From assembly GCF_014842975.1 (NCBI RefSeq), contig NZ_JACYXK010000023.1:1-64000 (forward strand): a stretch of DNA of 64,000 nt, in the 5' to 3' direction. Positions within the stretch are counted from its first letter, which is position 1, and each line of letters starts with the position of its first letter. Below the pieces are notes generated by a model that did not search any database, was not told where the DNA came from, and saw nothing but the letters and a program-made list of their open reading frames with translations. Below are positions 1 through 64,000 of the stretch, piece after piece. The position numbers and the translations under genes were made by a program. The DNA is from Rhodanobacter sp. DHB23 (GTDB lineage: Bacteria; Pseudomonadota; Gammaproteobacteria; Xanthomonadales; Rhodanobacteraceae).

Positions 1-114
1 TTGAACGTGGGAGTGCCCATCCCAGCAGATATTTACAATGGCCTGACCGGTTGGCAACGATGTGACATTGGGGCTAACAGCTGCGGCGATAAGAATGAGT
101 GAGACAATGCTCAT
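1..114 (-). CDS. Cassette 8: secreted or membrane protein, 3' end outside window
   Basis: An ATG at 112-114 opens a frame of 38 codons that runs off the left edge. It begins MSIVSLILIAAAVSPNV, a hydrophobic N-terminus that looks like a signal peptide or a membrane anchor. It starts 5 bp after an attC site, the usual spacing for a cassette gene in this array. Too little is present to assign a family. Confidence 0.55.
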   Translation of the reverse strand, partial: MSIVSLILIAAAVSPNVTSLPTGQAIVNICWDGHSHVQ

Positions 115-118
115 AGAG

Positions 119-175
119 GCCTAACGCTGGAGTTAAGCGGCGGCGAAGCCGTCCGCCTTGAACGAGTAGTTAGGG
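119..175 (-). repeat. attC site 7
   Basis: 57-bp site bounded by the GCCTAAC core (119-125) and GTTAGGG core (169-175). Read on the minus strand, the inner arms GTTCAAGGCGG and CCGCTTAAC pair with an unpaired C, the extrahelical base typical of attC. It supplies the TAA stop of the gene at 170-535. Confidence 0.9.
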
Positions 176-535
176 GTTGCCAGCGCAGACGAGATACGCG
201 TAATCGCTTGGCGACACCTGTTGAGTGAACTGGCTACCTGCATAATTGAGTACGGCAACCGAATGCAGGAAGTTGAGGTTGAAACCATCTCCGGTGACCA
301 CGAGGCTTGGAACGTAAGTGACAATGCTGCTCTGCCAGCCATCTTGATGCGTCATGAGCCAGGTGGAAAGAGTCTTGTACTGCTCTGAGTCTTGATTGAT
401 GGCGCATCGCTTGGTTGAAGCGCCGTTTACCGTAAACGACAGACTGAGCGGGCCACTTGGTAGAGTGAAGTGGATTGACCGAGTGCAGCCACTCAAAGCC
501 AATGCCAAAACCACAAGTAGACCGACTGCCTTCAT
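170..535 (-). CDS. Cassette 7: small lipoprotein of unknown function
   Basis: A 121-residue protein with a short positively charged start, a hydrophobic stretch and a lipobox LSGC with the acylated Cys at residue 17, so it is predicted to be a lipoprotein anchored in the envelope. The remaining ~100 residues are beta-rich in appearance (many S/T/V), with a Cys near residue 44 and one near the C-terminus that could pair. No family is recognised. The ATG lies 5 bp after the upstream attC and the TAA stop is part of the downstream attC core, so the gene fills the cassette. Confidence 0.75.
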   Translation of the reverse strand: MKAVGLLVVLALALSGCTRSIHFTLPSGPLSLSFTVNGASTKRCAINQDSEQYKTLSTWLMTHQDGWQSSIVTYVPSLVVTGDGFNLNFLHSVAVLNYAGSQFTQQVSPSDYAYLVCAGNP

Positions 536-540
536 GTGAC

Positions 541-597
541 CCCTAACGCTGGAGTTAAGCGGCGGCGGAGCCGTCCGCCTTGAACGACTGGTTAGGC
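541..597 (-). repeat. attC site 6
   Basis: 57-bp site bounded by CCCTAAC (541-547) and GTTAGGC (591-597). It differs from its neighbours mainly in the loop (GGCGGCGGAGCC instead of GGCGGCGAAGCC). Supplies the TAA of the gene at 592-990. Confidence 0.9.
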
Positions 598-990
598 TGT
601 ATTGCCTTGAGCCACCAGGGAAAGAAAGGAAGAAAAGTTGGTTGCTACGTTCTCTATGCTGCCCTCAGGGTCGATTGGATCGAAGCTGATTACAGGCCAA
701 GGCTCTGGTGCCCGCATGTCGAGCGCAAGAAGTGCCCCGCCTCCGTTACCGCCGAACACGAACACATTTTGCATCGTGCAGGTACCACTACCCCAATAGT
801 TCAATGCGGCTTCAGCAGAGTCTAGGCAGAAGTTGTAAGGGGATATCGCAAGCTCCACCTCGCCGCCGTTACCCCTAGCTAGCAGATTAATGTAGTTCTG
901 CGGAAGCGCGGGGACGGCAAGCAACAAAGCATCCAGCGCATCGGAGGAGGCCTCGGCGTTGTTGAGCCACGATTCTCTTGGAGTAGCCAT
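592..990 (-). CDS. Cassette 6: SMI1/KNR4 (SUKH)-like protein, possible immunity protein
   Basis: A 132-residue soluble protein with no signal peptide. The central part (LPQNYINLLARGNGGEVEL, then a tyrosine- and tryptophan-containing stretch, then VFGGNGGGALLALDM and PWPVISFDP) has the layout of the SMI1/KNR4 or SUKH superfamily, whose bacterial members are often immunity proteins against polymorphic or contact-dependent toxins. This assignment rests on pattern recognition only. No toxin gene is visible beside it, as expected for a mobile orphan immunity gene in a cassette. It starts 6 bp after attC 5 and ends inside attC 6. Confidence 0.65.
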   Translation of the reverse strand: MATPRESWLNNAEASSDALDALLLAVPALPQNYINLLARGNGGEVELAISPYNFCLDSAEAALNYWGSGTCTMQNVFVFGGNGGGALLALDMRAPEPWPVISFDPIDPEGSIENVATNFSSFLSLVAQGNTA

Positions 991-995
991 GTGAA

Positions 996-1052
996 GCCTA
1001 ACGCTAGAGTTAAGCGGCGGCGAAGCCGTCCGCCTTGAACGAATGGTTAGGG
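996..1052 (-). repeat. attC site 5
   Basis: 57-bp site bounded by GCCTAAC (996-1002) and GTTAGGG (1046-1052). It carries one change (GCTAGAGTT for GCTGGAGTT) compared with the other sites. Supplies the TAA of the gene at 1047-1511. Confidence 0.9.
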
Positions 1053-1511
1053 TTGCGCACCTTGCTGGGCTAGCAACCTACGCACCTCAGATACAACGCT
1101 TTCGCCCTTGGGTAGCTCAGTAGAGTTACCACACGCGTCGACAGTAAACCCATCCTTTGTCCGTGTCAGAAACAACAAGTTCGTCTCCCCCGCGTTCATG
1201 CGATAACCGCCCGAGTCGTTCTCTGCACGAAGCGTAAGGTACTTTGGGACGCTACCTTTAAGCTCTTGCAGACGATGGACCGTATAGACGTATGAGGTAA
1301 TGCCGTCGGGATCGCTCGGGTCTGCTTGAACGTACTGTACGCGCACAACCTTGCCAATGATGATGGCTGGGCTGGCTCCTACTTCATACTTGAGCGGAAT
1401 GTGGTACCCGGAGAGCGTGCTATGCGGGTAGAAGCACACGGCGCTACCAGGCACGGCGTAGATTGCAGCTGAAAGCGCAAAGATGATGCTTGATATGCGG
1501 AATCCTTTCAT
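1047..1511 (-). CDS. Cassette 5: secreted protein with an NTR/TIMP-like look
   Basis: A 154-residue protein with a clear N-terminal signal peptide (residues 1 to about 24, ending GSAVCF). The mature part has an early Cys, a GKVVRVQYV strand, YTVHRLQELKG, LRAENDSGGYRMNAGE, LLFLTRTKDG and VDACGNSTEL. This order of strands and the Cys pair resemble secreted NTR-like (tissue-inhibitor-of-metalloproteinase-like) proteins of Proteobacteria. The fold call is inference; the target is unknown. It starts 5 bp after attC 4 and its TAA is in attC 5. Confidence 0.65.
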   Translation of the reverse strand: MKGFRISSIIFALSAAIYAVPGSAVCFYPHSTLSGYHIPLKYEVGASPAIIIGKVVRVQYVQADPSDPDGITSYVYTVHRLQELKGSVPKYLTLRAENDSGGYRMNAGETNLLFLTRTKDGFTVDACGNSTELPKGESVVSEVRRLLAQQGAQP

Positions 1512-1516
1512 CGCGA

Positions 1517-1573
1517 CCCTAACGCTGGAGTTAAGCGGCGGCGAAGCCGTCCGCCTTGAACGAGATGTTAGGC
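1517..1573 (-). repeat. attC site 4
   Basis: 57-bp site bounded by CCCTAAC (1517-1523) and GTTAGGC (1567-1573). Supplies the TAA of the gene at 1568-1864. Confidence 0.9.
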
Positions 1574-1864
1574 GCGACGCCGCACCATGGATAGCACTGC
1601 GTACGCCATGACACTGTAGATGACGATGCCCAGCGGAACGCTAGCGAGGAACGCGAGGAAGTTGAGCGGCGTGCCCTCATAAACGGGATGCTCCGAAGTG
1701 CCCATGTTGCCGAGCGGTGCAAAGCTTTGTAGCAGTGTGTTTTGCCAGAGAAAGGCGTTGGCGAGAGAGGTGAAGCCAAAGGAGTCGGCGGCAAATGAAA
1801 GCGCGAATAATGCGGCTGTTGCCAGCACACCAATTGCGAAAGCTAAGAGGATGCGTTTGATCAT
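1568..1864 (-). CDS. Cassette 4: small membrane protein
   Basis: A 98-residue protein with two hydrophobic segments, near residues 4-26 and 67-90, separated by a polar loop of about 40 residues, and a basic tail (MVRRRA). It is most likely a two-span inner-membrane protein with the loop in the periplasm. No family is recognised. The ATG is 10 bp after attC 3 and the stop is in attC 4. Confidence 0.65.
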   Translation of the reverse strand: MIKRILLAFAIGVLATAALFALSFAADSFGFTSLANAFLWQNTLLQSFAPLGNMGTSEHPVYEGTPLNFLAFLASVPLGIVIYSVMAYAVLSMVRRRA

Positions 1865-1874
1865 GCGCTTGGAA

Positions 1875-1931
1875 GCCTAACGCTGGAGTTAAGCGGCGGC
1901 GAAGCCGTCCGCCTTGAACGACTGGTTATGC
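1875..1931 (-). repeat. attC site 3
   Basis: 57-bp site bounded by GCCTAAC (1875-1881) and GTTATGC (1925-1931). Its outer core GTTATGC is the most diverged of the array. Supplies the TAA of the gene at 1926-2345. Confidence 0.88.
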
Positions 1932-2345
1932 CTCATGCGCCTGCGAGATGGCAAGCGCCATATGTTGCGCTAACAAGCTGGGGCTGAGCTTGGCTACGGT
2001 CGCGAAGCTGACCTCAGGGACACATGTGACGCCAACCTTTTGGCCACCCCAATACTCCAAGTTGTTTGAAGCACAATGTGGGCAGTGGACAGAAGTTGTG
2101 AATTGTTGACCGGCAACCGGGTCTGCGAGTGCAGCAAGAGCAGGCCAAATTGATGAGGTGCTGCCCGACTTGACTACAGCACGCACTTGAACGGCAAATT
2201 CGTTGAACGCGTCCACGGTGGCGTAGTGCTTTCCGTCTGCGGTGCACAAGACGACCTCTCCGTAGGCAAAGTCGCCAAGACTCGGATGGCCGAACAGTCG
2301 CCCGCAATCGGCGCATTTTGCTTCAAGTAACGCGATGTCTTTCAT
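1926..2345 (-). CDS. Cassette 3: protein with two CxxC motifs, probable zinc binding
   Basis: A 139-residue soluble protein. An N-terminal CADC motif (about residues 11-14) and a central CPHC motif (about residues 88-91, in VHCPHCASNN) could together bind one zinc ion. The rest shows no domain that can be named. No signal peptide or membrane segment is present, so it should be cytoplasmic. It begins 4 bp after attC 2 and ends in attC 3 with the codons for HEA and TAA. Confidence 0.65.
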   Translation of the reverse strand: MKDIALLEAKCADCGRLFGHPSLGDFAYGEVVLCTADGKHYATVDAFNEFAVQVRAVVKSGSTSSIWPALAALADPVAGQQFTTSVHCPHCASNNLEYWGGQKVGVTCVPEVSFATVAKLSPSLLAQHMALAISQAHEA

Positions 2346-2348
2346 GAG

Positions 2349-2405
2349 GCCTAACGCTGGAGTTAAGCGGCGCCGGAGGCGTCCGCCTTGAACGAAATGT
2401 TAGAC
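2349..2405 (-). repeat. attC site 2
   Basis: 57-bp site bounded by GCCTAAC (2349-2355) and GTTAGAC (2399-2405). The loop (GGCGCCGGAGGCG) differs from the other copies but keeps complementarity. It would supply the TAA (2400-2402) of the small gene in cassette 2. Confidence 0.9.
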
Positions 2406-2595
2406 GGGTGCGACGCGATGCGCTTGGGCGAGACTGCTGACCAAAACGAGCGCAGAACATGAGCAACCGACTACCTCAAAACTACCAGCTCTGAAAGCTG
2501 AAGGCTTGCCGCACCACTGCAGAAAATGCTATCGAAGCGAAAGACAGCAAGCCGACGCGAAGCTGGGCGAAACACACGCCACGAAAGACCAACAC
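2400..2595 (-). pseudogene. Cassette 2: short gene, apparently frameshifted
   Basis: No long intact frame lies between attC 1 and attC 2. One frame opens at a GTG (2593-2595) and runs 37 codons to TAG at 2482. A second frame runs from an upstream TAG down to the TAA supplied by attC 2, the same phase in which all six intact cassette genes end. The two frames meet at a run of four T on the minus strand (2523-2526); removing one T joins them into a 64-residue protein ending AQAHRVAPV. A frameshifted gene is therefore the best reading. An orfless cassette, or a sequencing error in the run, are the alternatives. Confidence 0.4.
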
Positions 2596-2603
2596 GAGCA
2601 ACC

Positions 2604-2660
2604 GCCTAACGCTGGAGTTAAGCGGCGGCGAAGCCGTCCGCCTTGAACGAGTTGTTAGGC
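2604..2660 (-). repeat. attC site 1
   Basis: 57-bp site bounded by GCCTAAC (2604-2610) and GTTAGGC (2654-2660). It is the first attC after the leading promoter and supplies the TAA of the gene at 2655-3059. Confidence 0.9.
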
Positions 2661-3059
2661 ACCCAGCTGCTGAGAGCTGAGCGAATGAACAAGCAAGACA
2701 AACATAGCGGCCAAGGCAACGTAGATGATGCCAACAATTGCACCCAACGTGGCGGACGAAGTTGCCTCTAGTGCACTGCTGACCCTGTCGGTACCCGCAC
2801 ACTCCAATGCATTGCGCTGCTTTGACGCGACGAAAATCGGGACGACGTAAAGCAGCGCCGCGCAAAGAAACACTAAGGCTGCAGGAATAAAGCGTGGCCC
2901 GAGTAGGAGTACGAGCGGCCCTAATGGATAAAGCAACACCAGGACGTCCAGAAGGCTCGACTGCCCGAACTCACGCCGTACGACGGATTCGCGGCGCAAG
3001 GCCGCAAACCCGCGAATTGTGAGCACTGAAAGCACAAGGATTAGAAGGATATCTATCAT
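2655..3059 (-). CDS. Cassette 1: membrane protein of unknown function
   Basis: A 134-residue protein with hydrophobic segments near residues 1-20, 37-54, 58-78 and 103-125, so probably four membrane spans. A basic patch (ALRRESVVRREFG) follows the first span and should stay in the cytoplasm. No family is recognised. It is the cassette nearest the leading promoter (33 bp from the -10 to the ATG), so it should be the best expressed gene of the array. Confidence 0.7.
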   Translation of the reverse strand: MIDILLILVLSVLTIRGFAALRRESVVRREFGQSSLLDVLVLLYPLGPLVLLLGPRFIPAALVFLCAALLYVVPIFVASKQRNALECAGTDRVSSALEATSSATLGAIVGIIYVALAAMFVLLVHSLSSQQLGA

Positions 3060-3063
3060 GGGT

Positions 3064-3070
3064 GCCTAAC
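3064..3070 (-). other. Leading core recombination site (attI-like or remnant)
   Basis: A single GTTAGGC core (minus strand) stands at the head of the first cassette without the rest of an attC, the arrangement of an attI/first-cassette junction. It lies about 20 bp downstream of the -10 hexamer of the leading promoter. Confidence 0.65.
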
Positions 3071-3091
3071 GCTTAGTAGACCCCGGATCGG

Positions 3092-3120
3092 GGTATATGC
3101 ACGCCATGCTCCATTGTCGA
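3092..3120 (-). promoter_or_regulatory. Sigma70-like promoter driving the cassette array (Pc-like)
   Basis: On the minus strand TCGACA (3115-3120) and TATACC (3092-3097) are separated by exactly 17 bp. A short inverted repeat CCCCG-GAT-CGGGG (3080-3092) overlaps the probable start of transcription. The position just ahead of the first cassette is where an integron Pc promoter belongs. Confidence 0.6.
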
Positions 3121-3336
3121 TGCGGGCCCGTCAAGCGAATGAATGGGGGCAGTTTCAAGGACTTGCTCTGCCTTCCTGCGCGTTGGCTGATGATTGTTCG
3201 CTTTGCGTATCGCGCGAGACGAGGCGCCATGGTTTATCGCCTCGAACAGGCGGATACGCACCACATCGTTGTGTGGGGTGCGGCGTGGCTGCGTCTTGTT
3301 CGTGGCGACAAGGCGGGAGAAGCCCCTTTCCCCCGG
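3121..3336. other. Spacer between cassette array and pilR, no gene recognised
   Basis: Short open frames exist on both strands but none resembles an integrase, a transposase or any other known protein. No further attC copy is seen. If an integrase gene once stood here, nothing recognisable of it remains. Confidence 0.5.
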
Positions 3337-3362
3337 CCCCTCTCCCGCAAGCGGGAGAGGGG
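3337..3362. repeat. Perfect hairpin repeat, probable terminator of pilR
   Basis: CCCCTCTCCCGC (3337-3348) and GCGGGAGAGGGG (3351-3362) form a perfect 12-bp stem with a 2-nt centre. Hairpins with this CCCTCTCCC arm are common intergenic repeats in Proteobacteria. It lies 8 bp after the pilR stop and could end transcription from that side; there is no strong U-tract. Confidence 0.55.
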
Positions 3363-3370
3363 AGGAGGCA

Positions 3371-4780
3371 TCAGTCGATGCCCAGCTTCTTCAGCTTGTA
3401 GCGCAGCGCCCGGAACGTGATGCCGAGCTTCTTCGCGGCGGCGGTCTTGTTGTAGCGCGACTCTTCCAGCGCCTTCATGATCGCGCCGCGTTCCAGGTTG
3501 CTGATGTAGTCGTCCAGCCCGCCGGCGGCGGCAGCCGGGGATGCGGGGGGTGCCGTCGCCGGCGCGGCCGTGCCGTTGCCGGGCGGGAGATGGGCGGGGG
3601 CGGATTCCTGGCGCGGCTGGCGTTGCGGCAGCATCAGGTCGTCGGCGGCGATGTGGTCGCCGTCGCACATCGCGGTGGCGCGTTCGAGGATGTTCTCGAG
3701 TTCGCGCACGTTGCCGGGGAAGTCGTAGCTTTCCAGCGCCTGCTGCGCCTCGGCCAGCAGGCGGCGCGGGGCGCCGCCGTCCTTGCGGGCGAGGCCCTGC
3801 AGGATGTGGTTGGCCAGCAGCGGCACGTCGCCGCGGCGCTCGCGCAGCGGCGGCACGCGCAGCTCGATCACGTTGATGCGGTAGAACAGGTCCTGGCGGA
3901 ACTGGCCCTGCTCGACCAGCGCGGCGAGGTTCTTGTGGGTGGCAGAGAGGATGCGCACGTCCACCGGCACTTCCTCGCGTGCGCCGATCGGGCGCACGGC
4001 CTTTTCCTGGATCGCGCGCAGCAGCTTCACCTGCATGTGCAGCGGCAGCTCGGCCACTTCGTCGAGGAACAGCGTGCCGCCGTGCGCGGCCTGGAACAGG
4101 CCTTCCTTGTCGGTGTGCGCGCCGGTGAAACTGCCCTTCCTGTGGCCGAAGAACTCGCTTTCCATCAGCTCGGAGGGGATCGCGCCGCAGTTCACCGGGA
4201 TGAACGGGCCGACCGCGCGCGGGCCCTGCTCGTGGATCAGTCGCGCCACCAGCTCCTTGCCCACGCCCGACTCGCCGGCGATATAGACCGGCGCCTGGTT
4301 GCGCGCGAGCTTGACGATGGTGGAGCGCACCTGCTGCATCGCGGGCGAGTCGCCGACCAGCCGGTCGCCGGCGCCGCCGGCCTTGGCGGCGGACTTGCCG
4401 CTGCGCTTTTCCTCGGCCAGCCGCAGCGCGGTGCGCACCAGCTGGCGCAGCATCTGGATGTCCACCGGCTTGGAGACGAAGTCGAACGCGCCGGCCTTCA
4501 GCGCGTTCACCGCGGCGTCCACGTTGCCGTAGGCGGTGATCATCGCCACCGGCATGTCCGGGTGGTTGGCGGAGATGTGCTCCACGATCTCGTGGCCGGT
4601 GCCGTCGGGCAGGCGCATGTCGGTGAAGCAGAGGTCGTAGCTGCGCTCGCCCAGCGCGCGGCGGGCTTCGGTGACGGTGCCCACGGCATCGACCTGGAGA
4701 TCCATCCGGCCCAGCGTGATGGTGAGCAATTCGCGGATGTCGCGTTCGTCGTCGATGACCAGGACGGACTGCTGGCTCAT
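3371..4780 (-). CDS. pilR: Sigma54-dependent response regulator PilR
   Basis: PilR activates sigma54 transcription of pilin genes when phosphorylated by PilS. The protein (469 residues from the chosen ATG) has a receiver domain with the acidic pair DD and phospho-acceptor Asp54 in [11 protein letters not shown], then an AAA+ domain with Walker A GESGVGKE, the sigma54-contact loop GSFTGA and GNVRELEN, then an Ala/Pro-rich linker and a Fis-type helix-turn-helix ending in [19 protein letters not shown]. The start at [11 protein letters not shown] matches where receivers begin; a GTG four codons upstream (4790-4792) is possible. It lies 120 bp downstream of pilS on the same strand. Confidence 0.93.
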
Positions 4781-4900
4781 GGTTCGTGGCACTGGTTGCG
4801 GCGTTACCGCTCAGGATACCCGTGGCGCCGGAAGGGGGCAAAGCGCCACGCCGGAAACGGGGCGGCGCAACGGGTGGCGAGGGTGGCGCGGGGCCGCCGT

Positions 4901-6541
4901 TCAGTTCACGGCCGCCTCGCCCGCCATGCGGCCCATCTGCGCCGGCGTGAGCACCAGCCGGAAGCAGCTGCCGCCGCCGGCCACGCGCACGTATTCCAGC
5001 GAGGCCTGGTTCGCCTCGGCCATCTGCCGCGCCAGGTACAGGCCGAGGCCGGTGCCGTATTCGTGGGTGGTGTAGAACGGCTCGAAGATCTGCGCGGCCA
5101 CCTTGGGCGCGATGCCGGGGCCGCGGTCGGTGACTTCGAGGATGGGCTCGCCATGCTCGCCGGTGCGCACGATCACGATCACGCGCGCGGGCTCGCCGGG
5201 CATGCGGCCGTAGCGCAGCGCGTTCTGCACCAGGTTCCACGCCACCTGCTGCAGCTGCTGCGGGTCGGCCAGCGCGGCGACGGCAGTGGGGCCGCCCACC
5301 ACCACGCGCAGGGTGTCGTTGCCGATGTCGTTGCCCTGCTTGTACTCGTCCACGAACCCCTGCGCCCAGCGGCCGAGGTCCAGCGTTTCCGGGCGCGAGC
5401 GCTCGCGCCGCGACAGCTGCAGGATGTTCTCGATGATCTCGTTGAGCCGCACGCAGTGGTTGTTGATGATCTCCACCATGCGCTGGTCGGCGGCGTCCAT
5501 CTTTTCCGACTCGGCCAGCAGCTGCGCCGAATAGCGGATCGCCGCCAGCGGGTTGCGGATCTCGTGCGCGATCGAGGCGGACAGCCGGCCCAGCGAGCTG
5601 AGCGTGAGCTCCTCGGCGCGGCGCGACACCAGCGAGGTGTCGTCGAGGAAGATCAGCACCAGCGAGTCGTCGTTCGGCGCCAGTCGCGAGAAGCGCGGCA
5701 CCACCTCGGGCACGCCGTCGGCGAGCTGGGTGGCGGTCTCGTCCAGCTTGCCCGAGGTCATCCAGTGGTACAGCCGGCGCGACAGCTCCGGCGCGAGGCG
5801 GCCGAGGTCGCGCTGTTCGGCGCTGGGGTTGCCCAGCAGCATCCACGCCGATTCGTTGATCTGGTGGATGCGGTTGGCGTCGTCCACCAGCAGTACGCCG
5901 GTCTTCATGCGCCGGATGATCAGCTCGTTGACCTGCGAGAGGTTGGCCAGGTCGGTGCTGCGCTGCTCGGCCAGCGCCTCGCTGGCGCGCAGTTGCCGGC
6001 TCAGCACGTGGCACAGCGTGGTGATCGAGAAATAGGCCAGCCCGAACAGCGCCGATTCCAGCAGGCTGCGCTCGCCGCTGCCGCTGGCTTGCACGAGCAG
6101 GGCATGGCCGAGCAGGCCCAGCGTGGCCAGCGCGGCGAAGAAGCTGGCGAAGCGCAGCGACAGGATCAGCGCGCCGACGCCCAGGTTCACCGCCAGCATC
6201 ATCGCGATGCCGATGCGCGAGTAGTCGATGGCGCTGAGCGCCAGCACGGCGGCGGCGATGTCCACCACCAGCCAGATCGACACGGTGGCCTTGGCGTAGG
6301 GCACGCAGCGGCGGGTCAGCGCCAGCGCCGCCACCGCGAACAGCAGGTAGGGCAGGGTGACCAGCAGGGCGAACTGCAGCGACTCCAGCGACACCCCGCG
6401 GATCTGCGCGGGGGCGAACGCCAGCCCGATGTACACCAGCGCCTGCACCAGCCGGAAGCCGTTGAAGAACAGCATCTCGTGGCGGATCGCCGCCGGGATG
6501 GCGCGCGGGGCGTTGAGCTGCGGCAGGACGGTGCTGGACAC
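4901..6541 (-). CDS. pilS: Membrane sensor histidine kinase PilS
   Basis: Partner of PilR in control of type IV pilus expression. About six hydrophobic N-terminal segments are followed by a PAS-like region ([20 protein letters not shown]), a dimerisation and phospho-acceptor box with the active His in [13 protein letters not shown], and a catalytic ATPase domain with N box (VQNALRYG), DRGPGIAP and GTGLGLYLA. The start is taken at GTG 6539-6541, which has GGAG about 11 bp upstream; a GTG 12 bp further upstream is an alternative. The open frame extends far upstream only because of GC-rich antisense coding opposite sucC. Confidence 0.92.
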
Positions 6542-6856
6542 GGTGTTCGGCACTCCGGGGCGGGTGCGGTGGAGTATAGGGTTGCCCCCGCGGAAACTTC
6601 GAGCCGTCCGGCGGCCCGGCCGGAGACCGGCGGTTGGCCGGAAAGCCGCATGGCGGGTGGCTTCCGGGCCAGCCCCTTTCCATCGGGGGCCGCTTCCGCG
6701 AAAATGGGCGGCCGTTTCGCATGGATCCCGCCCTTTCGGGCATGGTTCCGCGCGTCGACATGCCGGCAGCGTCCGCGCCGTCCGACTTCCCCCGCAAGCC
6801 CGCGCCGCGTCCCTTCCGCGCGAGGCCGTGTTTCCCCGTTCGCTCGAGGCTTTCGA

Positions 6857-8017
6857 ATGAATTTCCACGAATACCAGGCCAAAGAACTGTTCGCGCAGTA
6901 CGGCATCAACGTACCGCCGGGCAAGGTCGCCAATTCTCCCGACGCCGCCGTCGACGCCGCCAAGGCGCTGGGCGGCACCCAATGGATGGTCAAGGCGCAG
7001 ATCCACGCCGGTGGCCGCGGCAAGGCCGGCGGCGTGAAGTTCTGCCGCAGCCTGGACGACGTGCGCGCTGCCGCCAAGGGCATGCTGGGCACCAGGATGG
7101 AGACCTACCAGTCCGCCGGCCGCGCGCTGCCGGTGAACCTGGTGCTGGTCACCGACGCCACCGACATCGCCAAGGAGCTGTACCTGTCGATCCTGGTGGA
7201 CCGCGACTCCAAGTCGGTCTCCTTCATCGCCTCCAAGCACGGCGGCGTGGACATCGAGCAGGTGGCCAAGGACACCCCCGAGGACATCCACACCATCGTG
7301 GTGGACTTCGTGGAAGGCCTGCAGCCCTACCAGTGCCGCCAGCTCGGCTTCGCGATGGACCTCAACGCCAAGCAGGTCGGCCAGCTGACCAAGATCATGC
7401 TGGGCCTGTACAAGCTGTTCAACGAGAAGGACCTCTCGCTGGTCGAGCTGAACCCGCTCGCCATCCTCGCCGACGGCAACCTCGCCGCGCTGGACGGCAA
7501 GGTGAACTCCGACGACAACGCCGAGTTCCGCCACGCCGACCTCGCCGCGATGCGCGACCTCACGCAGGAAGACGCCGCCGAGGCGGCTGCGGTGCAGAAC
7601 AACCTCAACTACGTGACGATGGACGGCACCATCGGCTGCATGGTCAACGGCGCGGGTCTGGCCATGGCCACCATGGACGTGATCAAGCTGGCGGGCGGCG
7701 AGCCGGCCAACTTCCTCGACGTCGGCGGCGGCGCCACCAAGGAGCGTGTCACCGAGGCGTTCAAGCTGATCACCTCGTCGGACAAGGTCAAGGCCATCCT
7801 GGTCAACATCTTCGGCGGCATCGTCCGCTGCGACATGATCGCCGAGGGCATCATCGCCGCGGTGAAGGAAGTGGGCCTGAAGATCCCGGTGGTGGTGCGC
7901 CTGCAGGGCACCAACGTGGAACAGGGCCGTGCGCTGCTGGCCAACTCCGGCCTGGCGATCACGCCGGCCGACGATCTCAACGACGCGGCGCAGAAAGCCG
8001 TGGCCGCCGCGAAGTGA
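6857..8017 (+). CDS. sucC: Succinyl-CoA synthetase beta subunit
   Basis: ADP-forming succinyl-CoA synthetase of the TCA cycle; the beta subunit carries the ATP-grasp nucleotide site and binds succinate. The 386-residue product starts [17 protein letters not shown], has GGRGKAGGV near residue 53, ELNPLAIL and the ligase loops LDVGGGA and [10 protein letters not shown] near the C-terminus. Length matches the family. The long open stretch in the same frame upstream of 6857 is antisense to pilSR and not part of the gene. It is followed by sucD after 14 bp. Confidence 0.97.
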
Positions 8018-8031
8018 GGAGCAACTAAGTC

Positions 8032-8907
8032 ATGTCAGTTCTGATCAACAAGAACACCAAGGTGCTGGTGCAGGGCTTCACCGGCCAGCAGGGCACCTTC
8101 CACGCGCAGCAGGCGATCGACTACGGCACCAAGGTCGTGGGCGGCGTCACTCCCGGCAAGGGCGGCAGCGAGCACATCGGCCTGCCCGTGTTCAACTCGG
8201 TGTCGGAAGCCGTCGACCAGACCGGCGCCGACGCGTCGGTGATCTTCGTGCCGCCGCCGTTCGCGGCCGACTCCATCCTGGAAGCCGTGGACGCGGGCAT
8301 CCGCGTGATCGTGGCGATCACCGAAGGCATCCCGGTGCTGGACATGCTGCGCGTGAAGAACGTGCTGGCGCAGCATCCGGAAACCGTGCTGATCGGGCCG
8401 AACTGCCCCGGCGTGATCACTCCCGGCGAATGCAAGATCGGCATCATGCCGGGCCACATCCACCAGCCGGGCAAGGTCGGCATCGTGTCGCGTTCGGGCA
8501 CGCTGACCTATGAGGCCGTGTTCCAGACCACCAACGAAGGCCTGGGCCAGTCCACCTGCATCGGCATCGGCGGCGACCCGATCAACGGCCTCAGCTTCAT
8601 CGACTGCCTGAAGCTGTTCCAGGACGACCCGCAGACCGAAGGCATCATCATGGTCGGCGAGATCGGCGGTTCGGCCGAGGAAGACGCCGCCGAGTTCATC
8701 GGCGAGTACGTGAAGAAGCCGGTGGTGTCGTTCATCGCCGGTGCCTCGGCCCCGGCCGGCAAGCGCATGGGCCACGCCGGCGCGATCATCTCCGGCGGCA
8801 AGGGCACGGCGGCGGCGAAGTTCGCCGCGCTGGAAAAGGCCGGCGTCACCACGGTGAAGTCGCCTGCCGACCTCGGCAAGACGCTCGCCCAGCTGATGAA
8901 GAAGTAA
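8032..8907 (+). CDS. sucD: Succinyl-CoA synthetase alpha subunit
   Basis: The alpha subunit (291 residues) binds CoA and carries the phosphorylated active-site His. It shows the CoA-binding Rossmann region ([13 protein letters not shown]), [20 protein letters not shown], the [10 protein letters not shown] loop and the catalytic His in [13 protein letters not shown]. It forms an operon with sucC and is closed by a clear terminator. Confidence 0.97.
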
Positions 8908-8932
8908 TCGTCGGTTCCGACCGATCGATGCG

Positions 8933-8965
8933 AGAAGGGCCGCCATCGTGCGGCCCTTCTTGTTT
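8933..8965 (+). terminator. Rho-independent terminator after sucCD
   Basis: AGAAGGGCCGC (8933-8943) pairs perfectly with GCGGCCCTTCT (8950-8960) around a 6-nt loop and is followed by TGTTT. It lies 25 bp after the sucD stop and just before the convergent argP gene. Confidence 0.85.
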
Positions 8966-8972
8966 CCGGCGC

Positions 8973-9875
8973 CTATGGGGAAGATCGCGCGCCACGCAGC
9001 CCTTGCCGGGCCGCGTGCAACAGGGCGTCGGTGACCTTGGCCAGCGCGGCCGAGCGGATCGACCAGTGTTGCCAGTACAGCGGCACGTCCAGCCAGCGTG
9101 CGGGCGCGATGGGTTGCAGCACGCCCTGGGCGAAGGGTTGTTCCAGCATGGCTTCCGGTGCCATGGCCCAGCCCAGGCCCAGCGCCGCGCCCTCGACGAA
9201 GGCGGTGGATGAAGGCAGGTAGTGCATGGGCGGAGCCAGCCGGGCGTGGGTCACGCTGCGGATGAAGCGCCATTGCAGCGCGTCCTTGCGGTTGAACACC
9301 AGCATCGGCGCCGCGCCCAGCGAAGCGGCATCCAGGCCCTCGGGGAAATGCCTGGCGACGAAGTCCGGCGAGGCGATCGGCAGGTAGCGCATCACCCCCA
9401 GCTTCTTCACCGTGCAGCCCTGCACGGGGCGGGCATCGGCGGTGATCGCGCCGAGCACCGAGCCGTCGCGCAGCAGGTTGGCGGAATGGTCCTGGTCCTC
9501 CACCCGCACGTCGAACAGCAGCCCGTCGCGCCGATGCGGTTCGGCCAGGGCGGCCAGCACCCAGGTGGCGAGCGAATCCGCGCTCACGGCGATGGCTACC
9601 GTGACCGGCGTGGTGCGCGCGGCCTCGACGGCGAAGTCGCCCAGGATCTCGGCTTCCAGCAGGCGCATCTGTTGCACGCCGCGCAGCAGTCGTTCACCCG
9701 CGGGCGTGGCCCGGCTGGGCGACTGGCGCAACACCAGCACCTGGCCCAGCCGATCCTCCAGCGCCTTGATGCGTTGCGAGATCGCGGACGGGGTCAGCGC
9801 GAGCCGCCTAGCGGCGCCGTCGAAACTGCCCTCGTCCAGCACGGCGACGAAAGCGGCCAGTTGGGGATTGAGCAT
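8973..9875 (-). CDS. argP: LysR-family regulator ArgP (LysG)
   Basis: ArgP senses arginine or lysine and activates the amino acid exporter argO. The protein (300 residues) starts MLNPQLAAFVAVLDEGSFDG, has a winged helix-turn-helix (AARRLALTPSAISQRIKALE) and a C-terminal LysR effector domain. It is divergent from argO, the classical arrangement. A second in-frame ATG lies two codons upstream (9879-9881). The shared 111-bp intergenic region is AT-rich and contains a dyad. Confidence 0.88.
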   Translation of the reverse strand: MLNPQLAAFVAVLDEGSFDGAARRLALTPSAISQRIKALEDRLGQVLVLRQSPSRATPAGERLLRGVQQMRLLEAEILGDFAVEAARTTPVTVAIAVSADSLATWVLAALAEPHRRDGLLFDVRVEDQDHSANLLRDGSVLGAITADARPVQGCTVKKLGVMRYLPIASPDFVARHFPEGLDAASLGAAPMLVFNRKDALQWRFIRSVTHARLAPPMHYLPSSTAFVEGAALGLGWAMAPEAMLEQPFAQGVLQPIAPARWLDVPLYWQHWSIRSAALAKVTDALLHAARQGLRGARSSP

Positions 9876-9918
9876 GCGCACGGCCCTCTCCTGAAATCAG
9901 AAAAACTGAATTGAGTTA

Positions 9919-9936
9919 AGTAAATATAGTTTTACT
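9919..9936. promoter_or_regulatory. Probable ArgP operator between argP and argO
   Basis: AGTAAA-TATAGT-TTTACT is a perfect 6-bp dyad inside a markedly AT-rich stretch of the divergent region, with the T-N11-A form that LysR-type regulators recognise. It lies 43 bp upstream of argP's ATG and 50 bp upstream of argO. Direct proof of binding is lacking. Confidence 0.45.
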
Positions 9937-9986
9937 GATGCGGATGGCCATACGTAAAGTGGCGCCTCTTTCCGCGAGGTCCCCCC

Positions 9987-10604
9987 ATGCTTCCATCCGC
10001 CTATTTCGCCGGGCTCGGCACCGGTGCCGGCCTGATCGTCGCGATCGGTGCGCAGAATGCCTTCGTCCTGCGCCAGGGACTGCAGCGCCTGCACGTCGGC
10101 GCGGTGGTGCTGGTCTGCGTGCTGGCCGACATCGCGCTGATCGCCCTGGGCGTGGCCGGCATGGGGCTGGCGGTGAAGCAACAGCCCGGGCTGCTGCAGG
10201 CCCTGCGCTTCGTGGGGGCCGCCTTTCTCGCCACGTACGGCCTGCTGGCCGCGCGGCGCGCCTGGCGCGGCGAAAGCGGCCTGCGTCCCGCCGATGCGGC
10301 GGCAGGCGGGCGCGGGCGCACGGTGCTGGCCTGCCTGGGGTTCACCCTGCTCAACCCGCACGTGTACCTGGATACCGTGGTGTTGCTCGGCAGCCTGTCC
10401 ACCCATTACGACGGCACCGGCCGGTGGTCGTTCGCCGCGGGCGCGGGCACGGCCAGCCTGCTGTGGTTCACGGCGCTGGGCTACGGTGCGCGGCTGCTGT
10501 TGCCGGTGTTCCGCAGTCCGGTGGCGTGGCGCGTGTTCGATGTACTCGTGGCGGCGCTGATGTGCGGGCTGGCGATCCTGCTGCTGCGGCAGCCGATGGC
10601 CTGA
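9987..10604 (+). CDS. argO: LysE/ArgO family basic amino acid exporter
   Basis: A 205-residue inner-membrane protein with about six hydrophobic segments. The N-terminus FAGLGTGAGLIVAIGAQNAF and FTLLNPHVYLDTVVLLGS are hallmarks of the LysE superfamily that exports lysine and arginine. It is transcribed divergently from argP, which probably activates it when intracellular basic amino acids or their dipeptides build up. ATG preceded by a purine-rich stretch (GCGAGG). Confidence 0.9.
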   Translation: MLPSAYFAGLGTGAGLIVAIGAQNAFVLRQGLQRLHVGAVVLVCVLADIALIALGVAGMGLAVKQQPGLLQALRFVGAAFLATYGLLAARRAWRGESGLRPADAAAGGRGRTVLACLGFTLLNPHVYLDTVVLLGSLSTHYDGTGRWSFAAGAGTASLLWFTALGYGARLLLPVFRSPVAWRVFDVLVAALMCGLAILLLRQPMA

Positions 10605-10725
10605 AGCCTGGAAGGCACGCAAAGCCGGCGAAGCGGGCGACCGGGTGAAGGCGGCCGGGCCTCTTGTGCCGATGGCGATGCACTACCATTCCGTCCCCGG
10701 TTCCCTCCCCCGAAGAGCTTGATCC

Positions 10726-12417
10726 ATGGCTGTCCTGAGACTGGCGCTGGCCCAGCACGATTTCCCGGTCGGCGCGGTCGCGGCGAATGCCGCGAAGGTG
10801 GCCGGCCTGATGGCGCAGGCCCGTGGCGGCGGCGCCGACCTGGTGGTGTTTCCCGAGCTGACCCTCTCCGGCTATCCGCCCGAGGACCTGCTGCTGCGCC
10901 CCAGTTTCCTCGCCGCCTGCCAGCAGGAACTGGAGGCATTGGCGGCCGGCACGGACGGCCTGGCCGCGCTGGTGGGCTTCCCGCACAGCGAGGGCGAGGT
11001 GTTCAATGCCGCCGCGCTGCTGCATGACGGCCGCATCGCGCAGATCGCGCACAAGCAGGCGTTGCCCAACTACGGGGTGTTCGACGACAAGCGCTATTTC
11101 CGCCCCGGCCATGCCAGCACGGTGGCCACGCTGGGCGGCGTGCGCGTCGGCCTGCTGATCTGCGAGGACGTGTGGCGGCCCGAACCGGCCGCCGCCGTGG
11201 CGCGTGCCGGCGCCGAACTGATCGTGGTGATCAATGCCTCGCCCTGGGACGACGCCAAGCAGGCCGGCCGCGAGGCGGTGCTGGTCGCGCGCGCGCAGGA
11301 AACCGGCTGCGCCATCGCCTATCTCAACCTGGTCGGTGGGCAGGACGAAGTGGTGTACGACGGCGGCTCGCTGCTGGTGAACGGCGACGGTTCCATCGCG
11401 GCGCGCGCGCCGGCCTTCGTCGACGCGCTGCTGTGGGCCGATTTCGACGCGGCGACGCGTACGCTGCAGGCGGCGGACTGGCCGGTTGCCGCCGATCCCT
11501 CGCCCGAGGCCACGCTGTACGCCGCGCTGGTGCGCGGCCTGCGCGACTACATCGACAAGAACGGTTTCCCCGGCGTGCTGCTGGGCCTGTCCGGCGGCAT
11601 CGATTCGGCGCTCACGCTGGCGCTGGCGGTGGACGCGCTGGGCGCGAATCGCGTCACCGCGGTGATGATGCCCACGCGCTACACCTCGCAACTGTCGCTG
11701 GACGGCGCGCGCGCGCAGGCCGAGCGGCTGGGCGTGGACTACCACGTGATCAGCATCGAGCCGATGACCGACGCCTTCCTCGCGGCGCTCGCGCCGGCCT
11801 TCGCCGGCAAGGGCGCCGACACCACCGAGGAAAACCTGCAGTCGCGCACGCGCGGCGTGACCCTCATGGCGCTGTCCAACAAGCACGGCAGGCTGCTGCT
11901 CGCCACCGGCAACAAGAGCGAGATGGCGGTGGGCTACTGCACGCTGTACGGCGACATGTGCGGGGCGTATGCGCCATTGAAGGATGTCTACAAGACGGCG
12001 GTGTACCGCCTTTCGCGCTGGCGCAATGGAGCCGGGATTCGGGATACGGGATTCGGGATTCGGCAAGGCGCGTCCCCGCAAGATGGCGGCTCTTCGCGAA
12101 TCCCGTATCCCGTATCCCCAATCCCGGCAGAAGTGATCGACCGCCCGCCCTCGGCCGAGCTGCGCGACAACCAGACCGACCAGGATTCGCTGCCGCCCTA
12201 CGAGGTGCTGGACGCGATCCTGGAACGCTTCATCGAGGGCGAGCAGTCGCAGGCCGAGATCATCGCGGCCGGCTTCGCCGCCGAGGTGGTGCACCGCGTG
12301 GTGCGGCTGGTGCTGGTGAACGAGTTCAAGCGCCGCCAGTCGGCGCCCGGCCCGCGCGTCACCACCCGCGCGTTCGGCCGCGAGCGGCGCTACCCGATCA
12401 CCTCGGGCTGGCGATGA
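10726..12417 (+). CDS. nadE: Glutamine-dependent NAD+ synthetase with an in-frame repeat insertion
   Basis: Makes NAD+ from deamido-NAD+ with glutamine as nitrogen donor. The N-terminal nitrilase-type amidase domain (about 1-250) has the Glu in VVFPELTLSGYPPEDLL, a Lys in HKQALPNYGVFDDKRYF and the nucleophile Cys in LLICEDVWRPE. The synthetase domain has the P-loop LGLSGGIDSALT (near residue 287) and ends with RPPSAELRDNQTDQDSLPPY. Between SRWRN and VIDRPPS, residues about 436-468 are encoded by a palindromic repeat and have no counterpart that I know in the family. The 563-residue length is about 20 more than usual. The frame stays open, so the enzyme is probably made and functional. Confidence 0.92.
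   Translation: MAVLRLALAQHDFPVGAVAANAAKVAGLMAQARGGGADLVVFPELTLSGYPPEDLLLRPSFLAACQQELEALAAGTDGLAALVGFPHSEGEVFNAAALLHDGRIAQIAHKQALPNYGVFDDKRYFRPGHASTVATLGGVRVGLLICEDVWRPEPAAAVARAGAELIVVINASPWDDAKQAGREAVLVARAQETGCAIAYLNLVGGQDEVVYDGGSLLVNGDGSIAARAPAFVDALLWADFDAATRTLQAADWPVAADPSPEATLYAALVRGLRDYIDKNGFPGVLLGLSGGIDSALTLALAVDALGANRVTAVMMPTRYTSQLSLDGARAQAERLGVDYHVISIEPMTDAFLAALAPAFAGKGADTTEENLQSRTRGVTLMALSNKHGRLLLATGNKSEMAVGYCTLYGDMCGAYAPLKDVYKTAVYRLSRWRNGAGIRDTGFGIRQGASPQDGGSSRIPYPVSPIPAEVIDRPPSAELRDNQTDQDSLPPYEVLDAILERFIEGEQSQAEIIAAGFAAEVVHRVVRLVLVNEFKRRQSAPGPRVTTRAFGRERRYPITSGWR
12031..12128. repeat. 98-bp palindromic repeat inserted within nadE
   Basis: Left arm 12031-12062 and right arm 12097-12128 are 32 bp each and match as inverted repeats at 30 of 32 positions; both are built from GGGATTC/GGGATAC-type heptamers. 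The 34-nt centre lies between them. The same heptamer (as TCCCGAA) recurs in tandem at 58482-58508. The element contains no stop codon in the nadE frame and encodes an Ile/Gly/Arg then Pro/Ser-rich stretch. Confidence 0.85.
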
Positions 12418-12436
12418 CGGCTGCACGGCAGCCTGG

Positions 12437-12742
12437 TCATTGTGTGTAGTGATAGACGCTACCGAGGATCATCAGGATGACCGACAGCAGCGAGACAAGC
12501 ATGATCGATCGTGGGTTGCCCCATCGGCCTTGCCTGGCGGACCTATGGATCTCGCTTGGCGTCAAGCGAAAGCCCGGCCCGGGGTGGTAAAGCGCCACCC
12601 ACGCCCCCAGCAGCAGGCCGCACCCGGTGAAGACCGATGCGGGCGGCCTGTCGGTCCAGAGGGTGGCCATGGCGGTGAGCAGCAGGATGCCGGCCCATAC
12701 CCGGTGACCGTTGCGGTTGTTCGGCTTCTTTTCCCGATCCAT
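12437..12742 (-). CDS. Small two-span membrane protein of unknown function
   Basis: A 101-residue protein with hydrophobic segments near residues 16-28/36-52 and 81-97 and charged ends (MDREKKPNNRNGHR at the N-terminus). The layout suggests a small inner-membrane protein. No family is recognised. It is convergent with nadE, with 19 bp between the stops, and a terminator hairpin at 12792-12813 lies beyond its start, separating it from bamD. Confidence 0.5.
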   Translation of the reverse strand: MDREKKPNNRNGHRVWAGILLLTAMATLWTDRPPASVFTGCGLLLGAWVALYHPGPGFRLTPSEIHRSARQGRWGNPRSIMLVSLLSVILMILGSVYHYTQ

Positions 12743-12791
12743 GGCGACTCCGGTGGAATGGCTCTTTGAAGCTGAAGGGTCCGCATAAAAA

Positions 12792-12817
12792 AACCGGCGA
12801 TTGCTCGCCGGTTTTCG
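12792..12817. terminator. Bidirectional terminator hairpin downstream of bamD
   Basis: AACCGGCGA (12792-12800) pairs with TCGCCGGTT (12805-12813) around TTGC. It is preceded by a run of seven A and followed by TTTTCG, so it could act in both directions; for bamD (minus strand) the A-run becomes the U-tract. Confidence 0.8.
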
Positions 12818-12836
12818 TTGTGCTGGCCCATCGACA

Positions 12837-13703
12837 TCAGTGATGCCGCATGAACGGCACCATCTTGCGCCACATCGCCACCTGGTGCGGCCACTTCGGA
12901 TCCTTCAGGTAGGGATGGTCCGGGTAGTTCAGCGCCAGCACCTGGCGGGTCTGGTCGGCCAGCTTGTCTTCCTTCAGCTCGAGATAGCTGCGGGTGAGGA
13001 TGGCCAGTGCGTCGCCGGCCTGCGGCGCCTGCTGGTAGTGCTCGATCACGTACTGGGCGCGGTCGGCGGCGCCGACGTACACGCGGTTGAACAGGTAGAA
13101 CTCGGCCACGTTGATCTCGTACTGCGCCAGCACGTTGCGCAGGTAGATCATGCGCTGGCGCGCGTCGGCCGCGTAGGCACTGTTCGGGAAGCGGCGCGAC
13201 AGCTCGGCGAAGTCGTCGAAGGACTGCAGGTTGTAGCCCTGGTCGCGGCGCGACTGCGCCTGCTTGTCGCGCGACACCTTGTCCATGAAACCGGTGGTGC
13301 GGTCGAAATTGATCAATCCGCGCAGGTAATAGGCATAATCGATGTGCTTGTTCGACGCATCGGCCTTGATGAAGCGGTTGATCGTCGAGTACGCGTCCTC
13401 CCACTGGGCGTCCTTGTACTGCGCATAGGTCAGCTCCAGCTGGGCCTGTTCGTTGTAGTCGCCGGAGGGGAAGCGTGCGATCAGGCGCTGGTAGTCCTTG
13501 ATGGCCGCGGAGTAGTCGGCATTCTCCAGCGAGGTGTGCGCCTTGTTGTACAGGGCGTCCGCCGGCATGGTGTCGATGTTGTCGCGCTTGTGGTGGAACA
13601 GCGAGCAGGCGCTCATCGCCAGCGCCAGGCCAAGCACGGCGAGCGTCCTGAGGCAGAACCGGGTGATCGTCGGCAGCTTGGGCGAGTCGATAATTGAACG
13701 CAT
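12837..13703 (-). CDS. bamD: Outer membrane assembly lipoprotein BamD
   Basis: BamD is the essential lipoprotein of the BAM complex that folds beta-barrels into the outer membrane. The 288-residue product has a signal peptide with lipobox MSAC (Cys33) and then TPR-type helices ([54 protein letters not shown]) typical of the family. The ATG at 13701-13703 is preferred because it gives a normal signal length; an in-frame ATG lies about 13 codons upstream. It is divergent from rluD, a conserved gammaproteobacterial arrangement. Confidence 0.92.
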
Positions 13704-13793
13704 GGAAAAGAATCGTATGTTGGATCGAAAGGGCATCATAGCCGAAACCGCCACCACCTCGCGGCCCGCGGGCCGCCCGACGGGGACCGGGGC

Positions 13794-14765
13794 ATGACCG
13801 CGATACGCCACGAGGCCCGGGTGCCGCTGGCTTCGGCCGGGCGCAGGTTCGACCAGGCTTTGGCCGAGTTGTTCCCCGATTACTCGCGTTCGCGCCTCAC
13901 CGGCTGGATCAAGTCCGGCGCGGTCACGCTGGACGGCGCCTTGGCGGCGCCGCGCCAGCTGCTGCGGGGCGGCGAGCTGGTGCGGCTGGAAGCCGAGCTG
14001 GAAACCGAGGTGGAGAGCGCGCCGGAAGACATCGCCCTGGCCATCGTGCACGAGGACGAGCACCTGCTGGTGCTGGACAAGCCGGCCGGCCTGGTGGTGC
14101 ACCCCGGTGCCGGCAATGCCTCAGGCACCCTGCTCAACGCCCTGCTGTACCACGATCCGAAGCTGGCCGAGCTGCCGCGCGCCGGCATCGTGCATCGGCT
14201 GGACAAGGACACCAGCGGCCTGATGGTGGTCGCCAAGACCCTGCCCACCATGACCGCACTGGTGGAGAAGCTGTCCAGCCACGACGTGCGGCGCCAGTAC
14301 GAGGCCGTGGTGCTGGGCAGCATGGTCTCCGGCGGCACCGTGGACGCGCCGATCGGCCGCAGCATGGGCGACCGCCTGCGCCAGGCCGTGCGCGAGGACG
14401 AGACCGGCAAGCACGCCGTCACCCACTACCGCCTGCGCGAGCGCTTCCGCGCGCACAGCCTGCTCCAGTGCAACCTGGAAACCGGCCGCACCCACCAGAT
14501 CCGCGTGCACCTCACCCATATCGGCCATCCGCTGGTGGGGGATCCGCTCTACGGCGGCGGCCTCAAGCTGCCCAGGCGCGCCGCGCCGGAGCTGGTCGCC
14601 GCGCTGCGCGGCTTCCGCCGGCAGGCCTTGCACGCCGAGCAGCTCGCGTTCGAGCATCCGGCGACGGGGGAGCCGCTGTCCTTTGCCGCGCCGCGCCCCG
14701 GCGACATGGACGACCTGATCGCCGCCCTGCGCGACGACCTTGCCGCCCACGGCCACGACGACTGA
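13794..14765 (+). CDS. rluD: 23S rRNA pseudouridine synthase RluD
   Basis: Makes pseudouridines in helix 69 of 23S rRNA, needed for ribosome assembly. The 323-residue protein has an N-terminal S4 RNA-binding domain ([18 protein letters not shown]) and the RluA catalytic domain with the active Asp in [15 protein letters not shown], plus [19 protein letters not shown]. It starts the rluD-pgeF-clpB run and is followed by pgeF after 4 bp. Confidence 0.95.
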
Positions 14766-14769
14766 TCGC

Positions 14770-15519
14770 ATGACCGACACCTGGATCTTCCCCGACTGGC
14801 CCGCACCCGCGCACGTGCGTGCGGCCGTGAGCACGCGCGAAGGCCCGGGTGTTTCGGCGCCGCCGTTCGGCCGCTTCAACCTGGGCATGCGCAGCGGCGA
14901 ATCCGCCGAGGTGGTCGAAAGCAACCGCGACGTGCTGCAGCAGGCGCTGGCCCTGCCGAGCACCCCGCGCTGGCTGCACCAGGTGCACGGCAGCACCGTG
15001 GCGGAGCTGGGTCCGCTGCCCGGCGCGCACGAGCCGCAGGCCGACGCCGCAGTGTCGCGCATCCCCGGCACCGTGCTCGCCATCCTCACCGCCGACTGCC
15101 TGCCGGTGCTGTTCTGCACCGACGACGGCCGCGGCATCGGCGCGGCGCACGCGGGCTGGCGCGGCCTGGCCGCCGGCGTGCTCGAGGCCACGGCCGAGCA
15201 GATGCAGGCGTCCCCCGCGCGGCTGATGGCGTGGCTGGGGCCGTGCATCGCCGGGCCTTCCTACGAAGTGGGCGAGGAGGTGCGCGCCGCCTTCGTCGAT
15301 CGTTCGCCCGGCGCCGCCGCCTGCTTCGCACCCACGCGGCCGGGCCACTGGCATTGTGACCTCGCCGCGCTGGCGCGGCAGCGGCTGGCCGCCGCGGGCA
15401 TCGCACGGGTGCACGGCGGCGGCTTCGACACGTTCGACGAGACGCGGTTCTATTCGTATCGGCGCGAGGGTGCGCGCAGCGGGCGTTTCGCCAGCCTGGT
15501 CTGGCTGGCCGGCGGCTGA
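14770..15519 (+). CDS. pgeF: Peptidoglycan editing factor PgeF (YfiH, laccase-domain)
   Basis: PgeF/YfiH-family proteins remove L-Ser mis-incorporated into muramyl peptides in E. coli; relatives act on purine nucleosides. The 249-residue protein shows the three metal-site motifs [20 protein letters not shown] and [12 protein letters not shown], and a C-terminal [11 protein letters not shown]. Cytoplasmic, no signal peptide. Start ATG lies 4 bp after the rluD stop, so the two are probably co-translated. Confidence 0.92.
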
Positions 15520-15625
15520 GCGCCTGTTTGCGGCGCCGGCGCCCCGGTTGGGCGCTGCAGGCCGGGCACCCGCGCGGATTCCGTCCGCCGGCTGAAGCCT
15601 TGACGTTTTCCCCGCATGCCGCCTG

Positions 15626-15653
15626 CTTGAATCGCGGGCGGCTACCCGCATCT
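15626..15653 (+). promoter_or_regulatory. Sigma32 (heat-shock) promoter of clpB
   Basis: CTTGAA (15626-15631) and CCGCATCT (15646-15653) are separated by 14 bp, close to the RpoH consensus CTTGAAA-N13-15-CCCCATNT. Transcription would start near 15660, about 42 bp before the clpB ATG. Confidence 0.75.
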
Positions 15654-15701
15654 CGGCGGGCAGTGGCGGCCGGTCCGCCAAACCTTTCTGGGGATCAACC
15701 G

Positions 15702-18284
<2,583 letters not shown>

Positions 18285-18299
18285 TGTACCCGTGTGAAG

Positions 18300-18323
18300 C
18301 CCGCTCTCGTTCGCGAGAGCGGG
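18300..18323. terminator. Hairpin after clpB
   Basis: CCGCTCTCG (18301-18309) and CGAGAGCGG (18314-18322) pair around a TTCG loop, a very stable tetraloop hairpin, 16 bp after the clpB stop. No U-tract follows, so it may be a repeat element or an mRNA stabiliser rather than a true terminator. Confidence 0.55.
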
Positions 18324-18326
18324 GAC

Positions 18327-18402
18327 TGTAGGAGCACCCTGTGCGCGAGTGCTCTTGGCTTTGATCAAACGCCAGAACCATCGCGCACAGGGTGCGCCTA
18401 CA
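18327..18402. repeat. REP-like inverted repeat between clpB and ggt
   Basis: Arms of 22 bp at 18327-18348 (starting TGTAGGAGCACCCTGTGCGC) and 18381-18402 match as inverted repeats at 21 of 22 positions. The TGTAGGAGC...CCCTGTGCGCGA core is a widespread intergenic repeat type in Pseudomonas and Xanthomonas relatives. It lies between convergent genes. Confidence 0.75.
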
Positions 18403-18437
18403 AAATCCCGTGTTGCCTCGAGCTGGAAGTCGCGGCC

Positions 18438-20219
18438 TCAATAACCCGCGGCCAGGCCGGCCGGACGGCGGCGGTCGTTGGCTCCTTCCAGCGCACCGGT
18501 TTTCGGATCCACCAGGATCGCCTCGTCGGCGCCCCACGATTGCACCTGCCTGAACTTGTAGCCCATCGCCTCGAGCTGCTTCTGCACGTCGGGCGCGAAC
18601 AGGCCGGGCTCGACCATCACCATGTCCGGCAGCCACTGCATGTGCATGCGCGGCGCGTCCACCGCCTGCTTGATGTTCATGCCGAACTCTTCCACGTTGA
18701 GGAAGCTCTGCAGCACGGTGGTGATGATGGTGGAGCCGCCGGGGCTGCCGGTCACCATGTAGAGCTTCTTCTCCGTGCCGCGCAGCACGATGCTGGGCGA
18801 CATGGAGCTGAGCGGGCGCTTGCCAGGCTCGATCTGGTTGGCCTTGTCCTGCACCAGGCCGAAGGAGTTCGGCACGCCCGGCTTGGAGGTGAAGTCGTCC
18901 ATCTCGTTGTTGAGGAAGAAGCCGGTGTCGCCGGCGATCTGGCCGTTGCCGAACAGGTAGTTGATCGTATAGGTCACGGCCACCGCGTTGCCGTGGCTGT
19001 CCACCACGGAGTAGTGGGTGGTGTTGGTGCCTTCCTGCGGTCCCAGGCTGCCCTTGATCTCCGACGATGGTGTGGCCTTGTCGGGCTGGATGCTGGCGCG
19101 CAGCGCGGCGATGTGTTCGGGCGCGAGCAGCTTGGCTATCGGGTTGTGCACGAAGGCCGGGTCGCCGAGGTAGGTGTTGCGGTCGGCATAGGCGCGCCGC
19201 TCGGCCTCGATGATGGTGTGCGCGCTGTTCACCGAGCCGTAGCCCCACTTCGCCAGCGGATACGGTTCCAGGATCTGCAGGATCTGGCAGATCGAGGCGC
19301 CGCCGGAACTGGGCGGTGGCGCGGCGACGTAGGTGTAGCCGTGGTAGGCGCAGGTGATCGGCGTCTCCCACTGCGCCGTGTAGTCGGCGAAGTCCTTGAG
19401 CGACAGGATGCCGCCGTTGGCATTGCTGGCGGCGACCACGGCCTTTGCGATGGGGCCGCGGTAGAAGGCGTCGGTGCCGTCCTTTGCGATCAGCTCCAGC
19501 GTCTTCGCCAACTGCGGCTGGCGCAGGCGGTCGCCCGCCGCCCAGGGTTTGCCCTGGTTGAGGAAGGTCGCGGCGACGTTGGGGTACCTGGCGAAGTCCT
19601 TCACCCGCTGGCCGAGGATGTTCACGTCGCCCTGTTCCAGCACGTAACCCTCGCTGGCCAGCTTGATCGCGGGCGCGATCACCTTGCCGAGCGGCATCGT
19701 GCCGTACTTCTTCAGCGCGGTGTCGAAGCCCATCACCGTGCCCGGCACGCCCACGCCGAGGTAGGTGTGGGTGCTCTTGCCGGGAACCACGTTGCCCTTG
19801 TCGTCCTGGAACAGCGTGGGCGTGGCCTTAAGCGGGGCCTTCTCGCGGAAATCGAGGAACACGTTCCGGCCGTCGGCGAGATGCACCAGCATGAAGCCGC
19901 CGCCGCCGATGTTGCCGCAACAGGGGTGCACCACGGCCTCCGCGAAGCCCACCGCGACTGCGGCGTCCACGGCGTTACCGCCCTGCCGGAGGATGTCCAC
20001 GCCGACCTGCGTGGCGAGATGCTGGGCCGAGACCACCATGGCGTGCGGCGCCGTCACCGGCCTGGCGTTGGCGAGTTCCGCCATGGTGGTGCCGTGCGCG
20101 CTGGCGTCGAGGGCCTGCTGGGGAATCGGTGCCGGCGCCGCCTGCCGGGCCGCGGCCTGCGCGACGGGCGCGGCCGCCAGCACGGCGGCGAGGCCCCATG
20201 CGGAAGCTGATTTGCTCAT
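18438..20219 (-). CDS. ggt: Gamma-glutamyltransferase, periplasmic
   Basis: Hydrolyses or transfers the gamma-glutamyl group of glutathione and related compounds in the periplasm. The 593-residue precursor has a signal peptide ending near AAARQAA, NAVDAAVAVGFAEAVVHPCCGNIGGGGF, and the self-processing site NTTHYSVVD whose Thr (about residue 400) becomes the nucleophile of the small subunit, then SMSPSIVLRG and GSPGGSTIITTVLQ. Start is ATG 20217-20219. It follows a TonB-dependent receptor gene on the same strand after 66 bp, suggesting joint use of gamma-glutamyl peptides. Confidence 0.94.
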   Translation of the reverse strand: MSKSASAWGLAAVLAAAPVAQAAARQAAPAPIPQQALDASAHGTTMAELANARPVTAPHAMVVSAQHLATQVGVDILRQGGNAVDAAVAVGFAEAVVHPCCGNIGGGGFMLVHLADGRNVFLDFREKAPLKATPTLFQDDKGNVVPGKSTHTYLGVGVPGTVMGFDTALKKYGTMPLGKVIAPAIKLASEGYVLEQGDVNILGQRVKDFARYPNVAATFLNQGKPWAAGDRLRQPQLAKTLELIAKDGTDAFYRGPIAKAVVAASNANGGILSLKDFADYTAQWETPITCAYHGYTYVAAPPPSSGGASICQILQILEPYPLAKWGYGSVNSAHTIIEAERRAYADRNTYLGDPAFVHNPIAKLLAPEHIAALRASIQPDKATPSSEIKGSLGPQEGTNTTHYSVVDSHGNAVAVTYTINYLFGNGQIAGDTGFFLNNEMDDFTSKPGVPNSFGLVQDKANQIEPGKRPLSSMSPSIVLRGTEKKLYMVTGSPGGSTIITTVLQSFLNVEEFGMNIKQAVDAPRMHMQWLPDMVMVEPGLFAPDVQKQLEAMGYKFRQVQSWGADEAILVDPKTGALEGANDRRRPAGLAAGY

Positions 20220-20249
20220 GTTCGAAACCTTGGGGAATGGACGGGGGAA

Positions 20250-20272
20250 ACGGCGTGGCCTGGCCACGCCGT
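20250..20272 (-). terminator. Hairpin between the TonB receptor and ggt
   Basis: ACGGCGTGGCC (20250-20260) and GGCCACGCCGT (20262-20272) pair perfectly with a 1-nt centre. On the minus strand it is followed by TTTCCCC, so it could attenuate read-through from the receptor gene into ggt. Confidence 0.45.
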
Positions 20273-20285
20273 CCGGGCCGGGCCC

Positions 20286-22781
20286 TTACCAGCTGTAGCG
20301 GACCTTGCCGTACACGTAGGCGCCGTTGTAGCCGAATGGCGAGAACGTGGAATAGGGCAGGGTGCCGTTGTTGGTGTTGGTGCGGATGTTCTTGTCCGGG
20401 TAGGTGTCGGTGGCGTCATCCACGCCCAGCGTGAAGGTCCAGGCCTGCCAGCGGTAGCTGCCGGACAGGTCCAGCACCCACTTCGGCGTGAAGGTCTGGT
20501 CGACCACGCCCGTCGCCGGGTTGTAGCTGGCGATGCTGCTCACGTAGCTGGTGTAACGGCCGTAGCGGGTCAGCGTGCCGTTGAAGGCCCAGTTGCCGAT
20601 GGCGTACTGCTCGCCGAGGATCAGCTTGCTGCGCGGCGTGGAATTGGCGAGGTAGCCCTTGATGTCCTGGCGGTTGAGGCGCACGAAGTTGACGCCGAGC
20701 TGGTTGAGCACCGCCGGGTTGGGTTTGACGCTGGTCACCACGTTCTGGTTGTAGTTCGCGCTCAGCGTGGTGGTGAAGGTGCCGACGTCGCCGAGGTCCT
20801 TCACCCAGGTGCCCACGAAATCCACGCCGCGGGTGCGCGTGTCGCCCGCGTTGGTGAAGTAGTCGAGGCTGCTGTAGTCGAGGTTGGTGATGCCGTTGGC
20901 CGCCAGGTAGTTGATGACGGTGGGCGAGGTGGTGGAGATCGCACCCGACAGCGCGATGCGGTTGTCGATGTAGATCTGGTACACGTCCATGCTGAGGTTC
21001 AGCGTGTCGGTGGGGTTCCACACCGCGCCGAAGGTGTAGTTGCGCGACTTTTCCGGCTTCAGCGCCTGGGCGCCGAGCAATTGCGCGATCTGGCTGGTCG
21101 CCGGCACCAGGCCGCTGTTGTAGATGCCCGGCGGCAGGTTCGCCGAATTGCCCGCGGCGTAGTACAGCGAGGAGATCTGCGAGAAGTACTCCTGGCCCAG
21201 CGACGGCGCGCGGAAGCCGGTGCCCGCGGTGCCGCGCAGGGCGAAGCTGTCGGTGAAGTCGTAGCGCAGGGACAGCGAGCCCGAGGTGGTGTTGCCGAAG
21301 TCGGAGTAGTTCTCGTGGCGCACCGCCAGCGAGGCGCCGAACTTGTCGGTGAGGTTGGTTTCGAGGTCGATGTACTCGGCCACGTCGTGGCGCGCGGCGT
21401 TCACCGCATTGGCGGGTTGCCAGCCGGCGAAGCCCTGCGCGCCGCCGGAGGTGCCCGAGGTGCCCACGTAGTACGAGGCCAGGTCGCCCGGGGCGATCTG
21501 GTAGGTCTGGCGCCGGTACTCGGTGCCGAAGGCCACGGTCAGCGGATTCGGCAGCCAGCTCGGGTTGAAGTCCTTGGCGATGTCGACGTCGAACGACTGC
21601 TGGCCGGCGGTGAGGATGCCGTCGTCGAACGTCGTGGGCGAGTAGCCGTAGTCGTGGTAGAAGGCGAAGTTCATGCTGTCCAGCGTCTCGTACGAGACGC
21701 GGTTGGCGCCCTCGTTGGCCGAGACGTCCCAGCGCCAGCCATTCAGCGTGCCGCGCAGGCCGGCCACGAACGACTGGTCGAAGGAGTTGGAGTTCTCCAG
21801 CGGCAGGAAGCCGTCGGGGTAGTACGCCGCCATCAGCGGGCTCTTCGGCGAGGGCGAGTTCAGGCCGTAGCGGAAGAACGCCGGCGAGATGCTGTCGCGG
21901 TTGCCGTAGTGGCCGAAGGCATAGAACTGCACGTCCGGCGTGAAGTCGTACTGCATGTTGACCAGCACGTTGTTGCTGTGCACCCACGGGTCGCCCTGGC
22001 GGAAGTTCACGCCCAGCGCCTCCCAGGCCGGCGAGCGGTTGTCCGGGCCGGCGCGGTTGGTGTTGTCCTCGTTGCCGCTTTCCACCGTGAAGCGCATCCA
22101 GCCCTGGTCGTTGCCGAGCGGGATGCCGAAGTTGGCCGAGCCCAGCCACTGCCGGCCGTCGCCGGCGGAGTACTGGCCGCCGCTCACTTCCACGTCGCCG
22201 CCCTGGGCGCCCTTCTTGAGGATGATGTTGATCACGCCCGCGATGGCGTCGGAGCCGTATTGCGCGGACGCGCCGTCGCGCAGCACTTCGATGTGGTCGA
22301 TCGCCGAGACCGGGATGGTGTTGAGGTCCACCGGCTGCGAGCCGCGGCCGATCACGCCGTTGTTCAGCAGCATCGCGCCGGGATGCCAGCGCTTGCCGTT
22401 TACCAGCACCAGCACCTGGTCCGGCGACAGGCCGCGCAACTGCGCGGGGCGCTGGGTGTCGGCGGTGTCGGCGGCGGACGGGCGCGGGAAGTTCAGCGAG
22501 GGGATGATGCGCGCCAGCGCGGTGGGCAGGTCGGTGGTGCCGGTCTGCTGCAGCACCTGGGCGGAAACCACGTCGATCGGCGTCAATGCGCTGCTTTCGG
22601 TGCGGTTGGCGGAACGGGTGCCGGTGACGATCACCGTCTCCAGCTTCTTGGCATTGGCGGGCGTGGTGGCGTTGCCGTTATTGGTGCTGTTGTCCTGCGC
22701 GGCGGCGGGCGTGCCGGCGAGCGCCAGCAGGACCGCGGCGGCCAGTGCGGTCGGAAGCAGGATGCGATGTGGCTTGTTCAT
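20286..22781 (-). CDS. TonB-dependent outer membrane receptor
   Basis: An 831-residue precursor with signal peptide (cleavage near AAAQDN), a low-complexity Asn/Thr stretch, a TonB-box-like LETVIVTGTR, a plug domain with VLVNGKRWHPGA and VEVLRDGASAQYGSDAIAGVINI (plug hallmark), and a C-terminal beta-barrel ending in an aromatic residue (GKVRYSW). It belongs to the vitamin B12/siderophore-like receptor class, but the substrate cannot be read from sequence. Its position ahead of ggt hints at peptides or glutathione-like compounds; that is inference. Confidence 0.9.
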   Translation of the reverse strand: MNKPHRILLPTALAAAVLLALAGTPAAAQDNSTNNGNATTPANAKKLETVIVTGTRSANRTESSALTPIDVVSAQVLQQTGTTDLPTALARIIPSLNFPRPSAADTADTQRPAQLRGLSPDQVLVLVNGKRWHPGAMLLNNGVIGRGSQPVDLNTIPVSAIDHIEVLRDGASAQYGSDAIAGVINIILKKGAQGGDVEVSGGQYSAGDGRQWLGSANFGIPLGNDQGWMRFTVESGNEDNTNRAGPDNRSPAWEALGVNFRQGDPWVHSNNVLVNMQYDFTPDVQFYAFGHYGNRDSISPAFFRYGLNSPSPKSPLMAAYYPDGFLPLENSNSFDQSFVAGLRGTLNGWRWDVSANEGANRVSYETLDSMNFAFYHDYGYSPTTFDDGILTAGQQSFDVDIAKDFNPSWLPNPLTVAFGTEYRRQTYQIAPGDLASYYVGTSGTSGGAQGFAGWQPANAVNAARHDVAEYIDLETNLTDKFGASLAVRHENYSDFGNTTSGSLSLRYDFTDSFALRGTAGTGFRAPSLGQEYFSQISSLYYAAGNSANLPPGIYNSGLVPATSQIAQLLGAQALKPEKSRNYTFGAVWNPTDTLNLSMDVYQIYIDNRIALSGAISTTSPTVINYLAANGITNLDYSSLDYFTNAGDTRTRGVDFVGTWVKDLGDVGTFTTTLSANYNQNVVTSVKPNPAVLNQLGVNFVRLNRQDIKGYLANSTPRSKLILGEQYAIGNWAFNGTLTRYGRYTSYVSSIASYNPATGVVDQTFTPKWVLDLSGSYRWQAWTFTLGVDDATDTYPDKNIRTNTNNGTLPYSTFSPFGYNGAYVYGKVRYSW

Positions 22782-22804
22782 TGGTGGTTCCCCGGGCAAA
22801 GTGG

Positions 22805-22821
22805 TTGGTGCGTTGCACCAA
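22805..22821. promoter_or_regulatory. Palindromic operator candidate before the TonB receptor
   Basis: TTGGTGC-GTT-GCACCAA is a perfect 7-bp dyad between the predicted -10 (22826-22831) and the receptor ATG, where a repressor could block transcription. The same sequence could form a leader hairpin in the mRNA. Confidence 0.45.
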
Positions 22822-22825
22822 TTGC

Positions 22826-22854
22826 AGGCTAGTGCTGCTTGTCGTGTACGTCAA
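22826..22854 (-). promoter_or_regulatory. Possible sigma70 promoter of the TonB receptor
   Basis: On the minus strand TTGACG (22849-22854) and TAGCCT (22826-22831) are 17 bp apart. The -35 is good, the -10 weak, consistent with an activated or tightly regulated promoter. Confidence 0.35.
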
Positions 22855-23047
22855 CAGCCGTATAGACGTCCAAATTCATGGGCTCGCGGATCCCAGGGGC
22901 GAGCAGGTCCAGTTCTCCCTGTGTCGAGCCTGCCGCGCGCAGTGCGGGCTGTCCATGCGCCATCCGTCGCATTGAAAAGCGGCGGCGGGGGCCGAATAAT
23001 GGGACGCTGTCGGATTGCCTGCCCGATCCGGCGGCCACGGAGTGAGC

Positions 23048-23344
23048 ATGCCCATCTACGAATTCGAATGCAGCCAGTGCGGTCATCGTTTCGACCGTCT
23101 GCAGAAATTGTCCGACGCCGATCCCGCCGAGTGTCCCCAATGCGGTGCGCCCAAGGTGCAGCGGCGCGTGAGTGCGCCCTCGTTCCGCCTGGCCGGAGGC
23201 GGCTGGTACGAGACCGACTTCAAGAAGGACGGCGACAAGAAGCGCAACCTGGCCGGCGATGGCGCCAGCGCCCCGGCCGTTGCTCCCGCCGCCGCACTTG
23301 CTCCCGCTCCCGCGACGGCGCCCGGCTCCGGTTCGGGCGACTGA
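23048..23344 (+). CDS. FmdB-type zinc-ribbon protein
   Basis: A 98-residue protein starting MPIYEFECSQCGHRFDRLQK, with four Cys in two CxxC pairs (CSQC and CPQC) that should bind one zinc ion, the signature of the FmdB/CxxC_CxxC_SSSS family. The C-terminal 30 residues are low-complexity Ala/Pro. Homologues are regularly found just upstream of aspS, as here. Function is unknown; regulatory roles have been proposed for the family. Confidence 0.85.
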   Translation: MPIYEFECSQCGHRFDRLQKLSDADPAECPQCGAPKVQRRVSAPSFRLAGGGWYETDFKKDGDKKRNLAGDGASAPAVAPAAALAPAPATAPGSGSGD

Positions 23345-23658
23345 TCGGCGGGCTGGATCGCCGCATACCGCGCTGGTCGCCATGCGGTGCCTGTCCCGGG
23401 CCGGCCCTGTTGCGCCGGCAACGCAGCCACGGTAAGCACTGCTGGCAGCCGTGGCGCTGTCCGGTGTCGTCACGGCGGATGTCGCGCGTGGCCCGCGTCG
23501 AACGCCGCGCGCGGAGCGGCAGTGCTGTGGCATGCGGGTGAGCGGGGGCTGTCATGGCCAGTTCCGCGTGCCCGTGGGGGCCGGCCGTACTACGGCTTCG
23601 TCGTCGCAGTTCCGGTGCGGCCGGCAGGCGGATAGCGCGCCGGGCCGCGGTCCCGTGA
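23345..23658. other. Intergenic region upstream of aspS, no gene seen
   Basis: A GC-rich stretch of about 310 bp with short antisense open frames on both strands but no frame with recognisable homology or a credible ribosome site. Apart from the promoter element at its right end nothing stands out. Confidence 0.5.
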
Positions 23659-23667
23659 TGGTATTAT
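23659..23667 (+). promoter_or_regulatory. Extended -10 promoter of aspS
   Basis: TGG-TATTAT (23659-23667) is an extended -10 element (TGnTATTAT) with no obvious -35, in an otherwise GC-rich stretch, about 50 bp before the aspS start. Confidence 0.5.
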
Positions 23668-23719
23668 TTCGGGTCTTTCCTCCCGTTTCCCTGGGGCCAC
23701 GGCCCGGAGTTCCAAGCGC

Positions 23720-25483
<1,764 letters not shown>

Positions 25484-25525
25484 GACCCTGGCTCCCTCCT
25501 GGAGAGGGAGCGAATCGGGACGCCC

Positions 25526-26158
25526 ATGACCCAACACGTGATCCTGTTGCACGGCCTGTGGATGCGCGGTTTCGCGTTGGGCATGCTGCATCGTCGACTG
25601 ATCGCCGACGGCTACCGCGTGCATCGCTTCGACTATTTGAGCGTGGCCTCGTCGCAGCAGCGCATCCTCGCCCGGCTGCAGGCGCGCATGGCCGAGTACG
25701 CCCCCGATGCGGTGCATCTGGTGGGGCACAGCCTCGGCGGCTTGCTGGCGCTGCGCGCCTGCGTCGATGCGGCCAGCCTGCCGCCGGGGCGCGTGGTCTG
25801 CCTCGGTTCGCCCCTCAAGGGCAGCGCAGCAGCGCGCGCTTTCTCCGCCTGGGGACGCGGCGGCGAGGTGCTGCTGGGGCACAACCGAGACCTGCTGGAA
25901 CAGGGCTTCGAGCGCTGGGACGGCCTGCGCGAGGTCGGCGTGATCGCCGGCCGGCTGCCGCTGGGGCTGGGCGCGATGCTGGGCCAGCTGGACGGCGAGC
26001 ACGATGGCACCGTGGCAGTGGAGGAAACGCGCCTGCCCGGCGTGGCCGACCACCGCGTGGTCGAGGCCAACCACACCGGGCTGCTGTTTTCGCAAGAAGT
26101 GGCGCGGCAGGTGGATGCCTTCCTGCGACACGGCCGTTTCGACCCGGCGGTCGCCTGA
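25526..26158 (+). CDS. Alpha/beta hydrolase, lipase/esterase-like
   Basis: A 210-residue cytoplasmic protein with an N-terminal HVILLHGLWMRG oxyanion motif, nucleophile elbow GHSLGG (Ser near residue 70), an acidic residue in GEHDGTVAVEET and a His in EANHTGLLF near the C-terminus, completing a Ser-Asp-His triad. It resembles PGAP1/triacylglycerol-lipase-like small hydrolases. Substrate unknown. It sits between aspS and yebC on the same strand. Confidence 0.8.
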   Translation: MTQHVILLHGLWMRGFALGMLHRRLIADGYRVHRFDYLSVASSQQRILARLQARMAEYAPDAVHLVGHSLGGLLALRACVDAASLPPGRVVCLGSPLKGSAAARAFSAWGRGGEVLLGHNRDLLEQGFERWDGLREVGVIAGRLPLGLGAMLGQLDGEHDGTVAVEETRLPGVADHRVVEANHTGLLFSQEVARQVDAFLRHGRFDPAVA

Positions 26159-26194
26159 CTGCGGTGCACTGGCGGCGATTCCCGTGTCTTGCGG

Positions 26195-26200
26195 TAAAAT
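26195..26200 (+). promoter_or_regulatory. Possible -10 element before yebC
   Basis: TAAAAT lies 39 bp upstream of the yebC ATG inside GC-rich DNA, with TGCGG just before it. No convincing -35 hexamer is seen. Confidence 0.35.
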
Positions 26201-26238
26201 CGCCAGCTTGTCTTTCTTGAGCATGTCCGGGGATCATC

Positions 26239-26967
26239 ATGGGTAGAGGTCCGTCCATCGAAGGCCGCAAGAACGCCGAAGACGCCAAGCGCGCCAAGGT
26301 GTTCACCAAGCTGATCCGTGAGATCACCGTCGCCACCCGTGCCGGTGTCGCCGATCCGGCGAGCAATCCGCGCCTGCGCGCGGCGGTGGACAAGGCGCTG
26401 GCAGCCAACATGACCAAGGACACCATCGAGCGCGCGATCAAGCGCGGCTCGGGTGCCGACGGCGCCGGCGAGGACATGCGCTACGAGGGCTACGGCCCCG
26501 GCGGCATCGCGCTGATCGTCGACTGCTTCACCGACAACCCGGTGCGCACCGTGGCCGACGTGCGCCACGCGCTGACCAAGCACGGCGGCAACCTCGGCAC
26601 CTCGGGCTCGGTGGCGTTCCAGTTCACCCGCTGCGGCGAACTGGTGTTCGCCACCGGCGGCGATGCGGCGAAGGAAGAGCAGGTGCTGGAAGCCGCGCTG
26701 GAAGCCGGTGCCGATGACGTGGTGAACGAGCATGGGGAGAGCACCGTGCTGTGCGCGCCGGAGAACTTCGAAACCGTGCAGCAGGCGCTGGCCGCCGCCG
26801 GCCTGGAATCCGAGCACGCCGGCGTGGGCATGCGCCCCAACAATCGCACCGCGGTGAACGGCGAGACGCTGGAAGCGCTCACCACGCTGTTGGAAAAGCT
26901 CGATGCGCTGGACGACGTGAGCGAGGTCTACCACAACGCCCTGCTGCCCGCCGAGGCTGGCGAGTAA
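26239..26967 (+). CDS. yebC: YebC/PmpR family protein
   Basis: A 242-residue cytoplasmic protein starting [20 protein letters not shown] with [16 protein letters not shown] and [21 protein letters not shown]. The YebC family includes DNA-binding regulators (PmpR) and ribosome-associated factors that help translate difficult proline-type motifs. It heads the conserved yebC-ruvCAB run, separated from ruvC by 33 bp. Confidence 0.94.
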
Positions 26968-27000
26968 GCGCCGGCAAGCGTCTTCGTGTCCGCCGCCCTG

Positions 27001-27522
27001 ATGACCCGGATCATCGGCATCGACCCCGGCAGCCAGCGCACTGGCGTGGGCATCGTCGATGTCGATGCCGCCGGCAAGCTTGCGCATGTGTTCCACGGTG
27101 CCTTGGCGGTGGCCGGCGAGGCCAGCTTCCCGCTGCGCCTGAAACGCATTTTTGACGAGTTGAATGACATCATCGCCGCCCATCGCCCGGATGAATGCGG
27201 CATCGAGCGCGTGTTCATGGCGCGCAATGCCGATTCGGCGTTGAAGCTGGGACAGGCGCGAGGTGCCGCGATCTGCGCGGTGGTGAGCCAGGGGATCGCG
27301 GTGCACGAGTACGCAGCGACGGAAGTGAAGCAGGCCGTGGTCGGCAGCGGCCGCGGCGACAAGGCCCAGGTGCAGCACATGGTCGGCGTCCTGCTCGGGC
27401 TGAAAGGGCCGATCCAGGCCGACGCCGCCGATGCGCTGGCGATCGCGGTGGCGCATGCGCACACCCGCTCCAGCCTGCAGCGCGTGGGCATTCCGCGCAC
27501 GGCTTGGAGGCGTCGCCGATGA
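27001..27522 (+). CDS. ruvC: Holliday junction resolvase RuvC
   Basis: Endonuclease that cuts Holliday junctions bound by RuvAB. The 173-residue protein has the first catalytic Asp in [16 protein letters not shown], a Glu in [12 protein letters not shown], and the C-terminal acidic pair in [19 protein letters not shown] 27001 is chosen because it gives the family's usual length and start; an in-frame GTG at 26986 is possible. Its TGA overlaps the ruvA ATG (ATGA). Confidence 0.95.
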
Positions 27523-28112
27523 TCGGCCGACTGCGTGGCACCCTGGTGTCGAAGCAGCCGCCGTGGCTGCTGGTGGAAGTGGGGGGGGTCGGCTACGAGC
27601 TGGAAGCGCCGATGTCCACCGTCTACGACCTGCCGGGGCTGGGCAAGGAAGTGATCCTGCTCACCCATTACGCGCAGAAGGAAGACAGCGTGTCGCTGTA
27701 CGGCTTCCTCACCGAGGCCGAGCGTGCGCTGTTCCGCAACCTGCAGAAGGTCTCGGGCATCGGCGCGAAGATCGCGCTGGCCGTGCTGTCGGGCGTGTCG
27801 ACCAACGATTTCGCGCGGCTGGTGCACGCAGGCGACGTGGTGGCGCTCACCAAGATCCCCGGCATCGGCAAGAAGACCGCCGAGCGCATCGTGGTGGAGT
27901 TGCGCGACCGCGTGGACGGCATGGCCGTGAACCTGCCCGGCACCATGCCGGCCGGCGCGCCGCTCGACGCGGCCGGCGAGGCCACCGTGGCGCTGCAACA
28001 GCTTGGCTACAAGCCCGCCGAAGTGACGCGGCTGGTGCAGAAGGTCGCCGTCGACGGCGACAGCGCCGAAACCATCATCCGCAAGGCGCTGCGCGCCGCG
28101 CTGGGGAGTTGA
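27519..28112 (+). CDS. ruvA: Holliday junction DNA-binding protein RuvA
   Basis: Tetramer that binds the four-way junction and loads RuvB. The 197-residue protein shows an OB fold ([20 protein letters not shown]), two helix-hairpin-helix motifs ([15 protein letters not shown] and [16 protein letters not shown]) and a C-terminal domain III ([16 protein letters not shown]) that touches RuvB. Start overlaps the ruvC stop by 4 nt. Confidence 0.96.
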
Positions 28113-28114
28113 TC

Positions 28115-30016
28115 GTGGGTCACGAAATGCATCAAGGCATGGGCGAAGCCGAAACCAAGCGGCGCCTCGCGGCGCTCGCGTTGGGCGCGATCGGCGTCGT
28201 CTACGGAGACATCGGCACCAGTCCGCTGTACACGCTGCAGAGCACGCTCGACATGGACGGCCTGAAGCCGACGCCGGGCAGCATCTACGGCGTGCTGTCG
28301 CTGATCTTCTGGGCGCAGATCATCGTGGTCTCGCTGAAGTACGTCACCTTCATCATGCGTGCGGACAACAAGGGCGAGGGCGGCATCATGGCGCTGATGG
28401 CGCTGGCCCTGCGCAGTGTGCGCGAGCAGCCGCGGCTGCGCTGGGGGCTGGCGATCCTCGGCATCTTCGGCGCGTCGCTGTTCTACGGCGACGGCGTGAT
28501 CACGCCGGCGATTTCCGTGCTCGGCGCGGTGGAAGGCGTGAAGGTGGCCGCGCCCGGGCTGGGGCATTGGGTGGTGCCGATCACGGTGGTCGTGCTGCTG
28601 GTGCTGTTCTGGCTGCAGCGGCGCGGTACCGATCACGTGGGGCGCATGTTCGGGCCGGTGATGGTGCTGTGGTTCGTGGTGATCGCGCTGCTTGGCGTGA
28701 ACATGATCCTGCACAACCCGCACGTCCTGTGGGCGGTCAATCCGGTGTATGGCGTGCACTTCTTCTTCAACCACGGCCGGCATGCCTTCATCGCGCTGGG
28801 CGGCGTGGTGCTGGCGCTGACCGGCGGCGAGGCGCTGTATGCCGACATGGGGCATTTCGGCAAAAAGCCCATCCGGCTGGCATGGTTCAGCTTCGTGCTG
28901 CCGGCGTTGGTGCTGAATTATTTCGGCCAGGGCGCGCTGCTGCTGGATCACCCCGAAGCGATCGACAGCCCGTTCTTCAAGACGGTGCCGTCCGTGATGC
29001 TGTACCCGATGATCGCCCTGGCCACCGCCGCGGCGGTGATTGCCTCGCAGGCGGTGATCTCCGGTGCGTTCTCGATGACGCGCGAGGCGATGTCGCTGGG
29101 CTATTCGATGCGCATGCCGGTGGTGCACACCTCGCGTGAGATGTCCGGCCAGATCTTCGTGCCGTGGGTCAACAGTTTCCTGCTGGTGATGGTGCTGTTC
29201 GCGGTATTGCACTTCGGCAGTTCCGACTCGCTGAGCGCGGCCTACGGCATCGCGGTGACCGGCACGATGAGCATCACCACCGTGCTTGCGCTGTTCGTGG
29301 CACGCCACCAGTGGAAGTGGAACCTGCCGTTGCTGATCGTGGTGGGTGCCTGCCTGTTGATCATCGACCTGTCGTTCTTCAGCGCCAACCTCATCAAGAT
29401 CGAGGCGGGCGGTTGGTTCCCGTTGGTGCTGGGCGTGGCGGTGTTCGCGGTGATGACCACCTGGCGTCGCGGCCGCGAGCTGGTGGTGCGCGAGATCAAG
29501 CAGGGTGGTTTGGCGCTGGCGCCGTTCATCGAGGCCATGCAGAAGCATCCGCCGCTGCGCGTGCCGGGCACGGCGATCTTCCTGACCGCGAACCAGAACG
29601 CGGTGCCGCATGCGCTGCTGCACAACCTCAAGCACAACAAGGTGCTGCACGAGCGCAACGTGCTGCTGACGGTGGAGATCCTCGAGACGCCGGTGGCGGA
29701 TGCCGAGGAGCGCATCCACCTGGTGCCGATGCAGGGCGACTTCTACGGACTCGAATTGCGCTTCGGTTTTGCGGAAGACCCGAACATCCCGCTGGCGCTG
29801 TCCATGTGCACCAGGAGCGGCCTGCCGTTCGACATGATGGACACCACCTTCTTCCTGTCGCGCGAAAACGTGGTGGCCGACAAGCGCCGCCCCGGCATGG
29901 CGCTGTGGCGCGACAAGCTGTTCGCCTTCATGGCGCGCAATGCCTTGCCGGCCACGGCGTATTTCCAGATTCCCGGCAACCGTTTGATTGAGCTGGGGGC
30001 GCAGGTGGAGATTTGA
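28115..30016 (+). CDS. kup: Low-affinity potassium transporter Kup
   Basis: Proton-coupled K+ uptake in the inner membrane. The 633-residue protein has LGAIGVVYGDIGTSPLYTLQ, about twelve hydrophobic segments up to residue ~455, then a cytoplasmic C-terminal domain ending GNRLIELGAQVEI. The GTG at 28115 is taken as the start because GGGGAG lies 7 bp upstream; ATGs at 28127 and 28139 are alternatives. It lies between ruvA (2-bp gap) and ruvB, an insertion into the recombination operon. The last codons and the stop are part of a perfect hairpin. Confidence 0.95.
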   Translation: MGHEMHQGMGEAETKRRLAALALGAIGVVYGDIGTSPLYTLQSTLDMDGLKPTPGSIYGVLSLIFWAQIIVVSLKYVTFIMRADNKGEGGIMALMALALRSVREQPRLRWGLAILGIFGASLFYGDGVITPAISVLGAVEGVKVAAPGLGHWVVPITVVVLLVLFWLQRRGTDHVGRMFGPVMVLWFVVIALLGVNMILHNPHVLWAVNPVYGVHFFFNHGRHAFIALGGVVLALTGGEALYADMGHFGKKPIRLAWFSFVLPALVLNYFGQGALLLDHPEAIDSPFFKTVPSVMLYPMIALATAAAVIASQAVISGAFSMTREAMSLGYSMRMPVVHTSREMSGQIFVPWVNSFLLVMVLFAVLHFGSSDSLSAAYGIAVTGTMSITTVLALFVARHQWKWNLPLLIVVGACLLIIDLSFFSANLIKIEAGGWFPLVLGVAVFAVMTTWRRGRELVVREIKQGGLALAPFIEAMQKHPPLRVPGTAIFLTANQNAVPHALLHNLKHNKVLHERNVLLTVEILETPVADAEERIHLVPMQGDFYGLELRFGFAEDPNIPLALSMCTRSGLPFDMMDTTFFLSRENVVADKRRPGMALWRDKLFAFMARNALPATAYFQIPGNRLIELGAQVEI

Positions 30017-30211
30017 TCCGCTTGCGGATCAAATCTCCACCTGCGAACCGCGGTCCAAGGATGGACCGCACACACACCGATCGCTCCGCGATCGGTGTGT
30101 GGAGCCTGGATGGGCTCGCCCGTCCAGGCGAGCCAAGGAAGGGCAGGACAGCCCTTCCTTGGCTCATGAGTACGGCGCTCTTGCTCTTGTTTTTCGCTCC
30201 TTTTTCGGAGC
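30001..30211. repeat. Run of consecutive perfect hairpins between kup and ruvB
   Basis: Hairpins follow one another almost without spacing. 30001-30021 with 30024-30044 (21-bp arms, includes the kup TGA); 30050-30057 with 30062-30069 (8 bp); 30071-30084 with 30088-30101 (14 bp); 30104-30115 with 30118-30129 (11 of 12); 30130-30144 with 30151-30165 (15 bp); and a small one at 30196-30211. Stems differ in sequence, so they are not copies of one repeat. They may terminate kup transcription or set mRNA stability before ruvB. Confidence 0.85.
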
Positions 30212-30232
30212 CAGTGCCGCCATAATGGCGAC

Positions 30233-31274
<1,042 letters not shown>

Positions 31275-31282
<8 letters not shown>

Positions 31283-31685
31283 GCGCGAGCCCTTCCGCTG
31301 GCCGGTGCGGGTGTACTGGGAAGACACCGACGCCGGCGGCGTGGTCTACCACGCCAGCTACCTGCGCTTCCTGGAGCGCGCCCGCAGCGAGTGGCTGCGC
31401 GCGCTGGGCATCAACCAGATGGCCTACAAGGAAAGCACCGGGCTGGCCTTCCTGGTGCGTGAAATGCAACTGGATTTCCTGCGCGCAGCCCTGCTGGACG
31501 ATGAACTGTCGGTGACGGTGGCTGTCAAGGAACGGCGCGCGGCCAGTATCCTATTCAGCCAGACGATCGATCGTGCGGACGGTACCTGCCTGGTTCGCGC
31601 CGGCGTGCGCGTGGCCTGCGTGGACACGCGGCGCATGCGCGCCGTGCCGATGCCCGCCGATCTGTTCCCCGGAACTCCTTCCTGA
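31275..31685 (+). CDS. ybgC: Tol-Pal-associated acyl-CoA thioesterase YbgC
   Basis: Hot-dog-fold thioesterase of the 4-hydroxybenzoyl-CoA type, first gene of the tol-pal cluster. The 136-residue protein has the catalytic Asp in [22 protein letters not shown] 31275 overlaps the end of ruvB; an upstream start at 31257 is less likely. In E. coli the protein acts on acyl-CoA or acyl-ACP and associates with phospholipid synthesis enzymes. Confidence 0.92.
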
Positions 31686-31717
31686 CCACCTTTGCCGACG
31701 CGGAGCGCCCCAAGCCA

Positions 31718-32401
31718 ATGAACGGCGGACTCAATGTTTTCGACCTGATCATGAATTCCAGCCTGCCCGTGAAGGGCGTGCTGCTGATCCTGGTGATCTT
31801 CTCCTTCATGTCGTGGGTCATCATCATCCGCAAGCTGGGCCAGACCAAGGCGGCGCTGGAGAACGCGGAGAACTTCGAGGAGCGCTTCTGGTCCGGCGGC
31901 GACCTGGCGCAACTGTTCCGCGAAGTGAGCAACCGCGGCGCGGAAGGCGGCCTGGAGACCATCTTCGAGTCGGGTTTCCGCGAGTTCGCCCGCCAGCGCC
32001 AGCGCCGCACCCACGACACGCGCGGCGTGATCGAGGGCACCGAGCGTGCGATGCAGGTGGCCAGCACCCGCGAGGTCGGCACGCTGGAGCGCAGCCTGGA
32101 GTTCCTCGCCAACGTCGGCTCGATCAGCCCCTACGTGGGCCTGTTCGGCACGGTGTGGGGCATCATGGGCGCGTTCCAGGGCCTGGGCGACATGAAGGAC
32201 GTCACCATCGCCGTGGTCGCGCCGCACATCTCCGAGGCGCTGATCGCCACCGCGATGGGCCTGTTCGCGGCGATCCCCGCGCAGTGGATGTACAACCGCT
32301 TCGCCACCAAGGTGGAGCGCATCGCCTCGCGCTACGACGTGTTCCAGGAGGAGTTCTCCTCCGTGCTGCAGCGGCAGATCCAGGCCGACGACGCGGCCTG
32401 A
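31718..32401 (+). CDS. tolQ: Tol-Pal inner membrane proton channel subunit TolQ
   Basis: MotA/ExbB-like subunit that with TolR uses the proton gradient to drive TolA. The 227-residue protein has three membrane segments (residues about 13-35, 130-152 and 165-190) and the conserved GSISPYVGLFGTVWGIMGAF and PHISEALIATAMGLFAAIPA. Followed by tolR after 13 bp. Confidence 0.95.
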   Translation: MNGGLNVFDLIMNSSLPVKGVLLILVIFSFMSWVIIIRKLGQTKAALENAENFEERFWSGGDLAQLFREVSNRGAEGGLETIFESGFREFARQRQRRTHDTRGVIEGTERAMQVASTREVGTLERSLEFLANVGSISPYVGLFGTVWGIMGAFQGLGDMKDVTIAVVAPHISEALIATAMGLFAAIPAQWMYNRFATKVERIASRYDVFQEEFSSVLQRQIQADDAA

Positions 32402-32414
32402 CCGGAGCGCTGAC

Positions 32415-32876
32415 ATGCGAAACGCGCGGCGCTACAAGCGCTACAAGCTGAAATCCGAGATCAACGTCGTCCCCTACATCGACGTGATGCTGGTGCTGCT
32501 GATCATCTTCATGGTGACCACGCCCATGCTGAACTCCAACGTGGACGTGAACCTGCCGCAGGCCAATGCCAAGGCGTTGCAGGGCAAGAAGGACTCGCTG
32601 GTCGTGCAGGTGGCGAAGGACGGCACGCTCGCCCTCATCGTGGGCAACGGCAAGCCGCAGCCGGTGGACGAGGCCGACCTGCAGGCCAAGGTCAAGGCGT
32701 TCCTGGACGCCAACCAGCAGCTCAGCGTGCTGGTGGCCGGCGACACCAGCGGCAACTACGGCGGCGTGTACAAGGTGCTGGCGGACCTGCAGCAGGCCGG
32801 CGTGGACAAGGTCGGCCTGATGAGCACGCCCGGCGACGGTTCCAGCCAGGGTCAGGGGTCCCATGGACGACCGTAA
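32415..32876 (+). CDS. tolR: Tol-Pal inner membrane protein TolR
   Basis: MotB/ExbD-like partner of TolQ. The 153-residue protein has one N-terminal span containing the proton-carrying Asp (INVVPYIDVMLVLLIIFMVT) and a periplasmic domain. Its end overlaps the tolA start by 14 nt, so the two are translationally coupled. Confidence 0.95.
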   Translation: MRNARRYKRYKLKSEINVVPYIDVMLVLLIIFMVTTPMLNSNVDVNLPQANAKALQGKKDSLVVQVAKDGTLALIVGNGKPQPVDEADLQAKVKAFLDANQQLSVLVAGDTSGNYGGVYKVLADLQQAGVDKVGLMSTPGDGSSQGQGSHGRP

Positions 32877-33804
32877 GGGCATTCCGCGGGCGGTGCTGCT
32901 GTCCGCGCTGCTGCATCTGGGCATCGTCGCGTTCCTGTTCCTCGCGGTACTGCCCTGCACCAGCTACGAGAACTTCATCGACATGCTGGGCCTGCCCGCA
33001 TCGATGAACCCGATCACCTGTTCGCGTCCCTTGCAGCTGAAGGGGCCGGTGATCGAGGCTACCCTGATCGGCCCCACCGGCAGCCCGCCGCCGAAGGCGG
33101 TCAAGGTCAAGCCGGTCCCCGACAGCGTACCGCCACCGCCGTCGGTGCCGCCGCCCCCGCCGCCGGTGGCGCAGCCCAAGATCGCGCCGTTGCCGCCGCC
33201 GCCCGAGCATCCCGATGTGAAGGACCAGGAGCGCGTGGTCGAGCAGGGCATCCAGCAGGCCGAGGAAAAGCAGGTGCAGGAAGAGAAGCAGCGCCAGCGC
33301 CAGGCCGAGCTGGACGCGCAGGCGGCCCAGAAGAAAAAGCAGGAAGAGCTGAAGAAGGTCGACGAGATGCTCGCCCAGATGGACGCGGCCTCGGCGCAGA
33401 CCAAGCGGGCCGACAGCAAGGCGAAACAGGCCAAGCAGCAGCTGGCCGACCTCAAGAACGCCCAGGACAACGGCCAGCCCGATCTGCCCAATGCCGCCCA
33501 GCGGCAGACCGGCAACAACGCGCAGAACAGCGACCTCACCAGCGAATATGCGGCCGCCATTCAGAATGCGGTCACGCCCAACTGGACTCGCCCGGATAAC
33601 ATGCCGAACGTCCCTTGCAGGGTGCATGTCGTGCAGTTGCCGGGGGGCGACGTGATCAGCGCCCAGGTCGACTCCAGCTGTCCCTACGACGACGCGGGCA
33701 GGCGGTCGGTGGAGAATGCGATCCTGCGCACCAAGACCTTGCCGTACAAGGGTTTCGAGAGCGTGTTCCAGCGCGAACTGACCTTCACTTTCACGCCGCA
33801 ATGA
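32863..33804 (+). CDS. tolA: Cell envelope integrity protein TolA
   Basis: Links the TolQR motor to Pal and TolB across the periplasm. The 313-residue protein has one N-terminal span (residues about 9-30), a proline-rich stretch (about 85-115), a long Lys/Glu/Gln/Ala coiled coil (about 120-200) and a C-terminal domain III with paired Cys (NVPCRVHVVQLPGG and VDSSCPYDDAG). Its TGA overlaps the tolB ATG. Confidence 0.93.
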   Translation: MDDRKGIPRAVLLSALLHLGIVAFLFLAVLPCTSYENFIDMLGLPASMNPITCSRPLQLKGPVIEATLIGPTGSPPPKAVKVKPVPDSVPPPPSVPPPPPPVAQPKIAPLPPPPEHPDVKDQERVVEQGIQQAEEKQVQEEKQRQRQAELDAQAAQKKKQEELKKVDEMLAQMDAASAQTKRADSKAKQAKQQLADLKNAQDNGQPDLPNAAQRQTGNNAQNSDLTSEYAAAIQNAVTPNWTRPDNMPNVPCRVHVVQLPGGDVISAQVDSSCPYDDAGRRSVENAILRTKTLPYKGFESVFQRELTFTFTPQ

Positions 33805-35138
33805 AGACCCACATGCGCAGACCCAATCCGTTGTACGCCCTGATCCTGTGCCTGGTCGCGGCGCTGTTCGCCAGCACGGCGGCCGCCCAGACCGGCGGGC
33901 TGGACATCCAGATCGCCAATGGCGTGAAGACCGCCACCCCGATCGCCGTGGTGCCGTACGCGCAACCCGGCGTGGCGCCGCTGCCCACCGACGTGGCCGA
34001 CGTGATCCGCGCCGATCTCAACCGTTGCGGCAAGTTCCGTGCGCTGGCCAAGAGCGACATCGTCGAGTTCCCCGCCAAGGGCGCGGACATCAACTATGCC
34101 ACCTGGCGCCTGCTCAAGCAGGACTACATCACGGTCGGCCACATCAGCGACGCCGGCAACGGCATGGTGCGGGTCGACTACGAACTGTGGGACGTGAACC
34201 GGCAGCAGAACCTGCTGGCCGGGTACTTCACGGCCCCGCCGGGCGACCTGCGCGGCGTGGCGCACCAGATCGCCGACGCGATCTACCAGAAGATCACCGG
34301 CGTGCGCGGCGCGTTCTGGACCCGCATCGCCTACATCACCCAGGTCGGCCTGGGCAACAACACCAACTACTCGCTGGTGGTGGCCGACTCGGACGGCTTC
34401 AACCCGCAGGTGGTGGCGCGTTCGCATGAGTCGCTGATGTCGCCGGCATGGTCGCCGGATGGCAAGAAGATCGCCTACGTCTCCTTCGAGAGCGGCAACT
34501 CGCAGATCTACGTGCAGGACCTCACCACCGGCGCGCGCCAGCTGGTGGAGTCGCACAAGAAGGGCATCAACGGTGCACCGGCGTGGTCGCCGGATGGCCG
34601 CAGGCTGGCGGTGGCGCTGTCCTTCACCGGCCACCTCGAGCTGTACGCGCTCGACCTGGCCTCGCGCCAGGAGATCCAGCTGACCCATGGCATGTCGATC
34701 AACACCGAGCCGGTGTGGGCGGCGGACGGCCAGTCCCTCTATTTCACCTCCGACCGCTCCGGCCGCCCGCAGATCTACCAGATTCCGGCCGGCGGCGGCA
34801 CACCCCAGCGCATCAGCTTCCAGGGTACGTACAACTCCAACTCCGACATCAGCTACGACGGCAAGGAACTTGCCATGGTGCAGGGCAACGGGAACGTGTA
34901 TCGTATTGCAGTCATGGATCTCGGCCTGGGCGGGCAGGTGCATTACCTCTCGCCGGGTCCGCTGGATTTCGGTCCCAGTTGGGCGCCGAACGCCAGCATG
35001 TTGCTGTACGGTGCAACCGAAGGCCCGCGCGGCGTGCTGTATGCCACTTCGTCCGATGGCATGGTGCGTCAGCGCCTTGCGCTCGCCAATGGCAGCGTGA
35101 GCGATCCTTCCTGGGGACCGTACCGGCAACAGCAGTGA
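33801..35138 (+). CDS. tolB: Tol-Pal periplasmic beta-propeller TolB
   Basis: Periplasmic protein that binds Pal and TolA. The 445-residue precursor has a signal peptide ending ASTAAAQ, an N-terminal alpha/beta domain (residues about 30-160) and a six-bladed propeller built from WD-like repeats ([48 protein letters not shown]). Start ATG lies in ATGA overlap with tolA. Confidence 0.95.
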   Translation: MKTHMRRPNPLYALILCLVAALFASTAAAQTGGLDIQIANGVKTATPIAVVPYAQPGVAPLPTDVADVIRADLNRCGKFRALAKSDIVEFPAKGADINYATWRLLKQDYITVGHISDAGNGMVRVDYELWDVNRQQNLLAGYFTAPPGDLRGVAHQIADAIYQKITGVRGAFWTRIAYITQVGLGNNTNYSLVVADSDGFNPQVVARSHESLMSPAWSPDGKKIAYVSFESGNSQIYVQDLTTGARQLVESHKKGINGAPAWSPDGRRLAVALSFTGHLELYALDLASRQEIQLTHGMSINTEPVWAADGQSLYFTSDRSGRPQIYQIPAGGGTPQRISFQGTYNSNSDISYDGKELAMVQGNGNVYRIAVMDLGLGGQVHYLSPGPLDFGPSWAPNASMLLYGATEGPRGVLYATSSDGMVRQRLALANGSVSDPSWGPYRQQQ

Positions 35139-35267
35139 ACTCGTGCCGCCGCACTTGCGTGGGGCGGTCGATGCCGGGGACGGCCCGCGAGGGTCGCGCC
35201 CGGCGTGTTTTGCGGTCGGGGCGTTGTCGTGCCAAGGCCAGCCACTGATGGCGAGCATCACACGCCG

Positions 35268-35296
35268 TTGATCTTGCAATACCAAAAATCAATAAC
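35268..35296 (+). promoter_or_regulatory. Possible internal promoter upstream of pal
   Basis: TTGATC (35268-35273) and AATAAC (35291-35296) are 17 bp apart in a locally AT-rich stretch of the 239-bp tolB-pal gap. pal and the TPR gene are often expressed more strongly than tolQRAB, which would fit an extra promoter. Confidence 0.4.
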
Positions 35297-35377
35297 AGCC
35301 GGACCACCGGCGAATTCGTCCCGTAACCCGTCCGTCACTGCATGTCGGATCTCACACACGTTTGAAGGAACGTCACC

Positions 35378-35887
35378 ATGAATAAGACCGTTCGCGTCGC
35401 CCTGGTCGCCCTGCTCTGCGTTGGCGCGGCCGCCTGTTCCAAGAAGCAGGAAGTCAAGCCGCAGCCGCAGCAGAATGAGGTCGCCCCTCAGACCGCCCCG
35501 GCTGATACCAGCGGCAAGTACCAGCTCGGCGACCTAGAGAAGGATGCCTGCCTGCGCCAGCGCGTCGTGTACTTCGATTTCGACAAGGACGAAATCAAGC
35601 CGGAGTTCCAGCAGATCATGGCTTGCCACGCCAAGTACCTGCAGGACCGCCCGATGGCGCAGATGCGCCTGGAAGGCAACACCGACGAGCGCGGCTCGAA
35701 GGAATACAACCTGGGCCTCGGCGAGCGTCGTGCGAACGCCGTGTCCAGCGCGCTGCAGGCCAACGGCGGTTCCGCCAGCCAGATCAGCGTGATCTCCTAC
35801 GGCAAGGAAAAGCCGGTGTGCCGCGAGCACAACGAGGACTGCTGGAGCAAGAACCGTCGCGTCGAGATCGTCTACACGGCCGAGTAA
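35378..35887 (+). CDS. pal: Peptidoglycan-associated lipoprotein Pal
   Basis: Outer-membrane lipoprotein that binds peptidoglycan and TolA/TolB. The 169-residue precursor has a signal with lipobox GAAAC (Cys20), a short Gln/Pro linker and an OmpA-like domain with VYFDFDKDEIKPEFQQI and the diaminopimelate-binding region EGNTDERGSKEYNLGLGERR. A GAAGGA ribosome site lies 9 bp before the ATG. Confidence 0.96.
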   Translation: MNKTVRVALVALLCVGAAACSKKQEVKPQPQQNEVAPQTAPADTSGKYQLGDLEKDACLRQRVVYFDFDKDEIKPEFQQIMACHAKYLQDRPMAQMRLEGNTDERGSKEYNLGLGERRANAVSSALQANGGSASQISVISYGKEKPVCREHNEDCWSKNRRVEIVYTAE

Positions 35888-35890
35888 TCG

Positions 35891-36757
35891 ATGCAACGAC
35901 TGGTCAGCAAACTTGCAGCCAGGATCGGCATGGCGGGCGCAATCGCGTCCGCCATGCTTTTCGTGCTGCCGGCGTCCGCGCAGGACTCGCGCCTGAGCCT
36001 CGCCGATCGCGTCTCCCTGCTCGAGCAGCAGGCGCAGAACAAGAACCAGAGCAGTGCCGAACTGGTCAACCAGCTGCAGCAGATGCAGTCGCAGCTGCGC
36101 GACATGCAGGGCCAGATCGAGGAACTGCAGCACCAGCTGCAGCAGCTCCAGGACAAGAGCAAGGATCAGTACACCGACCTCGATTCCCGCGTGGGACGCC
36201 TCGAGGCCGGCAACCAGGGCCAGCCGGGTGCGGCGCCGGGTGCGTCCAGCGCGCCGCCGGCTGCGGCCACGGGCGCTGCCGCTGGCGCGGCAACCGCGGG
36301 TGCCGCTCCGGCCGGCAATGCCGCCGCCACGGCGCAGGCCGACAACGGCAAGCCGCTTTCGGCCGCCGACAACGCGGCAGCGCAGGCCGACTACGACGCC
36401 GCCTTCAAGACCCTGCGCGGTGGCGACTACGTGGGCGCCTCGCGCCAGTTCCGCACCTTCATCGAGAAGTACCCGAACCACCCGCTCACCCCGAACGCCT
36501 TCTACTGGCTGGGCGAGTCGTACTACGTCACCACCAACTACCAGGTGGCGCTGCAGGCGTTCCAGCACCTGCTGAGCCAGTTCCCGCAGAGCGAGAAGGC
36601 GCCCGACGCCATGCTCAAGGTCGGCTACTGCCAGTACGAGCTGAAGCAGGCGCCCGCGGCCAAGGCCACGCTCGAGGCGGTGGTCAGCAAGTACCCCGGC
36701 TCCAAGGCCGCCAACCTGGCGAAGGAGCGGCTGGGCCGCATCCAGCAGGCCGGCTGA
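35891..36757 (+). CDS. cpoB: Cell division coordinator CpoB (YbgF)
   Basis: Periplasmic TPR protein that ties outer-membrane constriction by Tol-Pal to peptidoglycan synthesis. The 288-residue precursor has a signal peptide (cleavage near ASAQDS), a coiled coil rich in Gln (about 40-105), an Ala/Pro linker (about 115-150) and TPR repeats (YDAAFKTLRGGDYVGASRQF; FYWLGESYYVTTNYQVALQAF). Starts 3 bp after pal. Confidence 0.93.
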   Translation: MQRLVSKLAARIGMAGAIASAMLFVLPASAQDSRLSLADRVSLLEQQAQNKNQSSAELVNQLQQMQSQLRDMQGQIEELQHQLQQLQDKSKDQYTDLDSRVGRLEAGNQGQPGAAPGASSAPPAAATGAAAGAATAGAAPAGNAAATAQADNGKPLSAADNAAAQADYDAAFKTLRGGDYVGASRQFRTFIEKYPNHPLTPNAFYWLGESYYVTTNYQVALQAFQHLLSQFPQSEKAPDAMLKVGYCQYELKQAPAAKATLEAVVSKYPGSKAANLAKERLGRIQQAG

Positions 36758-36761
36758 GGTC

Positions 36762-37457
36762 GTGGCCGTGGTCGATGCAAGCACTAGCGCGGTGACCGCC
36801 GCGCCTCCGGTTGCCGCCGAGCGGCTGCGCATCACCGAGATCTTCCACTCGATCCAGGGCGAGGCCGACGCGATCGGCTGGCGCACCGTGTTCGTGCGCC
36901 TCACCGGCTGCCCGCTGCGCTGCACCTGGTGCGACACCACGTATTCGTTCCATGGCGGTGAGTGGCGCACCATCGACGACATCCTCGCCGAAGTCGCCAG
37001 CCATGGTGCGCAGCATGTCTGCGTCACCGGCGGCGAGCCCCTGGCGCAGAAGCGCTGCCTGCTCCTGCTGCAGCGCCTGTGCGATGCGGGCTACGAGGTT
37101 TCGCTGGAAACCTCGGGTGCGCTGGACGTCGCCGCTGTCGATCCGCGCGTGCGCAAGGTGGTCGACCTGAAGGCGCCGGATTCCGGCGAGAGTGCGCGCA
37201 ACCTGTGGTCGAACCTCGACCACCTGTCACCGCACGACCAGGTCAAGATCGTGATCGCCAGCCGGGCCGACTACGAATGGGCGCGTGACGTGGTGGCCGA
37301 ACACGCCATCGACCGGCGCTGCATGGCGCTGTTCTCGCCGGTGTGGGGCAAGGTCGAGCCGCGCGAACTGGCCGAATGGATCATCGACGACAAGCTGCCT
37401 GTGCGCTTCCAGTTGCAGTTGCACAAGCTGTTGTGGAACGACGCGAAGGGAAAGTGA
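36762..37457 (+). CDS. queE: 7-carboxy-7-deazaguanine synthase QueE
   Basis: Radical-SAM enzyme of queuosine/preQ0 synthesis that converts 6-carboxytetrahydropterin to CDG. The 231-residue protein has the iron-sulfur motif TGCPLRCTWCDTTYSF (Cys50, 54, 57), FHSIQGE before it and VTGGEPL after it. Starts with GTG 4 bp after cpoB. queC follows about 200 bp downstream. Confidence 0.93.
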   Translation: MAVVDASTSAVTAAPPVAAERLRITEIFHSIQGEADAIGWRTVFVRLTGCPLRCTWCDTTYSFHGGEWRTIDDILAEVASHGAQHVCVTGGEPLAQKRCLLLLQRLCDAGYEVSLETSGALDVAAVDPRVRKVVDLKAPDSGESARNLWSNLDHLSPHDQVKIVIASRADYEWARDVVAEHAIDRRCMALFSPVWGKVEPRELAEWIIDDKLPVRFQLQLHKLLWNDAKGK

Positions 37458-37658
37458 CCCGTGCGTTCATCCATGGGCGTGAAGGTCAAACGGCGGCCAC
37501 CCATGGCTGCACTGCCTGAACCGGTGCGTTCGTCCTCAAGCACCGGGATCGGGCGGCCACCGCCGTGATTGCACGCTTCAACAGTATCCGCGCCGTGGCC
37601 TGTCTTGCCGCGAGCGCTCTCCGGCCGGTGACCGGCCGCTTTGCAATGGATGAAAACC

Positions 37659-38354
37659 ATGTCTGAAACCGCTCCCCGCAAGGCCGTCGTACTCGTCTCC
37701 GGCGGCATGGATTCGGCCGTCACCGTGGCCATCGCCCGCGAGCAGGGCTACCAGGTGCATGCGCTGAGCGTGGCCTATGGCCAGCGCCACAGCTCCGAAC
37801 TGGAAGCTTCCGAGCGCGTGTCGCGCCTGCTCGGCGCGGTGGAGCACAAGACCGTGCAGGTCGACCTGCGCAGCATCGGTGGCTCGGCGCTCACCGCCGA
37901 CATCGCCGTGCCGCTGGACGACGACGCGCACGACGGTGATGGTCACATCCCGGCGACCTACGTGCCGGCGCGCAACACCATCATGCTGTCGATTGCGCTG
38001 GGATGGGCTGAGGTGCTGGGTTCCACCGACATCTGGTGCGGCGTCAACGCGGTGGACTACTCGGGCTACCCGGACTGCCGCCCGGCCTTCATCGAGGCGT
38101 TCGAGACGCTCGCGAACGTGGCCACCAAGGCCGGCGTCGAGGGCGCCGGCATCCGCATCCACGCGCCGCTGATGCGCATGAGCAAGGCCGACATCGCGCG
38201 CGAGGGCCAGCGCCTCGGCGTGGATTTCTCCGCTACGGTGAGCTGCTACCAGGCCGATGCCGAAGGCCGCGCCTGTGGCCATTGCGACGCCTGCCGCCTG
38301 CGCGCGCAGGGTTTCCGCGAGGCGGGATTGCCCGATCCTACACGTTACGCCTGA
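37659..38354 (+). CDS. queC: 7-cyano-7-deazaguanine synthase QueC
   Basis: ATP-dependent enzyme making preQ0 from CDG. The 231-residue protein has the PP-loop [28 protein letters not shown] and a C-terminal zinc site of four Cys in [23 protein letters not shown] 37659 is chosen for length; in-frame starts at 37641 (TTG) and 37650 lie upstream. A near-perfect dyad CGGCCGGT-G-ACCGGCCG (37622-37638) precedes the gene. The upstream gap also contains a diverged copy of the GCGGCCA...TGGC repeat seen at 60267-60526. Confidence 0.94.
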
Positions 38355-38366
38355 GGCGCCTTTTGC

Positions 38367-38395
38367 TTGTGCGCATGCAGCACAATCCCTAGAAT
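38367..38395 (+). promoter_or_regulatory. Promoter of tRNA-Lys
   Basis: TTGTGC (38367-38372) and TAGAAT (38390-38395) are 17 bp apart; transcription would begin near 38402, about 15 bp before the mature tRNA. Confidence 0.65.
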
Positions 38396-38416
38396 CGCCA
38401 GTCCGCTGGTTTTGAC

Positions 38417-38492
38417 GGGTCGTTAGCTCAGTTGGTAGAGCACTGGACTTTTAATCCATTGGTCCCGGGTTCGAGTCCCGGACGACCCACCA
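38417..38492 (+). tRNA. tRNA-Lys (anticodon UUU)
   Basis: 76 nt including encoded CCA. The acceptor stem pairs GGGTCGT with ACGACCC, the D arm is TAGCTCAGTTGGTAGAGC, the anticodon loop CTTTTAA carries TTT, and the T arm is CCGGGTTCGAGTCCCGG. It closes the tol-pal-que cluster and has its own promoter and terminator. Confidence 0.97.
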
Positions 38493-38501
38493 GGTTCACG
38501 A

Positions 38502-38528
38502 AGCGCCCGGCACCGGGCGCTTTTTGTT
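38502..38528 (+). terminator. Rho-independent terminator of tRNA-Lys
   Basis: AGCGCCCGG (38502-38510) pairs with CCGGGCGCT (38513-38521) and is followed by TTTTTGTTT. It starts 10 nt after the tRNA. Confidence 0.85.
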
Positions 38529-38591
38529 TGGAACGTGCGGCCATCGGCGGCCGCACGCATGGTTCCCGCGGTCCGGCGTGATCGCGGAGCT

Positions 38592-39581
38592 TCAGTGCGA
38601 ACCGACCACCAGCGCGGTGAAATCCTTCACCTGGGCATGGCGTGGTGCAGGAGCCGCGGCGACCAGCCAGATGCGGTGGGTGGCCTGGTCCAGCGCCATG
38701 GTGCGGGCGCCGGCCTGGGTGGGTACGTTCGCCACCACGCTGTAGTGGTTGGCGTCGTCCTCATGCACGATGGTCAGCGTGCCATCGTGGTTGGAGCTGT
38801 AGACCAGCCCGGTGGCAGGGTCGAAGCGGGCGGCATCCGGACCGTCGCCGATCGCCGCGGTGGCGACCTGGTGGCCGTCGTCGGCGTCGGTGACCACCAT
38901 GAGCTTGTTGTCGCAGACCGAGAACAGCCGGCGGGATTGCGTGTCGATGGCCAGGCCGCTGGGCGAGTCGCAGGGCGCGAGCTTCCACACGGCATCGACC
39001 TTGTCCGTCCGGGTGTCGATGCGCGCCAGCTCGCTCTTGTCCTCGATGTTGGCGTACACGTGGCCGTGGCCGTCGCTGACCGCGAACTCGGGGCGGCCGG
39101 GCAGGGCGATCTCGGCGATGGCCTTGTTGCTGGCCGGATCGATCACGCTGGCGTCGCCGCTGTGGCCGTTCATGGTCAGCACGTGGCCGCTGGCCGGGTC
39201 GAACACGATGGCATCGGGTCCCTTGCCGCCGATCGGGATGTCGCGCAGGTTCTTCAGGCCGTCGAGGTCGATCACGTGCACGCTGTTGGCGGTGCCGTCG
39301 CTCACGTAGCCGCGCCGCGCCTTCTGCACCAGTGCGATGCCGTGGATGTGCTGCATGCCGGCGATCTCGCCGGCCAGCTTGCCGTCCTGCGTGTCCACCA
39401 CCATCACGCGGTCGGTGCGCGCGATCAGCAGGTGGTGCGCGGCCGGGTCGATGGTGAGGTAGTCCCAGCCGCCGCTGCCGCCCAGCGGGTGGCGTTGCAG
39501 CACGGCGTAGTCCGGCGTGGCGGCCTGGGCCGTCGTGGCGGCGCCGATGGCGAGGAACAGCAGCAGGGCGGTGGATTTCAT
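38592..39581 (-). CDS. YncE-like periplasmic beta-propeller (YVTN repeat) protein
   Basis: A 329-residue precursor with a signal peptide (residues 1-20, ending TTAQA). The mature part is a seven-bladed propeller of repeats such as VMVVDTQDGKLAGEIAG, IVFDPASGHVLTMNGHSGD and RFDPATGLVYSSNHDGTL, typical of the YncE/YVTN family. Function of these proteins is mostly unknown. It is alone between tRNA-Lys and the TVP38-like gene; 109 bp separate it from the latter on the same strand. Confidence 0.82.
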   Translation of the reverse strand: MKSTALLLFLAIGAATTAQAATPDYAVLQRHPLGGSGGWDYLTIDPAAHHLLIARTDRVMVVDTQDGKLAGEIAGMQHIHGIALVQKARRGYVSDGTANSVHVIDLDGLKNLRDIPIGGKGPDAIVFDPASGHVLTMNGHSGDASVIDPASNKAIAEIALPGRPEFAVSDGHGHVYANIEDKSELARIDTRTDKVDAVWKLAPCDSPSGLAIDTQSRRLFSVCDNKLMVVTDADDGHQVATAAIGDGPDAARFDPATGLVYSSNHDGTLTIVHEDDANHYSVVANVPTQAGARTMALDQATHRIWLVAAAPAPRHAQVKDFTALVVGSH

Positions 39582-39690
39582 GGCGGGTTCCGGCAGTGGG
39601 ATGCGCCAAGCATGCCGCCGGGTGATTAGCGAACGCTGTGGCTGCCCGGCACCTGTTCGCTATCTCCACGTGGAGATAGCGAACAGGTAC

Positions 39691-40410
39691 TCAGCCCTGC
39701 CGGTCCGGTGGCGCCTGGCGCCGGTGCCGGGTGAGGCGGCCGATCAGCAGCGGCAGCAGCGCCAGCACGGCGAGCGCGCCCATCGGCAGCAGCACCGAGG
39801 CATGCATCAGCAGGCCGGCATTGAGCGCGCCGTCCTGGTCCAGCGCATCGCCCAGCCCGGCGCCGATCGAGGATTCGAACACCAGCGACACGGTGCCGCC
39901 CAGCCAGCTGGCGCCGAGGAACAGCCACAGCGGGCAGCGCAGCCAGGCCAGGCCCACGGTGACGGCGCCGAACGGCATCACCGGCACGAAGCGCAGGAAC
40001 AGCGTGTAGCTCACCGGGTGGCGCTCGAAGCCGTGGTGCAGTTTCGCGACGATGGCCGGCGGATGCTTGCTGCCCGTGCCGAAGGCGTAGCGGCTGGCCA
40101 GGTACAGGATCAGCGTGCCCAGCGTGAGGCCCGCCGACGAGCACAGCGTGCCGTCCACCACACCGAACGCATAGCCGCCGGCGAGGATGATGACGATGGT
40201 GCCGGGGATGCCGGTGGCCATGCCCAGCGTGAGCAGGCCGATGTAGGTCAAGCGGCTCAGCCACGGATGCTCGGCGATGTGCATGCGGATCTGGTGCTGG
40301 TGCGCGACCAGGTGCTGCGGATTGAAGCGGTCCAGCGCGCCGGAGGCATACAGCGTGACCCCGGCGAGCAGCAGCAGGATCAGCGGCAACGCGGCGCGCA
40401 GGCGTTTCAA
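39691..40410 (-). CDS. TVP38/TMEM64 (DedA-like) family membrane protein
   Basis: A 239-residue inner-membrane protein with an N-terminal span, then the SNARE-associated/VTT domain with TGIPGTIVIILAGGYAFG, a re-entrant loop and RFVPVMPFGAVTVGLA, followed by further spans. DedA-type proteins act as lipid flippases or in membrane homeostasis. No ATG fits: the frame appears to begin with a TTG (40408-40410) that overlaps the TGA of the deaminase gene, suggesting translational coupling. The exact start is uncertain. Confidence 0.78.
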   Translation of the reverse strand: MKRLRAALPLILLLLAGVTLYASGALDRFNPQHLVAHQHQIRMHIAEHPWLSRLTYIGLLTLGMATGIPGTIVIILAGGYAFGVVDGTLCSSAGLTLGTLILYLASRYAFGTGSKHPPAIVAKLHHGFERHPVSYTLFLRFVPVMPFGAVTVGLAWLRCPLWLFLGASWLGGTVSLVFESSIGAGLGDALDQDGALNAGLLMHASVLLPMGALAVLALLPLLIGRLTRHRRQAPPDRQG

Positions 40411-40967
40411 TACGATGCGCCGCGGGCGCCGTAGACGGCGAGGACGTCGCGCGCTTCGTCGCGCCGGATGTCGCGGCGCACGCCGATGCCGCGGCGCTCC
40501 AGCTCGCCGGCCCAGTCGGCGGGCAGCGGGCCTTCGTCGAACTCGGTAAGTTCCTCCACGTCCTCGGCGCGCGCGCCGATCAGCAGTTCGTCGATGCCGG
40601 CCCATACGGTGGCGCCGAAGCACTGGCAGCAGGGCTGCGCGCTGGTGGCCAGCGCATAGCGGCCACCGTTGGCGTTGATGCGGAAGCTGGCGAGGCGCTG
40701 CTGCGCGCTCATGTAGGCCATCATCTCGGCGTGCGCCACCGAGCAGGTCTGCGGCACCACGCGGTTCACGCCCACCGACACCACGCGGCCTTCGGCGTCG
40801 AACACCGCCGCGCCGAACGGGCCACCCTCGCCGTGCTCGATGTTGCGGCGGGCCAGCGCGATGGCGAGGCCTACGCGCTCATCGTCGCCGACGTAGCGGT
40901 GCGTGCCGTCGACCACTTCGTTGATCCACGGCGGCAGGGTTAGGTGGATCTGCATCGGCAGCAGCAT
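40407..40967 (-). CDS. Nucleoside deaminase (cytidine/deoxycytidylate deaminase family)
   Basis: A 186-residue cytoplasmic zinc enzyme with the HAE motif (VAHAEMMAYMSA) and PCxxC motif (SAQPCCQCFGATVWAG), which together hold the catalytic zinc. It resembles guanine deaminase-like or tRNA-adenosine deaminase-like proteins; the substrate cannot be decided. It lies 8 bp downstream of glnS on the same strand, probably one transcript. ATG 40965-40967 is used; an internal ATG lies four codons further. Confidence 0.82.
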   Translation of the reverse strand: MLLPMQIHLTLPPWINEVVDGTHRYVGDDERVGLAIALARRNIEHGEGGPFGAAVFDAEGRVVSVGVNRVVPQTCSVAHAEMMAYMSAQQRLASFRINANGGRYALATSAQPCCQCFGATVWAGIDELLIGARAEDVEELTEFDEGPLPADWAGELERRGIGVRRDIRRDEARDVLAVYGARGASY

Positions 40968-40975
40968 CGCGGGCC

Positions 40976-42724
<1,749 letters not shown>

Positions 42725-42827
42725 GCAACGGTCTCGTGGTCTGGCAAGGGAATCCCCCGAAGTTTACCTTGTCCCCGGCGGCAGTCGCAGGCTTGCCGTG
42801 GACGCATGGCGGGGCTAGCGTGCAGCC

Positions 42828-43106
42828 ATGCATACCGTCTACCGGGCCGAAAACCTGTTCGATGCGCACCTGGTGAAGGATGCGCTGGAACACGCGCAGA
42901 TCCCCGCCTTCATCGCCGGCGAATACCTCACCGGCGGCGTGGGCCAGTTGCCGGCGCTGGACTACCTTGCGGTGATGGTGCCCGACTCCGGCGCGGAAGC
43001 CGCCGAAGGCATCGTGCGCGAAGTCGAGGCGCAGCTGGCCGAGGCGCGCGAGGCGTTGCGCGAATGGGACGACGATCCCGGCCTGCCGGTGGGCGTGCCT
43101 TGCTGA
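42828..43106 (+). CDS. DUF2007-type small protein
   Basis: A 92-residue soluble protein starting MHTVYRAENLFDAHLVKDALEHAQIPAFIAG with a conserved-looking GGVGQLPALDYLAVMVPD. This matches the DUF2007 family of putative signal-transducing proteins with a ferredoxin-like fold. It lies just ahead of apt, which starts 14 bp after its stop, so the two are probably co-transcribed. Confidence 0.72.
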   Translation: MHTVYRAENLFDAHLVKDALEHAQIPAFIAGEYLTGGVGQLPALDYLAVMVPDSGAEAAEGIVREVEAQLAEAREALREWDDDPGLPVGVPC

Positions 43107-43120
43107 CCGTGGAAGGCGCG

Positions 43121-43639
43121 ATGCCCCCGTTCGCCGCCTTGATCCGCGCCGTGCCGGACTTCCCTGGGCCCGGCGTGCTGTTCCGCGACGTCACGCCGCT
43201 GCTGGCCGACGCGCAGGGCTTCGCCGACTGCATCGCCGCGCTGGCCGCGCCGTGGCGCGATGCCGGGGTGCAGGCGGTGTGTGGCATCGAGGCGCGTGGC
43301 TTCATCTTCGGCGCTGCGCTGGCGCAGGCGTTGGGTGCGGGCTTCGTGCCGCTGCGCAAGCCGGGCAAGCTGCCGCCGCCGGTGCTGGCGGTGGACTATC
43401 AACTGGAATACGGCAGCGACCGGCTGGAGGCGCGCAGCGACGCGATCGCGCCGGGCACCCGCGTGCTGCTGGCGGACGACGTGCTGGCCACCGGCGGCAC
43501 GCTCGCCGCGGCGCAGGCGCTGGTGGCGCGCTGCGGCGGCGAAGTGGTGGGCGCGTCGGTGCTCATCGAGCTGGAGGCGCTGCGCGGCCGCGCGCGCTGG
43601 AGCGGCGACCGGCCGTTGCACGCCCTGTTGCGATACTGA
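43121..43639 (+). CDS. apt: Adenine phosphoribosyltransferase
   Basis: Salvages adenine to AMP with PRPP. The 172-residue protein has FPGPGVLFRDVTPLL, GIEARGFIFGAALA and the PRPP-binding loop VLLADDVLATGGT. ATG 43121 is used because GGAAGG lies 4 bp upstream; GTG 43109 and TTG 43100 are in frame upstream, the latter overlapping the previous gene. Confidence 0.93.
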   Translation: MPPFAALIRAVPDFPGPGVLFRDVTPLLADAQGFADCIAALAAPWRDAGVQAVCGIEARGFIFGAALAQALGAGFVPLRKPGKLPPPVLAVDYQLEYGSDRLEARSDAIAPGTRVLLADDVLATGGTLAAAQALVARCGGEVVGASVLIELEALRGRARWSGDRPLHALLRY

Positions 43640-43726
43640 TCGCGATCGCCGCCGGATCGCGTTCGCCGATCCGTTCCTCCATGTCGGAAACAGGCATCGG
43701 CAACACTTGCCGACGCGCTCGGATGA

Positions 43727-44371
43727 CTATTGCGGACCGGGCGGGGCCGGGTCGGCTTGTCCCGCAGGCAGGTCGACCGCGGTGACATAGAACAACTCGC
43801 AGGCGCCGGCGCCCGTGTCGTCCCGCGTCATCGACGTGCGCCAATGCCAGCCGCCCGCACGGTCGGCATCCACGAGGAAGCCATCCAGCGCCACCACCTG
43901 GCCCACGCGCACGCGCGCCAGTTCGCGGCGCACGCCGGCATCGGCGGGGATCAGGTGCATGTTGGCGCTGTGCGTCTCGATTTCGCGGCGCGGTATCGGG
44001 AACTCCTGCACGTGCCAGTAGTAGAAGCGGCCGGATTGCGAGATGTCGATGTCCTTCAGCACGGCGCTGTCGGACATGCGGCCCCAGCCGAACGCGAAGT
44101 CCTCCGGCACCAGCGCCGCGCCGGCGTCGGCATGGTAGTTCTCGGTGGACAGCACGCGCGCCACGAGGCTGAACTTCGCGCGCGGGGTGAGCGTGAAGTC
44201 GCCGAAGCGGATGGGCTCCATCGGCGCATCCAGCGCCGTCTGCACCGGATCGTCCGGCGCCAGTTCGCCCGGGCCCGGGTGCAATGGCCGCGTGTGCCAC
44301 CACGACCAGCCGCCCCAGAGCGCCAGCAGCAGGGCAACGATGAGCCAGGGGGAGGGCCGGTCGCGGCGCAT
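43727..44371 (-). CDS. Conserved membrane-anchored protein of unknown function
   Basis: A 214-residue protein with one N-terminal membrane segment (residues about 9-25) and a periplasmic domain containing FGWGRMSDSAVLKDIDISQSG, IPRREIETHSANMHLIP and TSMTRDDTGAGACELFYV. The RREIE..SANMH and TRDDTG.G.CE motifs recur in uncharacterised proteobacterial proteins that I recognise only as hypothetical. It ends in a short Pro/Ala tail. It stands alone, convergent with apt. Confidence 0.7.
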   Translation of the reverse strand: MRRDRPSPWLIVALLLALWGGWSWWHTRPLHPGPGELAPDDPVQTALDAPMEPIRFGDFTLTPRAKFSLVARVLSTENYHADAGAALVPEDFAFGWGRMSDSAVLKDIDISQSGRFYYWHVQEFPIPRREIETHSANMHLIPADAGVRRELARVRVGQVVALDGFLVDADRAGGWHWRTSMTRDDTGAGACELFYVTAVDLPAGQADPAPPGPQ

Positions 44372-44477
44372 TCGGTGGGTAGCCTTGATATGGTGAAACG
44401 TGGGTGATCGCGGGAGCGTAGCTGAATCGAACCCGACGTCTTGTTGCTACCATCCCGGTATCGCGTTAGAGTGATTC

Positions 44478-44771
44478 ATGCGCATCATCGCCCTTTCCAC
44501 CTTGCGGACGTTCTGGGTGTCGCATCCTGCTGCTGAAACGCCGCTGCGATCGTGGTACGCCTTGGCAAGCCGTGCTGTCTGGAAGACGCCGGCAGACGTC
44601 AAGGCTGCCTACGGAAACGCCAGCTTCACCGGGAACAACCGGGTCGTGTTCAACATCAAAGGGAACGACTACCGCCTGGTGGTGGCGGTGCGTTACGACA
44701 AAGGGCTGATGTACGTGCGCTTCGTGGGCACGCATCGCCAGTACGACAAGATCGATGTCGAGACGATTTGA
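44478..44771 (+). CDS. higB: HigB-type mRNA interferase toxin
   Basis: A 97-residue RelE-superfamily toxin of the HigB type, expected to cut mRNA on the ribosome. Motifs: SRAVWKTPADVKAAYGNAS, NNRVVFNIKGNDYRLVVAV and YVRFVGTHRQYDKID. The toxin gene precedes its antitoxin, the usual higBA order. It lies in a small accessory patch next to an insertion-sequence remnant. Confidence 0.88.
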   Translation: MRIIALSTLRTFWVSHPAAETPLRSWYALASRAVWKTPADVKAAYGNASFTGNNRVVFNIKGNDYRLVVAVRYDKGLMYVRFVGTHRQYDKIDVETI

Positions 44772-44782
44772 AGGAGTCCAAC

Positions 44783-45175
44783 ATGGAACTCAAGCTGATT
44801 CGCACCAAGAAAGACTATCGGGCAGCGCTGGCCGGGGTGGAACGCCTGTGGGATGCCCCCGCCAAATCGCCGGCCGCCGACCGACTGGATGTGCTGACCC
44901 TGTTGATCGAGCAATACGAGCGCGAGCACTTCCCGATGGTCGATCCCGACCCCATTGATTTTCTGGGGCACGTCATGGAAGCGCGCGGCTTGACGCGCAA
45001 GGATCTGGAACCCTACATCGGGCCGCGTGGACGGGTGTCGGACATCATGAACCGCATTCGCCCTCTCACGTTGGACATGATCCGCAAGCTGTCCGACGGC
45101 TTGAAGCTGCCCGCTGAGGTGCTGATCCGCCCTTACCGGCTGCGGCAGGCTGATGATGAGCGGGTAGCTGCGTGA
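44783..45175 (+). CDS. higA: HigA-type antitoxin, helix-turn-helix
   Basis: A 130-residue antitoxin with an N-terminal toxin-binding region (MELKLIRTKKDYRAALAGVE) and a C-terminal Xre-like helix-turn-helix (FLGHVMEARGLTRKDLEPYI, LTLDMIRKLSDGLKLPAEVL). It begins 11 bp after higB with AAGGAG 8 bp upstream of the ATG. It should repress the higBA promoter. Confidence 0.88.
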   Translation: MELKLIRTKKDYRAALAGVERLWDAPAKSPAADRLDVLTLLIEQYEREHFPMVDPDPIDFLGHVMEARGLTRKDLEPYIGPRGRVSDIMNRIRPLTLDMIRKLSDGLKLPAEVLIRPYRLRQADDERVAA

Positions 45176-45207
45176 TATTGGTGAAGCGGGCGACTCTGGA
45201 GCTATTC

Positions 45208-45372
45208 CTATTTGGAAGAACCTAGCCCCATTCTCGTCCCATTATCGGGGGTGATAACTGCCCAATCATGCCGGCCGGATTGCGATGGCAATATGGAATC
45301 TATTCGAAAGCGACCAATGACAGGCAGATTGATGGAGTCCCCTGAATAGGCTGTCGCATGCTCCCATTCGTT
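45208..45372 (-). pseudogene. Gene fragment interrupted by the IS end
   Basis: A minus-strand frame ends at 45208 and reads back (RFRIDSILPSQSG, HDWAVITPDNGTRMG) to the IS boundary near 45373, where its apparent N-terminus is IS sequence. It may be the 3' part of a gene cut by the insertion. The stretch is more AT-rich than the surroundings. No family is recognised; it may also be non-coding. Confidence 0.3.
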
Positions 45373-45722
45373 AGCAGGCTGTTGAGAAACCCCTATCGCC
45401 AAGCCGATCGATCGATTTTGTTGATCGAAAACCCCCGGTAATGGCGCCCCCCGGACGCACGTTTCCTCAGGTCGGCGAGGGATTCCACCACTCGCCGATA
45501 CCGCCCAGCCGGATCAGGTTGTAGGCCGCGAAGTTCCAGTGCACCCATGCGCTGACCTTAGCCATCCCGACCAACGGCAACTTGCGCAAATCACCGACGG
45601 TCTTGGCCCAGCCGAAGCACTGCTCGATGCGTTTACGCACCTTCAAACTCATGGCGTAGCCCTTGCCGCGTGCCGTACGCGCATCGATAGCGCTCTGCAA
45701 AAATTCGATCCAGAGTGAATTA
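45373..45722 (-). mobile_element. Remnant of an IS5-family insertion sequence
   Basis: The left boundary reads AGGCTGTTGAGAAACCCC, like the terminal inverted repeat of many IS5-related elements. Inside is the 3' part of a DDE transposase gene (45467-45700). The other end and most of the transposase are missing; oxyR begins 11 bp further on. The short palindrome-rich stretch 45409-45440 is part of the element's end. Confidence 0.65.
45467..45700 (-). pseudogene. Truncated IS5-family transposase, C-terminal part
   Basis: 77 codons reading ARGKGYAMSLKVRKRIEQCF, GWAKTVGDLRKLPLVG and VHWNFAAYNLIRLGGI, which corresponds to the C-terminus of IS5-type DDE transposases (RKRIE..FGW.KTVGGLRK...AAYNLVRL). 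The catalytic Glu region may be near KRIEQCFGW, but the DD part is gone. Not functional. Confidence 0.8.
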
Positions 45723-45733
45723 AACCATCACAT

Positions 45734-46675
45734 CTACGCAGGCCGCTTCACTCTACTCACCACCACATCCCGCGTATCCAGCAATCCCTTCGGCAACTCC
45801 CGGAACACGCCAGCAAGCTGCTTGAGAAAACCGCCCATCGCTGAACTCTTGCGCCACAGCATCGCGATGCGCCGGCTGGGCGGGTGGCTGCCGCGGAACT
45901 CGATCAGCCGCACGTTCGGGGCCTGCGCCACCGGCGGCTTCACCGCGAGCGTGGGCAGCAGGGTGATGCCGACTTCGGCGGCCACCATCTGGCGCAGGGT
46001 TTCCAGGCTGGTGGCGCGGAAGCCGCTCTTCTCGCCCGCGCCGGCGAGCTGGCAGACTTCCAGCGCCTGGTCGCGCAGGCAGTGGCCGTCCTCCAGCAGC
46101 AGCAGGCTCTGCTCGCCGAGGTCGGCCAGTTTCAGCGAGCCGCGCTTCGCCAGCGGATGCGATTGCGGCACGGCGAGCAGGAACGGTTCCTCGAACAGGA
46201 ATTCGGCGTGCAGGCTTTCGTCGTGCACGGGCAGGGCGAGGATGCCGGCGTCGAGCCGGCCTTCGCGCAGGCGGCGCAGCACTTCCTCGGTCTTCTCCTC
46301 CACCAGCAGCAGTTCCAGCCGCGGGAAGCGTTCGCGCACCCGCGGCACCACGTGCGGCAGCAGGTAGGGGCCGAGGGTGGGGAAGATGCCCAGCCGCACC
46401 GTGCCGGATTCCGGGTCCAGCGTGCGCCGCGCGATGCCCTTGATCTGCTCCACCTCGTTGAGCACGTCGCGTGCGCGCGCGGCGATCTCGCGGCCCACGT
46501 CGGTGAGCAGCACCTTGCGCGGAGTGCGCTCCACCAGCGCCACGCCGAGTTCCTCCTCCAGCTTCTTGATCTGCGTGGACAACGTGGGCTGGCTGACGAA
46601 GCAGGCTTCCGCCGCGCGGCCGAAATGGCGCTGTTCGGCGAGCGCCACGAGGTAGTGCAGGTCGCGCAGGTTCAT
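45734..46675 (-). CDS. oxyR: Hydrogen peroxide-sensing regulator OxyR
   Basis: LysR-family activator of catalase and peroxidase genes. The 313-residue protein has an N-terminal helix-turn-helix (LVALAEQRHFGRAAEACFVSQ) and the redox pair Cys199 and Cys208 in EDGHCLRDQALEVCQL, exactly at the positions known in E. coli. Start ATG 46673-46675 gives the standard MNLRDLHYL. It is divergent from the M1 aminopeptidase gene across a repeat-filled gap. Confidence 0.95.
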   Translation of the reverse strand: MNLRDLHYLVALAEQRHFGRAAEACFVSQPTLSTQIKKLEEELGVALVERTPRKVLLTDVGREIAARARDVLNEVEQIKGIARRTLDPESGTVRLGIFPTLGPYLLPHVVPRVRERFPRLELLLVEEKTEEVLRRLREGRLDAGILALPVHDESLHAEFLFEEPFLLAVPQSHPLAKRGSLKLADLGEQSLLLLEDGHCLRDQALEVCQLAGAGEKSGFRATSLETLRQMVAAEVGITLLPTLAVKPPVAQAPNVRLIEFRGSHPPSRRIAMLWRKSSAMGGFLKQLAGVFRELPKGLLDTRDVVVSRVKRPA

Positions 46676-47023
46676 GGCGGGCTCGTCATAGGTGGTGGCT
46701 ATGAAAAGGCATGGTAGCCATTGGGTTGGTCGGTGCAAACCGAGGAAGGTCTGGCTAACCGGCTTTTTGCTCGTCATTCCGGCGAAAGCCGGACAAAAGC
46801 GAGCCATGCGAGCGTTGAACAGCCGAAGGCTCGCCCCTTCCGGGCTACCCTCCGGGCGTTCCGCGCGCGAAGCGCTTGTCCGGCTTGACCAGCCTTCGGC
46901 TGTTGAAAAGCACCGTGCTGGGATGACGGGCAAAATCGGAGTCTCCGCATGCCTTATGGCACTGTGTGGAAAGTCATGCCGGGCCTAGCGTGAGCGTTTG
47001 CCTTCACTCCATGGGGAACCGCC
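46676..47023. other. oxyR-aminopeptidase intergenic region, filled largely by a repeat
   Basis: No gene is seen in these 348 bp. The middle (46771-46937) is an imperfect palindromic element; the flanks should hold the promoters of oxyR and of the aminopeptidase gene but no strong hexamers stand out. Confidence 0.55.
46771..46937. repeat. Mosaic palindromic repeat element (MITE-like)
   Basis: Nested inverted repeats: ends CGTCATTCC (46772-46780) and GGGATGACG (46920s-46930), AAGCCGGACAA (46786-46796) with TTGTCCGGCTT (46876-46886), and AACAGCCGAAGGCT (46818-46831) with AGCCTTCGGCTGTT (46891-46904). The CGTCATTCCGGCGAAAGCCGG end is a common intergenic repeat type in Xanthomonadales. No open frame. 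Confidence 0.7.
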
Positions 47024-49705
47024 ATGCGCCGTCTCGTCCGTCCTCTCCTGCTCACTGCGCTGGCCGCCGGCTGCGGCATGGCCTTCGCCGCTTCCGCCGA
47101 CCAGGTGCCATCGGGCCGCTTGCCGGCGTGGGCGGTGCCGCAGTCCTACCGGATCGCCTTCAAGGTGGATCCGGCGCAGACCGATTTCTCCGGCACCACC
47201 ACGATCAAGGTGAAGCTCACCCAGGCCTCCGACCACGTGTGGCTGGACGGCGCCGAGCTGAAGGTGTCGAAGGTGACGGTGACCGACGCCGCGGGCAAGG
47301 CGCATGACGCGAAGTACGTCGAAGCCGATCCCAGGGCCGGCGTGGTGCGCGTGGACTTCGGCAGCACGCTGCCGGCCGGCGAGATCACGCTGCAGTTCGA
47401 CTACAGCGCGCCGCTCAACGCGCAGTTGCAGGGGCTCTACAAGGTCAGTGCCAAGGGCCAGCCCTATGCGATGACGCAGATGGAGCCGATCAGCGCGCGC
47501 TTCGCCTTCCCCGGCTTCGACGAGCCGGGCTTCAAGACGCCGTTCGACATCTCGATCACCCTGCCCGACAACCAAGTCGCGGTGGCGAACACGCAGCAAG
47601 TGAGCGAGAAGCCCGCCGGCAAGGGCTGGAAGACGGTGACCTTCGCGCAGACCCTGCCGTTGCCGACCTACCTGGTGGCCTTTGCCGTGGGCCCGTGGGA
47701 CATCACGCCCACCGCGGAAATCCCGCCCGACGCCTACCGCAGCAAGCCGCTGCCGCTGCGCGGCATCGCGGCCGCCGGCGAGGCGCATCGCATGAGCCAC
47801 GTGATCTCCGAAACGCCGAGCATCATCCGTGCGCTGGAGAACTACTACGGCTTCGGTTACCCGTGGGACAAGCTGGACGTGCTCGCCGCGCCCGATTTCT
47901 CCGCCGGCGCGATGGAGAACGCGGGCCTGGTCACCTTCCGCGACTGGCTGCTGCTGCTCGACAAGGATTCGCCGGCGCGCAACGTGCGCGGCTCCTTCAA
48001 CGTCACCGCGCACGAACTGGCCCACCAGTGGACCGGCGACACCGTGACGCTGGCCTGGTGGAACGACATCTGGCTCAACGAAGCCTTCGCCACCTGGATG
48101 CAGGAGAAGGTCACCGAGGAAGTCCACCCCGAATACCGCGCCGACCTCGACCGCGTGCGCGGCGCGCAGGGCGCGATGGCCAACGACAGCCTGGTCAGCG
48201 CGCGCAGGATCCGCCAGCCGATCACCGGCAACGGCGACATCATGACCGCCTTCGACGGCATCACCTACCAGAAGGGTGCCTCGGTGATCGGCATGTTCGA
48301 GAACTACGTGGGCGAGCAGACCTTCCAGAAGGGCATGCACGCCTACATCGAGGCGCACAAGTTCGGCAATGCGAATGCGGACGACCTGGTCGACGCCATC
48401 GCCACCGCCGCAGGCAAGGGCGACGGTTTCAAGCACGCGTTCAAGAGCTTCCTCGACCAGTCCGGCGTGCCCTACGTGCAGACCGCGCTGGAGCAGAAGA
48501 ACGGCCAGACCGTGCTCACGCTGAAGCAGAGCCGCTACCTGCCGCTGGGCAGCCATGGCGACAGCCAGCGCACCTGGGGCATCCCGGTGTGCGTGCGCTA
48601 CGGCACTGCCGACGGCAGCAAGGTGGCCTGCGAGATGCTCGACAAGGCCACCGGTTCGGTGGCCTTGCCCGGCGCCAGCAACCCGACCTGGGTGATGCCG
48701 AACGCGAACGCCGCCGGCTACTACCGCTTCAGCCTCGGCAAGGGCGAGCTGGACGCGCTGGCCAGGCAGGTCGCCAGCCTTGGCGACACCGAGCAACTGG
48801 CCTATGCCGATGCGATCAACGCCAGCTTCCAGCATGGCGACCTCGATGCCGGCCAGGTGCTGGCCGCGCTCAAGCCGCTCACCGCGTCCAGAACCAGCCA
48901 GGTGGCCACCGCGCCGCTGGGCCAGCTCGAGTGGATCTACCACCACGTGGCGAAGACCGACGCGCAACGCGCACGCATCGCCGACTGGGTGAAGGCCGCC
49001 TACCTGCCCAGGCTCGAGGCGCTGGGCTACCAGCGCAAGGCCGGCGAATCGGACGACGACGCCCTGCTGCGCAGCACGCTGGCCGGGGCGCTGGGTCTCG
49101 ACTTCAAGCTGCCGGAGGCGCGCGCGGAACTGCTCAAGCAGGGCGAGGCCGCACTGCAGAAGAACGCCGACGGCCGCCTGAACCTCACCGCCGCCAACCC
49201 CGACCTGCTAGGCGACGCGCTGGGCGTGGCGGTGCAGACGCAGGGCAAGGTCGCGGTGGACGCGCTGGTCGCCGAGTTGCCGCAGACCAGCGATCCCGCG
49301 CTGCGCAACGGCATCCTCGGCGGCCTCGCCAGCGTCGAGGATCCGGCCCTGGCCGAGCAGGTGCGCGACTTCGCGATCAGCAAGCCGGTGAAGGTGGGCG
49401 AGATGGCCTCGCTGTTGCGTTCGGGCCGCGACACGCAGGCCCAGCGCGACGCGACGTGGACGTGGTTCGACGGCCACTATGCGCAGATCCTCGCGCGCAC
49501 CGGCAGCTTCGCCGGCGGCTTCCTGCCGATGCTGGCGGGTGGCGGCGGTTGCTCCCAAAAGGAGGCGCAGCGCCTGCAGTCGTTCTTCGGGTCGCGCATG
49601 AACGATGCCGCGGGCATCTCGCGCGGCCTGGCGCAGACCACCGAGTCCATCGAGCTGTGCGCGGCATTGACCGCCAGGCAGGATCCGGCCTCGATCACGC
49701 GCTGA
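47024..49705 (+). CDS. Secreted M1-family zinc aminopeptidase
   Basis: An 893-residue precursor with a signal peptide (residues 1 to about 25, ending AFAASA). The M1 catalytic domain has the substrate-binding GAMEN (residues 295-299), zinc motif HELAH (330-334) with the third ligand in WLNEAFATWM, and an ERAP1-like C-terminal helical domain (about 560-880). It should remove N-terminal residues from peptides in the periplasm or outside. Closest in layout to secreted PepN-like M1 peptidases of Xanthomonadales. Single gene, closed by a strong hairpin. Confidence 0.92.
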   Translation: MRRLVRPLLLTALAAGCGMAFAASADQVPSGRLPAWAVPQSYRIAFKVDPAQTDFSGTTTIKVKLTQASDHVWLDGAELKVSKVTVTDAAGKAHDAKYVEADPRAGVVRVDFGSTLPAGEITLQFDYSAPLNAQLQGLYKVSAKGQPYAMTQMEPISARFAFPGFDEPGFKTPFDISITLPDNQVAVANTQQVSEKPAGKGWKTVTFAQTLPLPTYLVAFAVGPWDITPTAEIPPDAYRSKPLPLRGIAAAGEAHRMSHVISETPSIIRALENYYGFGYPWDKLDVLAAPDFSAGAMENAGLVTFRDWLLLLDKDSPARNVRGSFNVTAHELAHQWTGDTVTLAWWNDIWLNEAFATWMQEKVTEEVHPEYRADLDRVRGAQGAMANDSLVSARRIRQPITGNGDIMTAFDGITYQKGASVIGMFENYVGEQTFQKGMHAYIEAHKFGNANADDLVDAIATAAGKGDGFKHAFKSFLDQSGVPYVQTALEQKNGQTVLTLKQSRYLPLGSHGDSQRTWGIPVCVRYGTADGSKVACEMLDKATGSVALPGASNPTWVMPNANAAGYYRFSLGKGELDALARQVASLGDTEQLAYADAINASFQHGDLDAGQVLAALKPLTASRTSQVATAPLGQLEWIYHHVAKTDAQRARIADWVKAAYLPRLEALGYQRKAGESDDDALLRSTLAGALGLDFKLPEARAELLKQGEAALQKNADGRLNLTAANPDLLGDALGVAVQTQGKVAVDALVAELPQTSDPALRNGILGGLASVEDPALAEQVRDFAISKPVKVGEMASLLRSGRDTQAQRDATWTWFDGHYAQILARTGSFAGGFLPMLAGGGGCSQKEAQRLQSFFGSRMNDAAGISRGLAQTTESIELCAALTARQDPASITR

Positions 49706-49722
49706 CCGGCTCTACGCCCGGG

Positions 49723-49760
49723 AAAACGACCAGCCCCGCCATGGCGGGGCTGGTCGTTTT
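49723..49760. terminator. Terminator after the M1 aminopeptidase
   Basis: AAAACGACCAGCCCCGCC (49723-49740) and GGCGGGGCTGGTCGTTTT (49743-49760) form a perfect 18-bp dyad ending in a T-run on either strand. It begins 17 bp after the stop. Confidence 0.88.
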
Positions 49761-49866
49761 CCGCGTCGCCGCAGGGGTATGCATCCATGCGATGCGACCA
49801 TTGCCGTGGCCCTTGTCGTAGCATGGCCGTCCATTCAACCCACCGACATCGTCTACAGGGGGACGC

Positions 49867-50826
49867 ATGATCGAGCTGGAAATCCAGGCGCTCGCGTTGC
49901 AACGCGAGGGCCTGCTCATCGAGGTCGGTCGGCTGGCCGGCACTTGTGGCTACACCCTGGTGCGGCAGCGGCTGGTACAGGATCCGCACGGAACCCTGCT
50001 GTCCATGGTCGTGCGCGGCTCATGGTTCAAGAAGCGCGCGTTGCGCGGGGCGCTGGCGTCGTGCGACCGCCTCGTCAGCTTCGAATTGCATGGCGTCGTG
50101 GAAGGTGTGCAGCGCGGGCATTTCGCCGCCACCAACACGACCGTGTCCAACTACGTGCCGCCGCCCGCGCCCGAACCCGAACCCGTCGAGGAAGTGGTCG
50201 AGGAAATCGTCGAGGCCGCTCCCGCGCCGCCGCCCGCCAAGGCACCCGTGCAGGCGCCGGTGCCCGCGCCCGCGGAATCGTTCGAGGAATTCATCGTGGT
50301 GCACCGGCCCGCGCCCGCGCCCGCGCCGGCGCCCGCGCCGGCGGAGCCGCCGCCCGCGCCCTTCGTGGAAGCGGAGGTGCTGGAAGCCGACGTGGCCGCG
50401 GTGGACAAGGCGCTGGCCTCGCTGGAGTACGACTACCCGCGCATCGTGCCCAACCTGCTGGCGCTGGACCGCAAGGTGGCCGCCGGCGCGCGCGAGTCGT
50501 CGCTGCGGCTGGCCGGGCTGCGCGTCGGCGCGTGGCTGCACGCGCGCGAGCATGCGCGCGACGGCAGGCAGCCGCTGGCCGCCGCGCTCGCCGCCATCGG
50601 CGGACCGGCCCTGCGGGCCATTGCGGAAGTCGACCTGCAGGACGGCCAGTTGCACATACGCCACAGCCCGCTGTGCGCGGAAGACGGCCATTCCGGTTGC
50701 AGCTTCTACGGTGGCTTCCTGGAAGGCCTGCTGGCACCCGCCATCGCGCCGCAAGGCTTGTCGATCTTCCCTGTCTGCTGCCGCAGCTTCGGCGCCGACG
50801 ACTGCGTGCTGGCCATATCCGAATAG
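49867..50826 (+). CDS. Protein with a C-terminal V4R-like domain and proline-rich linker
   Basis: A 319-residue cytoplasmic protein. Residues 1-90 form a compact domain (MIELEIQALALQREGLLIEV, then GTCGYTLVRQRLVQDPHG). Residues about 98-170 are Pro/Ala/Glu-rich. The C-terminus has HSPLCAEDGHSGCSFYGGFL and FPVCCRSFGADDCVLAIS, which resembles the 4-vinyl reductase (V4R) ligand domain with its Cys set; this is inference. The gene begins with AGGGGG ahead of the ATG and ends 73 bp before the giant envelope protein, on the same strand, so they may work together. Confidence 0.7.
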   Translation: MIELEIQALALQREGLLIEVGRLAGTCGYTLVRQRLVQDPHGTLLSMVVRGSWFKKRALRGALASCDRLVSFELHGVVEGVQRGHFAATNTTVSNYVPPPAPEPEPVEEVVEEIVEAAPAPPPAKAPVQAPVPAPAESFEEFIVVHRPAPAPAPAPAPAEPPPAPFVEAEVLEADVAAVDKALASLEYDYPRIVPNLLALDRKVAAGARESSLRLAGLRVGAWLHAREHARDGRQPLAAALAAIGGPALRAIAEVDLQDGQLHIRHSPLCAEDGHSGCSFYGGFLEGLLAPAIAPQGLSIFPVCCRSFGADDCVLAISE

Positions 50827-50899
50827 TCGCCGGCGCAATTCCTGGGATCACGGACAGGCCCTTACACTGTGCCGGCCATGGGGGCACAGGGAGATGGGA

Positions 50900-53800
50900 A
50901 TGCTCGCTCGACTGATCGGATGCCTGGGGCTTGGCTTGCTGGTGGCTGCGCCATTGCAGGCGCAGGACGTGCCGCCGCCGCTGCGCGACTGGCAGGACTG
51001 GGTGCTGCACGACGTGCCGCAACACGCCTGTCCCTTCCTCGCCAACCGGTCGCCGGATACGGACAGCTACCGCTGCGCCTGGCCCGGCCGCCTGGCCCTG
51101 GATGCCGGCAAGGACGGCGCGCGCTTCAGCCTCGACGTGCACGTGGACGCACCGGGCTGGGTGGCGTTGCCGGGCGACGGGCACGCCTGGCCGCAGTCGG
51201 TGACGTCGAACAACCAGGCCGCCGTGGTGTTGCAGCACGGCGGCCGCCCGATGCTGTGGCTGACTCCCGGCGACTATCAGCTGCGCGGCACGCTGCCGTG
51301 GTCGGAGCGGCCCGCGCGCCTGCGCGTGCCGGCGGAAATCGGCCTGGTCGCGCTGAGCCTGGATGGCGCGGCGGTATCGCGCGTCGAACGCAACGGCGAC
51401 GAGCTCACGTTGGGCGAGGCCGCCGCCGCGCAGCGCGCCGCGGATGCCTTGTCGTTGCGCGTCTACCGCGAACTCGCCGACGGCCTGCCCGCCACGCTGC
51501 AGACGCGGCTGCAACTGGACGTGGCCGGCAGCGCGCGCGAAGTCGTGCTTGGCCCGGCCTTGCCCACGGGCTTCGTCGCCACCGCGCTCGACGGCGACTT
51601 GCCGGCACGGCTGGAAAGCGATGGCCGCCTGCGCCTGCAGTTGCGGCCGGGGCACTGGGTCCTGACGCTGGACGCGCGCGCCACCGCGCCGTTGCAGCAG
51701 GTGGCGCTGAAACTGCCGGCCGAGCCGTGGCCGCGGCAGGAGACATGGAGCTACCGGGACGATCCCGCATTCCGCGGCAGCCGCGCGGAAGGGCAGGGCG
51801 TCGACGCCGCGCAAGCCGGCGTGCCCGACGACTGGAGCGACTTGCCCGCGTTCGCGCTGGACAACGGCGCCGGGCTCGCCATCGCCGCCGGCACGCGCGG
51901 CGACGAAGGCGGCAAGGGCGACCAGATCCACCTGCAACGCGAGCTGTGGCTGGACTTCGACGGCCGCGGCCTGCGCGTGGCCGACCATCTCAGCGGCGAC
52001 CTGCGCCTGCACCAGCGGCTGGATGTCACCGCGCCGTGGCAACTGCAGCGCGCCAGCGAAGGCGACACGCCGCTGCTGGTCAGCAAGGGCGGCGACGGCC
52101 GCAGCGGCGTCGAGCTGCGCACGCGCAAGCTCGACCTGGATGCCGGCCTGCGCCTGGCCGGACACGGCGGCGCGATTCCCGCATCCGGCTGGCAACTGCC
52201 GCTGGAGGGCATCGACGCCACCCTGCACCTGCCCTTCGGCTATCGCCTGATCGCCGCCCCCGGCGCGGATCGCGCGCCGGAGACGTGGGTGGCGCAATGG
52301 AGCCTGCTCGACCTGTTCGTGCTCGCGCTGGTCGCCTTGCTGGCCGGTCGCCTGCTCGGCTGGCGCTGGGCGTTGCTCGCGGCGCTGTATCTCGCGCTGG
52401 GCCGCCATGAGGAAGGCGCGCCGTTGTGGACGCTGGCCGCGATGCTGCTGCTGGCACTGCTGATGCGCGCCCTGCCGGACGGCCGACTGCGCGTCGCCGT
52501 GCATGCGGCGGCGGCCGCGATGCTGGCGCTGGCGGCGCTGTGGAGCCTGCCGTTCGCGGCGCGGCAATTGCAGTACGCACTGCATCCGCAGCTGGAAGGC
52601 GGATCGTTCGCGCAGGTGGAATTTGCCGATGCGCTGTCGCGTCAGAATCTGAAGCAGGAAGTGGAGCCGCAGGCGGCGGCCGCTCCCGCGCCGGTGGCGC
52701 CCCCGCCCCCGCCACCAGCGCCGCCGGCCCCGCCTTCAGAAATGCAGGCGCCAGCCGAGCAGGCGGCCCCGGCGCCTCGCATGGTGCTTTCTTCCATGGT
52801 GGTGACCGCTTCGGCCATGCCGAGCCCGGGCCCCACCGATTTCGACAGTCGCAGCATGATCCAGGCCGGTGCGGGCACGCCGAGCTGGGACCAGGGCAAC
52901 AACTACGAACTCGGCTGGTCCGGCCCGGTCGGCGCGGAACAGACCACGCGCCTGCTGATCGCGCCGCGCTGGCTGGTGCGCCTGCTGCGCGTGGCGATGG
53001 TCGCCCTGCTGGCGGCGCTGCTGGCGAAGCTGCTCTCCCGCTTGCGCCCGTGGCGCATGTCAAGGCCGATCGCACGCGGCGTCAGCGCGACCGGCGCGCT
53101 GCTGCTTGCCATGGCGTTGCTGCCGTCGGTGTCGCATGCACAGAACCTGCCCGACCAGGACATGCTGAGTGCGTTGAAGGACCGTCTCACCGAGGCGCCG
53201 AAATGCGCGCCCGCCTGCGCCAGCGTGGCACAGGCGCAACTGCAGGCCGGCGGCGATGCCTTGGACCTGGCGCTGGACGTGGACGCGGGCGCCACCGTGG
53301 CCTTGCCGTTGCCGCATCCCGACGACGCGCTGCAACTGCTCGACGCCAGCGTGGACGGCCATCCTGCCGCGCTGGTGCGCGACGGCGATGGCGCGCTGCT
53401 GCGCCTGGAGCGTGGCGTGCACCGGATCGGCCTGCATTACCGCATCGGCGCGGCGGACAGCGCCAGCCTGCGCTTCGCGCTGCGTCCGCAACGGGTGGCG
53501 TTCGATGGCCAGGGCTGGTCGCTGGACGGCGTGGACGGCGGGCGCATGCTGGGCGACAGCCTCGCGCTGCAGCGCGAGCGCGTTGCCGGCAACGGCGAGC
53601 CGGCGGCCGTCGCGCAGGACTTCCCGCCCTATGTGCGGCTGACCCGGCGCCTGCTGCTGGGCGTGGACTGGCAGGTGGAGAACACGGTGCAACGCATCGC
53701 GCCGGCGGAAGGCGGTTTCAGCCTCGCCCTGCCGCTGCTGGCCGGCGAGCATCCGCAAGGCGATGGCGCACTGGTCAAGGACGGCCGCATCGACGTCACC

Positions 53801-55003
53801 TTCAATGCGGGCAGCAACGTCGTGCGCTGGACGAGCCGGCTGGATCACGCGGCCAGGCTGGCGCTCGCGGCGCCGGCGCTGGGCGAGCGCGCCGAAGTCT
53901 GGGAAATCGTCGCCGCGCCGATGTGGCACGTCGATGCGCAAGGGGTGCCGACCAGCGCCAGCGATACGGGCTTGCGTTTCCAGCCGTTGCCCGGCGAAAC
54001 CCTGCAGCTCGGCTTCAGCCAGCCGGTCGCCGCCGATGGCGGCAGCCTCGCCTTCGACGGCGTGGGCGTGCAGAGCCGCGTAGGCGAACACAGCACGGAA
54101 ACCACGCTCACGCTCGCGGCGCGCAGCACGCGCGGCGGCGAGCACGCGATCGGCCTGCCGGCGGGCGCGGAACTGCTGGAGGCCAGCCGCGACGGCGAGG
54201 CGCTGAACCTCGCCGTGCGCAACGGCAAGCTCGGCCTGCCGCTGCTGCCCGGCGCGCACACCTACAGCCTGCGGCTGCGCGAACCGCACGGCGTCGCCAC
54301 GCGCCTCGGCACATCGTCGTTCGCGCTGGATGCGCCGGCGGCGAACATCGCCAGCGAGCTCGACCTGCCGCAGGACCGCTGGGTGCTGTGGACCCGGGGG
54401 CCGACCACCGGGCCGGCGGTGATGTACTGGTCGCAACTGGCGGTGCTGCTGCTCGTCGCCTGGCTGCTCGCCCGCCACGCGCCCACGCCGCTGCGCTTCC
54501 GCCATTGGCTGCTGCTGGGCCTGGGCTTCTCCGCCTTCGCGTGGGGCGCGTTCGCGCTGGTGGTGGCGTGGCTGGTCCTGACCGGGTTGCGCGCGCGCTG
54601 GACACCCGCGGAACGGCTGCCCGCGACGCGCTTCAACCTCGCGCAACTCGGCCTTGCCCTGCTCACCGCGCTGGCGCTGGCCGTGCTGGTCGCCGCCGTG
54701 CCCAAGGGCCTGCTCGGCGTACCGGACATGCACGTCGCCGGCAACGGCTCCGAGGCCTGGCAATTGCGCTGGTTCGCCGACCAGGGCAGCGGCGTCCTGC
54801 CTGCCGGCGGCGTGGTCAGCGTGTCGCTGTGGTTCTACAAGCTGGCCATGCTGGCCTGGGCGCTGTGGCTGGCCTTCGCGCTGATCGGCTGGTTGCAGTG
54901 GGCATTCGCCGCATGGACGCACGGCGGCTACTGGCGTCGTCGCGATGTCGGGAAGGATCCTCCCGCACAGCCGCCCTTGCCGGAGGAGGCGCCGCATGGC
55001 TGA
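50900..55003 (+). CDS. Giant envelope protein with two periplasmic beta-rich domains, family not recognised
   Basis: A 1367-residue protein I cannot place. Signal peptide 1-21 (APLQA), beta-rich periplasmic part to about 465, membrane segments at about 467-500, 510-526 and 535-552, a Pro/Ala linker (about 597-640), membrane segments at 691-712 and 727-748 (the latter ends like a second signal, SVSHAQ), a second beta-rich periplasmic part (about 750-1165) and four spans at about 1175-1192, 1202-1230, 1247-1267 and 1311-1338. The two halves look alike in layout. ATG 50900 is used because AGGGAG lies 6 bp upstream; ATG 50894 is in frame. Its end overlaps prmC by 8 nt. Confidence 0.8.
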
Positions 55004-55823
55004 GCTACGCGCGGCGCTGGCCGCGGCGGCGCTGCGTCTCGGCGAGCGCGTCGATGCCGAGGCCTTGCTGCTGCACGTGCTGGGCCAATCGCGCGGCTGG
55101 CTGTTCGCGCATGCCTGCGATGCGCTGGATCCGGACGTCCAGACGGCTTTCGACGCCCTGGTCGAAAGGCGCGCGGCGGGCGAGCCGGTGGCTTATCTCA
55201 CCGGCAGGCGCGGCTTCTGGACGCTGGACCTGGAGGTGACGCCGGCCACCCTGATCCCGCGTCCGGAAACCGAGACGCTGGTGGAGCTGGCATTGCAGCG
55301 CCTGCCGGGCGATGCGGCGGCACGCGTGGCCGACCTCGGCACGGGCAGCGGAGCGGTCGCGTTGGCGATCGCCAGCGAGCGGCCGCACGCGCAAGTCGTC
55401 GCCACGGACGCCAGCGCCGCCGCGCTGGCGGTGGCGCAACGCAATGCGCGGCGGCTCGGCATCGCCAACGTGCGCTTCGTCGAAGGCGACTGGCTGGCGC
55501 CGTTGGCGGGCGAGCGCTTCGCGCTGGTCGTTTCCAACCCGCCCTACATCGAGGCGGCCGATCCGCATCTCGCACAAGGCGACCTGCGTTTCGAGCCGGC
55601 CTCGGCGCTGGCTTCCGGCCTCGACGGCCTCGACGACATCCGCCGCATCGTCGCCGCTGCGCGCGCGCATCTCGAACCCGGCGGCTGGCTGCTGTTCGAG
55701 CACGGCTGGAACCAGGGCGACGCCGCGCGCGCGCTGCTGGATGCGGCGGGCTATGCCGAAGTGTTCACCGCACGGGACCTGGAGGCGCGCGATCGGGTGA
55801 GTGGCGGGATGTGGACGGCATGA
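54996..55823 (+). CDS. prmC: Release factor glutamine methyltransferase PrmC
   Basis: Methylates the Gln of the GGQ motif in RF1 and RF2. The 275-residue protein has an N-terminal helical domain, [28 protein letters not shown], the SAM site [16 protein letters not shown] and catalytic NPPY (residues 181-184). GGAGGAGG lies 7 bp before the ATG, inside the giant upstream gene whose stop it overlaps, so translation is coupled. prmC usually follows prfA; here it does not. Confidence 0.94.
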
Positions 55824-55835
55824 ACCCGGCCCGCT

Positions 55836-56135
55836 TCAGTGGTAGTCGTCTTCGCGTTGATGGCGAATGGCGAGGAGGGTGACGGTGTCGCCGTTCCCGA
55901 TCTCGTACAGGGCCACATAGCCCGATGCGCCGAACGACACCAATAGTTCGCGCAGGAATGGATTGTCCGGGTCAGCCTTGCGGCAGGTGAAGGGGAATGA
56001 TCGAAGCAGGTCGATCCCTTTCTCGATGGCATCCAGTGCCCGCTGCGCTGCGTCCACATCCTGTTCCAGCAGGAAACCGTAAAGACGCAATAGATCCTCG
56101 CGCGCCGCTTTCGTGTAGCGGACCCGCCAGTTCAC
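55836..56135 (-). CDS. ParE/RelE-family toxin
   Basis: A 99-residue toxin-like protein starting MNWRVRYTKAAREDLLRLYGF with RSFPFTCRKADPDNPFLREL, SGYVALYEIGNGDTVTLLAIRHQRE, the order of strands and basic residues found in ParE. Members of the family poison gyrase or cut mRNA. Its ATG overlaps the stop of the antitoxin gene (ATGA). It is convergent with prmC with a 12-bp gap. Confidence 0.85.
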   Translation of the reverse strand: MNWRVRYTKAAREDLLRLYGFLLEQDVDAAQRALDAIEKGIDLLRSFPFTCRKADPDNPFLRELLVSFGASGYVALYEIGNGDTVTLLAIRHQREDDYH

Positions 56136-56401
56136 CGCCTGGCCTTGCGCGCCTTGGCCAGCATGCCGCGCAATTCGGCGTGTACCGCGTCGGCTTCAAA
56201 GTACGTACCTGTCCGATACGCCTCGTCCCGCGATGCGATGCCGCGCGCAATGAATTCGCGTTGCTGCTGGCGGCGATTCACTTCGTCGCGCAGCGACTGT
56301 TCCATGAAGCCTGACAGGCTTTCGCCTTCACGCAGCACGGATTCGGCTGCCTTGCGCAAGACCGGGTCGACCCGGAGCGACGGCATGGATGCGGTTTTCA
56401 T
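56132..56401 (-). CDS. Antitoxin of the ParE-type toxin
   Basis: An 89-residue protein starting MKTASMPSLRVDPVLRKAAE, a ribbon-helix-helix-like N-terminus, followed by a helical, charged region (NRRQQQREFIARGIASRDEA, HAELRGMLAKARKARR) that should wrap the toxin. ATG 56399-56401 is chosen because an operator palindrome lies directly upstream and the alternative start at 56434 would lie inside it. Confidence 0.82.
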   Translation of the reverse strand: MKTASMPSLRVDPVLRKAAESVLREGESLSGFMEQSLRDEVNRRQQQREFIARGIASRDEAYRTGTYFEADAVHAELRGMLAKARKARR

Positions 56402-56411
56402 GGCGGCACCT

Positions 56412-56435
56412 TTTGCGTTGCATTTGCAATGCAAA
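56412..56435. promoter_or_regulatory. Palindromic operator of the ParE-type module
   Basis: TTTGCGTTGCA (56412-56422) and TGCAATGCAAA (56425-56435) match as inverted repeats at 10 of 11 positions around TT, ending 10 bp before the antitoxin start. Autorepression by the antitoxin-toxin complex is the normal mode of such modules. Confidence 0.65.
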
Positions 56436-56509
56436 GCCTAGCACGTGCACGCGACGAAGGGGTCACGACGATGCATCGCCCGAAAAAGCCTCGGCCTATC
56501 TCTGTGACG

Positions 56510-58402
56510 TCAACCTGCGCTGGCGACGCTCGCTCCGACCGCCTGCGGAAACCGCGCATGGATCGCGCGGCGGATGCCGGGCAGGTCGAGGCCGGCCATG
56601 CTCAGCACTTCCTCGCGGCTGCCGTGTTCCAGGTAAGCGTCCGGCAGGCCGAGGTGCAGGACGGGCTTGACGATGCCGTGGGCGGCCAGGCATTCGGCCA
56701 CCGCGCTGCCGGCGCCGCCGGCGACGGCGTTGTCTTCCAGCGTGACGAAGGCGTCGTGGGTCCGGGCGAGTTCCACGACCAGCGCTTCGTCCAGCGGCTT
56801 CACGAAGCGCATGTTGACCAGGGTGGCGTCCAGTTCCGCGGCGATTTCCGTGGCCGGGGAAAGCATCGCGCCGAAGCTCAGCAGGGCGAGGCCGTGGCCG
56901 CGGCGGCGCAGTTCGGCCTTGCCGATGGGCAGCGTGTCGAGCTCCGGGCGGATGGCGATGCCCGGGCCGGTGCCGCGCGGGTAGCGGACCGCGGCGGGGC
57001 CGGCGTACTGGAAGCCGGTGCTGAGCATCATGCGGCACTCGTTCTCGTCCGCCGGCGCCATGATCACCATGTTGGGCAGGCAGCGCAGGAAGCTGAGGTC
57101 GAAGCTGCCCGCGTGCGTGGCGCCGTCAGGGCCGACCACGCCGGCGCGGTCGATGGCGAAGGTGACGTCGAGGTTCTGCAGCGCCACGTCGTGGATGGCC
57201 TGGTCGTAGGCGCGCTGCAGGAAGGTGGAGTAGATCGCCACCACCGGCTTGGCGCCTTCGCAGGCCATGCCAGCGGCCAGCGTCACCGCGTGCTGTTCGG
57301 CGATCGCCACGTCGAAGTAGCGCTCGGGGTATTCCCTGGAGAAGCGCACCAGGCCGGAACCTTCGCGCATCGCGGGCGTGATGCCCAGCAGGCGCTCGTC
57401 GGCGGCGGCCTGGTCGCACAGCCAGTCGCTGAAGATGTCGGTGTAGCTGGGCCTGGCCGGCGCGTTCTTCTTGACCAGGCCCGCCTCGGGGTCGAACGGG
57501 CCGACGGCGTGGTATTCGATCTGCGCCTGCTCGGCGGGCGCGTAGCCCTTGCCCTTGGTGGTGACCACGTGCAGCAGCTGCGGGCCGGGCAGGTTCTTCA
57601 CCGTGCGCAGCGCGGCCAGCAGTTGCGGGATGTTGTGGCCGTCGATCGGGCCGGTGTAGTGGAAGCCCAGTTCCTCGAACAGCGTCGAAGGCACGAACAT
57701 GCCCTTGGCGTGCTCCTCCCAGCGCTTGAAGAAGCGGCCGGCGAAGGACTGCTTGGGGATCGCCCGCTTGGCGCGCTCGCGCATGGCGTTGAGCCGGCGG
57801 CTGGCCAGCGCGCGCGACATGATCTTGGTCATCGCGCCCACGTTCTCGCTGATCGACATGCCGTTGTCGTTGAACACCACCAGCATGTCCGGCTCGACGT
57901 CGCCGCCGTGGTTGAGCGCCTCGAACGCCATGCCGGCGGTCATCGCGCCGTCGCCGATCACCGCCACGAACTTGCGCGGGTCGCCCTTGCGCTGCGCGGC
58001 GATGGCCATGCCCAGCGCGGCCGAGATCGAGGTGGACGAATGGCCCACGCCGAAGGTGTCGTACTCGCTTTCCTCGCGGCGCGGGAACGGGGCGAGGCCG
58101 TCCTTCTTCTTGATCGTGGTGATGCGGTCGCGGCGGCCGGTGAGGATCTTGTGCGGGTAGCACTGGTGGCCGACGTCCCACACCAGCCGGTCGGTGGGGG
58201 TGTCGAACACGTGGTGCAGCGCCACGGTGAGTTCCACCACGCCCAGGCCCGCGCCGAAATGGCCGCCGGAGCTGGCCACGGCCTCGATCAGGTACTGGCG
58301 CAGCTCGTCGGCGACGGCGGGCAGCTCCTCGTCGGGGACGCGGCGCAGGTCAGCCGGCGACTCGATGGCCGCCAGGTGGGGATAGCGTGCAGGATCTTTC
58401 AT
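56510..58402 (-). CDS. dxs: 1-deoxy-D-xylulose-5-phosphate synthase
   Basis: First enzyme of the MEP isoprenoid pathway, thiamine-diphosphate dependent. The 630-residue protein has [23 protein letters not shown], the ThDP motif [29 protein letters not shown], and the transketolase-like pyrimidine domain with [20 protein letters not shown]. Length and ends are standard. Start ATG at 58400-58402. Confidence 0.96.
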
Positions 58403-58481
58403 CCGCCTATTGTTGGCCCGGCGGCGGGGCAGGGCAAGGGCGGCGGTCTGGCGGCGCGGTGGCCCGTCCGAGGTGGCAGGC

Positions 58482-58508
58482 TCCCGAATCCCGAATCCCG
58501 AATCCCGG
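58482..58508. repeat. Tandem TCCCGAA heptamers after the HNH gene
   Basis: Four heptamers TCCCGAA (the last TCCCGG) run up to 3 bp before the stop codon of the HNH gene. The heptamer is the building block of the palindromic element inside nadE (12031-12128), so this is a partial copy of the same family. Confidence 0.7.
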
Positions 58509-58511
58509 CTC

Positions 58512-59111
58512 TCAACCCATCGCCCGCCGCCGGTCGCGCGGCAGGTGGCTGACCAGGAAGTCCATCTGGTCGCTCAGGATGTTGCGGTTGGAGAGGATCA
58601 GGTGTTCCACCCAACTGGGCCGGTAGGGCACAGCCAGCAGCGGCATGTGGGCCTGCTGCGGGGTGCGGTTGCTCTTCCTGAGGTTGCAGGCGACGCAGGC
58701 GCTGACCACGTTCTCCCACTCGTCGCGGCCGCCCCTGGACACCGGCTGCACGTGGTCGCGGGTCAGCTCGCCGCGGCTGAAGTGCTCGCCGCAGTACAGG
58801 CACAGGTGGCGGTCGCGGGCGAACAGCGCGCTGTTGGTGAGCGCGGGGGCCGGGTCGACCGCGTGTTCGTGGCAGTGGCCGGTGCTGGCGATGATGGGGT
58901 GCAGGGCGAGCTGGCTCTGCACGCCCAGGGCGCGGTTGTGGCCGCCGTGCACGGTGAGGCAGGGGTCGCCCAGCGTCCAGGCCACCGCGTCGCGCACGTA
59001 CAGGCACGCGGCATCCTGCCAGCTGATCCAGTCCAGGATGCGGCCGGCGGCGTCCAGTGACAGCACGCGGGTCGAATGCAGGTCGGCCCGGTTGGCGACT
59101 TCCATCAGCAT
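58512..59111 (-). CDS. HNH endonuclease family protein
   Basis: A 199-residue protein with a C-terminal HNH nuclease domain: zinc Cys pair in LCLYCGEHF, catalytic His in [20 protein letters not shown], and second Cys pair in [18 protein letters not shown]. The N-terminal half ([20 protein letters not shown]) is found in chromosomal HNH proteins of Proteobacteria with unknown role. ATG 59109-59111 has AAGGA 8 bp upstream. Confidence 0.88.
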
Positions 59112-59361
59112 GCGGTTCGTCCTTCCTTACGAGAAAGAGCGCGGCAATCATGCAACGGTGTTCGGATGCACCCGAGCATAGAACAAAATTTGTTGCAAAC
59201 GCACGCAAATAGGCCCTTGGCTCAATCAGATAGCTCCCCGCGGGCATTCACGGCCGGCCGCGGGCGCTGATATAGTGATCGTTCGTTTGCAGACCCGACG
59301 CCGGGTTTGGGAGGGGGGGCCGATGGTGGCAACCCCGGCACGGCGGGGCAGAGGTAATGAC

Positions 59362-60138
59362 GTGGCTGAAGTTCTTTTCTACGAGCGCCCGGTGCCGCTC
59401 AACCGTACCGCACACAAGGATCTGCGCCTGAAGCCGATCCCGAACATGAAATTCGCGCTGAACGCCCATTCCGTGCCGCTCACCGGCGTGGAGTTCGCCC
59501 TGGCCACGCGCGACATGCCCATCGTGTTCGCCGGCAACGACCTCGCTTCCGCCGGCCCGGTGGCCCTGCTGGGCCTGCGCCAGAACGAAAACCTGTTCGT
59601 GGATGCCAACGGCCAGTGGCTGCCGGGCGCCTACGTGCCGGCCTTCGTGCGCCGCTATCCGTTCGTGCTGGCCGAGAAGCCGGCTGGCCAGGAAGGCGAC
59701 GACTTCGCCGTGTTCCTCGACGAAGGCTACGAGGGTTTCAACGCCAACGAAGGCGACCGCCTGTTCAACGAGGACGGCAGCGACACCGAGATGCTGAGCC
59801 GCGCCGTGGGTTTCCTCGGCGAGTTCCAGCAGCACGTGGCGCGCACCCGCTGGTTCATGGAGCAGCTGCGCAAGCACGACCTGCTGGAGCAGCGCAACAT
59901 CAGCATGCGCAAGGACTCGCCGGACGGCCAGGGCGGCAACGTCATCAACCTCAACGGCCTGTTCGTGGTCAACGAGGAAAAGCTGCGCCAGCTCGACGAG
60001 AAGACCGCGCAGGAGTTCCTGCGTGAAGGCGTCCTCGGCTGGATCTACGCGCACCTGATCTCGATGAACAACCTCGACCGCCTGGGCCAGCGCCTGGGCT
60101 CGCGCGAGGACGGCGAAGCGGGTGCTTCCAGGAACTGA
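59362..60138 (+). CDS. SapC family protein
   Basis: A 258-residue protein beginning VAEVLFYERPVPLNRTAHKD, with NMKFALNAHSVPLTGVEFAL, YVPAFVRRYPFVLA, LFNEDGSDTEML and FVVNEEKLRQLDEKTAQEFL, the pattern of the SapC (S-layer/peptide-related, PF07277-type) family. Function unknown in Gammaproteobacteria; often near TonB receptors or tryptophan halogenases, not seen here. GTG 59362 is chosen because GAGG lies 7 bp upstream; the frame is open to 59275 but lacks a better site. Confidence 0.82.
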   Translation: MAEVLFYERPVPLNRTAHKDLRLKPIPNMKFALNAHSVPLTGVEFALATRDMPIVFAGNDLASAGPVALLGLRQNENLFVDANGQWLPGAYVPAFVRRYPFVLAEKPAGQEGDDFAVFLDEGYEGFNANEGDRLFNEDGSDTEMLSRAVGFLGEFQQHVARTRWFMEQLRKHDLLEQRNISMRKDSPDGQGGNVINLNGLFVVNEEKLRQLDEKTAQEFLREGVLGWIYAHLISMNNLDRLGQRLGSREDGEAGASRN

Positions 60139-60220
60139 GGCTGGTCTTCTTGCCACGTCATTTCGGCCTGTGCCGGGGTGACGGGACAGCAAGGGGGCCT
60201 TCAGGCGCCTTGCGTGCCTG

Positions 60221-60260
60221 AAGCAAACGCCGCGACGGGCGACCGTCGCGGCGTTTGCTT
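60221..60260. terminator. Terminator after the SapC gene
   Basis: AAGCAAACGCCGCGACGG (60221-60238) pairs perfectly over 18 bp with 60243-60260 around GCGA. It lies 82 bp after the stop; a TGGCGATTCTTTT follows. Confidence 0.75.
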
Positions 60261-60266
60261 TGGCGA

Positions 60267-60526
60267 TTCTTTTGCGATCATCCCTGATCGCGAAGATCAA
60301 ACGGGCGGCCATCCGTGGCCGCACTTTTCAATTCTTTTGCGATCGTCCCTGATTGCGAAGATCAAACGGGCGGCCATCCGTGGCCGCACTTTTCAATTCT
60401 TTTGCGATCGTCCTTGATTGCGAAGATCAAATGGGCGGCCATCCGTGGCCGCACTTTTCAATTCTTTTGCGATCGTCCCTGATTGCGAAGATCAAATGGG
60501 CGGCCATCCATGGCCGCACTTTTCAA
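60267..60526. repeat. Four tandem copies of a 65-bp repeat
   Basis: Copies at 60267-60331, 60332-60396, 60397-60461 and 60462-60526 differ at only a few positions. Each unit contains TTCTTTTGCGATCGTCCCTG, GATTGCGAAGATCAAA and the small palindrome GCGGCCATCCGTGGCCGC and ends CACTTTTCAA. The last copy contains the stop codon (TCA on the plus strand, 60523-60525) of the convergent hydrolase gene. There are no variable spacers, so it is not a CRISPR array. Confidence 0.95.
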
Positions 60527-62499
60527 TTGCCCACCACCGGCAACGCGATGTAGCTGGCCTCGCCGGGTGCGTGATAGACGCGCTGGGTGGCTTTCACGTA
60601 GTCGGCGGGTTGCGCGAAGAAGATGTTGGGCACGAAGGTCTGCGGGTTGCGGTCGTACAGCGGGAACCAGCTCGACTGCACCTGCACCATGATGCGGTGG
60701 CCGGGCAGGAACACGTGGTTGGCGGCGGGCAGGTCGAAGCGGTAGGCCAGTGGCTGGTTGGCGGCGAGCGCTTCGGGCTTGTCCCAGCCGTTGCGGTAGC
60801 GGCCGCGGAAGATGTCCATCGACACGGCGAGCTGGTAGCCGCCCATCGCCGGTTGCTCGGCCACCTGGTCGGGATACACGTCGATCAGCTTCACCACCCA
60901 GTCGCTGTCGGTGCCGCTGGTGGAGGCGACCAGGTGCACCGCGGGCACGCCGGCGATGGCGAGCGGCTTGTCCAGCGGCGCCGTTTCGTAGGTGAGCACG
61001 TCGGTGCGGCCGGAGGCCTCGCGCTGGTCGTCCACCAGCCATTCCGACCAGGTGAGGCCATTGTCGTAGCCGACCGGCTGGATCGGCCGCGCGCGGAACG
61101 GCACCGGGTGCGCCGGGTCGGAGACGTATTCGTCATAGGCATTGCCACCCGCTGGTGCGTCGAAGCCGAGTCGCATCCCCGGTTGCAGGTACAGCGCCCG
61201 GCTCCTGGCGCTGCAGCCGCTGTCGCATGACAGCGGCCAGCGGTCCAGGCGCTGCCACTGGTCCGTGCCGGTCTGGAAGGCGGTGACCGGGGCGAGGCCG
61301 GCCACGGGCGCGCCGTCCTTGAGGTATTGCGCGAGGAACGGCCGCAGGATGTGCTCGCGGAAATACTTCGCGGTGTCGCTGCCGAAGCGGATCGCGCCCA
61401 GTGAGCTGCCTTCCTCGATCTCCTGGCCGTGGTGCCACGGGCCCATCACCAGCTTCACCTTGTCGCCGCCGGTGTCCTTGGGCTTGATCGCGCGATAGAC
61501 GGCCAGCGCGCCGTAGATGTCCTCCTGGTCCCACAGGCTGTGCACCAGCATCACCGGCACGGTGAGCGGCTGCGCGGCAAGCAGCTTGTCCACCGCCTGC
61601 TGCTGCCAGAACGCGTCGTAGGCGGGATGGGCGAGGAGCTTGTTCCAGAATCCGAGTTGCCGCATGCCGTAGGCATCGCCCATCGCGCCGGTGGAGCCGT
61701 AGTGCATGAACAGGTCGTATTCGTCGTGGAAGCTGGTCCACCATTTCGCGGTGTTGTCGCGGGTGGCCTCCTGCTCGTAGATGTAGCTGAGGTTCTGCGC
61801 GCGGAAGGCGCCGTGGTGGAACCAGTCGTCGCCCATCCAGCCATCCACCATCGGGTTCATCGGCACCGCCGCCTTCAGCGCGGGATGCGGATGCACCAGC
61901 GACATCAGCGGCTCGAAGCCGTCGTAGGAGATGCCGATGGTGGCGACGCGCCCGTTCGTCTCGGGGATGTGCTTCACCAGCCAGGCTATGGTGTCCCAGG
62001 TGTCGGTGGCGTCGTCCACCGGCGTGGGGTTGAGCGGCCCGTGCACCGGGCGGTTCATCACGTAATCGCCTTCGGAACCGTACTTGCCGCGGATGTCCTG
62101 GATCACGCGGATGTAGCCGTCCTCCACGATCACGTCGGCGGCGTTGTCGTAGCCCTCCAGCAGTGTCTCGAGGTGGCCGCTCATGGTGTTGTGGGTGAGC
62201 TGGTGCGCGTCGTACGGCGTGCGGGTGAGCACAATACCGGCATGCTTCGCGCCTTTCGGAACCAGGATCACGGTGTTGAGCTTCACGCCGTCGCGCATCG
62301 GGATCATCACGTCGCGCTCGACGTAGTCGAAGCTGCCGATGGCCGGCTTGAAGCTGGCCGGCGTCTCGCTGGGGTAGCCGGGATACTTCGCCTGCGGCGC
62401 ATCCGCGGCAGGCAGGGCGCCCGTCGCGGCGAGCAGGGCGGCGAACAGCGTGGCGAGCAGCGCGGGACCGGGGCCCGCGGCGATACGGCGTGGTGGCAT
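60523..62499 (-). CDS. Secreted CocE/NonD hydrolase, alpha-amino-acid ester hydrolase-like
   Basis: A 658-residue precursor with a signal peptide (ending near LPAADAPQ). The catalytic alpha/beta hydrolase part has a Ser nucleophile in TIGISYDGFEPLMSL, RDGVKLNTVILVP, MVDGWMGDDWFHHGAFR and an aspartate/His region (LVHSLWDQEDIYGA; MGPWHHGQE); the C-terminal jellyroll is X-Pro dipeptidyl-peptidase-like. The GISYDG and GWMGDDWFH motifs match alpha-amino-acid ester hydrolases known from Xanthomonas, which act on amino acid esters and beta-lactam side chains; substrate here is inference. Confidence 0.88.
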   Translation of the reverse strand: MPPRRIAAGPGPALLATLFAALLAATGALPAADAPQAKYPGYPSETPASFKPAIGSFDYVERDVMIPMRDGVKLNTVILVPKGAKHAGIVLTRTPYDAHQLTHNTMSGHLETLLEGYDNAADVIVEDGYIRVIQDIRGKYGSEGDYVMNRPVHGPLNPTPVDDATDTWDTIAWLVKHIPETNGRVATIGISYDGFEPLMSLVHPHPALKAAVPMNPMVDGWMGDDWFHHGAFRAQNLSYIYEQEATRDNTAKWWTSFHDEYDLFMHYGSTGAMGDAYGMRQLGFWNKLLAHPAYDAFWQQQAVDKLLAAQPLTVPVMLVHSLWDQEDIYGALAVYRAIKPKDTGGDKVKLVMGPWHHGQEIEEGSSLGAIRFGSDTAKYFREHILRPFLAQYLKDGAPVAGLAPVTAFQTGTDQWQRLDRWPLSCDSGCSARSRALYLQPGMRLGFDAPAGGNAYDEYVSDPAHPVPFRARPIQPVGYDNGLTWSEWLVDDQREASGRTDVLTYETAPLDKPLAIAGVPAVHLVASTSGTDSDWVVKLIDVYPDQVAEQPAMGGYQLAVSMDIFRGRYRNGWDKPEALAANQPLAYRFDLPAANHVFLPGHRIMVQVQSSWFPLYDRNPQTFVPNIFFAQPADYVKATQRVYHAPGEASYIALPVVGN

Positions 62500-62538
62500 G
62501 GTGTCGGTTCCCCTGTGGGATGGAGCAGCCGGGCCAGC

Positions 62539-63024
62539 TTATCGCGAAGCAGTCGATACCGGCTTCGCCAGCCGGAGCAGGTCCGCGTCGTAGCCCGCGG
62601 CCTCGTACAACGCGCGTGCGCGCTCGTTGCCGGGGAACACCGCCAGCGTCACCAGCTGGCAATGGTGCTCGCGCGCCCATTGCTCGGCATGCGCCAGCAG
62701 CGCCTTGCCCACGCCGCGGCCCTCGTGCGCCGGCGCCACGGCCAGGTCGGCGACGTGGCAGTTGCCGCGGCCGGTGAAGAAGTCCTCGGTGCGCTGCAGG
62801 TGGATGAAGCCCACCCGCGTGCCGTCGGCGTCCTCGGCCACGAACAGGTGGCTGTTCGCGGGCTGGTCTTCCAGGTGCCTGAGCAGCTCGTCGCGGATGC
62901 CTTCGATGCACTCGTGCCGTCGCCGCCACGCGGGCAGCGGGAAGTCCACGAAACGTGGTACCAGGGACAGGATGAAATCGTCGTCGTCTTCGGCCAGACG
63001 GATCAGCAGGGACGGGTCGCTCAT
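62539..63024 (-). CDS. GNAT family N-acetyltransferase
   Basis: A 161-residue cytoplasmic protein with the acetyl-CoA binding stretch VADLAVAPAHEGRGVGKALL (motif A) and VFPGNERARALYEAAGYD (motif B), the core of GNAT acetyltransferases. The substrate cannot be read. It lies 39 bp upstream of the hydrolase gene on the same strand, so both could be one transcript. Confidence 0.85.
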   Translation of the reverse strand: MSDPSLLIRLAEDDDDFILSLVPRFVDFPLPAWRRRHECIEGIRDELLRHLEDQPANSHLFVAEDADGTRVGFIHLQRTEDFFTGRGNCHVADLAVAPAHEGRGVGKALLAHAEQWAREHHCQLVTLAVFPGNERARALYEAAGYDADLLRLAKPVSTASR

Positions 63025-63146
63025 GGTCGTCGCAGATGCGGAAACGTCCGCCGGTTCTACACCTGCACGGAGCGCGGCGGAAGTGCGCCAGGCCGGTTGG
63101 CGGCACGGCTATAGTGCGGACTTCATTGTTTTCGCGAGGACCGCTC

Positions 63147-64000
63147 ATGCCAGCCACCCGCATCCGCCTGTCGTCTGGCGACGACGCCACGCTTGCGCAG
63201 GGCATCGCCGCGATCCAGGGCGAAATGAAGTTGCCGCTGGCGTTCCCGCCCGAGGTCGAGGCCGAGGCGGAACGGGCGGCTGCGCAGCCGCGGCTGCCCG
63301 ACCTGGACCGCACCGACATCCCGCTGGTCACCATCGACCCGCCCGGTTCGATGGACCTGGACCAGGCCCTGCACTTCGAGCGGCGCGACGGCGGAGGCTA
63401 CCGCGTGCACTACGCCATCGCCGACGTGGCCGCGTTCGTGGCGCCGGGCGGCGCGGTGGACGCGGAGGCGCATCGCCGCGGCGAAACCCTGTATGGCGCC
63501 GACTCGCGCATCCCGCTGCATCCGCCGGTGCTGTCCGAGGGCGCGGCCTCGCTGTTGCCGGACCAGTTGCGGCCCGCGCTGCTGTGGACGATCGACCTCG
63601 ACGCCAGCGGCGAGATCGCCGCCGTCGACGTGCGCCGCGCGCGGGTGAAGAGCCGCGCGCGGCTCGACTACGCCGGCGTGCAGCAGCAACTCGACGCCGG
63701 CACCGCCGACCCGCTGTGGACGCTGCTGCGCGAGGTGGGCGAGCTGCGCCAGCAGCGCGAACGGGCGCGCGGCGGCGTCAGCCTGGCGTTGCCCGAACAG
63801 GAGATCAGCGTGGTGGACGGCCAGTGGCAGCTGGAATACCGCGCCAACCAGCCGGACGAGGACTGGAACGCGCAGATCTCGCTGCTCACCGGCATGGCCG
63901 CAGCGCAGCTGATGATGAAGGGCAAGGTGGGCATCCTGCGCACGCTGCCGCCGCCGCAACCGCAGGACATCGCGCGGCTCAAGCGCACCGCGCAGGCGCT
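63147..64000 (+). CDS. RNase II-type (RNB domain) exoribonuclease, 3' end outside window
   Basis: An ATG at 63147 opens a frame of 284 codons without a stop up to the window end. The RNB domain begins early: TIDPPGSMDLDQALHF (about residues 62-77) holds the catalytic aspartates, followed by YAIADVAAFVAPGGAVDAEA, RRGETLYGADSRIPLHPPVLSEGAASLLP. There is no visible N-terminal cold-shock domain, so this belongs to the short RNB proteins rather than classical RNase R. It degrades RNA 3' to 5'. Divergent from the GNAT gene. Confidence 0.88.
   Translation, partial: MPATRIRLSSGDDATLAQGIAAIQGEMKLPLAFPPEVEAEAERAAAQPRLPDLDRTDIPLVTIDPPGSMDLDQALHFERRDGGGYRVHYAIADVAAFVAPGGAVDAEAHRRGETLYGADSRIPLHPPVLSEGAASLLPDQLRPALLWTIDLDASGEIAAVDVRRARVKSRARLDYAGVQQQLDAGTADPLWTLLREVGELRQQRERARGGVSLALPEQEISVVDGQWQLEYRANQPDEDWNAQISLLTGMAAAQLMMKGKVGILRTLPPPQPQDIARLKRTAQA

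Follow-up and report, generated by a model that had tools for sequence, protein, structure and literature searches.

We analysed a cassette array with no integrase gene in place at the left end of a 64,000-nucleotide stretch of Rhodanobacter sp. DHB23 DNA (hereafter the window), where positions 1..3370 hold seven direct-repeat attC sites, all on the minus strand. A preliminary description had taken these for a real integron array, and this is borne out: every copy is recognised by its repeated sequence, its fold and a covariance model (R2), which scores the copies at 81.3-88.5 bits each, having been trained on these seven and on 20 others from the same genome, and which also matches in 12 of 14 other genomes of the genus. 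Pairing holds in 96.1% of cells in the attC alignment, as against 23-53% in slid controls, and on the minus strand single copies fold only modestly better than their shuffles (z -0.9 to -2.7). Fold and covariance alignment both speak against an intergenic repeat that does not fold as attC. The sites are repeated, foldable as single strands and provided with complementary R boxes, and six of the seven full cassettes carry one same-direction ORF with attC at its 3′ end, as in an integron cassette array. Since the ORFs and attC lie on the minus strand, the array starts on its right, next to pilR. From that end the features are as follows.

3371..4792, minus strand: pilR, sigma-54-dependent response regulator, chromosomal neighbour of the array platform (name from the preliminary description and context)
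2655..3059, minus strand: cassette 1 ORF, 134 aa, membrane-protein look by eye, no Pfam family over cut-off
2605..2661, minus strand: attC 1 (attI-proximal)
2407..2604, minus strand: cassette 2, lacking a convincing ORF, with relatives in G008 and in a further array of the same genome
2350..2406, minus strand: attC 2
1926..2345, minus strand: cassette 3 ORF, 139 aa, resembling a zinc ribbon but under the Pfam cut-offs
1876..1932, minus strand: attC 3
1568..1864, minus strand: cassette 4 ORF, 98 aa, membrane-protein look by eye
1518..1574, minus strand: attC 4
1047..1511, minus strand: cassette 5 ORF, 154 aa, without Pfam hits up to E 1
997..1053, minus strand: attC 5
592..990, minus strand: cassette 6 ORF, 132 aa, SMI1/KNR4 (SUKH) family, PF09346 at E 2.8e-8, over cut-off
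542..598, minus strand: attC 6
170..535, minus strand: cassette 7 ORF, 121 aa, start resembling that of a lipoprotein (by eye), without Pfam hits up to E 1
120..176, minus strand: attC 7
1..119, minus strand: start of cassette 8, cut off at the contig end

A PADLOC search with the six cassette proteins gave no match at E 0.01, and a search of the window for RNA families found tRNA alone. Contig C25 ends at window position 1, and the array is therefore truncated by the assembly. Its missing part very probably stands at the right end of contig C12, since the last attC there is closely followed by a relative, at 83% identity, of the gene next after the pilR array on the complete chromosome of G014, a genome of the same genus. 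The first 127 nt of C25 are exactly identical to those of contig C15, which carries the intI-linked array, so cassette 2 of that array begins with the same sequence as cassette 8.

The gap between array and pilR lacks an intI gene, in agreement with the earlier statement that no trace of intI was to be seen there. That statement overlooked, however, an attI- and promoter-like front at 3064-3260, and the further claim that even a remnant is absent does not hold, since this element still aligns with the first ~11 codons of intI. Its parts are these.

3064..3260, minus strand: front element of ~197 bp, the putative satellite integron front, with inverted repeat, intI 5′ relic, promoter-like site and attI
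3064..3102, minus strand: attI core, GTGCATATACCCCGATCCGGGGTCTACTAAGCG^TTAGGC, cassettes starting past the crossover G^TT
3106..3134, minus strand: candidate cassette promoter Pc, TTGACG-N17-GAGCAT, directed into the array
3204..3260, minus strand: inverted repeat TGCGTATC...GATACGCA, containing what is left of the first ~11 codons of intI

The element shares homology with the front of the C15 integron, the only intact one in the genome (94% over 49 nt against that intI-linked copy by blastn). Aligned with 22 other fronts it has a mean column identity of 68%, and it scores 118.5 bits (E 4.1e-34) with a front model, R1, whose training set includes the copy itself. Among the aligned fronts the attI core is conserved up to the crossover and the sequences differ immediately beyond; CTTGAC is invariant in 23/23, as are the G, A, A and T of GAGCAT, and the front probably has a cassette promoter reading into the array. 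The arms of the predicted inverted repeat pair in 90.8% of cells, and in most intI-linked copies this repeat overlaps the start of intI. Homology to the intI-linked front thus points to an attI heading the window array, an assignment further backed by genome G043, where identity between fronts stops at the crossover.

A genome-wide scan for intI and attI, as the preliminary description had proposed, found three fronts and one intact intI, on C15. The third front, on contig C10, adjoins a cyclopropane-fatty-acid-synthase-like gene. A tblastn search (E 1e-3) found no intI up to 1.5 kb from the fronts on C25 and C10, and the window array lacks the functional intI beside attI that marks a complete integron; nor does an intact intI with attI lie at its left end, the attI being at the right end, without intI. 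We consider it most likely (probability roughly 0.83) that the window array is a satellite integron, with its own attI and probable Pc and no integrase, on which the C15 IntI acts in trans. Under this reading the C15 IntI would insert and excise cassettes at the pilR attI and at least at the C10 front. Satellites would originate by copying of an integron front, the copy being broken inside intI, and would then stay at fixed loci while their cassettes turn over. We infer the catalysis in trans, the activity of Pc and the copying route.

Comparison of the locus among related strains, also suggested earlier, revealed an orthologous pilR satellite in four genomes, each a different species of the genus (the host, G000, and G008, G005 and G014). 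Between G000 and G008 the 3′ end of pilR is 95.5% identical and the front element 87%, whereas the spacer between them gives no alignment, and in the ~3 kb of array compared the attC repeats alone are common, with no shared cassette. Homologous recombination between attC repeats, leading to cassette loss, could lie behind part of such cassette differences. In G005 the pilR satellite has lost its crossover, and in eight other genomes of the genus neither front nor attC was found beside pilR.

Satellite copies within a single genome can also differ in their cassettes. In G043, four satellites match the intI-linked front at 96-98% over 387-564 nt, up to the crossover. All four carry the same 1-nt deletion close to codon 10 of intI, and each ends at a different break point inside intI; within 300 nt after the front no pairwise match was found, and their cassettes differ. 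Near-identical sequence recurs in different arrays of one genome: a 533-nt segment of G043, 100% identical, stands in first cassette position at one satellite and in second position at another, a 426-nt segment of G044 (99.3%) joins a satellite and another array, and two satellites of G150 have 462 nt in common (98.3%). The exact 127-nt identity between contig ends of the intI-linked array and a satellite is seen in G000 and likewise in G005. The longest near-identical segments of G132 are uninformative on satellites because both of the arrays they join have intI. Pieces of 1.5 kb shared between arrays of G014 were not counted as shared cassettes, since one carries an IS110-family transposase, and those of G057 were likewise left out; we draw no inference from the contig-end overlap of the pilR and intI arrays of G008, a sequence that looks transposase-like by eye.

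Fronts of this kind are frequent in the family, where the element is present in 59/147 genomes, with at least two matches in 39 and up to eight in a single genome; among 149 other genomes of the phylum, one had a match, a weak one (E 2.3e-4). The complete chromosome of G014 has six fronts at six places and one intI, with attC in the same orientation after five of the six. Among the fetched fronts without full-length intI, attC lie downstream in array orientation at 38/48, or at 34/44 without the genus fronts L293, L294, L296 and L297, which were added after the attC list had been seen. Around all 63 fetched fronts, 2/258 attC lie elsewhere, both at one site, the sequence covered at many sites being shorter upstream than downstream. 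The fetched set comprises all but 9 of the 37 genus matches and all but three of the matches in eight chosen family genomes. Ten of the 48 have no downstream attC: a contig end lies <0.4 kb away in two cases and no more than 1.5 kb away in a third; the remaining seven seem empty, decayed or outside the reach of the attC model.

Fifteen family genomes with several fronts were compared for integrase, and in ten at least one intI match extends over the full model length. The intI matches of G150, G052, G022 and G055 are truncated or broken, and G017 gave no intI match at E 1e-30. Since several intI matches (two to four) were found in each of G132, G123, G141 and G057, a single integrase is not the rule everywhere. 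Not all attC clusters without intI are satellites either, because G001 has a small cluster at which no front was detected and G009 has scattered attC with neither front nor intI.

The orientation of arrays relative to the replication fork was considered separately, from GC skew sampled at ten points along each of six chromosomes (one or two contigs each), with the leading strand taken as G-rich, and followed no common rule. All six arrays of G014 run against the fork, four of six in G150 and both in G052 run with it, G013 is mixed, and in G044 and G057 the skew is too weak or irregular for a call.

The alternative that survives best, though we regard it as unlikely, is that the array is a relic of a formerly complete integron that lost intI, a dead CALIN whose attI is out of use. 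Relics of the intI 5′ end adjoin 10/48 fronts without full-length intI, the crossover of one front (G005_C5) has decayed, and some fronts lack attC, as some multi-front genomes lack an intact intI. Decay of this kind fits poorly with an intI-less pilR front common to four species at which G000 and G008 nonetheless have no cassette in common in the ~3 kb compared, with near-identical G043 satellites that carry different cassettes from the crossover onward, and with the retention of attI core and promoter-like site by intI-less copies. For the same reasons (an attI-type platform of its own, one locus in four species, differing cassettes) we do not favour the stranded cassette cluster first proposed; the evidence points to the other proposal, in which the cassettes are moved by an integrase encoded at a different place in the genome. 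Insertion by IntI in trans at non-attI (attG) sites, with no platform, is, as the available parts of PMC8618304 and PMC12444791 have it, a known route to CALINs, yet it is very improbable here, as the window array begins at an attI homologue and all three array starts of the genome lie at a ~197-bp homologue of the intI-linked front. Equally hard to credit is an assembly artefact or rearrangement that displaced the array from the C15 intI: the arrays of this draft genome do stop at contig ends, and C15 and C25 share their 127 nt, but the same pilR locus occurs in G008, in G005 and in G014, whose genome is complete, and G014 and G013 each have several fronts on a single chromosome contig.

The satellite reading suggests that a recombinase encoded elsewhere may serve several docking sites around the chromosome. 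More tentatively, and with less than even odds in our estimate, such a distributed integron might be selected and self-propagating, one integrase, under stress control as in known integrons, serving a family of dispersed attI-Pc platforms. The cell would then have several first-position expression slots at a time, and the platforms themselves would multiply by copying of fronts broken inside intI.

Among known systems, the window array is by definition a CALIN, having two or more attC and no intI nearby; that definition disregards attI, whereas this array has its own attI- and promoter-like front. IntegronFinder, according to the available part of PMC9024848, limits attI detection to class 1, and the survey in the same part counts 2961 CALINs and 2760 complete integrons, about equally common. 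The CALINs of Xanthomonas stand at fixed loci such as secF (PMC12444791, in part) and resemble satellites in their conserved position away from intI; unlike satellite fronts, an attI at these CALINs is not mentioned in the portion available. In X. euvesicatoria ATCC 11633 we found attI and the first 34 intI codons beside a SecF gene, followed by an attC, and in X. arboricola pv. populi, the other of two Xanthomonas genomes examined, attI was found only linked to intI. The Delta-attI-type cassettes of class 1/2 integrons, in which part of an attI takes the place of attC within the array (PMC12901181, available part), also present extra attI-derived sequence, there recombined by IntI1, whereas satellites are whole fronts heading separate arrays elsewhere on the chromosome. 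Within the literature covered, consulted in part and excluding preprints and most subscription papers, no description of intI-less attI fronts at dispersed loci was found. The satellite reading bears on how CALINs originate and on whether they are alive: because IntI would act in trans on dispersed attI platforms, the best explanation is that some, at least, of the arrays currently classed as CALIN are satellite integrons. If many are, they would be extra docking and expression sites run by a distant integrase and not debris. The sedentary chromosomal integron (intI-attI-Pc-array), of which the C15 locus is one, is alike in front, attC type and orientation; satellites differ in lacking intI and in occurring as further copies, and, if the reading is true, the integron would no longer be pictured as a single locus with a single first position but as a network.

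The window makes up the left end of C25, one of the 29 contigs into which a 3.97-Mb genome (G000) is assembled. Seven repeats of ~57 nt in the array have complementary R boxes and a long inner stem when folded, and 96.1% of cells pair in the named attC structure across 27 attC of G000, compared with 23-53% when the partners are slid, which bears out the proposal of the preliminary description that this is a real integron array. A single minus-strand ORF, with its 3' end at its own attC, is found in six of the seven complete cassettes; the remaining one has no convincing ORF. The direction of the ORFs and the attC at their 3' ends therefore place the array start at ~3064, adjoining pilR. The features of the window are:

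leftward from ~3064, past the contig end: cassette array
2407-2604: cassette of ~190 nt without a convincing ORF
3064-3260, minus strand: front, comprising attI core, promoter-like site (candidate Pc) and inverted repeat
38417-38489: tRNA gene, the sole Rfam match above gathering score in the window

The ORF-less cassette recurs in two arrays of G000 and one of the related genome G008 (84-87% identity, BLAST; relatives at L040:1112-1366 and L092:9571-9830 of the fetched stretches) and could encode a non-coding RNA or hold a promoter.

Six contig ends of G000 bear attC arrays, which by orientation comprise three array starts, on C15 (with intI), C10 and C25 (both without), and three distal ends, on C12, C19 and C22. 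The only integron integrase model match above cut-off in G000 is C15:677-1618 (479.5 bits, no stop), in keeping with the earlier suggestion that the cassettes were mobilised by an integrase elsewhere in the genome; four further matches score weakly, and comparable weak matches occur in each of the 14 control genomes. Just past the last attC of C12 stands an 83%-identity relative of the sensor/response-regulator gene found after the pilR array of the complete genome G014; judging from this gene content, the pilR array very probably runs from C25 into C12.

All three array starts of G000 bear a ~197-nt element, the front, in which an inverted repeat (TGCRTATC...GATAYGCA) is followed by a region closing in CTTGACG-N17-GGAGCAT and then by an attI core closing in ...GGGGTCTACTAAGCG^TTAGRY. 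The intI-linked front on C15 overlaps the first intI codons, and satellites, that is, fronts heading an attC array without intI in cis, retain the inverted repeat lying across the start of intI. Although any remnant of intI had been thought absent, the C25 front still aligns with its first codons. Relative to the C15 copy, the C10 element, which adjoins a gene for a cyclopropane-fatty-acid-synthase-type protein (PF02353), is 86% identical by BLAST and 85.4% over the whole alignment; the C25 element is 94% identical across the last 49 nt (BLAST) and 62.5% overall.

The pilR satellite is orthologous across G000, G008, G005 and G014, the C10 satellite in G000 and G008, and a third in G002, G005 and G014. 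Comparison of the pilR locus between G000 and G008 (pilR end 95.5% identical, element 87%) revealed different cassettes, with none in common in the ~3 kb compared before both arrays leave their contigs. Neither front nor attC was found by either model in the 6.5-6.8 kb around the pilR end in G001, G002, G003, G004, G006, G009, G012 and G013; three of these eight (G006, G012 and G004) have pilR followed by a gene like that of G014, the arrangement expected of an unoccupied site. A dispersed repeat (..GGCCCCGGAAAAGCAGGCGCGCATCCTGCGCGCCAGAAGC..) at L037:3025-3350, also present upstream of several satellite fronts (in L085, L086, L092, L098-L100 and L103) and with relatives elsewhere in the genome, may bear on how satellites move.

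To survey fronts we used R1, a sequence-only model from 23 fronts (threshold E <= 0.001). Within the genus it gave 37 matches, 23 of them training sequences, spread over 10 of 15 genomes; in the family, 59 of 147 genomes (G000 counted) had at least one match and 39 at least two; in the phylum control, one of 149 other genomes matched, from the same order (E 2.3e-4). The 63 fronts taken for closer study comprise 28 of the 37 genus matches and 35 from eight family genomes picked by completeness or match number, their attC not yet known. Full-length or nearly full-length intI adjoins 15 (one broken, in G006), all with attC downstream, and 38 of the other 48 have attC downstream in array orientation. 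Wrong-strand attC were absent from the 63 and wrong-side attC numbered two, both at G141 C10, the search at many sites covering ~1.5 kb upstream vs 4.5 kb downstream. An intI piece is kept in 10 of the 48 (tblastn E 1e-3); each begins somewhere in the first 19 residues and runs divergently, in the manner of an integron.

Signs of use also come from G043, which has one complete intI by the integrase model. Four satellites match its intI-linked front at 96-98% identity over 387-564 nt that run from within intI up to the crossover, and no pair among these five fronts matches in the 300 nt beyond. The satellites end at four different points within intI and have in common a 1-nt deletion near codon 10 that is missing from the intact copy. 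One 533-nt segment recurs at 100% identity, as cassette 1 of the 105-kb satellite and as cassette 2 of the 1299-kb one, and therefore the sequences imply cassette gain or loss at a satellite attI. Several near-identical segments are common to a satellite and another array of G043, and one of 426 nt (99.3%) is likewise common to a satellite and another array of G044; two satellites of G150 share 462 nt (98.3%). The intI-linked array and a satellite share exactly 127 nt at contig ends in G000 and G005. Sharing is weaker in G013 and G006 (89-91% across ~250 nt), and in G132 the closest pair is two intI-linked arrays, the match to a satellite being 92% across 470 nt.

The survey also covers complete chromosomes. 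G014 (4.09 Mb) has fronts at 419, 1015, 1249, 1570, 2168 and 2696 kb, five of which head attC arrays, with intI above cut-off only at 2168 kb. G013 (3.48 Mb) has three fronts, all followed by attC, and one intI above cut-off; G001 (3.72 Mb) has one, intI-linked, and no front was detected at its small attC cluster at ~3.19 Mb. Among 15 family genomes with several fronts, 10 carry one or more intI matches spanning the full model length, G150, G052, G022 and G055 have truncated or broken matches only, G017 has none at E 1e-30, and G132, G123, G057 and G141 each have more than one long match. Therefore, 'one integrase, several fronts' fits G000 and others and is not a universal rule. G009 has 14 attC matches, spread, among the matches listed, over C38, C40, C41 and C43, with no front by R1 and no intI above cut-off. 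Near-identical ~1.57-kb pieces lie in four G014 arrays (L085:2980-4059, L083, L084 and L293), the intI-linked array having two; that in L085 carries an IS110-family transposase, and the pieces may belong to the IS group that targets attC. A cassette adjoining intI in Lysobacteraceae bacterium NML93-0793 (L175, about 3582-3780) resembles, by eye, what we take to be an aadA-type aminoglycoside adenylyltransferase.

The window array is best seen, from these comparisons, as a copy of an integron front that was broken within intI and is probably served in trans by IntI, the candidate Pc being a predicted promoter; the satellite platform would stay in use and multiply. Proposed routes to CALINs (two or more attC, no intI nearby) are off-target insertion, intI loss and rearrangement (PMC8618304). 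Loss of intI describes the intI-less state of the array but does not cover a platform that stays in use and multiplies. Beyond the family, the comparison covered two Xanthomonas genomes. One X. arboricola genome searched yielded only the intI-linked attI, whereas X. euvesicatoria ATCC 11633 has a second attI that matches the X. arboricola one at 96% identity across 72 nt. This second attI bears the first 34 intI codons (85%), adjoins a SecF gene (PF02355) and has an attC (29 bits) after it. A 2025 Xanthomonas survey lists CALINs next to secF at conserved positions (PMC12444791); attI is not mentioned there in the portion cited here.
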